From Acidobacteriaceae bacterium (GTDB lineage: Bacteria; Acidobacteriota; Terriglobia; Terriglobales; Acidobacteriaceae): 47,626 nt of DNA. The DNA is taken from NCBI GenBank assembly GCA_003138975.1, contig PLHQ01000209.1, positions 39,394 to 87,019 on the forward strand, written 5' to 3'. The translations under genes were made by a program, and so were the position numbers. Positions 1 to 47,626 of this stretch are shown in pieces. Within the stretch, counting starts at the first letter, position 1. Each line of letters starts with the position of its first letter. The notes beneath the pieces were generated by a model. The model made no database searches. It was not told where the DNA came from and worked only from the letters and a program-made list of their open reading frames with translations.

Positions 1-244
1 TGGGGCCGGCTGCGAGCTGATTTTGAGCTTCCAATTTCTACCCCCTGACTAGAGCAACTAGACCCGTACGATGAGATGGAGCATGGCCTGCCTTGTTGTT
101 TTCAAGGCGGCAAGACTTATATTCCTTATCGGCACGATGGCGGCGAAGCATTAGACATGAGCGCTCTTCGCACGAGCCCATTCCACTTTCCCTGCGGGTT
201 GGGTAGGATGATTGTCCAAGCCGCAACTGCACCTTTGAAAAACT
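1..244. other. Upstream region of the molybdenum hydroxylase genes
   Basis: No convincing gene is seen here; the open frames are shadows on the opposite strand of iorA. A possible sigma-70-like promoter on the + strand is TTGTTG at 93-98 and TTATAT at 117-122 with an 18-base spacer. It would leave a leader of about 115 bases before the first gene. The match is moderate and unproven. Confidence 0.3.
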
Positions 245-727
245 ATGGCCGAAATCACACTGCGCGTTAACGGTAGCGAGAAAAAAGTAAGCGTTCCCCC
301 GGAGACCCCGTTGCTCTGGGTCTTGCGCGATACGCTGGAACTTACGGGGACAAAATTCGGATGTGGCGCGGGGCTCTGCGGGGCTTGCACGGTGCATGTT
401 GAGGGTGCAGCGATTCGGTCCTGTTCGACGCCTGTGTCGCAGCTTGCGGGCAAAAGGATTACGACGATTGAAGGGCTGGGCGCGAATGGCTTGCACGTCT
501 TGCAGCAGGCATGGATCGCCGAAGAGGTTCCGCAATGCGGTTATTGCCAGACCGGACAGATTATGACGGCGGCGGCGTTGTTGGCGAACACGCCCAACCC
601 CAGCGATGAACAGATCACACAAGCCATGAACGGAAACCTCTGCCGCTGCGGTACCTATGAACGCATTCGCAAGGCGATCCGTCGCGCCGCGACTGGCGGT
701 GCCGTGGCTGCGGGAGGTGCGCAATGA
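245..727 (+). CDS. iorA: (2Fe-2S)-binding small subunit of an isoquinoline 1-oxidoreductase-type molybdenum hydroxylase
   Basis: This is the electron-transfer subunit of a two-component molybdenum hydroxylase. It passes electrons from the Mo site through two [2Fe-2S] clusters. The 160-residue length is normal for the family. The plant-type ferredoxin ligands are visible in [17 protein letters not shown], and the second cluster in QCGYCQTGQ plus [11 protein letters not shown]. The ATG at 245 lies just before the conserved ITLRVNG start; its ribosome-binding site is weak. The stop overlaps the ATG of the large-subunit gene by 4 bases, so the two are translationally coupled. No FAD subunit is adjacent, as expected for the Ior/aldehyde dehydrogenase subgroup that passes electrons to another acceptor. 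The substrate cannot be told from sequence; isoquinoline is only the family name. Confidence 0.9.
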
Positions 728-2844
728 GCCCGCTAAGTCGACGCGAGTTCGTGGCTGCTGGAGCGGCTGCCGGAGCTGGGCTGGTAGTTGGGTTTTACCT
801 GCCGCACGGCATGAGATCGAGCAAACAGTCCTTCTCCCCGAATGCCTACGTGCGGATCACGGCGGATAACAAAATCACCATCGTGGTAGCGCGCTCGGAA
901 ATGGGGCAGGGCGTGCGCACGGCATTGCCCATGATTCTGGCAGAGGAACTGGAAGCGGACTGGAAGCAGATTGAGATCGAACAGGCCGGAGCGAGCACAC
1001 TGTACGGAGACCAGACGACAGGCGGCAGCGCCAGCGTCCGAACGACTTGGGATCCGATGCGCAAGGCGGGTGCGGCGGCGCGAGAGATGCTAATTTCAGC
1101 CGCAGCCCTCACGTGGGCGGTGCCACGCTCGACCTGCGCCGCGCAGAACGGCAACATTTTTCATGCCGCTTCCAGGCGGCAACTCAGCTACGGCGAGCTT
1201 GCAGGAAAGGCCGCCACGTTGCCGATTCCTACCGATGTCATGTTGAAGCAAAGCAAGGATTACAAGATTGTTGGGCAGCACTTGGCGCGCGTGGACACGC
1301 CCTCGAAGGTGAAGGGAGAAGCGGTGTTCGGCATCGACTTTCGGATGCCGGGGATGAAATACGCAGTGCTGTCGCGGTGTCCGACGATCGGCGGGAAGAT
1401 GCTGAGCTTCGACGATAAGGAATCGAAGAAGAAGATTTCTGGTGTGAGCCACGTGGGCAAGATCAGCGATTCTGCCGTAGCTGTTGTGGCCGATAGTGTT
1501 TGGGGTGCGATGGAAGGTCGCCGCCTCCTGAATGTGAATTGGGACGATGGTCCGAATAAAGAATTGAATACGGCGAAGGTAATGGACTCACTGAAGCAGG
1601 CCGCAGGAAAGAAAGGTGCGAGTTTATATTCGGCGGGCGATGTTTCGAAGGCCGCGGGCCCAAAGGTTTCAGCTGAGTATCAACTGCCGTTCATGGCGCA
1701 CGCGCCCATGGAACCGGGAAACTGCACGGCGTATTTTCTGGGAACGACGTGCGAATTGTGGGCTCCGACGCAGGTGCCGCAAGATTGCCGCGATTCCGTA
1801 GCGCAGGCTGTGGGGTTGGATCCCGACCAGGTGAAGGTAAACGTCACATTGATGGGCGGAGGCTTTGGGCGGCGGCTGGAACACGATTATGCAGTGGAAG
1901 CGGCGCTGGTTTCGAAAGCGGTGCGGGGACCGGTAAAAGTGTTGTGGACGCGCGAGGATGATATGCGGTCTTCGACTTACCGTCCGGCGAGCTTGCATCA
2001 GTTGAGTGCGGTGCTGGATGGAGCAGGCTGGCCGGTGGCATTCACGCACCGGATTATCGCGCCCTCGATCAGCGGACAAAAAGGTCAGCCGGGACCGAAT
2101 GGAATCGATCCGGATTTGCCGGATGAGGCGGCATTCGTTTACGGATTGCCAAATGTTTCGTTGGAATATGTGCTCGTCGAGACGGCTGTGCCGCTAGGGT
2201 GGATGCGCTCCGTGTATGCGCTGCAAGCGGGGTTTGCCAGCGAGAGTTTTATCGATGAATTAGCCGCGGCGGCGGGAAAAGATCCGCTGGAGTACCGGCT
2301 GCACATGCTGGCGAAAGACCAGGACATTCCATTCTTCACGACGACGTGGCATACGGCGCGAATGCGCGGAGTGCTGCAACTTGCCGCGGAAAGGGCAGGA
2401 TGGGGCAAACCCTTGCCTTCTGGACTTTTTCGCGGGATCGCCTGCTTCGGATGTTTTTCGTCTTATGTGGCTGAAGTGGTGGAAATTAGCATGGAAAACG
2501 ATGCGCCGCGAGTGCATCGCGTGGTGGCGGCAGTGGATTGCGGGCAGGTCGTCAATCCAAGCATTTTGGAACAACAGATTCCGGGCGGAGTGATTTACGC
2601 CTTGAGCAACGCGTTGCGAGCGAAGATCACGATTGAGAAGGGCCGCGTGGTGCAGGGAAATTTCGATGATTACGCGCCGGTTCGAATGGATGAGGCTCCC
2701 GTCGTGGAAGTACACGCGGTGCCCAGTACAGAATCTCCAACAGGGATTGGCGAGCCGTCCGTGCCCCCGCTGGCGCCTGCCCTTTGCAACGCGATTTATG
2801 CCGCGACCAAGAAAAGGATCCGGGCGTTGCCGATTTTGAGTTAG
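724..2844 (+). CDS. iorB: Molybdopterin-binding large subunit, isoquinoline 1-oxidoreductase type, Tat-exported
   Basis: This is the catalytic subunit of a xanthine dehydrogenase-family hydroxylase or aldehyde oxidoreductase, 706 residues. The N-terminus has a twin-arginine signal ([20 protein letters not shown]), so the folded, cofactor-loaded enzyme with its iorA partner is probably exported to the periplasm. Mo-pterin-binding signatures include [24 protein letters not shown] and the C-terminal GIGEPSVPP, whose Glu677 corresponds to the catalytic glutamate. [17 protein letters not shown] is also typical. The family usually has a WRSVG-like segment; here it reads [12 protein letters not shown], so the substrate pocket may differ. 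Start and operon structure are set by the 4-base overlap with iorA. Substrate is unknown. Confidence 0.88.
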
Positions 2845-2914
2845 GGACGGGGTTCGCGAAGACCGCAAAGAGGACCTTAGGGTCTAGCGCCCTACAACTG
2901 ATTAAGGAACCTGC

Positions 2915-4558
2915 CTACGGAACGGCCGCGGGCATCCGCTGTCCAACCGTCATTTTGAAGATCTTGATGTTGTTACCGAATTGCTCGAAACCCAGATTGT
3001 GAAACTCAGCGAAGTGTCTCCGCAAGTCCTCGGGAAGATCCGCTTGCCATCCCGCTTGAAAAATCCAGACGGTCTCCCCGGGCTCGAGGCGATACGTTTC
3101 GATCAGACGGTGCCACAGGTCCACGAAACTGTTCGACGTGAGGGGAGCAGATTTGTAATTGGCGGAGACAACTCGATAGCCACAGGAAAACACTTCGAAA
3201 TCCTGGCTGGAAGTCTCGAACGAAATAGGCTGCTGCTGGCACAAGTAGTGACCGAGAATAAGATCGCTCTCGTAGTCCGTGAAGATCAGACCTGAGGCTT
3301 CAATGTTCTGCTGCACGAATTCCATCGCCGCCGTCATCTGCATCCGGCTTTGATCGGCACGATCCATTCGAGGCAGTCGCGGCTTTCCAAAAGCGATGCA
3401 CGCGACGAGGACGAAGGCTGCGATCGCAAGTCCGCGCGCCCATCTTCCCGCCGCCAGACGCGCCATTGCCACGCTGGCACCAGCCACGCCTGGGATGATC
3501 AGGAACGCGATGTGCCGCGTGCCACCGTAGGGATAGACATGCGCCAGGCTAGCACCGCCTGCAATCGCAAACGGCAGGAGCAGGACTATTCCTAACCAGC
3601 GCGAAGAACTTCGACCGTACAGGAAGCCCTTCCCGCGCAGAAGCAGCGCCACTCCGACCACGAACAAGAGGCCGATTGCATCACCAACGGCAAGCTGCCC
3701 AAAAAAATATTGAAAGACTCCGAAGCTGTGTCCCACCAGGAACAACACGGGGTTGTCATGAGCGGAATCGAAATAGGAGCGGCGAAGGAAAAACTCGCTC
3801 ATCCAACCTTGTAGAACGGTTCTTGATTCACCCAGCCCCAGCTTCGAAATGTGGGTCTTGTACAAAAGAATCGCGAGAGCCAGTGCGCCGAGTTGTCCGA
3901 TTGCCCAAACCGACGCCAAGCTGGCGGGCTGGCGTTCCCTGAAGATTCTGAGCAGGGCGTAAATGCCGAGTGCCGCGGCGAACAAAAAGGCCGAGTAATG
4001 CGACAGCATCGCGAGGTAGAGGCACAGGGTAAAGGCCGCCATTCTGGCTGCAGATTTTTTCCCGAAAGCGTCATCCAGAAAATACAAAGCGCTCGCCAGG
4101 AAAGCCAGAAGCAAAGCGTATTGCCGCACTTCGGCCGATAGTAGGACGATGGGCGGAAGCAATGCAACGAAAAGAAGCGCGATGAAGCCGGCGAGATCGC
4201 CCGCGGCATTGCTGAACCATTTGTAAAACATCCAACAAAAAGCCACTCCCGCGAGCACCGAAGGAAGCCGCAACCAGAGTTCCGATGTGCCCAACGCGCG
4301 CCAAAAGTAAAGCAACAACGTCAGGAGCGGAGGATGCGAAGCGGTCAGACTTTCTTTGTAGGCGAGGGCAAGAGAAAGCTGATTGGCCAAGCGGAAATGC
4401 AGCGCCTCGTCGGGATTGAGGAACGTTCCGGAGGCAGCCCAAAGGCGCGCCAGGAACCCTAGGAAACAAACGAAAACTGCGGCCGCTTCGATGTGGATTC
4501 GCAACCACGATTCCGCAGTAGCTCCGGGAGCCGCGTTTCTGAGCTGTGAAATTGCCAT
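2915..4558 (-). CDS. GT39/ArnT-like membrane glycosyltransferase
   Basis: This is a polytopic membrane protein of about 550 residues with a run of hydrophobic helices (for example AAAVFVCFLGFLARLWA, LAGFIALLFVALLPPIVLL and LFAAALGIYALL). The acidic first loop, FLNPDEALHFRLANQ, holds the conserved catalytic acidic pair of dolichyl-phosphate-mannose/ArnT-type (PMT, GT-C) transferases. A polar C-terminal domain of about 130 residues follows the last helix. Such enzymes move a sugar from a polyprenyl-phosphate carrier to lipid or protein on the outer face of the membrane. The acceptor is unknown. I prefer the ATG at 4558; an ATG at 4594 in the same frame would overlap the upstream vapC gene by 28 bases. 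The gene follows the toxin-antitoxin pair on the same strand and may be co-transcribed. Confidence 0.82.
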   Translation of the reverse strand: MAISQLRNAAPGATAESWLRIHIEAAAVFVCFLGFLARLWAASGTFLNPDEALHFRLANQLSLALAYKESLTASHPPLLTLLLYFWRALGTSELWLRLPSVLAGVAFCWMFYKWFSNAAGDLAGFIALLFVALLPPIVLLSAEVRQYALLLAFLASALYFLDDAFGKKSAARMAAFTLCLYLAMLSHYSAFLFAAALGIYALLRIFRERQPASLASVWAIGQLGALALAILLYKTHISKLGLGESRTVLQGWMSEFFLRRSYFDSAHDNPVLFLVGHSFGVFQYFFGQLAVGDAIGLLFVVGVALLLRGKGFLYGRSSSRWLGIVLLLPFAIAGGASLAHVYPYGGTRHIAFLIIPGVAGASVAMARLAAGRWARGLAIAAFVLVACIAFGKPRLPRMDRADQSRMQMTAAMEFVQQNIEASGLIFTDYESDLILGHYLCQQQPISFETSSQDFEVFSCGYRVVSANYKSAPLTSNSFVDLWHRLIETYRLEPGETVWIFQAGWQADLPEDLRRHFAEFHNLGFEQFGNNIKIFKMTVGQRMPAAVP

Positions 4559-4566
4559 CGGTCTGA

Positions 4567-5007
4567 TTATTCGATTCCGAACGCCCCCAGCCATTTTACG
4601 GGGAGGCGCGCAGCCAAGGCGTTGGCCAGGCGTTCGTCCGCGGTGATCATCTCGGTCTTGAACTGAATGGCCAAAGCCACATAGAGGCAGGCGGAGAAGC
4701 TGCAGTCATGGGCAAAAGCGATCTTAAGGGCTTCGGGCAACAAGGTTAAAGATGAGACGGTGAAGAAGTCCTGATGGCTGATTTCCGATGCCCCACCTTC
4801 AGCAACAGCTTGCACCCACCTTCGTTGGCGAACGCCCTTCCACAAGACATTGCCCACTTCAGCCCAGAAGACATCCGGCACGATGAAGTTGATCTCACCG
4901 TCCGCATAACGTTTCAAAAGTTGAAAGGATTCGGCTGTGAGAGTTTCGCCTGCCGACGGAATCACCCACTTTACCGCCACGCTGGCGTCGAGGACGAGGT
5001 TGGTCAA
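4567..5007 (-). CDS. vapC: PIN-domain toxin (VapC/FitB type), one catalytic Asp missing
   Basis: A PIN-fold ribonuclease of 146 residues, the usual toxin length. The first acidic residue Asp7 lies in LVLDASVAVKW, the second is Glu50 in FWAEVGNVLW, and the last is Asp124 in ITADERL. The third, normally the Asp of a YDALYVALA-like motif, is Ala106 here (SACLYVALA). This could weaken or abolish metal-dependent RNA cleavage. The ATG overlaps the antitoxin stop by 4 bases, the normal coupled arrangement. Its 3' end lies at the start of the glycosyltransferase gene. The family assignment is firm; activity is doubtful. Confidence 0.85.
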   Translation of the reverse strand: MTNLVLDASVAVKWVIPSAGETLTAESFQLLKRYADGEINFIVPDVFWAEVGNVLWKGVRQRRWVQAVAEGGASEISHQDFFTVSSLTLLPEALKIAFAHDCSFSACLYVALAIQFKTEMITADERLANALAARLPVKWLGAFGIE

Positions 5008-5255
5008 CGATCGCGATCCTCGCGGATCATGTCGTCAGCGGTTGGAAAGGAGCCGGAACTCTCGGAATGTCGGGCACGGAGTTCCGACATTCGTTCGTAA
5101 AATTTCCTGCGTCGTTGTAACTCTTCCGCTGTAGGTATGTGGCGCTCCAGTAAGGAGATCACTTCCGCCGCAATCGACTTGCGGTTCTCCCGGGCGCGTT
5201 TGCGGAGAGCCTTGTAAAGACCATGCGGAACGTTTTCGACGTAAAGTGTTGCCAT
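5004..5255 (-). CDS. Ribbon-helix-helix antitoxin (FitA/VapB type)
   Basis: An 83-residue antitoxin. Residues 1-40 form an Arc/FitA-like ribbon-helix-helix DNA-binding domain (beta strand TLYVENVP, then helices LYKALRKRARENRKS and AAEVISLLERH). The charged C-terminal half would wrap the PIN toxin. Genes of this kind repress their own promoter together with the toxin. An 8-base inverted repeat just upstream (5261-5294) is the likely operator. GGGAAAG, a few bases before the ATG, is the probable ribosome-binding site. Translationally coupled to vapC. Confidence 0.85.
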   Translation of the reverse strand: MATLYVENVPHGLYKALRKRARENRKSIAAEVISLLERHIPTAEELQRRRKFYERMSELRARHSESSGSFPTADDMIREDRDR

Positions 5256-5260
5256 AGGCT

Positions 5261-5294
5261 TTCCCTATGTATTCTATAGCATATTAATAGGGAA
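5261..5294. promoter_or_regulatory. Probable operator/promoter of the toxin-antitoxin pair
   Basis: Perfect inverted repeat TTCCCTAT (5261-5268) and ATAGGGAA (5287-5294), 18 bases apart. The AT-rich spacer contains TATAGAAT on the minus strand, a possible -10 box. It begins 6 bases upstream of the antitoxin ATG. Ribbon-helix-helix antitoxins commonly bind paired inverted sites over their own promoter, so binding here would block transcription. Confidence 0.5.
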
Positions 5295-5316
5295 GAGGAA
5301 GAGCGATGCTGCCCGC

Positions 5317-5346
5317 TTGACACTCCTTTCCCCCACCCTTTATCCT
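5317..5346 (+). promoter_or_regulatory. Sigma-70-like promoter of the yceD-rpmF-plsX-fabD operon
   Basis: Perfect -35 box TTGACA (5317-5322), an 18-base spacer and TATCCT (5341-5346). It would start transcription near 5353, about 80 bases before yceD. It is the only promoter-like sequence noticed upstream of this operon. Confidence 0.55.
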
Positions 5347-5435
5347 TGACCGTTGATCCTTGCGGTACTTCGTCTTTTTTGACGTGCTTCCGCGGGCTTT
5401 AGGCGCGGCCACTGAACGCGTCGCGGAGGTTGCCG

Positions 5436-5987
5436 ATGTTCTTCGAAATCAAAGACTTGGAACTTCATCCGGTTGAATTTGCGGAGAAGTTCGAGCCGGG
5501 CGTTATCGACCTGGGAGCGGATTACCGCCAGATTTCTCCAGTGGAGAGCAGCGGCCGGGCGGATCTGGTCGAAGAGCATCACGGCAAGCACAAGATAATA
5601 AAAGATATACGCATTCGGGGCCGGTTAACGACTAGCCTGGAATCGAACTGTGCGCGCTGTCTGGAACCGCTGACTCAGGATGTGAAGCGCGAGTTCGACT
5701 TACTCTATCGTCCTCAAGGGGCCGACGCAGGGCGGGACGAGATGTCGGTGACCGACGCCGAGGCCGAGATCAGCTATTATGAAGGCAAGGGGATTCTGCT
5801 GGACGATGTGGTCCGCGAGCAGATCCTGCTGGCCGTTCCGTTGAAGGTCACGTGCGGCGAAGATTGCAAGGGTCTGTGTCCGCACTGCGGCAAGAACCTG
5901 AACCAGGAAAAATGTTCGTGCGCAGTGACCCAGGAAGAACCTCGGTGGGCCGCGCTCAAGGAAATTCGCAGCAAACTGGCGCACTAA
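5436..5987 (+). CDS. yceD: YceD/DUF177 family protein
   Basis: Homologue of the conserved protein usually encoded just before rpmF, linked to 23S rRNA/ribosome maturation and, in plants, 23S rRNA accumulation. It is 183 residues from the ATG at 5436, preceded by GGAGG with a 7-base gap; a TTG two codons earlier is less likely. The central part has ARCLEPLTQDVKREFDLLY. The C-terminus has a Cys cluster (CGEDCKGLCPHCGKNL followed by CSC) of the kind seen in the family, which may bind zinc. The next gene is rpmF, 64 bases on, the classic order yceD-rpmF-plsX-fabD. Confidence 0.9.
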   Translation: MFFEIKDLELHPVEFAEKFEPGVIDLGADYRQISPVESSGRADLVEEHHGKHKIIKDIRIRGRLTTSLESNCARCLEPLTQDVKREFDLLYRPQGADAGRDEMSVTDAEAEISYYEGKGILLDDVVREQILLAVPLKVTCGEDCKGLCPHCGKNLNQEKCSCAVTQEEPRWAALKEIRSKLAH

Positions 5988-6051
5988 GAATTCACGATCG
6001 AGATATCGACGCGAGCGAGGCCGGATGGCCTCAGCAAGAGGAATCTAGACC

Positions 6052-6237
6052 ATGCCGAATCCAAAACGAAGACACTCCCAGAAGCGCACCTCCACCCGGC
6101 GGGCGCATGACGCCTTGAAGAGCCACTCGCTTTCCGAGTGTCCGAACTGCCACGAAAAGAAGATGCCGCACCGCGCTTGCACAAAGTGTGGCTACTACAA
6201 AGGCCGCGACGTACTGCAAGTCGAAGAAGCCAGCTAA
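6052..6237 (+). CDS. rpmF: 50S ribosomal protein L32
   Basis: A 61-residue basic protein with the L32 N-terminus MPNPKRRHSQKRTSTRRAHD and a zinc-ribbon formed by CPNC and CTKC. It is the cysteine-containing (zinc-binding) version of L32. The length is normal. It sits between yceD and plsX, the standard order that joins ribosome and membrane-lipid synthesis. Confidence 0.97.
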   Translation: MPNPKRRHSQKRTSTRRAHDALKSHSLSECPNCHEKKMPHRACTKCGYYKGRDVLQVEEAS

Positions 6238-6249
6238 CTCCCTGCTACC

Positions 6250-7323
6250 ATGCCTAGCGTGATCGCGCTGGATGCGATGGGTTCGGACCGGGCGCCCAAG
6301 CCTGAGATCGAAGGCGCAATTCACGCTGCGCGCAATTACGGCGTGCGTGTACTGCTCGTCGGTCCGGAAGCCACGATCAATGCAGAGCTGGACCGTCACC
6401 CGGCAGCATTCCGCCTGCCTATTGAGATCGTCCACGCCAGCGAAGTCATCACCATGGAAGATAAAGCGGTGCAGGCAGTGCGCGCCAAACGCGACTCCTC
6501 CATGCACGTCGGTCTGCGGCTGGTTCGCGAGGGACGAGCTGCCGGTTTTGTTACCGCCGGTAACACCGGCGCCGCAATGGCCTCCGCCAAGATGGTCTTG
6601 GGCGCGCTACAAGGGGTAGACCGTCCGGCGTTGGCTGCGGTTTTTCCTACGGCTCCGGGAACGGCTGCGATTTTGCTGGACGTCGGCGCGAATGTGGATT
6701 GCAAGCCGCATAATCTTGAACAGTTCGCGGTGATGGGCGAGATTTATTTCCGCTCCATGTTTGGCGACCTCAAAGTGGGCCGGTCGAGCTTCGGTGGCGC
6801 AAAGCGGCCGCGCGTAGGATTACTTTCCATTGGCGAAGAAGAAACCAAAGGAAACGAGCTGACGCGCGAGTCGTTCCAGTTATTGAAGCGCCTGCCCTTG
6901 AACTTTGTGGGCAATGTGGAGGGTCGCGACCTGTTCAATGGCCACGTCGACGTGATCGTGGCGGACGGGTTCGTGGGCAACGTCGCGCTTAAGATTTCCG
7001 AGGGTGTCGCGAACCTGGTGCGCACGGTTCTCAAGGAATCACTGAAATCGACGATCACGCGGCAGGTCGGTTATATGCTTTCGCGCAGCGCATTTTCCGA
7101 TTTTAAGAAACGCATCGACCACACGGAATACGGTGGCGCGCCTCTGCTCGGACTGAAGGGAGTCTGCATTATCACGCACGGATCGTCCAACGCCAACGCC
7201 ATCAAGAATGCGGTGAGAGTAGCTGCCGAGTTTGCCGAGCGGCGCGTCAACGAGTCGATCGAGCAGGGACTGGCTGCGCTTCGTCCCGCACCGGCGGAAG
7301 TGGAAGCCGCCCCGGCTCAATAG
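6250..7323 (+). CDS. plsX: Phosphate acyltransferase PlsX
   Basis: Makes acyl-phosphate from acyl-ACP for the PlsY step of phospholipid synthesis at the inner face of the membrane. The 357 residues begin with the hallmark [19 protein letters not shown]. Other family segments are [47 protein letters not shown] and [19 protein letters not shown]. It starts 12 bases after rpmF and is followed after 20 bases by fabD. The alanine/proline-rich end after residue 340 is not part of the core fold. Confidence 0.96.
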
Positions 7324-7343
7324 TTCCCGGCAAGATCGAGACG

Positions 7344-8312
7344 ATGACCGAATCCAGAGACCTACCCAAGAGCGCAGCACAACGGATCGCATTCATTTTC
7401 CCCGGCCAAGGCTCGCAGGCCGTGGGCATGGGCAAAGAGCTTTTCGAAAAGTTTCCCATCGCGCGGAAGACATTTGAAGAAGCCGACAATGCGCTGGGCT
7501 ACAAATTGTCGCAAGTTTGCTTCGAGGGTCCGGAAGAGCAATTGCGCCTCACCGAGATCACCCAACCGGCGATACTCACGGTATCGGTCGCAGCGCTCCG
7601 AGTTCTTGAGGGGCGGGTACCCAAGCCCAGCTTTGTGGCAGGACACAGCTTGGGAGAATATTCGGCCCATGTGGCTTCGGGCACGATGACCTTTGCAGAC
7701 GCCATACGCACTGTGCGCAAACGCGGCAAGTATATGCAGGAAGCGGTGCCGGTCGGTGTCGGAGCGATGGCGGCAATCCTGGGCTTGGAATTGGAAAAGG
7801 TTTCCGCGGTTTGCCAGGAAGCGGCGCAGGGAGAAGTCTGCTCGCCAGCCAACATCAATTCGCCTGAGCAGATTGTGATCTCCGGTAACACTGCGGCCGT
7901 GGAACGTGGAACAAAGCTTGCCGACGAGCGTGGCGCGAAGCGCGCGAAGTTGCTGCCTGTCAGCGCGCCTTTCCATTGCTCGCTGATGAAGCCCGCACAG
8001 GACCGTCTGGAGGCGGACCTGAACGCGCTGAAGACACAGAAGCCCGTGTACCCCGTCGTTTGCAACGTCGAAGCATCTTTGGTCAGCGATGAAATCCGCG
8101 CGCGCGAAACCCTGGTCGCGCAGGTGACGGGCTCAGTAAAATGGGAACAGAGTATGCGCCTCCTGATTGAGAAAGGCGTTCAGACCTTCGTGGAGATCGG
8201 CCCGGGGAAAGTTCTATGCGGGTTAATGCGGCAGATTGACCGATCGAAGACCTGTCTGAATGTCGCCGACGACGCGTCGCTCACAAAAGCGCTGCAGCAG
8301 TTCGGAAGCTAG
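7344..8312 (+). CDS. fabD: Malonyl-CoA:ACP transacylase
   Basis: Loads malonyl groups onto acyl carrier protein for type II fatty acid synthesis in the cytoplasm. At 322 residues it is close to the usual length. The start FIFPGQGSQAVGMGKEL is the oxyanion segment. The nucleophile Ser lies in VAGHSLGEYSAHVASG, and the conserved His in LPVSAPFHCSLMKPA. ANINSPEQIVISG is also typical. It is the last gene of the operon; fabG, acpP and fabH are not in the window. Confidence 0.96.
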   Translation: MTESRDLPKSAAQRIAFIFPGQGSQAVGMGKELFEKFPIARKTFEEADNALGYKLSQVCFEGPEEQLRLTEITQPAILTVSVAALRVLEGRVPKPSFVAGHSLGEYSAHVASGTMTFADAIRTVRKRGKYMQEAVPVGVGAMAAILGLELEKVSAVCQEAAQGEVCSPANINSPEQIVISGNTAAVERGTKLADERGAKRAKLLPVSAPFHCSLMKPAQDRLEADLNALKTQKPVYPVVCNVEASLVSDEIRARETLVAQVTGSVKWEQSMRLLIEKGVQTFVEIGPGKVLCGLMRQIDRSKTCLNVADDASLTKALQQFGS

Positions 8313-8329
8313 CAGTCCGGAGGTGCGGC

Positions 8330-8650
8330 CGCCAGACACTACTGGGCTGCAGGGACCAATCCAAAGAGGGACCAGACCAACAATACTTAAACAATGCAGA
8401 CCAGGCGGTCCCGAAGCACCGGGTTTGGGTATTACCAGAACAATAGAGGCAGCCAAGGCTAGCCAAAGAATCGGACCATAAATGCGCAAGTTTCTTGCAC
8501 CTGTCTTACCCACCATGCCGCGACCGGTGTGATCGCGATTGAAATTGCCGTGCTGATAAGAAGGGCAACCGGCACGACACCGGGCAGTCGAAGCGTTTTA
8601 AATGAAAGACTCCCAGACGCGCAGGCAGCAAATAACAATCCCAACGTCAC
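8330..8650 (-). pseudogene. Decayed gene for a small membrane protein (frameshift)
   Basis: Two overlapping minus-strand frames look like halves of one hydrophobic protein. The upstream half (8650 down to about 8520) reads LRLPGVVPVALLISTAISIA and ITPVAAWWV. The downstream half, in another frame from about 8516, reads RNLRIYGPILWLALAASIVLV and IVGLVPLWIGP. A one-frame shift around 8505-8520 would join them into a protein of about 100 residues with about three membrane helices. The downstream frame runs without its own stop into fabD. I do not recognise the family. The frames could also be chance, but hydrophobic content in both halves on the same strand favours a remnant. Nothing else was seen between fabD and the next gene. 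Confidence 0.4.
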
Positions 8651-8711
8651 GGAATAGCTTCAGCTAATTGCCGGTCCCAACAATATTCTGTTCACTGTCT
8701 GCAGATACTTT

Positions 8712-9170
8712 CTAGCGAAACTCCAAATCACAGGGCGGCGAGCTGATCGTCTTATCCGTTTTGTCCACGTAAACCTGGGCGTGTTGCGCTCGGTCATTCA
8801 CGATCAGGTCGATGACTACTCCACTCCCGCCACCGGGACAATTGCTCTCGCCATAAATCTGATAATTCTTGACGATGCCCCATTGGCCGCCTTGTCCCCA
8901 GTCTTGCATGAATTCATTGAATGGATACTGCGAGTGATTCTGCGGATGCTGCTTCCAGCCGGGATCGGCATAGTAGATGCCGTAGGCCGTTTCAAAGTCC
9001 TGTTTTTCCAGCGCAGAAAAAAATCTATCGGCGACATGTTTTTCCGGCCAGAAGCGGTTCCACCAGCCCACGAAGGCCAGGATCAGAACCAGAACGATTG
9101 CCGAAATAATCCGGATTCTTTTCTTCCGCTCTTTTTCGGGATGGTACTCTTTGGCGTCCAGTAGAGTCAT
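8712..9170 (-). CDS. Membrane-anchored hypothetical protein
   Basis: A 152-residue protein with a basic N-terminus (PEKERKKRIRI), one transmembrane helix at about residues 20-42 (IISAIVLVLILAFVGWW), and a periplasmic domain of about 105 residues. The domain start (HVADRFFSALEKQDFETAYGIYY) resembles small NTF2-like/DUF4878-type domains that begin with a paired helix. Two Cys (SNCPGGG, PPCDL) could form a disulfide. It lies downstream of the ABC efflux operon on the same strand, 95 bases after the permease, so it may be its last gene. Function unknown. Confidence 0.65.
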   Translation of the reverse strand: MTLLDAKEYHPEKERKKRIRIISAIVLVLILAFVGWWNRFWPEKHVADRFFSALEKQDFETAYGIYYADPGWKQHPQNHSQYPFNEFMQDWGQGGQWGIVKNYQIYGESNCPGGGSGVVIDLIVNDRAQHAQVYVDKTDKTISSPPCDLEFR

Positions 9171-9265
9171 GGCTTCCTAGAATAACGGACGCCGCCGGTA
9201 AGTCAAAAGTTGCTGGAATATAGGAGGAATTAGGAAATTGACAAATCCGAGCGTATTGCCAGTTC

Positions 9266-10378
9266 TCACAGCGTCCGCTTGAACAGCGGGATAGCGATTC
9301 CAAGGGTGATGGCCGCAAAGATCGAAAGGAACAGCATGTCTCCCCCCACCGCCGCTAAGGTGGTTTCTTTTAGCAGCAAACATTTGAAACCATCCACGGC
9401 GTAGGTGAATGGGTCAACTTTGGCGACCGCCCGCAACCACGGCGGAAACGCCTGGATGGGATAGATGGCGCCGCTAGGAAAAAACAGCAGCGTATTGAGA
9501 ATGCCAAACATCGCCCGCGGCACCAGTGGGTCGTCGATGCGCACCATGAGCAGAAACATCATAGTGTTGAAGGCGAGCGACGTCAGCACGATCATCACCA
9601 GCAGCCCCACCATCGTGACCGGATTAAAGATCGTACTCACACCCGAAATCAGCGCCCCGATCACGCAAATGATCACGCCCGTCATCACCGCCTTGATCGC
9701 CCCCGCCAGGTTGAGGCCCAACACGAGTTCGAGCTTGGTGATCGGCGTGACCAGGTAGCCTTCATGAACTCCGCGGGCCTTATCGTCGATATACAACATG
9801 CCGCCGCCGATCATCACGGAGACAAACATCGCCAAAGTGAGTGAGCCCGGCAGCAGATACTTCATGTATTCGATGTATGGGTAGAGTTCGACAATCTCAA
9901 GCGCAGTCTGTTGCAGGATGCGCGGCTCAACCGTGGGTTGGTTCAGCGAATTGACCAGGTCGGTCAGTTCCGACTCTAGCGCGGAGCTCATGAAGTTGTC
10001 GCTGTTATCCACGACTAGCGCGATCTGCGGATGGTTTTCCTCGTAAACGCGCCGCGAGAACTGGGGCGGGATGATCACTGCCCCATCGAGCTTGCCGTTG
10101 CGCACGTCCTCCATCGCATGTTTTTCGTTGTCGTAGTAAACCGGCACGAAGGTGCGAATGTTGGCACGCACGGAGTCGAAGGCTTCGCGAATGCGCAACG
10201 CCTGCGTCCCTCCGTCCTGATCGACAATGGCAAGTTTGGCATCGCGAATTTTGCCCCCAAACGCGTTGCCCAAAATGATCAACTGCACCAGGGGCATGAT
10301 CATTGACGCCATCATGAGCGCCGGCGAACGAAAGAACTTCCGCATTTCACGCTCGACGATCGCCATCATCCGGTTCAT
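9266..10378 (-). CDS. ABC-2 type transporter permease
   Basis: Membrane subunit of a drug/lipid-type ABC exporter, 370 residues. One helix is near the N-terminus (SPALMMASMIMPLVQLIILG). A large extracytoplasmic domain covers roughly residues 45-165, and five or so helices end the protein (for example YLLPGSLTLAMFVSVMIGGG and VGLLVMIVLTSLAFNTMMFLL). This is the YbhS/YbhR-like ABC-2 pattern. It starts 19 bases after the ATPase stop. The E. coli ybhGFSR set has two permease genes; here only one is present, so it probably forms a homodimer. Confidence 0.88.
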   Translation of the reverse strand: MNRMMAIVEREMRKFFRSPALMMASMIMPLVQLIILGNAFGGKIRDAKLAIVDQDGGTQALRIREAFDSVRANIRTFVPVYYDNEKHAMEDVRNGKLDGAVIIPPQFSRRVYEENHPQIALVVDNSDNFMSSALESELTDLVNSLNQPTVEPRILQQTALEIVELYPYIEYMKYLLPGSLTLAMFVSVMIGGGMLYIDDKARGVHEGYLVTPITKLELVLGLNLAGAIKAVMTGVIICVIGALISGVSTIFNPVTMVGLLVMIVLTSLAFNTMMFLLMVRIDDPLVPRAMFGILNTLLFFPSGAIYPIQAFPPWLRAVAKVDPFTYAVDGFKCLLLKETTLAAVGGDMLFLSIFAAITLGIAIPLFKRTL

Positions 10379-10397
10379 AGGTTCAACCCCGGGCAGT

Positions 10398-11450
10398 TCA
10401 TGGCCGCAACCCCGGGCTCTGCGGCATCACGAAGGCATATGCTTTCTGCAGTTCGTCGCGCAACTGCCTGCCGGTGTAATGCACGAATACGTCGTCCAAG
10501 GTCGTGTTCTGCACCGAGAGCGACTTCACCTCAACCCCGGCTTCAACCGCCATTTCCACCAGTTCAGTCGTGGTGCGCGAACCATTGCCAGTGAGCACTC
10601 GATACATGCCCGCTCCCTCGTGCTGCACGGACGTGACCTCGTCGAGCGTATGCAGGCGCTGCTCCCAATCCTCTGGAGGATCCTCAAACTGCGCTTCGAT
10701 CACGTTTGATCCGGGAACGCTGGCCTTCAAAGCCATGGGCGAGTCCAGCGCGACCAGTTTGCCGTGGTCAACGATTGCGATCCGATCGCAGAGCCGGTCG
10801 GCTTCATCCATGTAGTGCGTAGTAATAAGGATCGTTAGTTGCCGATGGCTCTTGATGTTGCCCAGCATCTCCCAAACGGCCACGCGTGAAACCGGATCCA
10901 ACCCGGTGGTGGGCTCATCGAGGAAAAAGATTTTTGGATGATGCACCAGCCCGCGAGCGATCTCCAATCGTCGCCGCATACCGCCAGAGAGCGTCTTGGT
11001 CTGCGCATCGCGCCACTTGGTTAAATCCACCAGGCCGAGCAACTCGTCGATTGAGCGCTTTCTTTCTTTCGCCGGCACGTCGTAGAGCTTGGCGTAGATG
11101 TTCAAATTCTCTTCCACCGTGAGATCGAGATCGCTGGTCAGCGCCTGCGGGATCACGCCAATCATCCGTCGCGCCGCGTTTGGTTCTTTTGCGACATCGT
11201 GCCCCGCAACCCATGCCGTCCCCGAAGTGATTGGAATCAGAGTCGTCATCATGCGGATCAGGGTCGACTTTCCCGCGCCATTCGGGCCGAGCAAGCCGAA
11301 GATTTCGCCTTCTTTCACATTGAATGAGACATCGTCCACGGCAATGAAGTCGCCGTACTTCTTGACAATGTGCTGCACTTCGATTGCATAGGGAGTATCA
11401 TCCGCAGCCGTAGAGGAGCCGCTCGTTTTAGCGTTTGCATCGACCGTCAT
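10398..11450 (-). CDS. ABC transporter ATP-binding protein
   Basis: ATPase of the efflux system, 350 residues from the ATG at 11450, which overlaps the hlyD stop by 4 bases. The frame stays open much further upstream, but that part only shadows hlyD. Walker A is GLLGPNGAGKSTLIRMM, the signature is LSGGMRRRLEIARGL, Walker B is KIFFLDEPTTGLDP, and the switch His is in ILITTHYMDEADRL. A C-terminal extension of about 95 residues is of the DrrA/NatA type. It contains one nucleotide-binding domain, unlike the double-domain E. coli YbhF. Confidence 0.92.
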   Translation of the reverse strand: MTVDANAKTSGSSTAADDTPYAIEVQHIVKKYGDFIAVDDVSFNVKEGEIFGLLGPNGAGKSTLIRMMTTLIPITSGTAWVAGHDVAKEPNAARRMIGVIPQALTSDLDLTVEENLNIYAKLYDVPAKERKRSIDELLGLVDLTKWRDAQTKTLSGGMRRRLEIARGLVHHPKIFFLDEPTTGLDPVSRVAVWEMLGNIKSHRQLTILITTHYMDEADRLCDRIAIVDHGKLVALDSPMALKASVPGSNVIEAQFEDPPEDWEQRLHTLDEVTSVQHEGAGMYRVLTGNGSRTTTELVEMAVEAGVEVKSLSVQNTTLDDVFVHYTGRQLRDELQKAYAFVMPQSPGLRP

Positions 11451-12547
11451 GGCTGCCCCGCTGCCGCCGCGCTTTGCGAATTGCTCTCGCCCTTCATCTG
11501 CGCTGGCGAAACCAGCACTTCGGCCGTCATCCCCGGTACGAATGCGCCTTTCGGATTGTCGAGCCGAACCTTCAACACGATGGTCTTGATGTCCCGCTTG
11601 CGGCGGCTCACATCGCGCTGTGTAGCAAAATCGCCTTCCACTCCTTTGAAGAAAACCTTGCCACTGGTGATCGTTCCTCCGGGCAGACGCACGCGCATCA
11701 CATCTCCGTAACCGATGTGGTCCGCATAGGTTTCCGGGATAGCGGCTCTTACCCACGTGTCTGTCAGATCGACAATGGTCACAATGGGCGCACCGATGTT
11801 GACCACTTCTCCCTGCCGCGCCGCACGCACCGAAACTGTGCCGGTAACAGGCGCATAGACATTGGTGTAGCCCAACCGCACGGCAGCTTGATTTTTCTGA
11901 GCGACGGCATTCTTGAGATCAGCCTCAGTCGATTGAACAGTACTTTTCGCTGCATTGGCTTGCTGCGTGCGCGCAATAGCCGAGTTCAGGTCCGCTTCCG
12001 CCGCCTTCACTAATTCCTGTTGCGCCTGCGCGGTCGCCTGCGCGGCCTGCAAGTTGGTCTCAGCCTGAACGCGATCCTGATCTGACTGGACACCAGCCTT
12101 GGCCAATTCGATCATGCGCCGGCTGTCGCTTTCCGTGCGATCGAGCGCAGCCTTTGCCTGTAGAAGTTGCGCCTTGGCTGAAGAGAGCTTGGCCCGAGCA
12201 TTGGCGACGTCGCTAGAAGTTGAGCCAGAGGTGGATAGTTCGGTGTGCTGCATCTCCGCTACTTTGTGCTGCAAGCTTGCGATGTTTGCCGCAGCCGCGG
12301 CTTCCTGCGTCTGCAACTCGGAGGGATCGAGCACGGCGATCAGGTCTCCGGCCTTCACCGGAGTGCCTTCATCCACCAGCAACCGCTGGATGCGGCCTTC
12401 CACCTGTGCGCTGACAATTACCTGATTCGAATCGACCGTGCCGATGAGCACCAAGTCTTTGGAATGGTCAGCGGAGAAGGCATAGTAGATAACCGCGATC
12501 ACGAAGATGATCCCGAGAAGAATGAAAAAGCGGTTGCGAGCACTCAT
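11447..12547 (-). CDS. HlyD/EmrA-type membrane fusion protein
   Basis: Periplasmic adaptor of the exporter, 366 residues. An N-terminal membrane anchor (FFILLGIIFVIAVIYYAF) is followed by a biotinyl-lipoyl half-motif (VEGRIQRLLVDEGTPVKAGD). Next come a long coiled-coil hairpin at about residues 80-210, rich in Ala, Gln and Glu, then the second lipoyl half (VRLGYTNVYAPVTGTVSVRA) and a beta-barrel domain. Both ends overlap neighbouring genes by 4 bases (tetR upstream, ATPase downstream). The order TetR-HlyD-ATPase-permease matches the E. coli cecR-ybhGFSR arrangement. Confidence 0.92.
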   Translation of the reverse strand: MSARNRFFILLGIIFVIAVIYYAFSADHSKDLVLIGTVDSNQVIVSAQVEGRIQRLLVDEGTPVKAGDLIAVLDPSELQTQEAAAAANIASLQHKVAEMQHTELSTSGSTSSDVANARAKLSSAKAQLLQAKAALDRTESDSRRMIELAKAGVQSDQDRVQAETNLQAAQATAQAQQELVKAAEADLNSAIARTQQANAAKSTVQSTEADLKNAVAQKNQAAVRLGYTNVYAPVTGTVSVRAARQGEVVNIGAPIVTIVDLTDTWVRAAIPETYADHIGYGDVMRVRLPGGTITSGKVFFKGVEGDFATQRDVSRRKRDIKTIVLKVRLDNPKGAFVPGMTAEVLVSPAQMKGESNSQSAAAAGQP

Positions 12548-13236
12548 TTGTGTACTCCTGGTGCGCCGCTGGCACCGGGCAGAAACAGCGCCGCAGAAAT
12601 AAAATCGAGAACTGCGGCTCGCCGTTCGGCGATACGCTGGGGTGCTAGCGGGTTGAAGTGGACGATCCGGTGCATCACCGGCGCGCTGCTGAAATAGAAA
12701 ACGATCATGGAGATCATCGAAGGAACGAAATGCGCCGGGTCCACCTTGCGGAATTCGCCTTCCGCGATTCCTTTGCGCAACAGTTCCCCCACCCGCCGGT
12801 AGATCGGTTGAAAGTAAGTCTTGACCAGTCTGTCGATATGCACCGAGTTGCCCTCGCGCGCCCGCATCATCTCGCGCTGCATCAGTTTGGGATAAATCTG
12901 GTTTGAAGCAATGAAGTCGAAATATGCGCCTGCGTAAGCCATGATCTTTTCGCGCGGCGGCAGGTCGCTGTCGAGCACGTGAAAGACCTTTGCCTTCATC
13001 CCGGAAAACGCGTTGTCGAGCACTGCGCCGTAGAGCGTTTCCTTGTCCTTAAAGTAGTAATACAGCAGCGCCTTGTTGACCCGCGCCTCGCGCGCAATGG
13101 CGTCAGTGCGCGCTCCGGCAATCCCGTGCTCGGCAAACTCTTGTGCCGCAGCCTGCAGAATGGCGGCGCGGCTCTCCTCCGGCTGCCCGCGAGAACCCAT
13201 GCGAGGGTGACGACGATGGCGGAAGAGTTGGGCCAT
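12544..13236 (-). CDS. TetR/AcrR-family repressor of the ABC efflux operon
   Basis: A 230-residue regulator. The helix-turn-helix is at about residues 35-65 (IAGARTDAIAREARVNKALLYYYF followed by KDKETLYGAVLD). The C-terminal ligand domain resembles the CecR/YbiH group (MAYAGAYFDFIASNQIYPKL). An ATG at codon 13 (MGSRGQPEESR) is an alternative start that would fit the family's usual N-terminus. It is first in the operon and overlaps hlyD by 4 bases, so it very likely represses its own operon through the palindrome at 13245-13254. Confidence 0.9.
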   Translation of the reverse strand: MAQLFRHRRHPRMGSRGQPEESRAAILQAAAQEFAEHGIAGARTDAIAREARVNKALLYYYFKDKETLYGAVLDNAFSGMKAKVFHVLDSDLPPREKIMAYAGAYFDFIASNQIYPKLMQREMMRAREGNSVHIDRLVKTYFQPIYRRVGELLRKGIAEGEFRKVDPAHFVPSMISMIVFYFSSAPVMHRIVHFNPLAPQRIAERRAAVLDFISAALFLPGASGAPGVHK

Positions 13237-13240
13237 GGCT

Positions 13241-13260
13241 TAATTAACTAGTTAGTTAGA
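13241..13260. promoter_or_regulatory. Palindromic operator upstream of the tetR-hlyD-ABC operon
   Basis: A 10-base perfect palindrome TAACTAGTTA (13245-13254) lies in an AT-rich stretch that also holds TTAATTAA and a further GTTAG direct repeat. It is 9 bases upstream of the tetR ATG. Nothing else in this GC-rich neighbourhood resembles it. It is a likely TetR-family binding site covering the promoter. Confidence 0.55.
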
Positions 13261-13326
13261 TTAAGTATACGAGGATTGGGGCAGGGATTGCAAGTCAAAG
13301 TGAATCCGGAAGATTGGAGGTTGCGG

Positions 13327-13608
13327 TTACCGCGCCCCGCCCGCGATCGAAGGCACGAGCAGGACTTCATCCCCATCCTGGAAGGCATAACCCGGCCCAC
13401 CCAGAAAGCGGATGTCTTCCTCGTTCACATAAATATTGAGAAAGCGGCGCACCTGTCCAGCCTCGTCGCGCAGATGGGGCTTCAGGTCCGGAAACTTCTC
13501 ATCGAGGGCGGAGAACAGTTCTCCCAGGTTCGTGGCCGAACACGCGAGTGAGCTTACGCCCGCGGTGTGCCGCCGCAACGCGGTCGGAATTTGTACTGTG
13601 ATTGCCAT
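13327..13608 (-). CDS. MoaD/ThiS-family ubiquitin-like sulfur carrier with a Gly-Gly-Ala-Arg tail
   Basis: A 93-residue beta-grasp protein (ITVQIPTALRRHT; FLNIYVNEEDIRFLGG; GDEVLLVPSIAGGAR). Carriers of this family are activated at a C-terminal Gly-Gly and hold sulfur as a thiocarboxylate. Here two residues (Ala-Arg) follow the Gly-Gly, so processing would be needed first. Known parallels are the HcyS-Ala precursor of Wolinella and tailed carriers trimmed by JAMM proteases. AGGAGG, 5 bases before the ATG, overlaps the region of the thrC stop 12 bases upstream, so the gene is translationally tied to the threonine synthase-like gene and lies under the same SAM riboswitch. No other molybdopterin or thiamin genes are near, so a role as MoaD or ThiS proper is unlikely. 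Confidence 0.85.
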   Translation of the reverse strand: MAITVQIPTALRRHTAGVSSLACSATNLGELFSALDEKFPDLKPHLRDEAGQVRRFLNIYVNEEDIRFLGGPGYAFQDGDEVLLVPSIAGGAR

Positions 13609-13620
13609 CGTATGCCTCCT

Positions 13621-14937
13621 CTATGCGCCCACAGTGGCCGCCGCTTCTTTCCCGACCTCGACAGTGTCCAGCGTTTCGTGCAGATACTTTTCGAATTCGG
13701 CCAGCTTGGGTGCAATCGGTCTCTCGATCTCATATACGCCAGCGAGCACATCCGTCGTCTTCAAGCCGTTGCCGGTAATGCACAACACGGTCGTTTCCTC
13801 GGGCAGGATGCGGTCCTGGCGATAGAGCTTGCCTGCACTACCCACGGTCACGCCGCCGGCGGTTTCGGTAAAAATGCCTTCAGTTTCCGCCAGCAGACGT
13901 ATCGAATCGATCACTTCGGGATCACTCACGTCCTCGCTCCATCCGCCGCTGTGCTTGATGGTCTTGATGGCATAGTGCCCGTCGGCGGGATTGCCAATGG
14001 CGAGCGAACGCGCGATGGTGGTCGGTTTTTGCGGGTCGATCTCAGCGCTGCCGGTCTTCACCGCCGTAGAAATCGGTGAGCACCCGGTAGCCTGCGCTCC
14101 AAAAAACTTCACTGGCTTCTCTTCGACTAACCCCAGCTTGATCAGTTCGTCGAACGCCTTCTTGACCTTCGTGATCAAAGACCCGCCAGCCATGGGAATT
14201 ACTACGTTGTCAGGCAGCCGCCAGCCCAGTTGCTCCGCGATTTCGAAGCCGACGGTCTTCGAGCCCTCGGCGTAGTAGGGCCGCAAGTTGACATTGACGA
14301 AACCCCAGCGCTGCTGTTCGGCAATCTGCGAGCACAGGCGGTTCACCTGGTCGTAGTTTCCCGCGATGCGGACTACATTCGCGCCGAAAACTTGCGTGCC
14401 GAGAATCTTCGCTGGCTCGAGATCGGACGGAATAAATATCCAAGCCGTGAGACCGAGGCGCGCTGCGTGCGCCGCCACCGCGTTAGCCAAGTTTCCGGTT
14501 GAAGAACAAGCGACCGTATCAAAGCCGAAAGCCTGCGCCTGTGCCAGCGCCACGGCAACCACGCGATCCTTGAAGCTCAGAGTCGGCAGACATACGGCGT
14601 CATTCTTGATGTAGAGATTCTGCGCGGCAGTTTTCGCATCACTCTTATTGCCAGCTAGGCGCGCAGCCAGACGCGGCGCCTGACAGAGCGGCGTAAATCC
14701 GACTGGCAGTCGGGGCTCAAAGCCCGCCGGCAAAGGCAGCAATTCGGAATAGCGCCACATGTTCGGCGGCCGTTGCGAAATTCGCTCACGGCTGAACGTT
14801 CCTTGGGCTACTGCGTCCCTGATCGCATCATAGTCGTAGGTAATTTCCAGAGGAGAGAAGCACTCGTCACAGATCGAGCGGGGCTGGTTTCCCCAGCTTC
14901 GGCCGCATTCCCGGCAGCGCAGTTCGTATTGAGCCAT
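13621..14937 (-). CDS. thrC: Threonine synthase-like PLP enzyme under SAM riboswitch control
   Basis: Fold-type II PLP enzyme, 438 residues from the ATG at 14937 (a TTG at 15000 is in frame but lies in the leader). The N-terminus has a zinc-ribbon (Cys8, Cys11, Cys23, Cys26: CRECG and CDECF). The PLP lysine is Lys123 in PTLSFKDRVV; classical threonine synthases have a Gly directly before SFKDR where this has Leu. The phosphate-binding loop is ACSSTGNLANAVAAHAA. Threonine synthase converts O-phosphohomoserine to threonine. The upstream SAM-I riboswitch and coupled MoaD-like gene suggest that this subfamily may instead use O-phosphohomoserine for sulfur transfer to homocysteine (inference). The plain threonine synthase call remains the default. 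Confidence 0.85.
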   Translation of the reverse strand: MAQYELRCRECGRSWGNQPRSICDECFSPLEITYDYDAIRDAVAQGTFSRERISQRPPNMWRYSELLPLPAGFEPRLPVGFTPLCQAPRLAARLAGNKSDAKTAAQNLYIKNDAVCLPTLSFKDRVVAVALAQAQAFGFDTVACSSTGNLANAVAAHAARLGLTAWIFIPSDLEPAKILGTQVFGANVVRIAGNYDQVNRLCSQIAEQQRWGFVNVNLRPYYAEGSKTVGFEIAEQLGWRLPDNVVIPMAGGSLITKVKKAFDELIKLGLVEEKPVKFFGAQATGCSPISTAVKTGSAEIDPQKPTTIARSLAIGNPADGHYAIKTIKHSGGWSEDVSDPEVIDSIRLLAETEGIFTETAGGVTVGSAGKLYRQDRILPEETTVLCITGNGLKTTDVLAGVYEIERPIAPKLAEFEKYLHETLDTVEVGKEAAATVGA

Positions 14938-15011
14938 TTGGCTACTCGCTTTCTTTGGCAGCAGCGAATAGCTGGGGACGAGCCGGGAAAAAGTGCCCAA
15001 AAGAGAAAAGG

Positions 15012-15039
15012 CCTCTTTTCCAGGAAATAGGAAAAGAGG
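15012..15039 (-). terminator. Intrinsic terminator of the SAM riboswitch
   Basis: Perfect 10-base stem CCTCTTTTCC/GGAAAAGAGG (arms 15012-15021 and 15030-15039) with an 8-base loop. On the minus strand it is followed by the pyrimidine-rich CCTTTTCTCTTTT. It lies 36 bases downstream of the aptamer and 74 bases before thrC. A segment between aptamer and terminator (GCATTCCGAT) can pair, with one bulge, with TTCGGATGC at the end of P1, which would serve as the antiterminator. Confidence 0.75.
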
Positions 15040-15075
15040 TTATCGGAATGCAAATACAAATAAGCTTCGCATCCG

Positions 15076-15191
15076 AATCTCATGTTCCCCGTTTCCGGGC
15101 GGGAGTTGGCACCTGGCGGTCGGGATATATGATCCCGATCCGGTTGCCGTGGCGTCATAGGGCTCGTCCCTCAGCCACTCTGCATGAAATT
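15076..15191 (-). promoter_or_regulatory. SAM-I (S-box) riboswitch aptamer
   Basis: Read on the minus strand, all parts of the SAM-I aptamer are present. P1 is AATTTCATG with CATGAGATT (15183-15191 and 15076-15084, one G-U pair). The P2 core is AGAGTGGCTGAGGGA then CGAGCCCTATGACGCCAC, with GTGGC/GCCAC pairing. GGCAACC lies at 15142-15148. P3 is TCGGGAT/ATCCCGA (15120-15138). GGTGCCAA lies at 15106-15113. P4 is CCCG-GAAA-CGGG (15088-15099). A separate 7-base hairpin (15195-15214) precedes it. SAM binding should hold P1 closed and allow the terminator at 15012-15039 to form, switching off thrC and the carrier gene. Confidence 0.94.
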
Positions 15192-15225
15192 CCGGTTTGC
15201 CCCGAAAGGCAAACTTGTCCTTATG

Positions 15226-15254
15226 ATGCTACACATCCGAATGTGGATCGTCAA
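15226..15254 (-). promoter_or_regulatory. Sigma-70-like promoter of the riboswitch-thrC-moaD-like operon
   Basis: On the minus strand TTGACG (15249-15254) and TAGCAT (15226-15231) are separated by exactly 17 bases. Transcription would begin near 15219, about 28 bases before the first base of P1. The position just upstream of the riboswitch supports it. Confidence 0.65.
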
Positions 15255-15328
15255 GAGGCCAGCGTATCGCGGCTTGGGCCAGTTGTTCCGAACGCTCTCC
15301 ATCAGTACACTCTGTTCGCGAGGTGTAC

Positions 15329-17329
15329 ATGGGCAAGATGGGAAAGCATTTTGGGCGTTTAACACTGGGTTCGAAACAAGCAATTTTTTGTTTGCGCAGC
15401 GTCGTCGTTCTGTCGCTTGTGAGCAGCCTCCTCCTATTTCTTGAATTATGTTCCGCTCAGACCCTCGGTTTGCCCAGCGAGACACCGGCTACGTTCACGC
15501 CTGTCACGTCGAGCTTTGACCACATCAAGCGCGATGTGATGATCCCGATGCGCGACGGAGTAAAACTGCACACCGTCATCGTTCTGCCCAAAGGCGCAAA
15601 GAACGCGCCGATCCTATTGACGCGAACCCCTTACAGCGCGACTGCACAAACCAGTCATGCCGATAGCTCGCACCTCGGTCCGATCCTGAGTGGCTATGAC
15701 AATGCGACCGACGCGATCGTCGAAGGTGGCTATATCCGCGTGGTGCAGGATGTTCGCGGAAAGTATGGCTCTGAGGGCGACTATGTGATGACCCGCCCGC
15801 TGCACGGGCCGCTAAACCCTACGCCGGTCGATCACTCCACCGACACGTATGACACTATCGACTGGCTGGTCAAGAATGTCCCAGAAAGCAATGGCAAAGT
15901 TGGCATCCTCGGCATTTCCTACGACGGTTTCACCACCCTGATGGCATTGGTCAACCCGCATCCGGCCTTGAAAGTCGCGGTGCCCATGAATCCCATGGTC
16001 GATGGCTGGATGGGCGACGACTGGTTTCACAACGGCGCTTTCCGCGAACAGAATATGAATTACATCTACCAGCAGGAGGCCACGCGTGCGTCGGAAGAAA
16101 AATGGTGGACGAACCACTTTGACGACTACGACGTTTTCATGGAGGCCGGCTCAGCCGGTGAACTCGGTCGTCGCCACGGACTAGATCAAGTCGGCTTCTG
16201 GCGCAAACTTCTTGATCATCCGAGTTACGATTCCTGGTGGCAAGAACAAGCGATGGACCGCATTCTCGCCGCTCAGCCTCTGAAAGTGCCCACCATGCTG
16301 GTCGACAGCCTGTGGGATCAGGAAGATATCTACGGGGCACCCGCGGCCTACAAAGCGCTCAAAGCAAAAGACGCCAACAACGATAAGCTATTTCTGGTGC
16401 TCGGCCCCTGGCATCACGGCCAGGAAATTGGCGATGGCAGCTCGCTTGGAGCACTAAAGTTTAATAGCGATACCGGGCTCTATTTCCGGCAGGAAATTCT
16501 GCGGCCCTTCCTGGATCAATATCTCAAAGACGGCGCGCCTAAGGCCGACATCGCGCCCGTTACCGCTTTTGAAACCGGAACGAACACGTGGCGTCGACTG
16601 CCCTCGTGGCCAGCTGGCTGCGCAAGTGGCTGCACCGTTCAACCAACGCCACTCTATCTCAACGCCGGTCTGAAGCTTAGTTTGGCCGCTCCCAAGCCGG
16701 GCGACGCGGCGTTCGACGAATATATTTCCGACCCCGCCAAACCCGTACCTTTCCGCCGGCGTCCCATTCAACCCATTGGATACGGCGATCGCTTCACTTG
16801 GGCGGAGTGGCTGGTCGACGACCAGCGCGAAGCTTCTGGCCGTCCAGATGTCGCGGTGTTCACCTCCGACGTGCTTACCGCACCCATGAAGATCAGCGGA
16901 CAGCCGGTTTCCAATCTCGTAGCCTCGACCAACGGCACGGACTCTGATTGGGTGGTCAAGTTGATCGACGTATATCCCGACGAAGTGGCCGGCGACGCCG
17001 CTATGGGCGGCTATCAGTTAATGATTTCCGCCGACATCTTCCGCGGCCGTTATCGCGAAAGCCTGGAGACCGCTAGGCCCATCGCCCCGGGCCAGCCGCT
17101 GCTCTATCGCTTCAACCTTCCCACGGCAAACCACGTCTTCCTGCCCGGCCACCGCATCATGGTGCAGATTCAATCCAGCTGGTTCCCGCTGTACGACCGC
17201 AATCCGCAAACTTTCGTTCCCAACATCTTCTGGGCAAAGCCGGACGACTACCGCAAAGCTGCACAGCGCGTGTATCACACGCCCGCCCAAGCCAGTTTTA
17301 TCGAGCTGCCTCTGGTGAGGACGCCGTAG
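15329..17329 (+). CDS. Secreted CocE/NonD-family hydrolase (S15 peptidase-like)
   Basis: An alpha/beta hydrolase of the X-Pro dipeptidyl-peptidase/cocaine esterase family, about 666 residues. A long signal peptide (core VVVLSLVSSLLLFLELCSA) points to export. The domain starts with RDVMIPMRDGVKLHTVIVLP. The nucleophile is about Ser197 in GILGISYDGF, the acid is in MLVDSLWDQEDIYGA, and the His is in LVLGPWHHGQEIGDG. The C-terminal jelly-roll domain (PADIFRGRYRESLE-like segment, HRIMVQIQSSWFP) is typical. Members cleave proline-containing peptides, glutaryl-7-ACA-like amides or esters; the substrate is not predictable. The ATG at 15329 has GAGGTG close upstream; a GTG at 15323 and an ATG at 15338 are alternatives. 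Confidence 0.88.
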   Translation: MGKMGKHFGRLTLGSKQAIFCLRSVVVLSLVSSLLLFLELCSAQTLGLPSETPATFTPVTSSFDHIKRDVMIPMRDGVKLHTVIVLPKGAKNAPILLTRTPYSATAQTSHADSSHLGPILSGYDNATDAIVEGGYIRVVQDVRGKYGSEGDYVMTRPLHGPLNPTPVDHSTDTYDTIDWLVKNVPESNGKVGILGISYDGFTTLMALVNPHPALKVAVPMNPMVDGWMGDDWFHNGAFREQNMNYIYQQEATRASEEKWWTNHFDDYDVFMEAGSAGELGRRHGLDQVGFWRKLLDHPSYDSWWQEQAMDRILAAQPLKVPTMLVDSLWDQEDIYGAPAAYKALKAKDANNDKLFLVLGPWHHGQEIGDGSSLGALKFNSDTGLYFRQEILRPFLDQYLKDGAPKADIAPVTAFETGTNTWRRLPSWPAGCASGCTVQPTPLYLNAGLKLSLAAPKPGDAAFDEYISDPAKPVPFRRRPIQPIGYGDRFTWAEWLVDDQREASGRPDVAVFTSDVLTAPMKISGQPVSNLVASTNGTDSDWVVKLIDVYPDEVAGDAAMGGYQLMISADIFRGRYRESLETARPIAPGQPLLYRFNLPTANHVFLPGHRIMVQIQSSWFPLYDRNPQTFVPNIFWAKPDDYRKAAQRVYHTPAQASFIELPLVRTP

Positions 17330-17378
17330 GAGTCCGAACGATTCCCAGCCGTGGCGAGGGTTTATTATTCAGTAAAAC

Positions 17379-17395
17379 GCCGGCTAAATTCCGGC
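17379..17395 (-). terminator. Weak hairpin in the convergent gap after ddl
   Basis: Inverted repeat GCCGG/CCGGC with a 7-base loop. On the minus strand it is followed by GTTTTAC. It lies 12 bases beyond the ddl stop, between convergent genes. The stem is short and the T-run poor, so it is only a candidate terminator. Confidence 0.3.
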
Positions 17396-17406
17396 AATCG
17401 GCAACG

Positions 17407-18597
17407 CTACCGGCTGTACTGATTCCTCTTTTTATCTGCGTGCCGCTCCAGTCCGAACTGGATCAGCCGGTCAATTAGATCCGCATAGTCGATCCCTGAA
17501 GCCGCCCACAGCTTGGGATACATGCTGATGGCCGTGAAGCCTGGCATGGTGTTGATCTCGTTCAGAAAAATCTTGCGCGTCTGCGGATCCATCAGAAAAT
17601 CCACGCGCGCCAGGCCGGAGCAATCCACGGCTTTGAAAGATCGCACGGCCAGTTCCTGAACTTTCTTCGTTTCCGCCTTGGTGAGCTTCGCCGGAATGAT
17701 CAGCTCGGACCCTTCGTCGAGATACTTGGCGTTGTAGTCGTAGAACTCTTTCACCGGGACAATTTCACCCGGCAGCGACGCTGCTGGTTCGTCGTTGCCG
17801 AGCACCGAGCATTCGATCTCGCGCGCCTTATTTTTCTTTCCACCCACGCCTTGCTCGATAACAATCTTGCGGTCGAATTTCGCCGCTTCCTCAATGGCAG
17901 GCCCAAGTTCCTTGCGGTCGTGCGCCTTGCTGATTCCGACCGACGATCCCAGATTCGCGGGCTTCACAAAAACTGGATATCTCAACTTGCTCTCCACAAA
18001 TTTCTGAACCTTCTTCGGATCTTTCTCCCAGGCACCGCGAAGAATCGTGACGTGCTTCACGATGGGGATTCCCGCGGCAATAAACAAGGACTTCATAATG
18101 TCCTTGTCCATACCCGCGGCCGAGCCCAGCACACCCGCGCCCACATAAGCGATGTCAGCCAGTTCGAGCAACCCCTGAATGGTTCCGTCCTCGCCGAATG
18201 TGCCATGCAGCACAGGAAAAATCACATCCACGTTGATAGCGCGATCACTGGCGCGCCGCGTGAGCGCGGCATCCGTCTGAAAGGGCACAAGGCCGCTGTG
18301 CCGATGCACTGGCTCCGGCGGCACCACCACCGCTTCGCCGCGGGCAAGCACAGCCGCGGCTTGGGTTGTTTCGGGATCGCCAGCACGCAGATGACGTGGC
18401 TCGATCACCAGCTTGCCCTGCAGCAGATTCTCAGCGTGCTCGGCAGTCAGCCAGTGGCCGTCCTTGGTAATGCCGATAGGCACGACCTCATATTTATCTT
18501 TATCGATAGCTTGCAAAACCGATGCAGCCGAAAGCAGCGAAACTTCATGCTCACCGCTACGACCGCCGAAAAGAATTCCGACACGAAGCTTTTTCAT
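17407..18597 (-). CDS. ddl: D-alanine--D-alanine ligase
   Basis: ATP-grasp ligase that makes the D-Ala-D-Ala dipeptide for peptidoglycan, cytoplasmic. It is 396 residues, at the long end of the family. Recognisable parts are [57 protein letters not shown], the omega-loop [14 protein letters not shown], and the metal-binding end [21 protein letters not shown] Tyr in the omega-loop, as in ordinary Ddl enzymes, argues against a D-Ala-D-lactate specificity. It follows the arginase gene by 6 bases and is the last gene of asnS-arginase-ddl. Confidence 0.96.
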
Positions 18598-18603
18598 AGT
18601 CTT

Positions 18604-19545
18604 TTACAATATCTTTTTTCCGAACGCCGACAGCGCCAACTCCACCGCCAAGTCCGCCGTCTGGTTGTGTTCGTCGATTACCGGATTCACTTCGACGATC
18701 TCGAAGCTCAGCATGCGTCCATGATCGGCAATGATTTCCATGGCCAGGTGCGCTTCACGATAAGTAGCGCCGCCCCGCACCGGAGTGCCCACGCCCGGCG
18801 CATCCTCCGGATCGATCCAATCCATATCAAGCGAAATATGATAGCCGGCGGTTCCACGCCCGGCCATGCGCAGCGCCTCTTCCATCACAGTACGCATGCC
18901 GCGCTCGTCAATGTCGCGCATGGTGAAAACGCCGATGCCTGCGCGGCGCACATTTTCTTTTTCAATCGCGTCAATGTCGCGCACTCCCACCAGCACACAG
19001 TTCTCCGGCTTCACCTTGGGAGAAAAATCAAAGATATTCGAAAGCTCGGCCGGACCCAACCCCATGAGTGCGGCCAGCGGCATCCCGTGCACATTGCCGC
19101 TCGGCGAGCTCTCGGGCGTATTAATGTCGGTGTGCGCGTCAATCCAGATCAGGCCGATGCGCTGGTTCTGGCGGCGGTAGAATTCCGCGACTCCAGATAC
19201 CGTACCTGCCGCCATTGAGTGGTCCCCGCCGAGCGCCAGTGGAATCTTCCCCGCTTCCAACGTCTTTACCACCAACTCCGCGTGCTTGGTGCACGTCGCG
19301 GTGATTTCCTTTAAATACTTGGCGTGCGCGTCGCCCTCTTTCTTCTGTTCAGGTATGGCCACGGCAATGTTGCCGCCGTCCTCCACTTCGTGCCCCAAAG
19401 CTTCCAGCCGCGCCTCAAGCCCCGCCACGCGCACCGCCGAAGGCCCCATATCGACTCCACGCCGAGACTGTCCCAGATCCAGTGGCACACCAATCACACG
19501 AATCTTCTTCGGAACAATGTTGGTGGTGCTGATTGTTGTCGTCAT
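18604..19545 (-). CDS. rocF: Arginase
   Basis: Ureohydrolase of 313 residues that splits arginine into ornithine and urea with two Mn ions. Metal-binding motifs are [22 protein letters not shown] and [14 protein letters not shown]. The arginase-type start [19 protein letters not shown] and [14 protein letters not shown] distinguish it from agmatinases. It lies between asnS and ddl on the same strand (55 and 6 bases). A run of five GTGA units lies about 18 bases upstream of its ATG. Confidence 0.93.
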
Positions 19546-19563
19546 AGTCCAGGAATCGAATCA

Positions 19564-19583
19564 GTGAGTGAGTGAGTGAGTGA
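19564..19583. repeat. Tetranucleotide repeat (GTGA)x5
   Basis: Five exact GTGA units at 19564-19583 (TCAC on the transcribed minus strand), followed by the near-unit TTGA. It lies in the 55-base gap between asnS and the arginase ATG, that is, in the arginase leader. Slippage could alter spacing between genes but would not change a reading frame. Confidence 0.8.
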
Positions 19584-19600
19584 TTGATTCAATGTCTTTA

Positions 19601-20926
19601 TCACGGGTACAGCCGGTGCAGCATTCGCGGGAACGGAATCGTCTCCCGCACATGCTCCAGGCCGCAGATCCAGGCCACGGCCCGCTCAATGCCCATGCCG
19701 AATCCGCCGTGCGGCACGCTGCCATACTTGCGCAGGTCCAGATACCACTTGAACGCTTCCTCCGGCAATCCGTGTTCGTGGATCCGCTGCACTAGCAATT
19801 CGTGCGATGCCATACGTTGCGACCCGCCGATGATTTCCCCATAGCCTTCCGGCGCCAGCACATCCACACACAGAGCCAGCTCGGGGCGCTGCGGATCCGG
19901 CTCCATGTAGAACGCTTTCACCTTCGCCGGATACCGATGCACCATCACAGGCTTGTCAAATTGCGCGGAAAGATAGGTCTCATCCGGCGAGCCCAGATCG
20001 CCGCCCCACTCGAACTTCGCTTCCAGCGCGCCCTTGGCGTGGCCTTCCTGCAGATTCTTCACGGCATCGTCATAACTGATCCGCGGGAAAGGCGGCACAA
20101 TCTTTTCGAGCTTGGAAAGGTCGCGGCCGATTGCCTGCAGATCCATGCGGCGGCGCTCCAAGCAACGCTTCACCACGAAACTGATCAATCCCTCAGCCAA
20201 ATCCATCAGATCGTCGAGTTCGCCATAAGCAATTTCCGGCTCGACCATCCAGAACTCGGTTAGGTGACGCCGCGTCTTCGATTTCTCGGCGCGAAACGTT
20301 GGACCGAACGAATACACCTTGCCCAGCGCCATCGCCGTGGCTTCGATGTAAAGCTGCCCGGACTGTGTGAGGTATGCTTGCTCGTCGAAATAATCGACGG
20401 GAAAGAGCGTGCTTGTGCCTTCGCAAGCCGCCGGAGTAAGGATCGGCGGATCGGTGAGCGTGAAGCCGCTCTCGTCGAAAAAATCGCGCACTGCTTTAAC
20501 GATTTCCGCCCGCACCCGCAGAATCGACGCCTGCCGCTGCGACCGCACCCACAAGTGCCGGTGCTCCATCAGGAACTCGGTGCCGTGCTCCTTCGGAGTA
20601 ATGGGATAAGGATCAGACTCCGGCACGCGCTGCACCACCCGCACGTTCATCACATCAAGCTCGTAACCGCCCGGCGCGCGCTTGTCCGCACGTACCTTGC
20701 CCTCGACGATCACACTTGACTCCTGCGTCAACGTCTTGACCGCCTCGAATACTTCCGGCGTGACCGCGTTCTTTGGCACCACGCCCTGAATCACGCCCGA
20801 ACCGTCGCGAAACTGCGGAAACAACAGTTTTCCGCTCTCGCGCAAGTTATAGAGCCAGCCCCGCAGGGTGACCGGCTGTCCCTCGTGCTTCCCGATCTCA
20901 GCAATCGTAGTTACAGGTGAAGACAT
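19601..20926 (-). CDS. asnS: Asparaginyl-tRNA synthetase
   Basis: Class II synthetase charging tRNA-Asn, 441 residues. The N-terminal OB-fold anticodon domain has [20 protein letters not shown]. The catalytic domain has motif 2 ([21 protein letters not shown], of which the core is [12 protein letters not shown]) and motif 3 ([20 protein letters not shown]), then ETIPFPRML. The PFPR end and lack of an AspRS insertion favour AsnRS over AspRS. It is probably the first gene of a three-gene run with arginase and ddl. Confidence 0.95.
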
Positions 20927-21030
20927 AGTGTAGAGACCCGCTTACCGATGAGCACGCTGAAACCGTCGAGAAAACAAATGATTTGGCCATCTTTACCTCG
21001 GCGTTCTTGCGTCCCCGGCGGTGAAAGCGC

Positions 21031-21852
21031 TTAAGCCGTTTCAAGCTTCTCGAACGTCTCCCTCAGCTTATCCAGCGGATTCACTTTTTCGCTTTCTCCG
21101 AGTTCCAGCATTAATGGTGGCGTTTGCGGCGCGGATCGCAACAATTCCATCGCTTCCTTCCAGTCGATGGTCCCCAGCCCCGGCCACAAGTGAGAATCTT
21201 GGACTTTGGCATTATCGTGAACGTGCGTGGAGCAGACCTGCTTCCGCAGGATCTCGAAAGCCTCGCTCACCGAACCCATCATGTGCGCGTGCCCGAAATC
21301 GAAGCAGATTCCCACATCGTCAAAGTGCGCGGCGCGGATCATCTCCACCAGTCGATCCGGCGTGGAAAGCTCATTCGGAATGTTTTCCAGCAGAATGCGC
21401 ACGCCCAGCGGCTTGGCAAATGCCCGCAGGTGCTCGATCGAGGTCATCGCCGACTCGAACTTCTTCTCGCTGAAACTCTCGTTGGGCACTCCCAGGTGCT
21501 GTACCAGAAAACGAAATGGAATCTGCTCCGCAATCTCCAGTGCCCGTTTCACTTCATCCATCGCCTCCACCAGACCAGCTCGATCCGTGGATGCCAGATT
21601 AATCGGCGGAGCTCCAGTCCGTCCCCATTCGTAGTCCGCGTACAGCGGCGAGTGCACGGAATTCAACGGCACCCCACTCCCCCGAAACCACTCGGCAATC
21701 TCTCTCACGTGAGCCTTGCGGTTGGCATAGTCGAGGTGCTGCCGTGCCGCGAAAATCTCAATCGCCTGCACTCCGTTGCGAGCAAGGCCATCCAAAATTC
21801 CCGGATGAAGCCGCTCCTTCACATACAAATAAGTTGATACCGCCTTCACCAT
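21031..21852 (-). CDS. Sugar phosphate isomerase/epimerase-like TIM-barrel protein
   Basis: A 273-residue member of the xylose isomerase-like (AP endonuclease 2) superfamily. Strand-end residues expected to bind a metal are seen in LNSVHSPLYADYEWG, RILLENIPNE, GICFDFGHAHMMG and CSTHVHDNAKVQDSHLWPG. These match the Glu/Asp/His sites of the fold. AAGGATC, 5 bases before the ATG, is the likely ribosome-binding site. Substrate is unknown; neighbours (ggt upstream, asnS downstream) give no clue. Confidence 0.82.
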   Translation of the reverse strand: MVKAVSTYLYVKERLHPGILDGLARNGVQAIEIFAARQHLDYANRKAHVREIAEWFRGSGVPLNSVHSPLYADYEWGRTGAPPINLASTDRAGLVEAMDEVKRALEIAEQIPFRFLVQHLGVPNESFSEKKFESAMTSIEHLRAFAKPLGVRILLENIPNELSTPDRLVEMIRAAHFDDVGICFDFGHAHMMGSVSEAFEILRKQVCSTHVHDNAKVQDSHLWPGLGTIDWKEAMELLRSAPQTPPLMLELGESEKVNPLDKLRETFEKLETA

Positions 21853-21869
21853 GCCCGATCCTTATCAAG

Positions 21870-21946
21870 AATTGCTGATTGGAGCCCAATTGTTAAAGCT
21901 GATTGTCGATTTTCGATCAACAATCTGAAATCAACAATCAGCAATT
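21870..21946. repeat. Long inverted repeat between ggt and the isomerase gene
   Basis: Perfect 12-base arms AATTGCTGATTG (21870-21881) and CAATCAGCAATT (21935-21946), 53 bases apart. A nested imperfect hairpin GATTGT...ACAATC (21901-21925) lies inside. The sequence is far more AT-rich than its surroundings and built from TGATTG/CAATCA words. It starts just upstream of the isomerase ATG and ends 3 bases before the ggt stop. It may be a terminator, an mRNA-stabilising structure or a copy of a dispersed palindromic repeat. Confidence 0.7.
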
Positions 21947-21948
21947 GT

Positions 21949-23709
21949 CTAGTAGCCCACTGCCTTCCCATTATGCCTGTAGTCGCTGGCGCCCAGCCGC
22001 TCGCCCGTCTTGGGGTCGATGGCAATGCACTCTGCGTCGCTCCAATAGGGAGAAACGTCCCCACCGTCGTACAAACCGAACTCCACGTTATATCCCATCT
22101 TCTGCAACACGCTCACCGTATCCGGCGAAAACCATTGCTCGACGTTTAACACGTCGGGCACCCACTGGTTATGGAAACGCGGAGCGTCCACCGCCTCCTG
22201 AATATTCATTCCGTAATCCACAACGCCCATCAGCACATTCGCCACTGTGGTAATAATCTTTGAACTTCCGGGCGAACCCAAAACCAGAAATGTTTTCCCG
22301 TCATGCACGACGATGGTCGGCGTCATCGATGACAGTGGACGTTTCCCCGGCCCAATGGCATTCGCTGCGCCCTGTCTCAATCCATCGGAATTCGGCACTC
22401 CGGGCTTCGAAGAGAAGTCATCCATTTCGTCGTTCATCAAGAATCCCAACCCATCCGCCGTCACCCGCGAACCGAACCAGTCATTGATCGTGGTCGTCAC
22501 CGCGACCGCATTCCCAGCGGCATCCACCACCGAATAGTGGGTGGTGTGCGGCGACTCATGAATTCCCAGCGCTTGCGGATGCGCCGCCGCGTACTGTTCC
22601 AATTCGCTGAAAATCGATGGCCGCTTTAAATCCTTGCTGGCAGTGGCGTGGGCATCGTCAATTGAATCTCGCCACGCCGCACCATACTTCTTGTCGATGA
22701 GTTGTGCCACCGGAATCTTCGCGAAGTCCGGATCCCCCAGGAATTCCGCACGATCAAAGAACGCCCGCCGGAACGCCTCCGTCGTAAAGTGAATCGATTG
22801 CGCCGACCGGCTCTCCAGCTTGCCCAGATCGTATCCTTCGAGAATATTCAGCGACTCTATCAGGACAGTTCCGCCGGAAGACGGCGGAGGCGCGCTGATC
22901 ACCTCGTACCCGCGATAAGTCCCACGAATCGGCTCGCGTTCCTTCACCTCGTAATGAGCCAAGTCGTCCGCGGTGATCAGGCTGCCGCCTTTCTGCATCA
23001 CAGCCGCCAGCTCCCCCGCCAACCGCCCGTGATAAAAATCATCCGGTTTCGTGGCTATCCTCTCCAGCGTTCGCGCCAAATCCGGCTGGCGGAAAATCTC
23101 TCCCGGCTGGTAATAGTTGCCATCGCGCTGAAAGATTCGCCGCGATTCCGCGAACTGGGTTAAATATTTGTCATGCAGATCGCGCGCCTCGCCCCAGCTC
23201 AGCGGATAACCCTCGCGGGCCAGCCGAATCGCCGGCGCCATCACCTGTTTCAACGTCAGCTTCCCAAATTCTTGCTCGGCATAAACCATGCCCGCGACTG
23301 ATCCCGGCACTCCAATCGCCTTGTATCCAATCGTGCTAGCGTTTTCGATCACGTTGCCGTGTGCGTCCAGATACATGTCGGCTTTCGCCGCCGCCGGAGC
23401 CTTTTCCCGATAATCGAGAAAATGCGTCTTGCCGTCGGCCATGCGAACCAGCATGAATCCACCGCCGCCGATATTTCCCGCCGCCGGATGCACCACTGCG
23501 AGCGCGAATCCCGTAGCTACCGCGGCATCCACCGCATTGCCACCGGCCTGCATGATCTCGACCCCGGCACGCGAGGCCAACTCATGAACGCTGACCACGA
23601 TTCCGTGCTGTGCGTGCACCGGCTGCGTCGACCCGAAAGCCAGCCGCCCTCCGCAGGCCGCGGCAGCCGCCATCAGCAGCAAAATCAATGATTTGTGCCG
23701 GAATCGCAT
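21949..23709 (-). CDS. ggt: Gamma-glutamyltransferase
   Basis: Periplasmic N-terminal nucleophile hydrolase of 586 residues that cleaves glutathione and other gamma-glutamyl compounds. A signal peptide (SLILLLMAAAAACGG) precedes the mature chain; AAAC could be a poor lipobox. The large-subunit start VSVHELASRAGVEIMQAGGNAVDAA is standard. Autocleavage occurs before the second Thr of SPHTTHYSVVD, creating the catalytic Thr of the small subunit. GKRPLSSMTPTIV holds the conserved Ser pair, and FGSRVTADGLGFLMNDEMDDF the lid region. The length is normal. Confidence 0.94.
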   Translation of the reverse strand: MRFRHKSLILLLMAAAAACGGRLAFGSTQPVHAQHGIVVSVHELASRAGVEIMQAGGNAVDAAVATGFALAVVHPAAGNIGGGGFMLVRMADGKTHFLDYREKAPAAAKADMYLDAHGNVIENASTIGYKAIGVPGSVAGMVYAEQEFGKLTLKQVMAPAIRLAREGYPLSWGEARDLHDKYLTQFAESRRIFQRDGNYYQPGEIFRQPDLARTLERIATKPDDFYHGRLAGELAAVMQKGGSLITADDLAHYEVKEREPIRGTYRGYEVISAPPPSSGGTVLIESLNILEGYDLGKLESRSAQSIHFTTEAFRRAFFDRAEFLGDPDFAKIPVAQLIDKKYGAAWRDSIDDAHATASKDLKRPSIFSELEQYAAAHPQALGIHESPHTTHYSVVDAAGNAVAVTTTINDWFGSRVTADGLGFLMNDEMDDFSSKPGVPNSDGLRQGAANAIGPGKRPLSSMTPTIVVHDGKTFLVLGSPGSSKIITTVANVLMGVVDYGMNIQEAVDAPRFHNQWVPDVLNVEQWFSPDTVSVLQKMGYNVEFGLYDGGDVSPYWSDAECIAIDPKTGERLGASDYRHNGKAVGY

Positions 23710-23822
23710 CAGATCGCAGATGTCCAGGAATGGGCGGACTCTTGAGGCTAGCCGACGGCGGCAAGCAGAGTCAAATCACCCAGGTGTGGCCGGTGTCCCG
23801 CTCGCCGAGGCGAAGCGCTCGA

Positions 23823-24212
23823 TCAGGCCTTTCTCTTGCGAGTCTTCGGCCCGGCAGACCTTTTCTTATTCTTACTGGCGGACGAAAGAGGTTTTGCCTT
23901 AGGCGCCTTCGCGGCCACCATTTCATACGACTGCCGGATTAATTCCCGCAGTTCATCCCAGCGCACCGCATCCAGCCGGTCTAGCATGACCCACTTGTAG
24001 CGCCCCACATAGGGCGCCGGATGAACATCTTCGCGCTCGATCAGTTCGGCAAAAATCTCCGGCGTGCATTTGAAACAAAGCCGCGGATTGTCCAGGCTGA
24101 CGATGGCAAAGATCTTCCCGCCGACTTTGAAACAGAGATCGTCGCCCCATTGCAAATTCTCCGCAGCCCCAGGAAATGCCAGACAGAATTCGCGAATCGC
24201 ATCCACTTTCAT
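23823..24212 (-). CDS. MmcQ/YjbR-family protein
   Basis: A 129-residue protein of the CyaY-like-fold MmcQ/YjbR family. Typical parts are IREFCLAFPGAAENLQWGDD, CFKVGGKIFAIVSL, CFKCTPE and APYVGRYKWVMLDRLD. A Lys/Arg/Ser-rich tail after residue 110 (KNKKRSAGPKTRKRKA) suggests nucleic-acid contact or is simply disordered. The molecular role of the family is not known. It is divergent from the aldo/keto reductase gene. Confidence 0.85.
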   Translation of the reverse strand: MKVDAIREFCLAFPGAAENLQWGDDLCFKVGGKIFAIVSLDNPRLCFKCTPEIFAELIEREDVHPAPYVGRYKWVMLDRLDAVRWDELRELIRQSYEMVAAKAPKAKPLSSASKNKKRSAGPKTRKRKA

Positions 24213-24276
24213 GGCATTGATTCTTGCAACGGATTTCCCTTCTATACAATCTAAGTGGCTTCATAGGAGATTTGAA

Positions 24277-25242
24277 ATGCAAACCCGCAAACTTGGCAAC
24301 TCTGATCTGCACATCACTCCCGTCGGCTATGGAGCCTGGGCCGTCGGCGGTTCCGGCTGGCAATTCGCCTGGGGATCGCAGGACGACAACGACTCCATCG
24401 CCGCCATTCACCGGGCACTCGAACTCGGTGTGAACTGGATCGACACCGCCGCCGTTTACGGCCTGGGACACTCCGAGGAGGTTGTTGCCCGCGCGCTGAA
24501 GAGCTGGCAGGGGGCCAAACCCTACATCTTTACCAAGTGCAGCCTGCGCTGGGATTCCCAAGGTCAGGTGAAAAAAGTTCTCAGCGCCGATTCGATCCGC
24601 GGCGAAATCGAAGACAGCCTCCGCCGTCTTTCTGTCGATGTGATTGACCTCTACCAGATCCACTGGCCTCCCGACCCCGACTCCCCTGCGCTCGAAGAAG
24701 GCTGGTCCACTCTCGCCGACCTCAAACGCGAAGGTAAAGTGCGCTGGATCGGTGTTTCCAATTTCAATGTCAAACAACTGAAACGCGCCAAGGCCATCGC
24801 GCCCGTAACTTCGCTGCAGCCGCCGTACTCTCTGATCCATCGCGAAGTCGAAGACGAGATTCTTCCCTACTGCCTGCGCGAAGGCGTCGGAGTCATTGTT
24901 TATTCCCCGATGGCTTCCGGCATCCTGACCGGCGCCATGACCCGCGATCGCGCCGCCAGACTGCCTCAAGATGACTGGCGCAAAAGCCATCCCGACTTCA
25001 CCGAACCGAATCTCTCTCGCAATCTCGATCTAGTCGATCGCCTGCGCGAGATCGCTAAACGTAACAACCGTTCTGTCGGAGAAGTCGCCATCGCCTGGAC
25101 CCTGCACAACCCGGCAGTCACCGGAGCCATCGTCGGAGCTCGCAATGCGAGGCAAGCCGAAGGCGTAATGCGCGCCGGCGACCTTCGCCTTAACGATAAA
25201 GAGGTGAGCGAAATCGAGGACTTCCTCGCCGAGGCCGCGTGA
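24277..25242 (+). CDS. Aldo/keto reductase
   Basis: NADPH-dependent oxidoreductase of the AKR superfamily, 321 residues. The catalytic Asp and Tyr are in NWIDTAAVYGLGHSEE, Lys in YIFTKCSLRW, and His in LYQIHWPPDPD. The C-terminal AVTGAIVGARNARQAEG forms the nucleotide-phosphate site. It belongs to the YajO/Tas-like group acting on small aldehydes and sugars. The start at 24277 is well supported by AGGAGA 7 bases upstream; the frame is open further upstream only as a shadow of the MmcQ gene. Confidence 0.92.
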   Translation: MQTRKLGNSDLHITPVGYGAWAVGGSGWQFAWGSQDDNDSIAAIHRALELGVNWIDTAAVYGLGHSEEVVARALKSWQGAKPYIFTKCSLRWDSQGQVKKVLSADSIRGEIEDSLRRLSVDVIDLYQIHWPPDPDSPALEEGWSTLADLKREGKVRWIGVSNFNVKQLKRAKAIAPVTSLQPPYSLIHREVEDEILPYCLREGVGVIVYSPMASGILTGAMTRDRAARLPQDDWRKSHPDFTEPNLSRNLDLVDRLREIAKRNNRSVGEVAIAWTLHNPAVTGAIVGARNARQAEGVMRAGDLRLNDKEVSEIEDFLAEAA

Positions 25243-25247
25243 AATGA

Positions 25248-25339
25248 ATTTCACGGCGAAGGCACGGAGAAAAGCGCGCGGCTAGCGTAGCAGTCATTCT
25301 CTGCTGTATTCGGTTTCCTGGGCGCCTCCGTGGTGAAAT
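25248..25339. repeat. Imperfect palindrome with CACGGAG arms after the aldo/keto reductase
   Basis: The left arm has ATTTCAC (25248-25254) and CACGGAG (25263-25269) with 8 bases between. The right arm CTCCGTGGTGAAAT (25326-25339) is their reverse complement joined together. It fills the gap between two convergent genes and begins 3 bases after the reductase stop region. It resembles the CACAGAG-rich element at 28744-28818. It could act as a bidirectional terminator. Confidence 0.55.
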
Positions 25340-25350
25340 CGGGCCTAAAC

Positions 25351-26166
25351 CTATCCCAACTTCTTGATCACCGTCACTTTGCTGTAAGCCACCCGAAATC
25401 CCAGCCGCTCGCAGTTGCGCTGCGAGGTCGTGCCGCCCTGCGTTACCACAACGGCGTACTCGCATCCGGCTTCGGCCGCCGCCGCCAGGCGCACGCGTAG
25501 CAGCGCTGTCTGCAGCCCACGTCCGCGAAATTCGGCTGCCGTTCCGGCCCCGCACAAGGCGAATCCCCGATGCTCCGCAATGACGAGCCCTGCTCCGCAA
25601 GCCACCATTTTGCCTTCGACACTCGCCGCGAACGTCAGAGCCCCTTCCATCTGGTAGAGCGGCATCAGCAGATCCCTGAACGCCTCCGGTGCGCCATCGG
25701 GAAAAAACGCGCGCTCCACGATGGCGCCTAATTCTCGCGCCTCTTCCGGGCGCCCGCGCCGAATCTCGCAGCCCGCAGGAGCAACCGGCAACTCCCCTTT
25801 CGGATCGAGTCGCCGGTAGAGCACATTGTTCAATTCCGCAATGCCGTAGCCACGCTCCTTGAACATCTCAAACACAGCCGGGTCGTGCAGCGGACAAAGA
25901 TCCACCTGCGATGGAGCTTTGTGCGAACGGTAAAATTGCTCGACTCTATCCAAATCCTCTGCCGTAAAGGCCCGATCAAAGCCCAAGCCCGTCGCCCGTC
26001 CGATGGGCGATCCCAGCCCCGCGAATATCATATGCCCGCCACAGATTTCTTCCTCTGCGGCTCCTATCTCGGGCCGTATCTTCTGAAATGCCCGCGCATA
26101 CAGGACCTGCGGCATTTCTTCCGCAGCCTCAAAACGGCGCGCCCATGCCTTATCCACGAATTGCAT
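25351..26166 (-). CDS. GNAT-family N-acetyltransferase
   Basis: Acetyl-CoA-dependent transferase, 271 residues from the ATG at 26166 (AAAGGA about 8 bases upstream); the frame's upstream ATG adds an unlikely 26-residue tail. The C-terminal half is the GNAT domain: FAASVEGKMVACGAGLVI, the acetyl-CoA loop in AAEFRGRGLQTALLRVRL, and SQRNCERLGFRVAYSKVTV as motif B. The N-terminal half looks like a degenerate second GNAT-like domain (QFYRSHKAPSQVDLCPLHD). Acceptor unknown. Confidence 0.85.
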   Translation of the reverse strand: MQFVDKAWARRFEAAEEMPQVLYARAFQKIRPEIGAAEEEICGGHMIFAGLGSPIGRATGLGFDRAFTAEDLDRVEQFYRSHKAPSQVDLCPLHDPAVFEMFKERGYGIAELNNVLYRRLDPKGELPVAPAGCEIRRGRPEEARELGAIVERAFFPDGAPEAFRDLLMPLYQMEGALTFAASVEGKMVACGAGLVIAEHRGFALCGAGTAAEFRGRGLQTALLRVRLAAAAEAGCEYAVVVTQGGTTSQRNCERLGFRVAYSKVTVIKKLG

Positions 26167-26364
26167 GTCAAGAATCCTTTCTGGATTGAAAACCACAATG
26201 AGCGTCAAGAACGGAACGCACACACTCCCCGTGCTTTCGCTCACAGTTGCAAGTTTGCGGACTTAGCGAACGGCAGTCATAGGCAGGAGAGGAGCATACC
26301 GGGTTGAGCAGCCTCTGTGCAATTCTATTTTCGCTGCGGCATGGCGAACCAGACTAACCTCTCT

Positions 26365-27516
26365 TCACACCTGTTCTCTGGCTTCTCCCAGAGCAACGTT
26401 CACATCTATTTTTTTCTTGTTGCGGTAGATCGTTACTTTCACGGTATCGCCGGCGCGGTGATTGTTCATCATCTGTGCCAGGGTGTCCTCGTCCTCAACT
26501 TTTTCGCCGTCGATGGCCACGATCAGGTCGCCGCCGAGCATGATTGGGATATTCCCCAGATATGCACGCTCAGTGCCACCGCGGAGGCCGGCTTGGTCCG
26601 CCGAGCCGCCGGGGATAACCTGTACGATCAGCAAACCGTAATCCACGGGCAAGCCCATTTCATCGGCGAGTTCGGCGCTGATGGGAATCGTGCGCACACC
26701 CAAAGCGGGACGGCGCACGCGACCCAGCGTCATCAGGTCGTTGAGCACAGCCTTCGCGGTATTGATAGGAATGGCGAAGCCGATGCCCGCATTCTGGCCG
26801 ACGCTGGAAAGAATCATCGTGTTGATGCCAATCACTTCGCCGTGCCAGTTCATCAGCGGACCGCCGGAGTTACCAGGGTTGATGGCGGCGTCGGTCTGAA
26901 TCGCTTCATCGATGGTGGCGCCATTGGGCTCACGCACCGGACGGATCGAACTGACAATGCCGCGCGTCATTGTTCCAGCCAGTCCAAACGGATTGCCGAT
27001 AGCGTAAACCTTCTGCCCTACCTGCAAGTTGCGTGAGTCGCCGAGCACTGCGGGAACCAGGTCGGGCGCCTTGATCTGAATCACCGCCAAGTCATGAGCC
27101 GGATCAGTGCCCACAACCGTCGCCTTATACTTCTTGCGATTGTGCAGCGTGACTTCCACCTGACGCGCGTCGGCAACGACGTGATAGTTGGTGAGTATGT
27201 GACCATCCTTGTCGATGACAAAGCCTGATCCCTGACCTTCCTGCGGCACAAGACCGTAGAAGAAATCGAAGGTCATGGCGCGCGAGGTGACGTTCACCAC
27301 TGACGGAATGTTCTTGCGATAGACGAGAATATTATTCTGCTCTTCGCTGTCGAGCCCTTCATTGCCGGCAGCTTCCGTAATCTCCACTTGCGCGGGATGA
27401 TTCAACCAATTCGAGGGATGCAGGAAGCTCGAGCGCGAGTTCGAACGCCAAGTCGTGAAGTAGAAGAACGCGCCAGCGATCAGCAGCGCAAATATTGCAG
27501 GTCGTATGAGTTTCAT
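26365..27516 (-). CDS. htrA: Membrane-anchored HtrA/DegS-like serine protease
   Basis: Envelope quality-control protease of the S1C family, 383 residues. A single N-terminal membrane helix (AIFALLIAGAFFYFTTW) anchors the protease outside the cytoplasmic membrane. The catalytic triad is His112 (LTNYHVVADA), Asp142 (DPAHDLAVIQ) and Ser217 (NPGNSGGPLM). One PDZ domain follows at about residues 285-380 (GLLIVQVIPGGSADQAGL; GDLIVAIDGEKVEDEDTL). One PDZ domain plus an anchor is DegS-like. A direct repeat in the region upstream (27578-27596) may be regulatory. Confidence 0.93.
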   Translation of the reverse strand: MKLIRPAIFALLIAGAFFYFTTWRSNSRSSFLHPSNWLNHPAQVEITEAAGNEGLDSEEQNNILVYRKNIPSVVNVTSRAMTFDFFYGLVPQEGQGSGFVIDKDGHILTNYHVVADARQVEVTLHNRKKYKATVVGTDPAHDLAVIQIKAPDLVPAVLGDSRNLQVGQKVYAIGNPFGLAGTMTRGIVSSIRPVREPNGATIDEAIQTDAAINPGNSGGPLMNWHGEVIGINTMILSSVGQNAGIGFAIPINTAKAVLNDLMTLGRVRRPALGVRTIPISAELADEMGLPVDYGLLIVQVIPGGSADQAGLRGGTERAYLGNIPIMLGGDLIVAIDGEKVEDEDTLAQMMNNHRAGDTVKVTIYRNKKKIDVNVALGEAREQV

Positions 27517-28039
27517 AGCTTCAAACCTTCAGGGCTGCGAACCAACCTGAGAACAAACGCTGAAGAAGACCCCATTTGATTCTACGTTCGATTCTAAACA
27601 ATGTTCCGCCGTGAGGCACGCGGTGGCGGGATCTCTTCTTGCCTGTGGATTTCTGCCTGAAATAATTCAGCCCACGGAGCGAGTAGAAGACTGCAACCGA
27701 GTTGAGTTTTGTTTTTCTGTGGCACTTTAAGGGTATCCCCCCCGGTCTACTGGAATCATCAGGTTAGCAAGAAATTCCCCGCAAAATCCGGATGTCAAAG
27801 AACTTAGACCTCAAAATCCGTCAAACACAAGGAGTTGCGGGCCGGATCTTGATTCTCGCTCACTGGTGAGTTGTACTGCCTTTGCTCGGGCAATAATGAG
27901 CTGATTCGATGTGGGAGGCAAGGTCAGATGTCACATGATGGGTTGAATGGTGCCTCCTTGATTGCTCGAATCGAGGGCCCGGTGCTTGCGATTTCTCCTG
28001 CGGTGCCAGAAGACGCCCGAATCTTGAGTTCATACAGCT
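27517..28039. other. Gene-less stretch upstream of htrA
   Basis: About 520 bases with no convincing gene; a 65-codon + strand frame at 27871-28068 has no family features. Seen here are a direct repeat GATTCTA at 27578-27584 and 27590-27596 (12-base period), 62-80 bases upstream of the htrA ATG, and a distinctive repeat-like element at 27727-27845 (listed separately). Confidence 0.6.
27727..27845. repeat. Repeat-like intergenic element with a 30-base period
   Basis: It begins with TTAAGGGTATCCCCCCC and continues to GCGGGCC. Inside, CAAAATCCG occurs at 27782-27790 and again at 27812-27820, exactly 30 bases apart. Each copy is followed by TCAAA and then an AAGAACTTAG/AAGGAGTTGC-like end, so the two units are near-copies. 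From memory, similar strings (C-run, then CAAAAT...AAAGGACTTAG units) recur between genes in soil acidobacteria; this was not checked. There is no second copy in the window. Confidence 0.5.
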
Positions 28040-28717
28040 CTAGCGCTTGGTCGTCGCTTCAGCGCTGAGGTGTTGCCATACCTGCCGCACCTGTTCTCGC
28101 GTCTGGTCGAGGGAGCCGGAGTTGTCGATTACGTAGTCAGCGGCTTTGACCTTTTCCGCTTCGGGCAGTTGCGCGGCCATGCGGCGCGCGACTTCTTTGC
28201 GGGCGGCGTCGAGCGCCAACTTCTGGCGGGCGGCGAAGCGGGCGACGCGTTGCTCATCGCGGCAGGTCACGACTAGAAGGCGGTCGAAGCGTTTCGCGGC
28301 GCCCGCCTCGAGAATGAGGGCGGCCTCCACAATGGCGACAGCATTCGCATCCTGGCTTCCCATTTCTTCCATCCACTCCTCCTGGCTGCGAATCACCGCC
28401 GGATGTACGATGCGGTTCAACTCCTCAACCCGGGATGGGATTTGAAATGAGGCTGCAGAAGGCTCTGGCGCGACTGCCGATGAAGTGCTCGAACCGAAGG
28501 CAGCTTCCGCAAGTTTGGCGCGGTTGACGCTGAGGTCGGGATTGAGAATTGCCCCGCCGAAGTGGCGCACCACTTCGTTGTAGACCGGTCGGCCGGGCCG
28601 CATCAACTCGTGCGCAATCCGGTCTGCCTGGACGAGATGCGCGCCGAGCGCGACGAACATCTCGCCCACAACTGATTTGCCCGACACCATGCCCCCGGTT
28701 AGGCCGACTTTCAGCAA
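28040..28717 (-). CDS. coaE: Dephospho-CoA kinase
   Basis: Last enzyme of coenzyme A synthesis, adding the 3'-phosphate. It is 225 residues from a TTG at 28717 preceded by GGAGG with 4 bases between; the CTG of the next codon would have 7. The frame is open upstream, but that DNA is the CACAGAG repeat, so a longer protein is unlikely. The P-loop is GLTGGMVSGKSVVGEMF (usually GIGSGKS). HLVQADRIAHELMRPG and VEAALILEAGAAKRFDRLLVV are typical, as is DYVIDNSGSLDQT near the end. Confidence 0.92.
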   Translation of the reverse strand: MLKVGLTGGMVSGKSVVGEMFVALGAHLVQADRIAHELMRPGRPVYNEVVRHFGGAILNPDLSVNRAKLAEAAFGSSTSSAVAPEPSAASFQIPSRVEELNRIVHPAVIRSQEEWMEEMGSQDANAVAIVEAALILEAGAAKRFDRLLVVTCRDEQRVARFAARQKLALDAARKEVARRMAAQLPEAEKVKAADYVIDNSGSLDQTREQVRQVWQHLSAEATTKR

Positions 28718-28743
28718 TCTGCCTCCAAACGAAGAACGTTCGC

Positions 28744-28818
28744 CACAGAGACACAGAGACACAGAGAAAAACGAACCAAGGGAAAGAAACGGCTTCTCGG
28801 TGACTCTGTGACTGTGTA
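28744..28818. repeat. CACAGAGA tandem repeat and imperfect palindrome
   Basis: Three exact CACAGAGA units at 28744-28767, followed about 27 bases later by an imperfect reverse-complement arm (CTCGGTGACTCTGTGACTGTGT, roughly 28796-28817). It occupies the gap between folD and coaE. The words CACAGAG/CTCTGTG match the style of the CACGGAG palindrome at 25248-25339, so both may belong to one dispersed family. Confidence 0.65.
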
Positions 28819-28822
28819 ATGA

Positions 28823-28837
28823 ATTCTCATTGAGAAT
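28823..28837 (-). terminator. Small perfect hairpin at the folD stop
   Basis: ATTCTCA (28823-28829), one central base, TGAGAAT (28831-28837). The hairpin begins inside the folD stop codon on the minus strand. It has no T-run, so it may be an RNA-stabilising 3' end or part of the neighbouring repeat rather than a true terminator. Confidence 0.3.
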
Positions 28838-29778
28838 CAGACGCGTGATAGTTCCGGCACGCGGTTGCCCCGACGCATTTTCGCGGCTTTCACGGTGTTA
28901 TACATCAGCATGGCGATGGTTAGCGGACCGACGCCGCCGGGGACAGGAGTCAGCGCTCCCGCGACTTCGGCCACTTCGGGATGCACATCGCCGACCAGGG
29001 TCGATCCTTTCATCCGAAAAGTCTGCTCGCGCTTCGAATTGCCCGCAAACAGGCGCTGAAACTCCGCGGGATCCGTCACCTTGTTCATGCCGACGTCAAT
29101 CACGGTGGCGCCCGGTTTCACGAAATCGCGTGTTACCATCCCAGCCCGGCCGATTGCGGCCACCAGAATGTTGGCGCGGCGGCAGACTCCCGGCAGATCA
29201 TGCGTCTTCGAGTGACACACGGTAACCGTGGCGTTGGCATTCATCAGCAGCATGGCGGCGGGTTTGCCGACGATGTCGCTGCGCCCCACGACCACCGCTT
29301 CCTGCCCGGCGACGGGAATCTGGCTTCGCTTCAGAATCTCGATTACTCCGGCTGGCGTGCATGGGACGAGCCCGGGGCGCTGAGTCGAAAGGAAGCCTAC
29401 GTTGACGGGATGGAAGCCGTCAACATCTTTCATGGGATCGACGGCCATGAGCACTTGCTTCGAGTCCACTTGCAGAGGTAGCGGCAGTTGCACCAGGATG
29501 CCGTCGATTTCGTCGCGGCGGTTCAGGTTATCGACCAGAGCCAGCAGCTCGGCGGTCGTCGCGGTTTCAGGCGGAGTGTGCTCTTCACTGTAGACGCCAA
29601 CATCTTCGCAAGCTTTCACCTTGCCGCGAACGTAGATCTCCGACGCCGGGTTGTGGCCGACGAGGACAACCGCCAGGCCGGGACGAACTCCGGCAGCGGC
29701 CATTTTCTTCACTTCTGCCGCCACTTCACTGCGGATTTCGTTCGCGATACTGGTACCGTCGAGGATTCGGGCGGGCAT
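28837..29778 (-). CDS. folD: Bifunctional methylene-THF dehydrogenase/methenyl-THF cyclohydrolase
   Basis: One-carbon folate enzyme, 313 residues. It interconverts 5,10-methylene- and 10-formyl-tetrahydrofolate with NADP. Signature 1 is seen as IYVRGKVKACEDVGVYSEEH, with the catalytic Tyr and Lys. Signature 2 is PCTPAGVIEIL. The Rossmann loop is VVVGRSDIVGKPAAMLLM, and the end is GDVHPEVAEVAGALTPVPGG. The C-terminal tail (KMRRGNRVPELSRV) is slightly longer than usual. It is upstream of coaE on the same strand. Confidence 0.95.
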   Translation of the reverse strand: MPARILDGTSIANEIRSEVAAEVKKMAAAGVRPGLAVVLVGHNPASEIYVRGKVKACEDVGVYSEEHTPPETATTAELLALVDNLNRRDEIDGILVQLPLPLQVDSKQVLMAVDPMKDVDGFHPVNVGFLSTQRPGLVPCTPAGVIEILKRSQIPVAGQEAVVVGRSDIVGKPAAMLLMNANATVTVCHSKTHDLPGVCRRANILVAAIGRAGMVTRDFVKPGATVIDVGMNKVTDPAEFQRLFAGNSKREQTFRMKGSTLVGDVHPEVAEVAGALTPVPGGVGPLTIAMLMYNTVKAAKMRRGNRVPELSRV

Positions 29779-29912
29779 TCGGGCTCCGGTCTTCGGCTTC
29801 TAGGCCTTGGCTAGAAAATCTTACACCGCCGAGGCCGCTCAGTGCGCCGAGGAAGTGAGCCTCAATAACCCTGTAGGGAATTGGTTTTGCATCGTAGCGT
29901 ACAATGCTGGTC

Positions 29913-30083
29913 ATGATTGCAAAGGAGTTGCTGGAAATTCTGGTCTGTCCGGCTTGCAAGCAAGCGCTTGAGTATCGTCAAAATCCAGAGAGCTTAAAGT
30001 GCAAGCAGTGCCACCGTGTGTATGCGGTAAAAGATGACATTCCCATCATGCTGGTGGACGAGGCAACGATCGAGAAAGCCTAA
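29913..30083 (+). CDS. Trm112-family small protein (YcaR-like)
   Basis: A 56-residue zinc-ribbon-type protein, [20 protein letters not shown] then [22 protein letters not shown]. The pairs CPAC and CKQC and the end [11 protein letters not shown] are diagnostic of the UPF0434/Trm112 family. Its bacterial role is uncertain; the eukaryotic relative activates methyltransferases. An in-frame ATG at 29904 would add three residues. It is divergent from folD. Confidence 0.9.
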
Positions 30084-30271
30084 CTCCGATTCGCTGACAA
30101 CGGAAAACGCGGTGGGCGGCGAGCCGAACCGTAGCACACGCTGGTTCGTCTGCGCACGTTTAAACTTTCATCCCGGTTTCACATCCCTGAAACCTCCCCG
30201 TGTGTATCTTCGACTTCTTGACTGCCCCAGGCGGCGGCAAGGGGCGGAGACCGTCGGATTCCCGACAGAAA

Positions 30272-30292
30272 TGACACTCCGTGTCAGTTTTT
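30272..30292 (+). terminator. Terminator-like palindrome TGACAC-N3-GTGTCA with T-run
   Basis: Perfect 6-base stem (30272-30277 and 30281-30286) with a 3-base loop, then G and five Ts on the + strand. It lies 190 bases downstream of the Trm112-like gene, where a terminator would be reasonable. It is also about 155 bases upstream of a sigma-54-type promoter, the normal distance for an enhancer-binding protein site, so it could be either. Confidence 0.5.
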
Positions 30293-30427
30293 AGCCGCCG
30301 CGAGTACCAAACAGACCTTACGGAAGCGGGGAAGCTCTTGTTAGCCTGCCCGCAACTTCCGATAGACAGAGGGGTTTATGGATCTAAGCCGGCTTGCCAC
30401 ACGTATATGAAACTAGAGGGCAGCCGC

Positions 30428-30442
30428 GGCACCAGAATTGCA
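30428..30442 (+). promoter_or_regulatory. Sigma-54 (RpoN) type promoter
   Basis: GGCAC (30428-30432), 5 bases, TTGCA (30438-30442). This matches the -24/-12 consensus at every conserved position, including the GG and GC dinucleotides with correct spacing; only the T before GG is replaced by C. Transcription would start near 30453, about 50 bases before the GGAGG of the small gene that follows. Confidence 0.6.
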
Positions 30443-30517
30443 TGCAACTTGAATGGCTGCCGATGAGTCTAATAGGCAAAAGTGGTAGGTAGGTCGGAGT
30501 CGGAGGTGATGACGGCC

Positions 30518-30784
30518 ATGTTTGAAAACGCGATGGACGAACGGGTCAATAACGATAAAGACAGATTCACGGCGACCGAATTGGCAGCCTTGCGCAGCGA
30601 TCTGCTTCAGGGGGGCATGATCGACTCCTACGAGGCCGCCGAACTGCTGCAGGTTTTCCTGATGGGCCGGGGCTATGGGGTTTCGCCCAAAGCGGCCCTG
30701 GATGCGGCTGGCCGTGTAGAGATGGCCGGGTGCGCTCTGCCCGTCTTGCAGCACGAACTGGAGAACCTGGCGCTGGTGATGTAA
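30518..30784 (+). CDS. Small hypothetical protein, possibly RpoN-dependent
   Basis: A small acidic, helical protein of about 88 residues (TATELAALRSDLLQGGMIDSY; AAELLQVFLMGRGYGVSP; KAALDAAGRVEMAGC). No known family is recognised. GGAGG at 30502-30506 is 11 bases before the ATG at 30518 and 2 before an ATG at 30509, so the exact start is unsure. It stands alone between a sigma-54-type promoter and a strong terminator, which suggests a regulated single-gene unit. It shows no membrane segment or signal. Confidence 0.65.
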   Translation: MFENAMDERVNNDKDRFTATELAALRSDLLQGGMIDSYEAAELLQVFLMGRGYGVSPKAALDAAGRVEMAGCALPVLQHELENLALVM

Positions 30785-30980
30785 CAGTTGCCCCCCCCGG
30801 GCCCGGTGAACCCGCGGGTGGACTGAGAGGTCGCAAGAATTAGAGCCTTCGCTCACGGGGTAAAACTCCACAGGAGAAGTGGACAAGAAGTCGCGGGGCG
30901 AGCGGCAAGTCTCTCAAGATTTTGACACTCTGGATCGGCTGATCAAAACAAGATTAGCCGGACCAGCTCCACGCAAAGAG

Positions 30981-31006
30981 AAAGCCGGGCCAACCAGCCC
31001 GGCTTT
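30981..31006. terminator. Strong bidirectional terminator hairpin
   Basis: Perfect 10-base stem AAAGCCGGGC/GCCCGGCTTT with a 6-base loop. It lies between the convergent small orphan gene (+) and aroDE (-). The A-start and T-end of the stem give short U-runs in both directions. The 290-base gap around it holds no other clear feature. Confidence 0.8.
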
Positions 31007-31074
31007 GTGGTGTTTGACAGAATGACTCGGTGTTAGTGGAAGGCAAAACGTTTTGCTGCGGCGCCGAGCTGGCA

Positions 31075-32652
31075 CTATTTCTTCTTCGCTACGGCAGCGG
31101 CAGCGGCGCGAGTGGCACGTTCCTGCAGAGCTAAGGTTACAACTTGGAGCATGTCGTCCTGAGGTGCGGGTTTCCCGGTCCAGATTTCGAACTGGCGAGC
31201 GGCCTGGTATACAAACATTTCAATGCCGGGGATGGTCTGCGCGCCTCGCTGCTTGGCCAGTTGCAGCAGCCGGGTTTCGCCAGGATCGTAAATCATGTCG
31301 AAGACGTAGCGCGCGTTGATCTCTTTTTCCTGCAGCGGAGTCTCGCGAGTGTTGCCCATGCCGACCGGCGTGGCATTGATGATCACGTCGAAGGCATACT
31401 TCTTGAGGTCGGCACGTTTCACCGAACGCGCGTGGGCACGGCGGGCAAGCTTCTGAGCCGGGACGGCGCTGCGATTGAGGATGAAGACTTCCGCTCCACG
31501 TTCCTTCAGTCCGAAGACCGCGGCGCGGGCCGCACCTCCCGCGCCCAGCACGAGGATTTTTGCATCCTGCAAAGTACTGAGTCGGCGTTCCAGCGGACGC
31601 ACCACTCCCGAAGTGTCCGTGTTGAAGCCGTAGAGTTTGCCATCCTGCGCGCGCACGACTGTATTGCAGGCGCCGATCTTTGTAGTGTGCGAATCGGTAT
31701 TATCGAGGAAGGGAAGAATCGCTTCCTTGTATGGCATGGTGATGCTGAGACCGTGGATAGGAATCTCGCGCACACAGGTAAGCAAATCTTTGAGTGTTTT
31801 GGCGTGCAACGCCAGGTAGACCGCATTGACGTTCTCGCGGCGAAAGGCCGCATTCATGATGGCGGGCGAAAGCGAGTGGATAACCGGGTCTCCGGCAACG
31901 CCATAGACGCGAGTGGCGGCGTCCACCTGTTCGATGCGGTAGACGCTGCGCAGCTCTTGCGCGGTGACTTGTCCGGGAGCGGTTTCTTCCCCCGGACTCA
32001 CGGCGGCGAAGGTGAATACGCTGCCGGCACGGACTCCCAGCACGCGGCTGATGATTCCCTGTTCGCCCATGCAGACGCCGACGATGGAATGGTTGTCGCT
32101 TTCGCGACCCAGGAATTGGATCATGGAAACATTGTCGGCGAGCGTGGTAGCAGTGCTGACTACTTTGTAGAAGTCGGCGGGAAACTGGCGCATCTTTTGC
32201 AAAGTCTCGTCGAGCCTCTTGGTGGCCCGGAAGTCGTGAAAGGAGAGAATTAAAGCGGCGCGGGCTCGCAGTTTTTGCAGCTGATCGGGCTTGCACTTCA
32301 GTGCAGTCTGAAGTTCCACATCGACCAGCTGGCATCCGAAGGCAGAAGCCTTGGCCAGGATGTCGAGTTGCGAAGCGATGGACCCCCGGAACTTGCCTCC
32401 GCTGGCCACGCGGCGGCAGGTGGCAATCACCGTAATCCCGTGGTGCGTTTCCACAAAATGCTTGATCTTGGGGAGCGCCAACCCGGGCTTCGAAAGATGG
32501 TCTAACCTGAACTCCAGAAAGGAGTTATCGCGAATCAAACCCTCAGCCTTCTCCACCAGCTCGGCGGGGTCGGAAGCGGCTACGGCGACGCAAACCCGGG
32601 GCAGCCGTAAGGGCAGCAGGCGGGGCGGATAGCTTTTAGGAGCCGAAATCAT
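31075..32652 (-). CDS. aroDE: Fused 3-dehydroquinate dehydratase (type I) / shikimate dehydrogenase
   Basis: Two consecutive shikimate-pathway steps in one 525-residue protein. Residues ~15-235 are type I dehydroquinase: EFRLDHLSKPG, AALILSFHDF, and the Schiff-base Lys in FYKVVSTATT. Residues ~245-515 are AroE: YGVAGDPVIHSLSPAIMNAA, LSITMPYKEAILPFLD (catalytic Lys), NTDTSGVVRPL, the NADP loop VLGAGGAARAAVFGL, and INATPVGMG. The fusion order is like plant DHQ-SDH and is known in some bacteria. The end (RATRAAAAAVAKKK) is low complexity. The linker is only about 10 residues, so the fusion is real and not a missed stop. Confidence 0.95.
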   Translation of the reverse strand: MISAPKSYPPRLLPLRLPRVCVAVAASDPAELVEKAEGLIRDNSFLEFRLDHLSKPGLALPKIKHFVETHHGITVIATCRRVASGGKFRGSIASQLDILAKASAFGCQLVDVELQTALKCKPDQLQKLRARAALILSFHDFRATKRLDETLQKMRQFPADFYKVVSTATTLADNVSMIQFLGRESDNHSIVGVCMGEQGIISRVLGVRAGSVFTFAAVSPGEETAPGQVTAQELRSVYRIEQVDAATRVYGVAGDPVIHSLSPAIMNAAFRRENVNAVYLALHAKTLKDLLTCVREIPIHGLSITMPYKEAILPFLDNTDSHTTKIGACNTVVRAQDGKLYGFNTDTSGVVRPLERRLSTLQDAKILVLGAGGAARAAVFGLKERGAEVFILNRSAVPAQKLARRAHARSVKRADLKKYAFDVIINATPVGMGNTRETPLQEKEINARYVFDMIYDPGETRLLQLAKQRGAQTIPGIEMFVYQAARQFEIWTGKPAPQDDMLQVVTLALQERATRAAAAAVAKKK

Positions 32653-32885
32653 CTTGAATCAACAGCTTCGGATTGAATCAATTAGGTTCGGCGCGAATCT
32701 TACAGGGGTCGAATTATAGATGCAACAGTGGATTCACAATTCGCTCGAAAAAACTGTTTTCATATCCCGACTGACACCCTCGTAACCTTGACCCCCTCTT
32801 ACCCCGTTGTTACCTTCCATCTGGAGCAATGCTTCCACGGCATTTGACTGGAAGGGCGCCGAGGGTGCCTCTTCTTGGAGGTAAC

Positions 32886-33863
32886 ATGAAGAAAATAGGA
32901 CTTTTATTGTTGTTGGCCGCAACCGCCACCTGGGCTCAATCTACGGCCGACACGAACCCAGCGAACACCACCACGCCGCCGGGAACGATCGCGAGTACGA
33001 CCAATTTCCCCGTGCAGCGAGTGCAAATGCCCACTTACGCAGATGTTTACTGCGCTGGTTTCATCAACCGCCAGACCCTGCCCGATGCCAACTTCGTCGC
33101 CGGTGGGCTGGAAACTCCCACCGACACCAAGTTCGTTAGAGGCGACATCATCTACTTGGAAGGCAGCGGATACACGTTGGGTGCGGAGTATGAGATTATC
33201 CGCGCGCTACGCGATATTGATGAGTACGAAATGTTTCCCGGACAGCGCAAGTTGCTGAAGTCCACGGGACAGCCCTACGAGGAAGTGGGCCGGGTGCGCA
33301 TCATCGATACCCGAAGCAAGGCTGCGATCGCCCACATCGAATACGCGTGTGACCCTATCAATCCGGGAGACACCGCCATTCCTTTCGCCGAAAAAACCAT
33401 GGTGGCATTTCATCCGCCACTGCGTTTCGACCGCTTCCTGCCCACGGGCAGCAAGGTTTCCGGCCGCATCGTGATGGGCAGAGATTTTGATTCAGAGCTG
33501 GGTACGGGACAGAAGGTCTACATGAACCTGGGAGCGAACCAGGGCGTGAAGGTGGGTGACTATTTCCGCGCCGTTCGCAGCTACGAAGCCGACCTGAAGG
33601 ATCCCGTGGATTCGCTTTCCTTCAAGGCTGCAATCAGTGAAGACACGCAGATGAAACAGCCGTCGTTCGATCCTCAAATGTTCACCAAGTCGAACGGCCC
33701 GGTGATTCACGTCCGCGACCTCCCGCGACGCGCCGTAGGCGAGATCGTGGTCATCGGAACTACGCCAACCACCGCGACCGGCATGATCGTGTTCGCCATG
33801 GAAGACGTTCACGCCGGGGACGGCGTGGAGCTGGACGAACAGACACAGGCGCAACAGCAATAA
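32886..33863 (+). CDS. Secreted hypothetical protein
   Basis: A 325-residue exported protein. The signal peptide is MKKIGLLLLLAATATWAQS with GGAGGT 5 bases before the ATG at 32886. The mature part is rich in beta strands. It includes RGDIIYLEGSGY, EVGRVRIIDTRSKAAIAHIE and SELGTGQKVYMNLGANQG, followed by VKVGDYFRAVRS, a segment of the kind seen in FlgT-C/S1-like barrels and in LysM-associated acidobacterial proteins. Four short motifs suggest repeated barrel units. A Gln-rich tail ends it. Function unknown; the gene is alone and divergent from aroDE. Confidence 0.75.
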   Translation: MKKIGLLLLLAATATWAQSTADTNPANTTTPPGTIASTTNFPVQRVQMPTYADVYCAGFINRQTLPDANFVAGGLETPTDTKFVRGDIIYLEGSGYTLGAEYEIIRALRDIDEYEMFPGQRKLLKSTGQPYEEVGRVRIIDTRSKAAIAHIEYACDPINPGDTAIPFAEKTMVAFHPPLRFDRFLPTGSKVSGRIVMGRDFDSELGTGQKVYMNLGANQGVKVGDYFRAVRSYEADLKDPVDSLSFKAAISEDTQMKQPSFDPQMFTKSNGPVIHVRDLPRRAVGEIVVIGTTPTTATGMIVFAMEDVHAGDGVELDEQTQAQQQ

Positions 33864-33948
33864 CCTTCGCACGCAGCACAAACAGACCAGGCCGGGGACG
33901 GGCAACCGTCCCCGGTTTTCCTTTTCAAGCTCATGTCAGAATAGCGGC

Positions 33949-34785
33949 ATGCCTACGTTGGACGCCCTATCCATCCCCGATTTTCTTTACGGCACCGCCT
34001 GGAAGGAAGAACGTACTCCGGCCCTCGTCGAACTGGCGCTGCGCTCGGGTTTTCGCGGCATCGATACGGCCAACCAGCGGCGCCATTATTTCGAAGAGGG
34101 AGTCGGCCAGGGATTGGCTGCCGCCTATGTCTCCGGCGTAGTCACGCGCGCTGATCTTTTTCTACAAACAAAATTCACGTACCGGCCCGGCCAGGACCAC
34201 CGCCTCCCCTACGATCCCGCTGCCAGCCTCTCCGTTCAGGTCGCACAGTCGATGGCGAGTTCGCTCGAACATCTCGGCACCGACCACGTCGAAAGCTATG
34301 TGCTGCACGGCCCCTCTTCCGGTTACAGCTGGACCGATGCCGACGCTGAGGTCTGGGAAGCAATGATGAAGGAGCGCGACGCTGGCCGCACTCGTCTGCT
34401 GGGAGTAAGCAATGTTTCTCTAAAGCATCTTGAGCAAATGGCGGCCATCCATTCCGAAAATCCAGCCTTCGTGCAAAACCGCTGCTACGCCCGCTTGGGC
34501 TGGGACCGCGATGTGCGATTATTCTGTCGCGAGCGCAAGATCATCTATCAGGGATTTTCGCTGCTCACAGCGAATATGGATGTGCTGCGCCATCCTGTCG
34601 TCACCGGCCTCGCGACGCGCGAGGACATCACCCCGGCCCAGGTTATTTTCGCATTCGCACGTGCGGCAGGAATGCTGCCACTTACCGGCACTTCCAGCGC
34701 TGAGCACATGAAGTTGGATTTGGCCAGCTCTGCCTTGGCACTCTCGCCAGACGCAGTGCGGTCGATTGAAAGTCTGTCAGGCTGA
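33949..34785 (+). CDS. Aldo/keto reductase family protein
   Basis: A 278-residue short AKR. The catalytic Asp is in GIDTANQRRHYFEEGVGQGL; the Tyr comes 3-4 positions later than in the usual DTAxxYxNE pattern. Lys is in FLQTKFTYRPG and His in SYVLHGPSSGYSW. GVSNVSLKHLEQM and the end GMLPLTGTSSAEHM fit the family. It is less like classical AKRs than the one at 24277. Substrate unknown. It follows the secreted protein gene by 85 bases. Confidence 0.85.
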   Translation: MPTLDALSIPDFLYGTAWKEERTPALVELALRSGFRGIDTANQRRHYFEEGVGQGLAAAYVSGVVTRADLFLQTKFTYRPGQDHRLPYDPAASLSVQVAQSMASSLEHLGTDHVESYVLHGPSSGYSWTDADAEVWEAMMKERDAGRTRLLGVSNVSLKHLEQMAAIHSENPAFVQNRCYARLGWDRDVRLFCRERKIIYQGFSLLTANMDVLRHPVVTGLATREDITPAQVIFAFARAAGMLPLTGTSSAEHMKLDLASSALALSPDAVRSIESLSG

Positions 34786-34801
34786 TCTGTGTAATCCCAC
34801 C

Positions 34802-37384
34802 CTACTTCAATCCAGTCACCACGTACGCCTCCGACAGTACCCGATCGTAGTCGTATGCGTACGCAGTTCCGTCGCTTGAAAAATGAGGCGCTCCAACTCC
34901 CGTTACTCCGGCTGCCACTTCTGTCCCGAAGGTTTTCCACAACTCCATCTTTCCAGTGGCTGTATCCACCTTATAGACCTTCGCAATCTTCTCGTTCGCT
35001 CGACTCGAGACCGCGTATACCGATCCCCCATCCGGCGACCACCCAGTCACGTAATAGCTCGAATCCAACCCCGGGATCAGGCGAATGCCGCTCCCCTCCA
35101 GTGGCCAAACTCCCCATTTTCCATCGGACCCCACCACCGCCGTGCTGCGACCGTCGGGCGAGAGGTTCGCTCCCGCCGTTCCTTCTGGAGTGATGGGCTT
35201 GGAATCGCCATTGCTTAGGTCAATCAGGTAGTCACGCGCGCCGTGTCCGGCTTCAATCCCCGCGGCCAGCAGCCGCTTTCCGTCCGGCAACCAGCGAACC
35301 CCGCTGTAGCTTACGGCATCGTGCGTGAGCGTTCTGGCCTCACCCGCTCCCGTCGGCACCAGGCTCAGCGGTCCGCCCTTCGCCGGTTTTGTGATCGCCC
35401 ATTTTGTATCGGGCGAGATGGCTCGGGCCAGTCCCTCGCCAATCCGCGCCGGAGGCGACCCATCCGTATCGCGCAGGAAAACAGTGTAATTCGGTCCTCC
35501 GCCATTGCCTTCCTCTTCGAACAGGATCTTCCGGCCATCCCGGCTGATATCGCGCACGATGGACCACCCGAACCAACCCAGTTCGCGCTCCACTTTTTCG
35601 CCCGGCCCCAACCCGCGTATTCCAATCCGTTCCTGATGCGTCACCATCAGTGCCGTTCCATTCCGCAGGTCTTCCAGCCACATGCCTCCGGGCACGTTCG
35701 TGATGGTCCGCAGCTTGCCCGAGAGGGTTACGGCGCGCGGATTCGCGGCGCTGCCGCTACCGCTGGAGGTAAACCAGATGTCATCCCCCGTCGGAGACCA
35801 GAGAATCCCCTCCAGTGTCTCCCAGCCGGAAGAAAGTTTCTTCTCTTTCCCGTTGCCATCCGAACTAATCACCGCCACCGAGCCCTCGTCGTCGCCTCCT
35901 GGGTTTTCATGGTCGGCAAACGCTACCCACTTGCCGTCCGGAGAAATCTTCGGATGGCTTATCCAGTTGATGCTGTCGAACAGCACCTTCCCAATGGGGT
36001 ACTCCAAACGCCAGTGGTTGTTTTCCGGCGTGTACCGCACCACCGCCATCTTTTCGCCGTCTGCGGCCCAGTCTGCGTCCTGCACATTGTCCAGCACTTC
36101 TCGCGGCGTTCCCCCACTCAGCGGAACCCGCGCCAGCGTGCCGGTTCGCGCGTAGCCACCGAAATAAGCTGTCTTGAGCCGCACCGCCAGTTCTCCGCTC
36201 TTGGAGATCGAAAGCATCTCCGCATCCTTCAACCCCAGTTCACGCGCCCCCGGATCGTCCGTGCGAGCCAGATAGAGTTGGTCTTCACCGCCATCCCACG
36301 ATGCGTTGTAAACGATGCTGCCGTCGGGCGTGAAGCGGGCATTGCCGATGGAACCGGTGCGAAACGTGATCTGCTTATACTCGGCCTGAGGCGCGCCACC
36401 GTTGCCTCGGCCTAGCCACCAACCGATAGCCAGCATCACCAGAGCGATTGCCGCCGCTAGGGTGATCGGGAGCAACAGCCTGCTCCGAGGCGGCGCGCTC
36501 GCCACCGCCGTCACCCTGGTGCTGGTGCCCGAAACGCCAGTCAGATGTTCCAGATCAAACGCAATGTCGCTTGCGGAATGGAAACGCTGCTCGGGATTTT
36601 TCTCCAGACAATGCTGCACAATGCGTTCCAGCGCCGGAGAAACGTTGCGATTGGTTTCGCTTAAATCTGCCGGATCTTCCTTCAGGATGGCGCTCATCGT
36701 ATCCGCGGCAGTCTCCCGATGAAAGGCGCGCTTGCCGGAAATCATTTCGTAGAGAATTGCCCCAAAGCTGAAAATGTCAGAACGCGCATCCACGGCAATG
36801 CCGCGCACCTGCTCGGGCGACATATAACCCGCCGTGCCCATCACCAGGCCGGCTTCCGTGGCGTGCGTCATGGTTGGCAGCGAACTGTGGACGCCGGGTT
36901 CCGTCTGAGTCAGTTTGGCCAGACCGAAATCCAGAATCTTGACGCGTCCATCTTTTGTGAGAAATAAATTCTCTGGCTTCAGGTCGCGATGGATGATTCC
37001 TTTTTCGTGAGCCGCGGCCAGCCCATGGGCGATCTGCAGGGCATAGTCCAAAGTCTTACGCACGGCGATCGCCCCGCCGCGCAACCGCTCCCGCAGCGTC
37101 TCACCCTCCAACAGTTCGGATACAACATAAGGCGAGCCCTCGTGCGTTCCGATATCGAATACCGCCAGAATGTTGGGATGATTCAGGGCTGCTGTAGCCA
37201 GCGCCTCTTGTTCGAAACGCCGCAGCCGGTCAGCGTCCAGAGAAAGTCCTTGCGGCAAAACCTTGACCGCCACATCCCGCTTCAAACGGGAGTCTCGGGC
37301 GCGATACACCTCGCCCATGCCTCCCGCGCCCAGCAGACTAACGATCTCGTAGGGCCCAAGTTTTGTGCCAGAGGTCAGGTTCAT
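34802..37384 (-). CDS. Receptor-like Ser/Thr protein kinase with TolB/PD40 beta-propeller
   Basis: An 860-residue transmembrane kinase. Residues ~10-285 are the PknB-type kinase: glycine loop LLGAGGMGEVYRARD, Lys41 in VAVKVLP, HRDLKPEN with Asp135, and DFG with Asp153. GYMSPEQVRG follows. A single membrane helix lies at about 303-326 (LLLPITLAAAIALVMLAIGWWL). The outer part is a beta-propeller of repeated blades (SPDGKWVAF, SPTGDDIWF, SPDGRSTAV, SPDGGSVYAV). All catalytic residues are present. This architecture is heavily expanded in Acidobacteriota; the propeller may sense a ligand or cell-wall component. Confidence 0.93.
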   Translation of the reverse strand: MNLTSGTKLGPYEIVSLLGAGGMGEVYRARDSRLKRDVAVKVLPQGLSLDADRLRRFEQEALATAALNHPNILAVFDIGTHEGSPYVVSELLEGETLRERLRGGAIAVRKTLDYALQIAHGLAAAHEKGIIHRDLKPENLFLTKDGRVKILDFGLAKLTQTEPGVHSSLPTMTHATEAGLVMGTAGYMSPEQVRGIAVDARSDIFSFGAILYEMISGKRAFHRETAADTMSAILKEDPADLSETNRNVSPALERIVQHCLEKNPEQRFHSASDIAFDLEHLTGVSGTSTRVTAVASAPPRSRLLLPITLAAAIALVMLAIGWWLGRGNGGAPQAEYKQITFRTGSIGNARFTPDGSIVYNASWDGGEDQLYLARTDDPGARELGLKDAEMLSISKSGELAVRLKTAYFGGYARTGTLARVPLSGGTPREVLDNVQDADWAADGEKMAVVRYTPENNHWRLEYPIGKVLFDSINWISHPKISPDGKWVAFADHENPGGDDEGSVAVISSDGNGKEKKLSSGWETLEGILWSPTGDDIWFTSSGSGSAANPRAVTLSGKLRTITNVPGGMWLEDLRNGTALMVTHQERIGIRGLGPGEKVERELGWFGWSIVRDISRDGRKILFEEEGNGGGPNYTVFLRDTDGSPPARIGEGLARAISPDTKWAITKPAKGGPLSLVPTGAGEARTLTHDAVSYSGVRWLPDGKRLLAAGIEAGHGARDYLIDLSNGDSKPITPEGTAGANLSPDGRSTAVVGSDGKWGVWPLEGSGIRLIPGLDSSYYVTGWSPDGGSVYAVSSRANEKIAKVYKVDTATGKMELWKTFGTEVAAGVTGVGAPHFSSDGTAYAYDYDRVLSEAYVVTGLK

Positions 37385-37438
37385 TCGTGGGCCGGATTAT
37401 AAACCACGAACCAATCCCAACAGGGCTACTTCGAATGA

Positions 37439-38053
37439 TTAATGATCAAGCAGGGCGAGGGCCTCGCCAGTGGTGAAAAATCTTGCCCCAAGCGCCTGCA
37501 GTTCGGCCACGGTTCGTTGACCATCTTCCGCCTTCAAAGTCTCGATCGCATCCTGAACCACAGAGACGCGGCGGCCGCGATCAAGCAGTCCCTTGGCCGC
37601 GAAACCAACGCAGTATTCCGTGACCACGCCAAAAACCACGAATTCCACTTCATCCCCGAATCGTTCTACGAGCTGGTCCGCGTGCCGGCTTTCAAAGATG
37701 TCGAGCGTCTGTTTTTCCAGGAGAATCTGCTGGTATGGCGAAAGATCTCGCGGCAGCACTGTGGTAGCCTCGTTCGGCACGGTGACAACCTTGTCTGTCA
37801 ATGCTTCTGGAACGAAGGCAGAACCTTTCGTGCCCTTGATGCAGTGCGGTGGAAATGTCTGGAATTCAGGATCGTCCTCCGTGTGGTAGCAACCATGCGA
37901 GACCAGAAAGACTCGGCCCTGGCGCGCTGCGTCCGTGAGCCTGCGAATATTCGGAAGCAGTCGTTCCGCGCCGGGCACGTAGAGTTTGCCGCCAGGCAGC
38001 ATGAAGTCCGCCTGCGTGTCGACTTCCCAGAAAACAACTTTGCGAGATAACAT
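37439..38053 (-). CDS. Nicotinamidase/isochorismatase-family hydrolase
   Basis: Cysteine hydrolase of 204 residues. The catalytic triad is Asp12 (VDTQADFMLPGG), Lys114 (LEKQTLDIF) and Cys148 (GVVTEYCVGFAA). The nicotinamidase-like segments DDPEFQTFPPHCIKGTKG and VDTQADF are strong. At the metal site, where nicotinamidases have Asp-x-His, it reads CYH (Cys55, His57); His70 is in FPPHC. It is divergent from the enamidase gene, 93 bases away. In this nicotinate locus it may supply nicotinate from nicotinamide, or hydrolyse a later amide. The family is certain; the substrate is inferred from context. Confidence 0.8.
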   Translation of the reverse strand: MLSRKVVFWEVDTQADFMLPGGKLYVPGAERLLPNIRRLTDAARQGRVFLVSHGCYHTEDDPEFQTFPPHCIKGTKGSAFVPEALTDKVVTVPNEATTVLPRDLSPYQQILLEKQTLDIFESRHADQLVERFGDEVEFVVFGVVTEYCVGFAAKGLLDRGRRVSVVQDAIETLKAEDGQRTVAELQALGARFFTTGEALALLDH

Positions 38054-38146
38054 TGCCGTTTCGCCTGATCGACTGTCGTAAGAACGAGCTTATAACATTC
38101 TTTGCAAATAACCGGAGTCCGGCAAACTCCAAAAGAGGTGCGCTCG

Positions 38147-39313
38147 ATGTCACGCCTTCTGATCCGCAACATCGGTCTTCTGCTCAGCGGCGATCTGAAC
38201 AATCCGATCCTCGATGCTGACACCGTGCTCGCCGTCGATGGGAAAATCGCTGCCGTCGGCAAACAGAAGGACATCAATGCGGAGGGCGCGACCCTCGTCA
38301 TCGATGCCAAGGGCACGACCCTCGCGCCGGGATTGATCGACAGCCACGTGCATCCCGTTGCCGGCGACTGGACGCCGCGTCAGAACCAGATCGGCTGGAT
38401 CGACAGCTACCTGCACGGCGGAGTTACCACCATGATCTCCGCCGGCGAAGTGCACACGCCCGGCCGCCCGAAAGATGTAGTCGGCCTGAAAGCCATGGCA
38501 ATCTTTGCCCAGCGCGCCTTTTCAGCCTTTCGCCCCGGCGGCGTGAGAATTCATGCGGGCGCCCCGGTGATCGAGCATGGAATGGTCGAAGAGGATTTCA
38601 AAGACCTTGCCGCCGCCGGTGTCACCATGCTGGGCGAGGTTGGCCTGGGCAGCGTGAAAGACGGAGCGACCGCCCGCCAGATGGTCGCGTGGGCACGAAA
38701 GCATGGCATTCAAAGCACGATTCACACCGGCGGCCCTTCGATTCCCGGCTCCAGTTTGATCGATAAAGACATCGTGCTCGCCGCCGACGCCGACGTTATC
38801 GGCCACATCAACGGCGGCCACACCGCGCTGCCGGATGATCAGATCGTTGCGCTGTGTGAGCAATCGCCGCGAGCTCTCGAAATTGTTCACAACGGCAATG
38901 AAAAAGCAGCCCTGCTCACTTTGCGCATGGCGAGAGAACTGAAAAAATTCGATCGAGTAATCCTGGGCACGGATTCGCCCGCCGGTTCCGGAGTGCAGCC
39001 GCTCGGCATTCTGCGCCTGATCTCGATGCTGTCGTCTCTCGCGGATGTGCCGGCCGAGGTTGCCGCCTGCTTCGCCACGGGCAACACCGCAAGAATCCGC
39101 AACCTTGATTGTGGACTGATCGAGCCCGGCCGCGCCGCAACCTTCGTGATGATCGACAAAGCCCAACATTCGCCGGGAAAAACTGTGCTGGAAAGCATTC
39201 AGCGCGGAGACTTGCCGGGGATTGGGATGGTGATCATTGACGGCGTGGTGAGCGCGCAACGGAGTCGCAACACGCCGCCCGCGACGATGGTGCCGGAGAT
39301 CATAAAACAGTGA
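38147..39313 (+). CDS. ena: Enamidase (1,4,5,6-tetrahydro-6-oxonicotinate hydrolase)
   Basis: Amidohydrolase of 388 residues. It opens the reduced ring of 1,4,5,6-tetrahydro-6-oxonicotinate to give 2-formylglutarate and ammonia. The sequence follows the Eubacterium barkeri enamidase closely, as I remember it. Shared stretches include LHGGVTTMISAG, PGRPKD, GEVGLGS, HTGGPSIPGSS, GHINGG and SRNTPPA. Binuclear metal ligands are HVH (DSHVHPVAGD), the His of STIHTGG, the His of GHINGG and the Asp of LGTDSPAGSG. The ATG at 38147 is preceded by GAGGTG; the frame is open 45 bases further. It is on the opposite strand to the rest of the nicotinate genes. Confidence 0.88.
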   Translation: MSRLLIRNIGLLLSGDLNNPILDADTVLAVDGKIAAVGKQKDINAEGATLVIDAKGTTLAPGLIDSHVHPVAGDWTPRQNQIGWIDSYLHGGVTTMISAGEVHTPGRPKDVVGLKAMAIFAQRAFSAFRPGGVRIHAGAPVIEHGMVEEDFKDLAAAGVTMLGEVGLGSVKDGATARQMVAWARKHGIQSTIHTGGPSIPGSSLIDKDIVLAADADVIGHINGGHTALPDDQIVALCEQSPRALEIVHNGNEKAALLTLRMARELKKFDRVILGTDSPAGSGVQPLGILRLISMLSSLADVPAEVAACFATGNTARIRNLDCGLIEPGRAATFVMIDKAQHSPGKTVLESIQRGDLPGIGMVIIDGVVSAQRSRNTPPATMVPEIIKQ

Positions 39314-39399
39314 CCTCGGACTGCGCGTTCATTGAAAAATAAAATCCTTGAACGCCTGATTGCGTCAGGCGGCTCGCACGCCGACGATCTGGCAGCCAA

Positions 39400-39615
39400 T
39401 TACGCTCCAAGTTCTGCGATCCGCTGGGGACGCCGCACAAAGTAATAGGCAAGAGCGCCGATCCAGTGCGTGAAAATGATGATCAGGATCCAGATCAGCT
39501 TGTCATTACCGTGATTGGACTCCCTGGTCGCACACTCGACGATCATGACGATCCAGAAAACCGAACTCGCTATCGCGATGGCCGCGAACAAAAGGAGCAA
39601 CATTGCAGCGAACAT
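39400..39615 (-). CDS. Small membrane protein with PLDc_N-like domain
   Basis: A 71-residue protein with two membrane helices (FAAMLLLLFAAIAIASSVFW and LIWILIIIFTHWIGALAYYF) and a short charged loop, ending in RRPQRIAEL. This is the pattern of the phospholipase D-nuclease N-terminal (PLDc_N) family of small membrane proteins. GGAG lies 6 bases before the ATG at 39615; an upstream ATG at 39663 is less likely. It lies between ena and the PF06684 genes, and no link to nicotinate is apparent. Confidence 0.7.
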   Translation of the reverse strand: MFAAMLLLLFAAIAIASSVFWIVMIVECATRESNHGNDKLIWILIIIFTHWIGALAYYFVRRPQRIAELGA

Positions 39616-39840
39616 AGTCGGCTCCAAGCTCAGGCCGGCGATCCAGCCTTGGCTGAACAACATGCTGTCAACCGATGGCCGGCAGCGGCAGAACGAGGAA
39701 GAAGGGGACGTAACATAAAAACCTTCCTCATTTTATAGCCCCGATGTTGCGCACGGCGGAGAAGAAACGTGGCCGCAGAAATATCGGCGGTGCACAAGAA
39801 ACCAGCTTTGCATCCTTGCAACCTGTTCCAAAGTCCTGAT

Positions 39841-40425
39841 CTACCGCAGTCCGTCCTCACCCTTAATCTGATCCTTCGTCAGTCCTCCCACCCGCGCGAG
39901 CGGCCGACCGCTATCTGTAATCGCGACCGCGACGACGATTTCGTTGGCTCGGGGAGCGTCGTTGATTCGCACCTCCATGCCATCGAAGTGGCTGCGCACG
40001 AAAGCGGCATCTTTGTGCCCCAGCGGTATATCGAGAGCGATGCCCATCCCACCGCGCTTCTTGGAAGATGGAATGAGCGCGGCGCCTTTACCCAGCACTC
40101 TTCTTACCGGCGCGCCAAGTTTGGGATGCAGAATCGCCGCGGCGTGCTCGATCTCGCCGTTTTCGCCGACTGCAGCGGCCTTGCCATAGCTCTCGACGCT
40201 GGTCGCGGCAATGCCCAAAGCGGCGACCGCGCGCAGCGTGAGCAGTTCGCCCAGTTCCTCACCGATCGTCATCAGTTCAGATAAGTCCTCGACGTACTTT
40301 CCGGCGTAAGGATTTTCAATGACGGCGACTGCAGCGGCACGTCGAGTGGGCGGATCGATGGCCCGGCCCATCTCATTCCGCGTCTCCTCAACAAAGGTTG
40401 CGATCTTGCGGATACTGGCTTTCAT
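39841..40425 (-). CDS. PF06684 (AA_synth, former DUF1185) family protein, copy 1
   Basis: A 194-residue protein of the amino acid synthesis family, whose solved members have a chorismate mutase-like (AroH) trimeric fold; the reaction is unknown. Features are AVAVIENPYAGKYVEDLSEL, GKAAAVGENGEIEHAAAILH, and the C-terminal block IVVAVAITDSGRPLARVGGL. Its ATG overlaps the stop of copy 2 by 4 bases. It is the last gene of the ndh-hnr operon. The two copies share the same length and the ending IKGEDGLR, so they arose by duplication and may form a mixed oligomer. Confidence 0.85.
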   Translation of the reverse strand: MKASIRKIATFVEETRNEMGRAIDPPTRRAAAVAVIENPYAGKYVEDLSELMTIGEELGELLTLRAVAALGIAATSVESYGKAAAVGENGEIEHAAAILHPKLGAPVRRVLGKGAALIPSSKKRGGMGIALDIPLGHKDAAFVRSHFDGMEVRINDAPRANEIVVAVAITDSGRPLARVGGLTKDQIKGEDGLR

Positions 40426-41006
40426 CGCAGTCCATCCTCTCCTTTGATCTCAGAGGCTTTCAGGCCGCCGACGCGGGCATGAACGCGCGGGCCGGTGGTC
40501 ATCACCAGCGCCAGCAAAACCTCATCGGCTCGCGGAGCGTCGGCCAGGCCGACTTCCATGGCATCGAAATGACTTCGCACGTACGACGCATTGATATGCG
40601 TGATCGGAACATCGAGCCGAGTCCCAGGGCCTCCAACTTTCTTCGTCGCAGCCACAATCGCCTTCGCGGCGCCAAGAATCTCGCGCATGGCATAACCACC
40701 AGGCACGTGCCACAAAGCGCCATGCTCGAGTTCACCGGCCGCGCCGACAATGGCGCCCTTGCCGTAGCCTTCGACAACTTTGGGATCTCCGCCCAATGCC
40801 GCGACCAGCGAACGCGCCATCTCCAGGCCCAGTGGCTTCAGGTCATCCATGAAGCCCGCAATCTCTTCCACGTACCTACCCGCAAAGGGATTGTGGATAA
40901 CGGCCAATGCGGCAGCTCGCCGCAACGGCACAGATGCGACCGGACCGCCTTCATGGAAGATTTCCTCGACCGCCGTGAATTTTTTTCGAACCTGAACCTC
41001 AGGCAT
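40422..41006 (-). CDS. PF06684 (AA_synth, former DUF1185) family protein, copy 2
   Basis: Also 194 residues, paralogous to its neighbour (LAVIHNPFAGRYVEEIAGFM; GKGAIVGAAGELEHGALWHV; LLALVMTTGPRVHARVGGLK). The regions around PFAGRYVEEI and ELEHGALWH are the best conserved between the two and probably line the active site. It overlaps the UPF0280 gene by 8 bases and copy 1 by 4. Association of tandem PF06684 genes with 6-hydroxynicotinate reductase and UPF0280 is remembered from alpha-proteobacteria, suggesting a direct role in this pathway. Confidence 0.85.
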   Translation of the reverse strand: MPEVQVRKKFTAVEEIFHEGGPVASVPLRRAAALAVIHNPFAGRYVEEIAGFMDDLKPLGLEMARSLVAALGGDPKVVEGYGKGAIVGAAGELEHGALWHVPGGYAMREILGAAKAIVAATKKVGGPGTRLDVPITHINASYVRSHFDAMEVGLADAPRADEVLLALVMTTGPRVHARVGGLKASEIKGEDGLR

Positions 41007-41904
41007 GAACGAGACTCCTGCGGGATTGTTCCGGACTGGCAGTGACCTGTTCTGATCCTGCGCTTATGCTCACAATGCGAGTTTCGCCACACAGATGCAA
41101 CGCCGCAGAACGGATCAGTCCCGCAGAGAGAAGCAAATCGGCGACTGCAACGCCGGCATTCAGCGCGGCGGCGATTTCGTCTTGAGAAAGTTCGCCAACT
41201 CCCCGGGTCACAAGCCGACCGCCAAGATCGTTGTCGGGCGCGAGATCACACGCGGGCACGCGAGTAACCCTGGGATGACCCGGCAGATCGACAGCATTCG
41301 CGATGATGGTTGCCGCCGCATCCGCCATGGCCGCACGGTCGGCAAGAACCGTGACCGCGTCGGCAATGCCGAGCGAAAAACTGCGGCCGCGCCAACCGCT
41401 GGTCGCGATGCCCCGCACCGGCTCGGTCGAGCGCAGCTCAACTTTGCCGAAAAGCGATGGACGATCCGGCCGCTCGACCATGCCCACGGCGAAACTTTCC
41501 CCCGGCACAAGATGCAACGCGATGTCCCCGCCGTTGTTGACGTAGGCCCGCGAAAGGGTTGCCGCAGAAGTCATGCTGCCCAGAATTTCTTCAGCCACTG
41601 CGCCCGCTACTGCAGCCATCGGCGTGATGAAGCTTCGCTCGCTGTACGGCAAAACCGCCACCACCATGCGTGTTGCGATAACACCCACTGGCGGCGGACA
41701 TCCCGCTCGCGCACGCTGCCGCAGCAATGGAAGCTCACCGCAGAGTTCATCGAGAACCGTGACGAAGCGCTTTGCGGCCGCTCGATAAGCGGCGTTAACC
41801 TCACCAGCAACTCCAAATGCCTCGATGATCAAATCGATTGGTCCATCGTGGAGATGCAGCCGGCAGCCATCGGGCAGGAATTTTATCTGGGCTCGCTCTC
41901 TCAT
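40999..41904 (-). CDS. UPF0280 family, ApbE-like protein; candidate flavin transferase for Hnr
   Basis: A 301-residue protein of the UPF0280 family, which belongs to the ApbE-like superfamily. ApbE-type landmarks are AYVNNGGDIALHL (residues 121-133), GIATSGWRGRSFSLGIADAV (165-184, like the VATSG block) and MADAAATIIANAV (193-205, like the ADALATALF block). ApbE proteins attach FMN covalently to Ser/Thr of partner flavoproteins. The ATG overlaps the hnr stop by 4 bases. Because 6-hydroxynicotinate reductase of E. barkeri contains covalent flavin, this protein is a good candidate for attaching it. The fold assignment is fair; the function is inferred. Confidence 0.82.
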   Translation of the reverse strand: MRERAQIKFLPDGCRLHLHDGPIDLIIEAFGVAGEVNAAYRAAAKRFVTVLDELCGELPLLRQRARAGCPPPVGVIATRMVVAVLPYSERSFITPMAAVAGAVAEEILGSMTSAATLSRAYVNNGGDIALHLVPGESFAVGMVERPDRPSLFGKVELRSTEPVRGIATSGWRGRSFSLGIADAVTVLADRAAMADAAATIIANAVDLPGHPRVTRVPACDLAPDNDLGGRLVTRGVGELSQDEIAAALNAGVAVADLLLSAGLIRSAALHLCGETRIVSISAGSEQVTASPEQSRRSLVHA

Positions 41905-43370
41905 TGATCAGGCCCCGGCGATTTCGTGCTGTTGAGCGGCCAGGGATTTCCCGGGTTAGCTGAGAGATGGCGTCGGGCTTCGCCCTGCAGGATCGAGTTC
42001 AGCGGACGAACGTGATCCATGTAGCCGCCAAGGGCAGCATAGTTCTCCAGTTTTAGCGTGAATTCTATGGGAGCGACCAGCGCCGGCGTGGGCACGTAGC
42101 CGAAAGCGTGATCGGGCATGCGCGTCACGTCAACCATGAAGGTGATGCCGCCCCCAGGCCACACGTAAACGGGCGCGCCGCCGCAAGTGACGCGGGTCAG
42201 CGCATCCCTCACCGAATGCGTAAGCCTTACTGGATTCTCCGTTACACCGGCTCTTAGCGATCCCCCCGCTCCTCCCATGAACAGAACTGTAGAGAGCGCG
42301 GGCTCGCAATTCTCTTTGATCCGTGCGACCGATTCCGTCAGCGCAGCAGGCAATTCTTTCTCTACCGGTCGCAGGGCTTCGTCCAGTTCGAAATACGCGT
42401 AGTGTTCGCCCGTGGTGCTCACCATGAGCAGCCGGAGTTTAGGCCAGGCAATCTTCGGATCGAACTCCCGCAGAATCGATAGAGGATCTTCGATGTTCGT
42501 ACCTCCCCATGCCGTCCCGGGTTCGGCGACGCGGAAGTAGCGGCCCGGAGTAGATCGGCGCCCCTTCATCTCGATTCCGGTCTCCGGGATGCCTAACAAT
42601 TTCCCCGCCTGGTGCTCCGAGAGAACGCCAGTGATATGGTCATCGACTACGACCACTTCATCGACCTTGCCGTGCCACTGTTTAGCGAACATGCCGATCG
42701 TGGCCGAGCCGCAGCCCACGCGCATCCGCTCTTCCGGTATGCCATCGACCACGGGTGGCTTGCCTGCCTGGACAACCACAGTGGCGCCTTCATCGATCGT
42801 GAGTTCCACCGGCTTCCGGTCGCAGAGGTTCAGCAGAGTTTCGCAGGTCACCGTGCCTTCCCTGCGGCTACCGCCTGTAAGATGACGAACCCCACCCAGC
42901 GAAAGCATCTGCGAACCATATTCGCTGGTCGTGACATGTCCCACAGCCTCTCCTTGTGCCCGCACCAAATTCGTCTCCGGACCCAAGTATCGATCAGTGT
43001 CGATCTTCAACTTGACCCCGCAATAGCTGAAAATGCCTTCGGTCACGACCGTGACCATATCCACACCCTCGACCGCAGAAGAGATGATGAATGGAGCTGG
43101 CTTGTAGTCAGGATAGGTGGTGCCGGCGCCAATCGCGGTGACAAACGTGTTCGGGCCACTCACGATGTTGCCGTCCCACTCCCGGTCACGATCGAGAAAA
43201 GGAACGACGGAATCGCCGCGCGACAAGACGCGCTCAAGAACCACATGCGGATCAATTCGTATCAACTTTCCGCTGTCATTCGCGTAGCGATCGCATGCAC
43301 CGGTGCGTCCGGGCTTGATGTAACAGAGCACGGGGCAGGCATCGCAGCGGATGGCCTCATCGTCAGCCAC
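41901..43370 (-). CDS. hnr: 6-hydroxynicotinate reductase
   Basis: Iron-sulfur flavoprotein that reduces 6-hydroxynicotinate to 1,4,5,6-tetrahydro-6-oxonicotinate. It is 489 residues from a GTG at 43370, which has GGAG 6 bases upstream and overlaps the hydroxylase stop by 8 bases; an ATG at 43400 would add 10 residues. The N-terminal cluster motif is CDACPVLC...GAC (Cys9, 12, 16, 26). The segments GACDRYANDSGKLIRIDP, GTTYPDYKPAPFIISSAVEG and DDHITGVLSEHQAG are characteristic of the family. DxxxTG at residues 243-248 resembles the ApbE target pattern and Thr247 could carry flavin. The E. barkeri enzyme has additional clusters; only one clear set of cysteines is obvious here. Confidence 0.85.
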   Translation of the reverse strand: MADDEAIRCDACPVLCYIKPGRTGACDRYANDSGKLIRIDPHVVLERVLSRGDSVVPFLDRDREWDGNIVSGPNTFVTAIGAGTTYPDYKPAPFIISSAVEGVDMVTVVTEGIFSYCGVKLKIDTDRYLGPETNLVRAQGEAVGHVTTSEYGSQMLSLGGVRHLTGGSRREGTVTCETLLNLCDRKPVELTIDEGATVVVQAGKPPVVDGIPEERMRVGCGSATIGMFAKQWHGKVDEVVVVDDHITGVLSEHQAGKLLGIPETGIEMKGRRSTPGRYFRVAEPGTAWGGTNIEDPLSILREFDPKIAWPKLRLLMVSTTGEHYAYFELDEALRPVEKELPAALTESVARIKENCEPALSTVLFMGGAGGSLRAGVTENPVRLTHSVRDALTRVTCGGAPVYVWPGGGITFMVDVTRMPDHAFGYVPTPALVAPIEFTLKLENYAALGGYMDHVRPLNSILQGEARRHLSANPGNPWPLNSTKSPGPDQ

Positions 43371-46191
43371 GAGCGGCTCCTGTGGGGTTGGTGGAAGCAT
43401 TGGCAAGGATGGCCTCGCGAATGCGATCCGGAGTGGCGGGAATGCGCCGCATGCCGACGCCGGTGGCGTGGTGAATCGCATTTAGTATCGCCGGAGCAGT
43501 CGGGATCACAGCCTGCTCTCCGATGCCTTTTGCCCCGAATGGCCCGATTGACGAAGGATCTTCAATCAGAATCGATTCGACGGGGGGAATGTCCCCCGCC
43601 GAAGGAATCAGATAGTCATGCAGGTTCTCGCCTTTACCCGGGAAAAATTCTTCCATCAGCGCCATGCCAAGCCCCTGAGCGACTCCGCCTTCAATTTGTC
43701 CCTCAATCAAGGTCGGATTGATGGCGCGGCCAACGTCGTGCGCTGCAACGATCTTCAGAACGCGCACCGTCCCTAATTCAATATCTACAGCAATTTCAGC
43801 CATGTGAGCGCCGAACCCGTACAAGGCATAGGGAATGCCCTGGCCGTCTTCGTCGAGCTTACTGGTCGGTGGATCGAAGGTCTGCTCCGCGGTCAGCACA
43901 TAGCCATGCTTATCGAGTGGCCGGTCTCGCAAAGAAATTCTACGTTGCGTTCCGCCTTGCCGGATCTCCAGGATGTTGCTGCCAAAATCGATAACGGCAT
44001 CTTCATCTCTATCCTTATCGTTACAATCCCCGCGCAAACCAGCCAGTCGCAGGATAGCGCGCCGCAATTCTCTTCCCGCCATGTGCGCGGCTTTGCCGGT
44101 AACAAATGTCTGTCGAGATGCGGAGGTCTTGCCGCAATCGGGCGTGATCGACGTATCGCCGGAAATCAAATCGAAGCAATCGATCGGCGCACACAGGGCG
44201 TCGGCACAAATTTGCGTCACGATAGTGTTCGATCCCTGGCCGATGTCGACTGCTCCCTGATGCAGCACAATTCTGCCATCGCGCTTCAGACCTATGCGCA
44301 CGGTGGAAGGGTTGGGCAGCGATGTGTTCCCACACCCATACCACATGCCCGCGACACCAACGCCACGGCGGACTGGTCCGGCGCTATTTGCATTGAACTC
44401 CTTGGCCTCGGCGCGCGCTTCTTTCCAACGCGGACGTAAGGCTTCGAAGCAGGCGCGAATGCCGACCCCTTCTCCCATGATCTGCCCCGTGACGGTCGGA
44501 GTCTCATCGTCGAGCGCGTTCAGGATGCGAAACTCCAGCGGATCGATGCCGAGGCGAATGGCAAGATCATCGTAAAGTTGCTCCTGTGCGATTGCCATCT
44601 GCGGCACACCAAAACCACGAAATGCGCCCGCGGGAACAATATTGGTATGGATGGCGCGCGTAAGCGCCCGATAATTTGGAACCGAATATGGTCCGGAAGC
44701 ATGCACGGGAACTCGCGCCGCAACCGTGGGCCCCCACGATGAATAGGCACCGGTGTTGAAGTCAGCGGCGAAATCGAGGGCGAGAAGTTTTCCGTCTTTG
44801 CCGGCTCCGGCACGGCAGCGCATGTGCGCGGGATGGCGCTTCGTGGTGCACATGATCGACTCGATTCGCGAATACACCATGCGCACGGGCCGTGGCAAGC
44901 GCCATGCGGCTAGCGCAAGAAATGGCTGCACCGACAAGTCGAGCTTGGTACCGAAGCCCCCACCGACCGCCGTCGGTATAATGCGCACTGCTTCAGCGGA
45001 AATTCCAAGAAGTTTCGCGATGTCCGCTCGATCCATGTAAGGTGACTGCGTGCAGGCCTGAATCTCGATCTCATCGCCGACGCGCCTCGCGAACCCCGCT
45101 TCCGGTTCGATACAAACGTGCTCGACGAAACCGGTTTCGAACTCGCCTTCTACGACCACATCCGCCGCTGCCAGCCCTTTCTCCACATTCCCGCGCACCA
45201 CGCGGCCGCTGGTGAGAACATTGCAGGTGCGATGGGGATGAATCAGCGGAGCATCCGGCGCCAGAGCTTCATCGATAGTCCGCAGCGCAGGCAACTCTTC
45301 CCAGGCTACGGGGAAGGTTGCCGGGTCGAGACTTTCAATCGCCTCCGCTTGGCCAACGATTGCTGCGATTGCTTCTCCGCGATAGCGCGCACCGTTTTCT
45401 TCACGGGCAAACACGGGTTGGTCGGCGAAGCGCGGAATCACACCGTAGCAATCTTCCCCCGGAACGTCTTTGGAGGTGAGAACCGCCTCCACGCCAGGAT
45501 GAGATTCCACGAATGCTTGCAGATCTCCGAAGCGAAACTTCGCCCGATCATAGGGGCACCGGATGGCAAGCAGCGTTAGGGCATCTACCGGAACCTCGTC
45601 GGCGCCGTAGATTTCCGTACCTTCAACTTTGCGTTTCCCATCAATTCGGATCAAACGTTGACCGACGGAGGTTCCCGCTGCGGGGCATTTGCTCTTTTCA
45701 GTTCGCGACCGCGCATCAAGGACGGCGTTGATAATTTTCCGGTATCCGGTGCAGCGACACAGCACGCCGCCCAGCGCATCCATGACGTCGGCCTCGGATG
45801 GTGAGTTACTTTTCTCGAGCAGCGCCGTGGCCGAGACTAGCATGCCCGGGGTGCACGCCCCGCACTGGGCGGCCCCGTGACGAAGAAATGATTCTTGCAG
45901 ACGGTCGAACAGAGGCGGCCGCGATTTCAGCCCTTCCACAGTAATGATCGAATGATTTTCGACTTGCCCCACCGCGACTAGACAGGAGCACACCGGTTCT
46001 CCATCCAGCAAAACAGTACATGCGCCGCAATCGCCGGCATCGCAGCCAACTTTTGTTCCGGTCAGCCCCAGCTGTTCCCGCAGGACCCGGGAGAGCCTTT
46101 GAACCCGAGGTGCGGCCACCGACACTTCCCGGTCATTCACGATTAGCTTAAGCCGGCACTTCGTTCCTGAGTAGGGAGCGATGGTCGCCAT
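43363..46191 (-). CDS. Nicotinate hydroxylase, fused [2Fe-2S] and molybdopterin subunit
   Basis: A xanthine dehydrogenase-family protein of 942 residues that probably hydroxylates nicotinate at C6. Residues 1-165 hold two [2Fe-2S] clusters: Cys50, 55, 58, 70 (GCDAGDCGACTVLLDG) and Cys110, 113, 145, 147 (QCGACTPG; CRCTGYRK). From about 175 on it is the Mo subunit (VGGGFGTKLD; GAFRGFGVPQ; DIGQGSNT; Glu892 in GAKGIGEQ is the catalytic base). E. barkeri splits this into ndhS, ndhL and ndhM; here all are one chain. It directly abuts ndhF (no gap) and overlaps hnr. No signal peptide, so cytoplasmic. The substrate rests on context. Confidence 0.85.
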   Translation of the reverse strand: MATIAPYSGTKCRLKLIVNDREVSVAAPRVQRLSRVLREQLGLTGTKVGCDAGDCGACTVLLDGEPVCSCLVAVGQVENHSIITVEGLKSRPPLFDRLQESFLRHGAAQCGACTPGMLVSATALLEKSNSPSEADVMDALGGVLCRCTGYRKIINAVLDARSRTEKSKCPAAGTSVGQRLIRIDGKRKVEGTEIYGADEVPVDALTLLAIRCPYDRAKFRFGDLQAFVESHPGVEAVLTSKDVPGEDCYGVIPRFADQPVFAREENGARYRGEAIAAIVGQAEAIESLDPATFPVAWEELPALRTIDEALAPDAPLIHPHRTCNVLTSGRVVRGNVEKGLAAADVVVEGEFETGFVEHVCIEPEAGFARRVGDEIEIQACTQSPYMDRADIAKLLGISAEAVRIIPTAVGGGFGTKLDLSVQPFLALAAWRLPRPVRMVYSRIESIMCTTKRHPAHMRCRAGAGKDGKLLALDFAADFNTGAYSSWGPTVAARVPVHASGPYSVPNYRALTRAIHTNIVPAGAFRGFGVPQMAIAQEQLYDDLAIRLGIDPLEFRILNALDDETPTVTGQIMGEGVGIRACFEALRPRWKEARAEAKEFNANSAGPVRRGVGVAGMWYGCGNTSLPNPSTVRIGLKRDGRIVLHQGAVDIGQGSNTIVTQICADALCAPIDCFDLISGDTSITPDCGKTSASRQTFVTGKAAHMAGRELRRAILRLAGLRGDCNDKDRDEDAVIDFGSNILEIRQGGTQRRISLRDRPLDKHGYVLTAEQTFDPPTSKLDEDGQGIPYALYGFGAHMAEIAVDIELGTVRVLKIVAAHDVGRAINPTLIEGQIEGGVAQGLGMALMEEFFPGKGENLHDYLIPSAGDIPPVESILIEDPSSIGPFGAKGIGEQAVIPTAPAILNAIHHATGVGMRRIPATPDRIREAILANASTNPTGAARG

Positions 46192-47079
46192 TCATGAGCT
46201 CCCTGCGCAAACATCGAGCGCGCGCTGCACCAACCGCAAAGCGGCGCCGCGCCGGTAAGCCGCTGTCGCGCGAACGTCGTCGATCGGGGACAAGCTCTTG
46301 AGGTGATCCGCTGTGGCGAACGAGCCCAAACCGACTGCCACGGGAGCACCAATGAGTGCGCGCTCCAACTCCGCGATCCTTCGGGCCGCAACCGAGCAAG
46401 AACCGACGCTGACGCGGGCATCGCGCACGTGGCCCATTGAATCCTTCTCGAGTACAACTGCAACCATCACGATGGAGATCACCAGATAGCGGCGGGCTCC
46501 CAGCTTGAGGAAGGTTGACGCAGCGTTCTCGACGGTGCGCGGCACAAATATCTGAGAGAGGATTTCGCCAGGCTGGCGCTGGGTTTTGCGATTACCCACA
46601 ATAAAATCCGCCAAAGGCACACGCCGCATACCCGCACGCGAGACAAGCTCCACTTCCGCATCGAGTGCGAGCAGTGGCGGAACGCTATCCGCGGCTGGAG
46701 ATGCGTTACAAAGGTTCCCGGCGACGGTTCCGCGATTTTGAATCTGAATCCCGCCAATCTCGCGCGCCGCAGCCTTCAATCCGTCGAAGCATCGTGGCAG
46801 TTGCGTTTTGACAATTTCTGTCCAGGTGGTTAGGCCGCCGATCCGTATGTAGTTCGGTTCGTGAATGACTCCTTTGAGCTCGCGCAGTGCCGAAATGTCG
46901 ACCACAGTCCCGGTAACTGGCTGCTCCGCAAGGGAAGGGAAAAAGTCGGTACCGCCCGCCAGGATTTGCCCGCCGGAGTTGGCAAGCACGTTCACCGCTT
47001 CGTTGAGCGTGTGAGGCCTGAAGTACAGGGAGTGCCCTCGCAGGAGAAGTTGGAACCTACGGCAGAAACAAATTTTCAT
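46192..47079 (-). CDS. ndhF: FAD-binding subunit of the nicotinate hydroxylase
   Basis: CoxM/XdhB-type FAD subunit, 295 residues, taking electrons from the iron-sulfur domain to the final acceptor. The two FAD loops are LANSGGQILAGGTDFFP and TVAGNLCNASPAADSVP, and the fold continues with GARRYLVISIVMVAVVLE. The ATG at 47079 gives an unusual Cys/Arg-rich lead (MKICFCRRF) before the normal start LYFRPHTLNEAVNVL. A CTG at that point (with GAGGG upstream) is possible but rare. A perfect palindrome touches the ATG. It is the first structural gene of the operon and lies 65 bases after the tetR gene. Confidence 0.88.
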   Translation of the reverse strand: MKICFCRRFQLLLRGHSLYFRPHTLNEAVNVLANSGGQILAGGTDFFPSLAEQPVTGTVVDISALRELKGVIHEPNYIRIGGLTTWTEIVKTQLPRCFDGLKAAAREIGGIQIQNRGTVAGNLCNASPAADSVPPLLALDAEVELVSRAGMRRVPLADFIVGNRKTQRQPGEILSQIFVPRTVENAASTFLKLGARRYLVISIVMVAVVLEKDSMGHVRDARVSVGSCSVAARRIAELERALIGAPVAVGLGSFATADHLKSLSPIDDVRATAAYRRGAALRLVQRALDVCAGSS

Positions 47080-47098
47080 ACAAACGGCGGCGTTTGTA
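47079..47098. promoter_or_regulatory. Palindromic operator at the start of ndhF
   Basis: Perfect 8-4-8 inverted repeat: TACAAACG (47079-47086), GCGG, CGTTTGTA (47091-47098). It lies in the 65-base gap between the tetR stop and ndhF and overlaps the first base of the ndhF ATG. Size and symmetry fit a TetR-family dimer site. The adjacent TetR protein is the natural candidate. Confidence 0.6.
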
Positions 47099-47143
47099 CA
47101 GCGCCGATCTGCCAGGTAGACCTGAAAAAGGCGTCGGCCGCGA

Positions 47144-47626
47144 CTAGGCGGAACGACCCCGGAGGCGCGGCGACTTTGGATGGGAAAGAGATCCGCCTAA
47201 TGTCAATTCGCAAAGACCTTCGACGAATTCGGGAGTCAAACTATCGTGACGGATGAGAAATCGCATGTAGATTGGGCCGTAGAGCGAATCGAGAAGCAGA
47301 TCCATGTCTACATTCTTACGCAGTTGACCGCGCAGGATCCCGCGCCGGAGTGTGGCGTAGGCTTCCTGGCGGCGTGGCATCATGAAGCGTTCGCGGAAAG
47401 CTGCGATGACTTCTCTGTCGCTCTGGCCGGCGGCAAGAATGGCGGAAACAATGCGTCCACGGCGGCTGCGAAAAATTTTTATGAGCTGACGCATTTGTTG
47501 GCTCATGTCGGTGCGGACGGAGCCGGTATCGGGGAAGTGGAGTTTGCGTTTAGTACTGCAGGCAAACGCGTCTGCGATGAGAGCGGCCTTGTCCGGCCAC
47601 CAGCGATAAACCGTTGCCTTGCCCAC
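47144..47626 (-). CDS. TetR/AcrR-family regulator, N-terminus beyond the window
   Basis: Partial, 160 residues visible; the gene runs off the right edge. The first visible residues, GKATVYRWWPDKAALIADAF, are the end of the helix-turn-helix, so only about 40 residues are missing. The C-terminal domain (ILAAGQSDREVIAAFRERFM; YGPIYMRFLIRHDSLTPEF) resembles TetR_C-type domains with a W-rich recognition region. It is on the same strand, just upstream of ndhF, so it probably controls the nicotinate operon through the palindrome at 47079-47098. The inducer may be nicotinate or a metabolite (inference). Confidence 0.85.
   Translation of the reverse strand: MGKATVYRWWPDKAALIADAFACSTKRKLHFPDTGSVRTDMSQQMRQLIKIFRSRRGRIVSAILAAGQSDREVIAAFRERFMMPRRQEAYATLRRGILRGQLRKNVDMDLLLDSLYGPIYMRFLIRHDSLTPEFVEGLCELTLGGSLSHPKSPRLRGRSA

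Follow-up and report, generated by a model that had tools for sequence, protein, structure and literature searches.

A SAM-I riboswitch-led gene pair of the MetM/MetO type, probably a homocysteine synthase, in an acidobacterial genome

In the genome of an Acidobacteriaceae bacterium, a gene for a threonine synthase-like enzyme lies between a SAM-I riboswitch and a sulfur carrier gene, which raises the question of whether its product makes threonine or homocysteine. The window, i.e., the whole stretch of DNA that was analysed (47,626 nucleotides of contig PLHQ01000209.1), had been the subject of an earlier note, which proposed that the enzyme forms homocysteine from O-phosphohomoserine and a protein thiocarboxylate. 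This reading was the one best supported by genomics, namely by clade, gene order, a separate thrC-thrB pair and the distribution of MetX; on these grounds the unit very probably encodes a homocysteine synthase of the MetM/MetO kind, which a SAM-I riboswitch would turn off. Gene order, the riboswitch match, clade membership, the separate thrC-thrB pair and the distribution relative to MetX were all seen directly. The interpretation is not new, as this kind of system has already been described: as cited in PMC12172450, Hasebe et al. (2024) described in Streptomyces, under the names MetM/MetO, a homologue of threonine synthase that is governed by a SAM riboswitch and, with a sulfur carrier, turns O-phosphohomoserine into homocysteine; the metM of Streptomyces albulus carries the riboswitch (PMC12172450).

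A riboswitch leader and two genes

We found that the riboswitch, the terminator, the PLP enzyme gene and the carrier gene make up one minus-strand unit (Table 1), just as the earlier note had claimed. Searching the leader with RF00162, as that note had suggested, gave a full-length match above the Rfam gathering score (44.4 bits) where a full aptamer had been placed at 15076-15191, so that the unit has an upstream SAM riboswitch, like S. albulus metM. It was the sole Rfam match in the window and the only SAM-I match in the 5.45-Mb genome. The terminator claimed earlier was also recovered, sites of this kind having a mean of 0.3 in shuffles; hairpins similar in form and distance were present in the close-kin loci L168-L171, L173 and L174, and among 22 riboswitch leaders checked for a terminator, 6 were without one and L172, L180, L245 and L187 had hairpins at different distances. 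As for the promoter claimed earlier, the hexamers do exist but are weak, with a shuffle mean of 0.3 such sites; the scanned stretch contained two promoter-like sites, the second being on the plus strand within the aptamer.

Table 1. Features of the riboswitch-led unit in the window
Feature	Position	Strand	Evidence
metO-like gene, MoaD/ThiS/CysO-type sulfur carrier, 93 aa	13327..13608	-	Pfam ThiS, 45.2 bits
metM-like gene, threonine synthase-like PLP enzyme, 438 aa	13621..14937	-	PALP, 212.5 bits; NCBIfam thrC, 251 bits
Riboswitch intrinsic terminator	15012..15039	-	Hairpin, 10-pair stem, T-rich tail
Predicted antiterminator pairing	15023..15096	-	15096-15079 with 15038-15023
SAM-I (S-box) riboswitch aptamer	15077..15190	-	RF00162, 74.9 bits, model 1-108 of 108
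Promoter-like hexamers TTGACG-17-TAGCAT	15226..15254	-	Consensus scan, 9/12 matches; weak

In ViennaRNA predictions, the antiterminator draws on the aptamer's 3' portion and on the terminator's 5' arm, and for the first 170 nt the antiterminator fold (-60.2 kcal/mol) and the fold with P1 forced (-59.2 kcal/mol) differed by a predicted 1 kcal/mol. Aptamer P1 and the antiterminator are predicted to be mutually exclusive, and at high SAM, P1 would form, the terminator would fold and the unit would remain untranscribed.

The metM-like ORF, as called mechanically, runs from TTG 15000 to the stop at 13621; relatives, however, align from residues 2-6 of the form beginning at ATG 14937, which makes that ATG the likely start. 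The metO-like gene begins 12 bases past it, with AGGAGG in the gap, and its match to Pfam ThiS bears out the MoaD/ThiS-like gene reported earlier; an adjacent Gly-Gly sulfur carrier is a feature of MetM/MetO systems. The window MetO ends in SIAGG-AR, and its best solved relative was 3dwg chain C (E 4.7e-21), which we take to be M. tuberculosis CysO, a likeness to the CysO system.

The enzyme and its threonine synthase relatives

PALP (PF00291) was the only Pfam domain matched by the metM-like protein, which exceeded the NCBIfam thrC cut-off of 167.1 bits and had threonine synthases as its nearest solved structures, in agreement with the threonine synthase-like PLP gene described in the earlier note. 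That MetM passes this cut-off counts against the homocysteine reading. The Wolinella HcyS/HcyD/HcyF system supplies carrier-borne sulfur for homocysteine, a peptidase trimming the carrier tail, and is alike in both these respects; its enzyme, however, is MetY (PF01053), which acts on an acyl-homoserine and belongs to a different PLP family, and we rejected a system of that type for the window. The Mycobacterium CysM/CysO/Mec+/MoeZR system likewise joins a PLP enzyme to a carrier that bears a thiocarboxylate, with an O-phospho amino acid as the substrate, but it makes cysteine from O-phosphoserine, and CysM belongs to the cysteine synthase family whereas MetM belongs to the ThrC family (accessible part of PMC3227635); with ThrC as the nearest model and structure, a cysteine synthase identity was rejected.

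The earlier note had suggested a tree of carrier-linked ThrC-like proteins and classical ThrC. In ours, built from 63 hand-picked loci of 160 (L068-L077, L088-L117 and L128-L247), the window protein, L248 and 8 ThrC rows, a single branch of length 1.31 and support 100/100 separated the 65 MetM-type rows from the ThrC rows, and the window protein was on the MetM side and did not group with ThrC. Branching among the ThrC rows is uncertain, as several of them had very long branches. The actinomycete Nonomuraea gerenzanensis, used as a stand-in for the Streptomyces MetM sequence, fell on the MetM side and has the same order of SAM-I, MetM and MetO; its nearest rows were cyanobacterial and the window protein lay elsewhere in the MetM half, so that the experimentally described branch is not the next of kin of the window protein, a point against the homocysteine reading. 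Six residues (L150, R219, Y222, D319, G320 and G362) were identical in 65/65 MetM-type rows and absent from 8/8 ThrC rows. The Leu just before SFKDR, taken earlier to mark a distinct subfamily, is a good though not perfect mark: it was present in the window protein and absent from all 8 ThrC rows, and was found in 33 of 36 MetO-linked rows (2 Phe, 1 His) and in 22 of the 29 rows that lack MetO (5 Phe, 2 Cys), i.e., not in every MetM-type row.

Elsewhere in the genome, contig C90 carries a canonical thrC adjoining a GHMP (homoserine) kinase gene (thrB), and contig C119 carries a third ThrC-like gene. Canonical ThrC shares the PLP family and the branch-point substrate with the window protein, but lies on the opposite side of the tree, and the two paralogues were 31-33% identical to it. 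The first half of the situation that the earlier note had set against its own reading, a sole thrC beside a complete classical methionine route, is therefore absent.

As far as the available text of PMC12172450 goes, the unit resembles Streptomyces MetM/MetO in its ThrC-like enzyme, adjacent carrier, upstream SAM riboswitch, putative O-phosphohomoserine substrate and place in the MetM half of the tree, where Nonomuraea also falls; it differs in that the host is acidobacterial, that the candidate E1 and peptidase genes lie elsewhere, beside a CysM-like gene, and perhaps in that the carrier has two residues after Gly-Gly. The same text reports on a ThrC of Microcystis that shares 51.6% identity with Streptomyces MetM and adjoins a metO-like gene: in vitro, assayed without its carrier, it converted O-phosphohomoserine to threonine and also deaminated threonine, and cells with high levels of it showed no rise in methionine (PMC12172450). 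This behaviour counts against the homocysteine reading and would fit a bifunctional enzyme that makes homocysteine with the carrier and threonine (or 2-oxobutanoate) without it, the supply of MetO setting the balance. Such an enzyme, which overlaps with the MetM/MetO reading, seems improbable here, as the genome has a canonical thrC and SAM is predicted to turn off the whole unit, a control that making threonine would not call for.

Methionine genes in the genome and the family

The search for a second thrC and for methionine genes, also suggested earlier, yielded the thrC on C90, no strong match to MetX in the genome, and HTS (230 bits) beside a MetY homologue on contig C116. The best MetX match (111 bits) was an alpha/beta hydrolase whose N-terminus by eye resembles a signal peptide, and we rejected it as MetX. 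A homocysteine route through a PF01837 enzyme was likewise rejected, with no match in this genome and in 0/120 family genomes.

The HTS and MetY on C116 could in principle make homocysteine, and a classical route (HTS or MetX with MetY) would then leave the MetM unit some other sulfur role. We consider this very unlikely: C116 is only 4.9 kb in an assembly with a listed contamination of 3.08%, homologues of the pair in genomes G326 and G148 lie, judged by eye from ORF starts, among ORFs resembling specialised metabolism, so that the pair probably belongs to a specialised cluster, HTS occurred in just 2 of 50 sampled family genomes, and the genome's best MetX match is the hydrolase described above.

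Among the same 50 genomes, a SAM-I riboswitch was present in 37/38 with MetM and 0/12 without, and MetX was rarer beside MetM (5/38 versus 9/12; Fisher p 1.2e-4, the genomes not being independent); three had neither MetM nor MetX. MetX was counted here at E < 1e-100, giving 14 genomes, of which G303 and G356 have one internal stop codon in the match, and G231 and G237 (about 1e-42) were dropped; the curated cut-off of the MetX model was reached by 0/395 genomes and 0/14 controls. In the other 345 genomes, at E < 1e-60 and with 16 genomes with weaker hits dropped, MetX was found in 8/62 with MetM versus 87/283 without (p 0.0044, a statistic that ignores genus-level kinship). In G074, a same-genus genome with a listed completeness of 100%, MetM is present, and the searches gave no MetX at 1e-40, no HTS at 1e-10 and no PF01837. 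In many relatives, MetM/MetO appears to take the place of the usual methionine pathway. The retention of MetX in 5 of the 38 MetM genomes counts against the homocysteine reading, as do the three genomes with neither gene.

All 10 riboswitch regions taken from the family run into MetM and MetO. MetM-type genes occurred in 100/395 sampled Acidobacteriota genomes and in many other phyla. In a wide set of 80 MetM loci, 72 had a same-strand MetO hit of at least 60 bits, within 600 bases except in L178 and L197, and SAM-I lay upstream on the same strand in 26 of the 65 loci examined, including loci from Kiritimatiellota, Planctomycetota and Deltaproteobacteria; none was found in the cyanobacterial MetM loci examined, indicating that the riboswitch is not universal in the clade. 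In a separate set, 24 of 40 loci lacked a MetO hit in the stretch, an observation against the homocysteine reading.

Also very unlikely is an ordinary threonine synthase with an incidental carrier neighbour and riboswitch, to which the thrC score, the nearest structures and the threonine made by Microcystis ThrC would point, but which we rejected on the grounds of the separate thrC beside the homoserine kinase gene, the fully supported split from ThrC with its six residues, and SAM control in nearly every sampled family genome with MetM.

Proposed route and the carrier tail

What we infer for the MetM/MetO homocysteine synthase is each step of catalysis, the response to SAM, and which proteins serve as E1 and peptidase. 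In work by Hasebe et al. from 2024 in Appl Environ Microbiol, the sulfur donor of MetM is said to be the carrier thiocarboxylate. In the window's host, homoserine kinase (thrB on C90) would supply O-phosphohomoserine; the Ala-Arg tail of MetO would be cut off first, exposing the Gly-Gly end, which the E1-rhodanese protein of contig C122 would adenylate and then thiocarboxylate; and MetM, with PLP, would eliminate phosphate from O-phosphohomoserine and add the carrier sulfur at C-gamma, giving MetO-bound homocysteine. Homocysteine may then be freed by the JAMM-type peptidase that C122 also encodes, in the way that Mec+ acts on CysO-cysteine.

Residues beyond Gly-Gly were present in 30 of 31 MetO proteins found across 32 family loci, so trimming should be needed, and the genome's one Prok-JAB peptidase perhaps does it. 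Edaphobacter lichenicola, too, combines SAM-I and MetM with a tailed MetO. A second carrier, also tailed, is encoded near the CysM-like gene, together with the E1-rhodanese and JAMM-type peptidase genes of C122. In 4/4 loci tested, MetO was fused to a NIL domain, a domain of methionine transporter ATPases, which favours the homocysteine reading. There is also a broader model, which we hold to be possible but rather less than even in likelihood. In it, MetO of the family would be a pro-carrier, capped and inactive, with usually two residues behind its Gly-Gly; a single JAMM-type peptidase and a single E1-rhodanese would serve both carriers, removing the cap and then loading them; and the cell would use protein-borne sulfur to build cysteine as well as homocysteine, each from an O-phospho amino acid. 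For homocysteine this would be the lineage's main or only housekeeping route, replacing MetX.

Since MetM scores above the NCBI thrC cut-off, its annotation is likely to read threonine synthase, and bacteria with MetM may then be scored by pathway tools as unable to make methionine. The family is a natural case of MetM/MetO taking over from MetX, the riboswitch tracking the gene, and it also poses a question about the carrier tail that is easy to test.

Organization and control of the unit

The earlier note had claimed a promoter, a full SAM-I aptamer, a terminator, and threonine synthase-like and MoaD/ThiS-like genes in one unit. We found the complete aptamer and both genes in this arrangement, as well as a terminator-like hairpin, but the promoter-like site was only weak (Table). 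The SAM-I/MetM/MetO unit is real. Neither the divergent S15-type peptidase gene nor the downstream TetR/HlyD/ABC exporter set in the window showed any tie to it.

Table. Coordinates of the features described. L numbers denote loci examined, and C numbers contigs of the window's own genome; other positions are those of the window.
Feature	Position	Strand	Remark
Promoter-like site	from 15254	minus	weak
SAM-I aptamer, full	15190-15077	minus	74.9 bits
Terminator-like hairpin	15039-15012	minus	
Threonine synthase-like gene (MetM type)	ATG 14937, stop 13621	minus	PALP family
MoaD/ThiS-like gene (MetO)	13608-13327	minus	12 bases past the threonine synthase-like gene
S15-type peptidase gene	15323-17329		divergent to the unit
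Third ThrC-like gene, C119	L006:1294-2514		PRK08197 type, 536 bits (cut-off 303)
HTS (MetA-type) and MetY homologue pairs	L030 (C116); L255:6025-8526; L256:5203-7589		
MetO fused to C-terminal NIL domain	L204:4257-4769; L211:4263-4775; L222:1809-2321; L197:5627-6139		4 of 4 tested
MetM-type loci (24) with no MetO match in the stretch	L130-L132, L135, L136, L138, L139, L144-L146, L148-L151, L154-L160, L163-L165		
ThiF-type E1 gene	L138:5783-6832		just upstream of a SAM-I/MetM unit with no MetO found
SAM_alpha riboswitch match	L162:4285-4359		marginal, 36.3 bits (gathering score 36); a MetM/MetO unit lies about 1 kb downstream

The aptamer was the only SAM-I match in the genome. In the computed fold, the leader contains the aptamer with P1 formed, another hairpin and the terminator. 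With only its first 170 nt, the state before completion of the terminator's second arm, an alternative fold was 1 kcal/mol better than that with P1 forced (-60.2 vs -59.2 kcal/mol); in it, 15096-15079 in the 3' part of the aptamer is predicted to pair with 15038-15023, which covers the terminator's 5' arm and the bases that follow. These predicted folds are arranged as is typical of transcriptional OFF switches. A similar hairpin at a similar distance was present in the leaders of close kin (L168-L171, L173 and L174), and no terminator-like hairpin was found in 6 of 22 riboswitch leaders examined; other lineages may therefore use other platforms.

The enzyme and its relation to threonine synthases

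The window enzyme passes the NCBIfam thrC model (251 bits; cut-off 167.1), being 31% and 33% identical to the two other ThrC-like proteins of its genome. In a tree of 73 sequences, one branch (support 100/100, length 1.31) parts all 65 MetM-type proteins from all eight ThrC proteins, with L150, R219, Y222, D319, G320 and G362 identical in the former and absent from the latter, and with the lysine of SFKDR conserved in all 73. The tree lacks a Streptomyces MetM and includes another actinomycete, Nonomuraea gerenzanensis, which shares the window's gene order of SAM-I, MetM (53.8% identical) and then MetO; its MetM groups with cyanobacterial proteins (95/69), not beside the window protein, and a ThrC-like match elsewhere in its record groups with ThrC.

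Reportedly, Hasebe et al. in 2024 described in Streptomyces a threonine synthase homologue, MetM, with an adjacent carrier gene, metO, whose product is said to act as a thiocarboxylate. According to a citing account, MetM is a novel homocysteine synthase that uses O-phosphohomoserine and has cyanobacterial homologues, and S. albulus metM is preceded by a SAM riboswitch (PMC12172450). On this account, an upstream SAM riboswitch, a ThrC-like enzyme and a neighbouring carrier are common to Streptomyces and the window, and the system belongs to the MetM/MetO kind already described. The same paper reports that in vitro the product of Microcystis thrC, a gene that adjoins a metO-like gene, both converted O-phosphohomoserine into threonine and deaminated threonine, and that its high expression brought no rise in methionine (PMC12172450). 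We counted this behaviour against the reading of the window enzyme as a homocysteine synthase; the assays, as described there, were performed without the carrier. The odds of the explanations overlap, the bifunctional reading containing the homocysteine synthase reading. Judged from sequence, the prediction that the enzyme makes homocysteine from O-phosphohomoserine and a protein thiocarboxylate is very probably right.

A second thrC, for which the earlier note had suggested a search, is present: contig C90 carries a canonical thrC with a gene for a GHMP (homoserine) kinase after it, and C119 a further ThrC-like gene. The parallel search for metX and metY gave a mixed outcome, the best MetX match (111 bits) being an alpha/beta hydrolase with an N-terminus that is signal-peptide-like by eye, and an HTS protein (230 bits) adjoining a MetY homologue on the 4.9-kb contig C116. 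This pair may represent a second homocysteine route. In genomes G326 and G148, HTS and MetY homologues are flanked by SDR-, ligase- and decarboxylase-like ORFs (named by eye from their starts, without family search), which suggests that the pair belongs to a specialised metabolism cluster. PF01837 had no match in any of 120 family genomes, this one included.

Distribution of MetM, MetX and the riboswitch

Of the 395 phylum genomes sampled, 155 had SAM-I, 100 had MetM-type genes (E 1e-80 or better), 127 had MetX-type matches (1e-40 or better) and 33 had HTS. MetM occurred in 38 of the 50 among them that belong to the family Acidobacteriaceae, with the riboswitch in 37 of these 38 vs none of the 12 lacking MetM. 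MetX (E below 1e-100) was present in 5 of the 38 vs 9 of the 12 (Fisher p 1.2e-4, which overstates independence because the genomes are related), and three of the 50 had neither. In the other 345 phylum genomes, MetX (E below 1e-60) accompanied MetM in 8 of 62 genomes and was present in 87 of the 283 genomes lacking MetM. Genome G074, of the same genus as the window's, has MetM but gave no match for MetX, HTS or PF01837 at the limits applied. All 10 family riboswitch regions examined led into MetM and MetO; MetM lay within 3 of 40 riboswitch stretches of other families, but 30 of the 40 covered no more than some 1.5 kb of downstream sequence, and the longer stretches from G113 and G153 (L128 and L129) have MetM about 2.4 kb past the riboswitch.

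From a single scan across named species of bacteria and archaea the best 80 of 591 loci were taken, and among these 80 a MetO match of at least 60 bits on the same strand was found in 72, a weak one in one, and none within the stretch examined in seven. SAM-I was present in 26 of the 65 loci examined out of these 80, including none of 13 cyanobacterial loci. The closest named records among the 80 were MAGs named Acidobacteriaceae or Candidatus Sulfotelmatobacter (83-91% identical), which points to a host of this acidobacterial kind. Sixteen of 40 further loci from the phylum sample had MetO; none was found in the stretch at the other 24, some of which may encode threonine synthases. SAM-I is still directly upstream at L130, L136, L138, L139, L144, L148 and L160, and therefore the carrier may be encoded at another place, or sulfur may come from a different donor. 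Several MetO-less loci have neighbouring ORFs that by eye resemble genes for homoserine dehydrogenase, homoserine kinase or aspartokinase.

The carrier, its tail and its partners

The window MetO resembles the solved structure 3dwg chain C (E 4.7e-21), which we take to be M. tuberculosis CysO. Tails were inspected in 32 of the 38 MetM-bearing family genomes; MetO was obtained from 31, and residues beyond Gly-Gly were present in 30, exactly two in 25. The remaining protein, ending at bare Gly-Gly, is that of L143 (genome G237), the sole sampled family genome with MetM/MetO but without a SAM-I match. Among the 88 of loci L128-L247 with a good MetO match, 47 end at Gly-Gly and 41 do not, among them the NIL fusions and loci from close kin of the family. 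Carriers of the ThiS/MoaD/CysO type must present a free glycine carboxylate for loading, and residues after Gly-Gly should therefore be removed. In L075, L095 and L175, MetO has a longer cysteine-rich tail (CCSYCGQ), as if metal-binding. The NIL domain is found in methionine transporter ATPases, and its fusion to MetO possibly reflects control by methionine.

The only Prok-JAB (JAMM-type) match in the genome, on contig C122, directly follows a CysM-like gene of the same orientation; some 4 kb beyond it are a second carrier, whose tail has 13 residues, and an E1 that bears a rhodanese domain. C201 encodes another ThiF protein, which lacks rhodanese. In mycobacteria, Mec+ releases cysteine from CysO, and MoeZR loads CysO as well as MoaD proteins, a precedent for such sharing (PMC3227635). 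We infer that the C122 proteins serve MetO. What the present finding adds is the pattern of MetX replacement and the tailed carrier.
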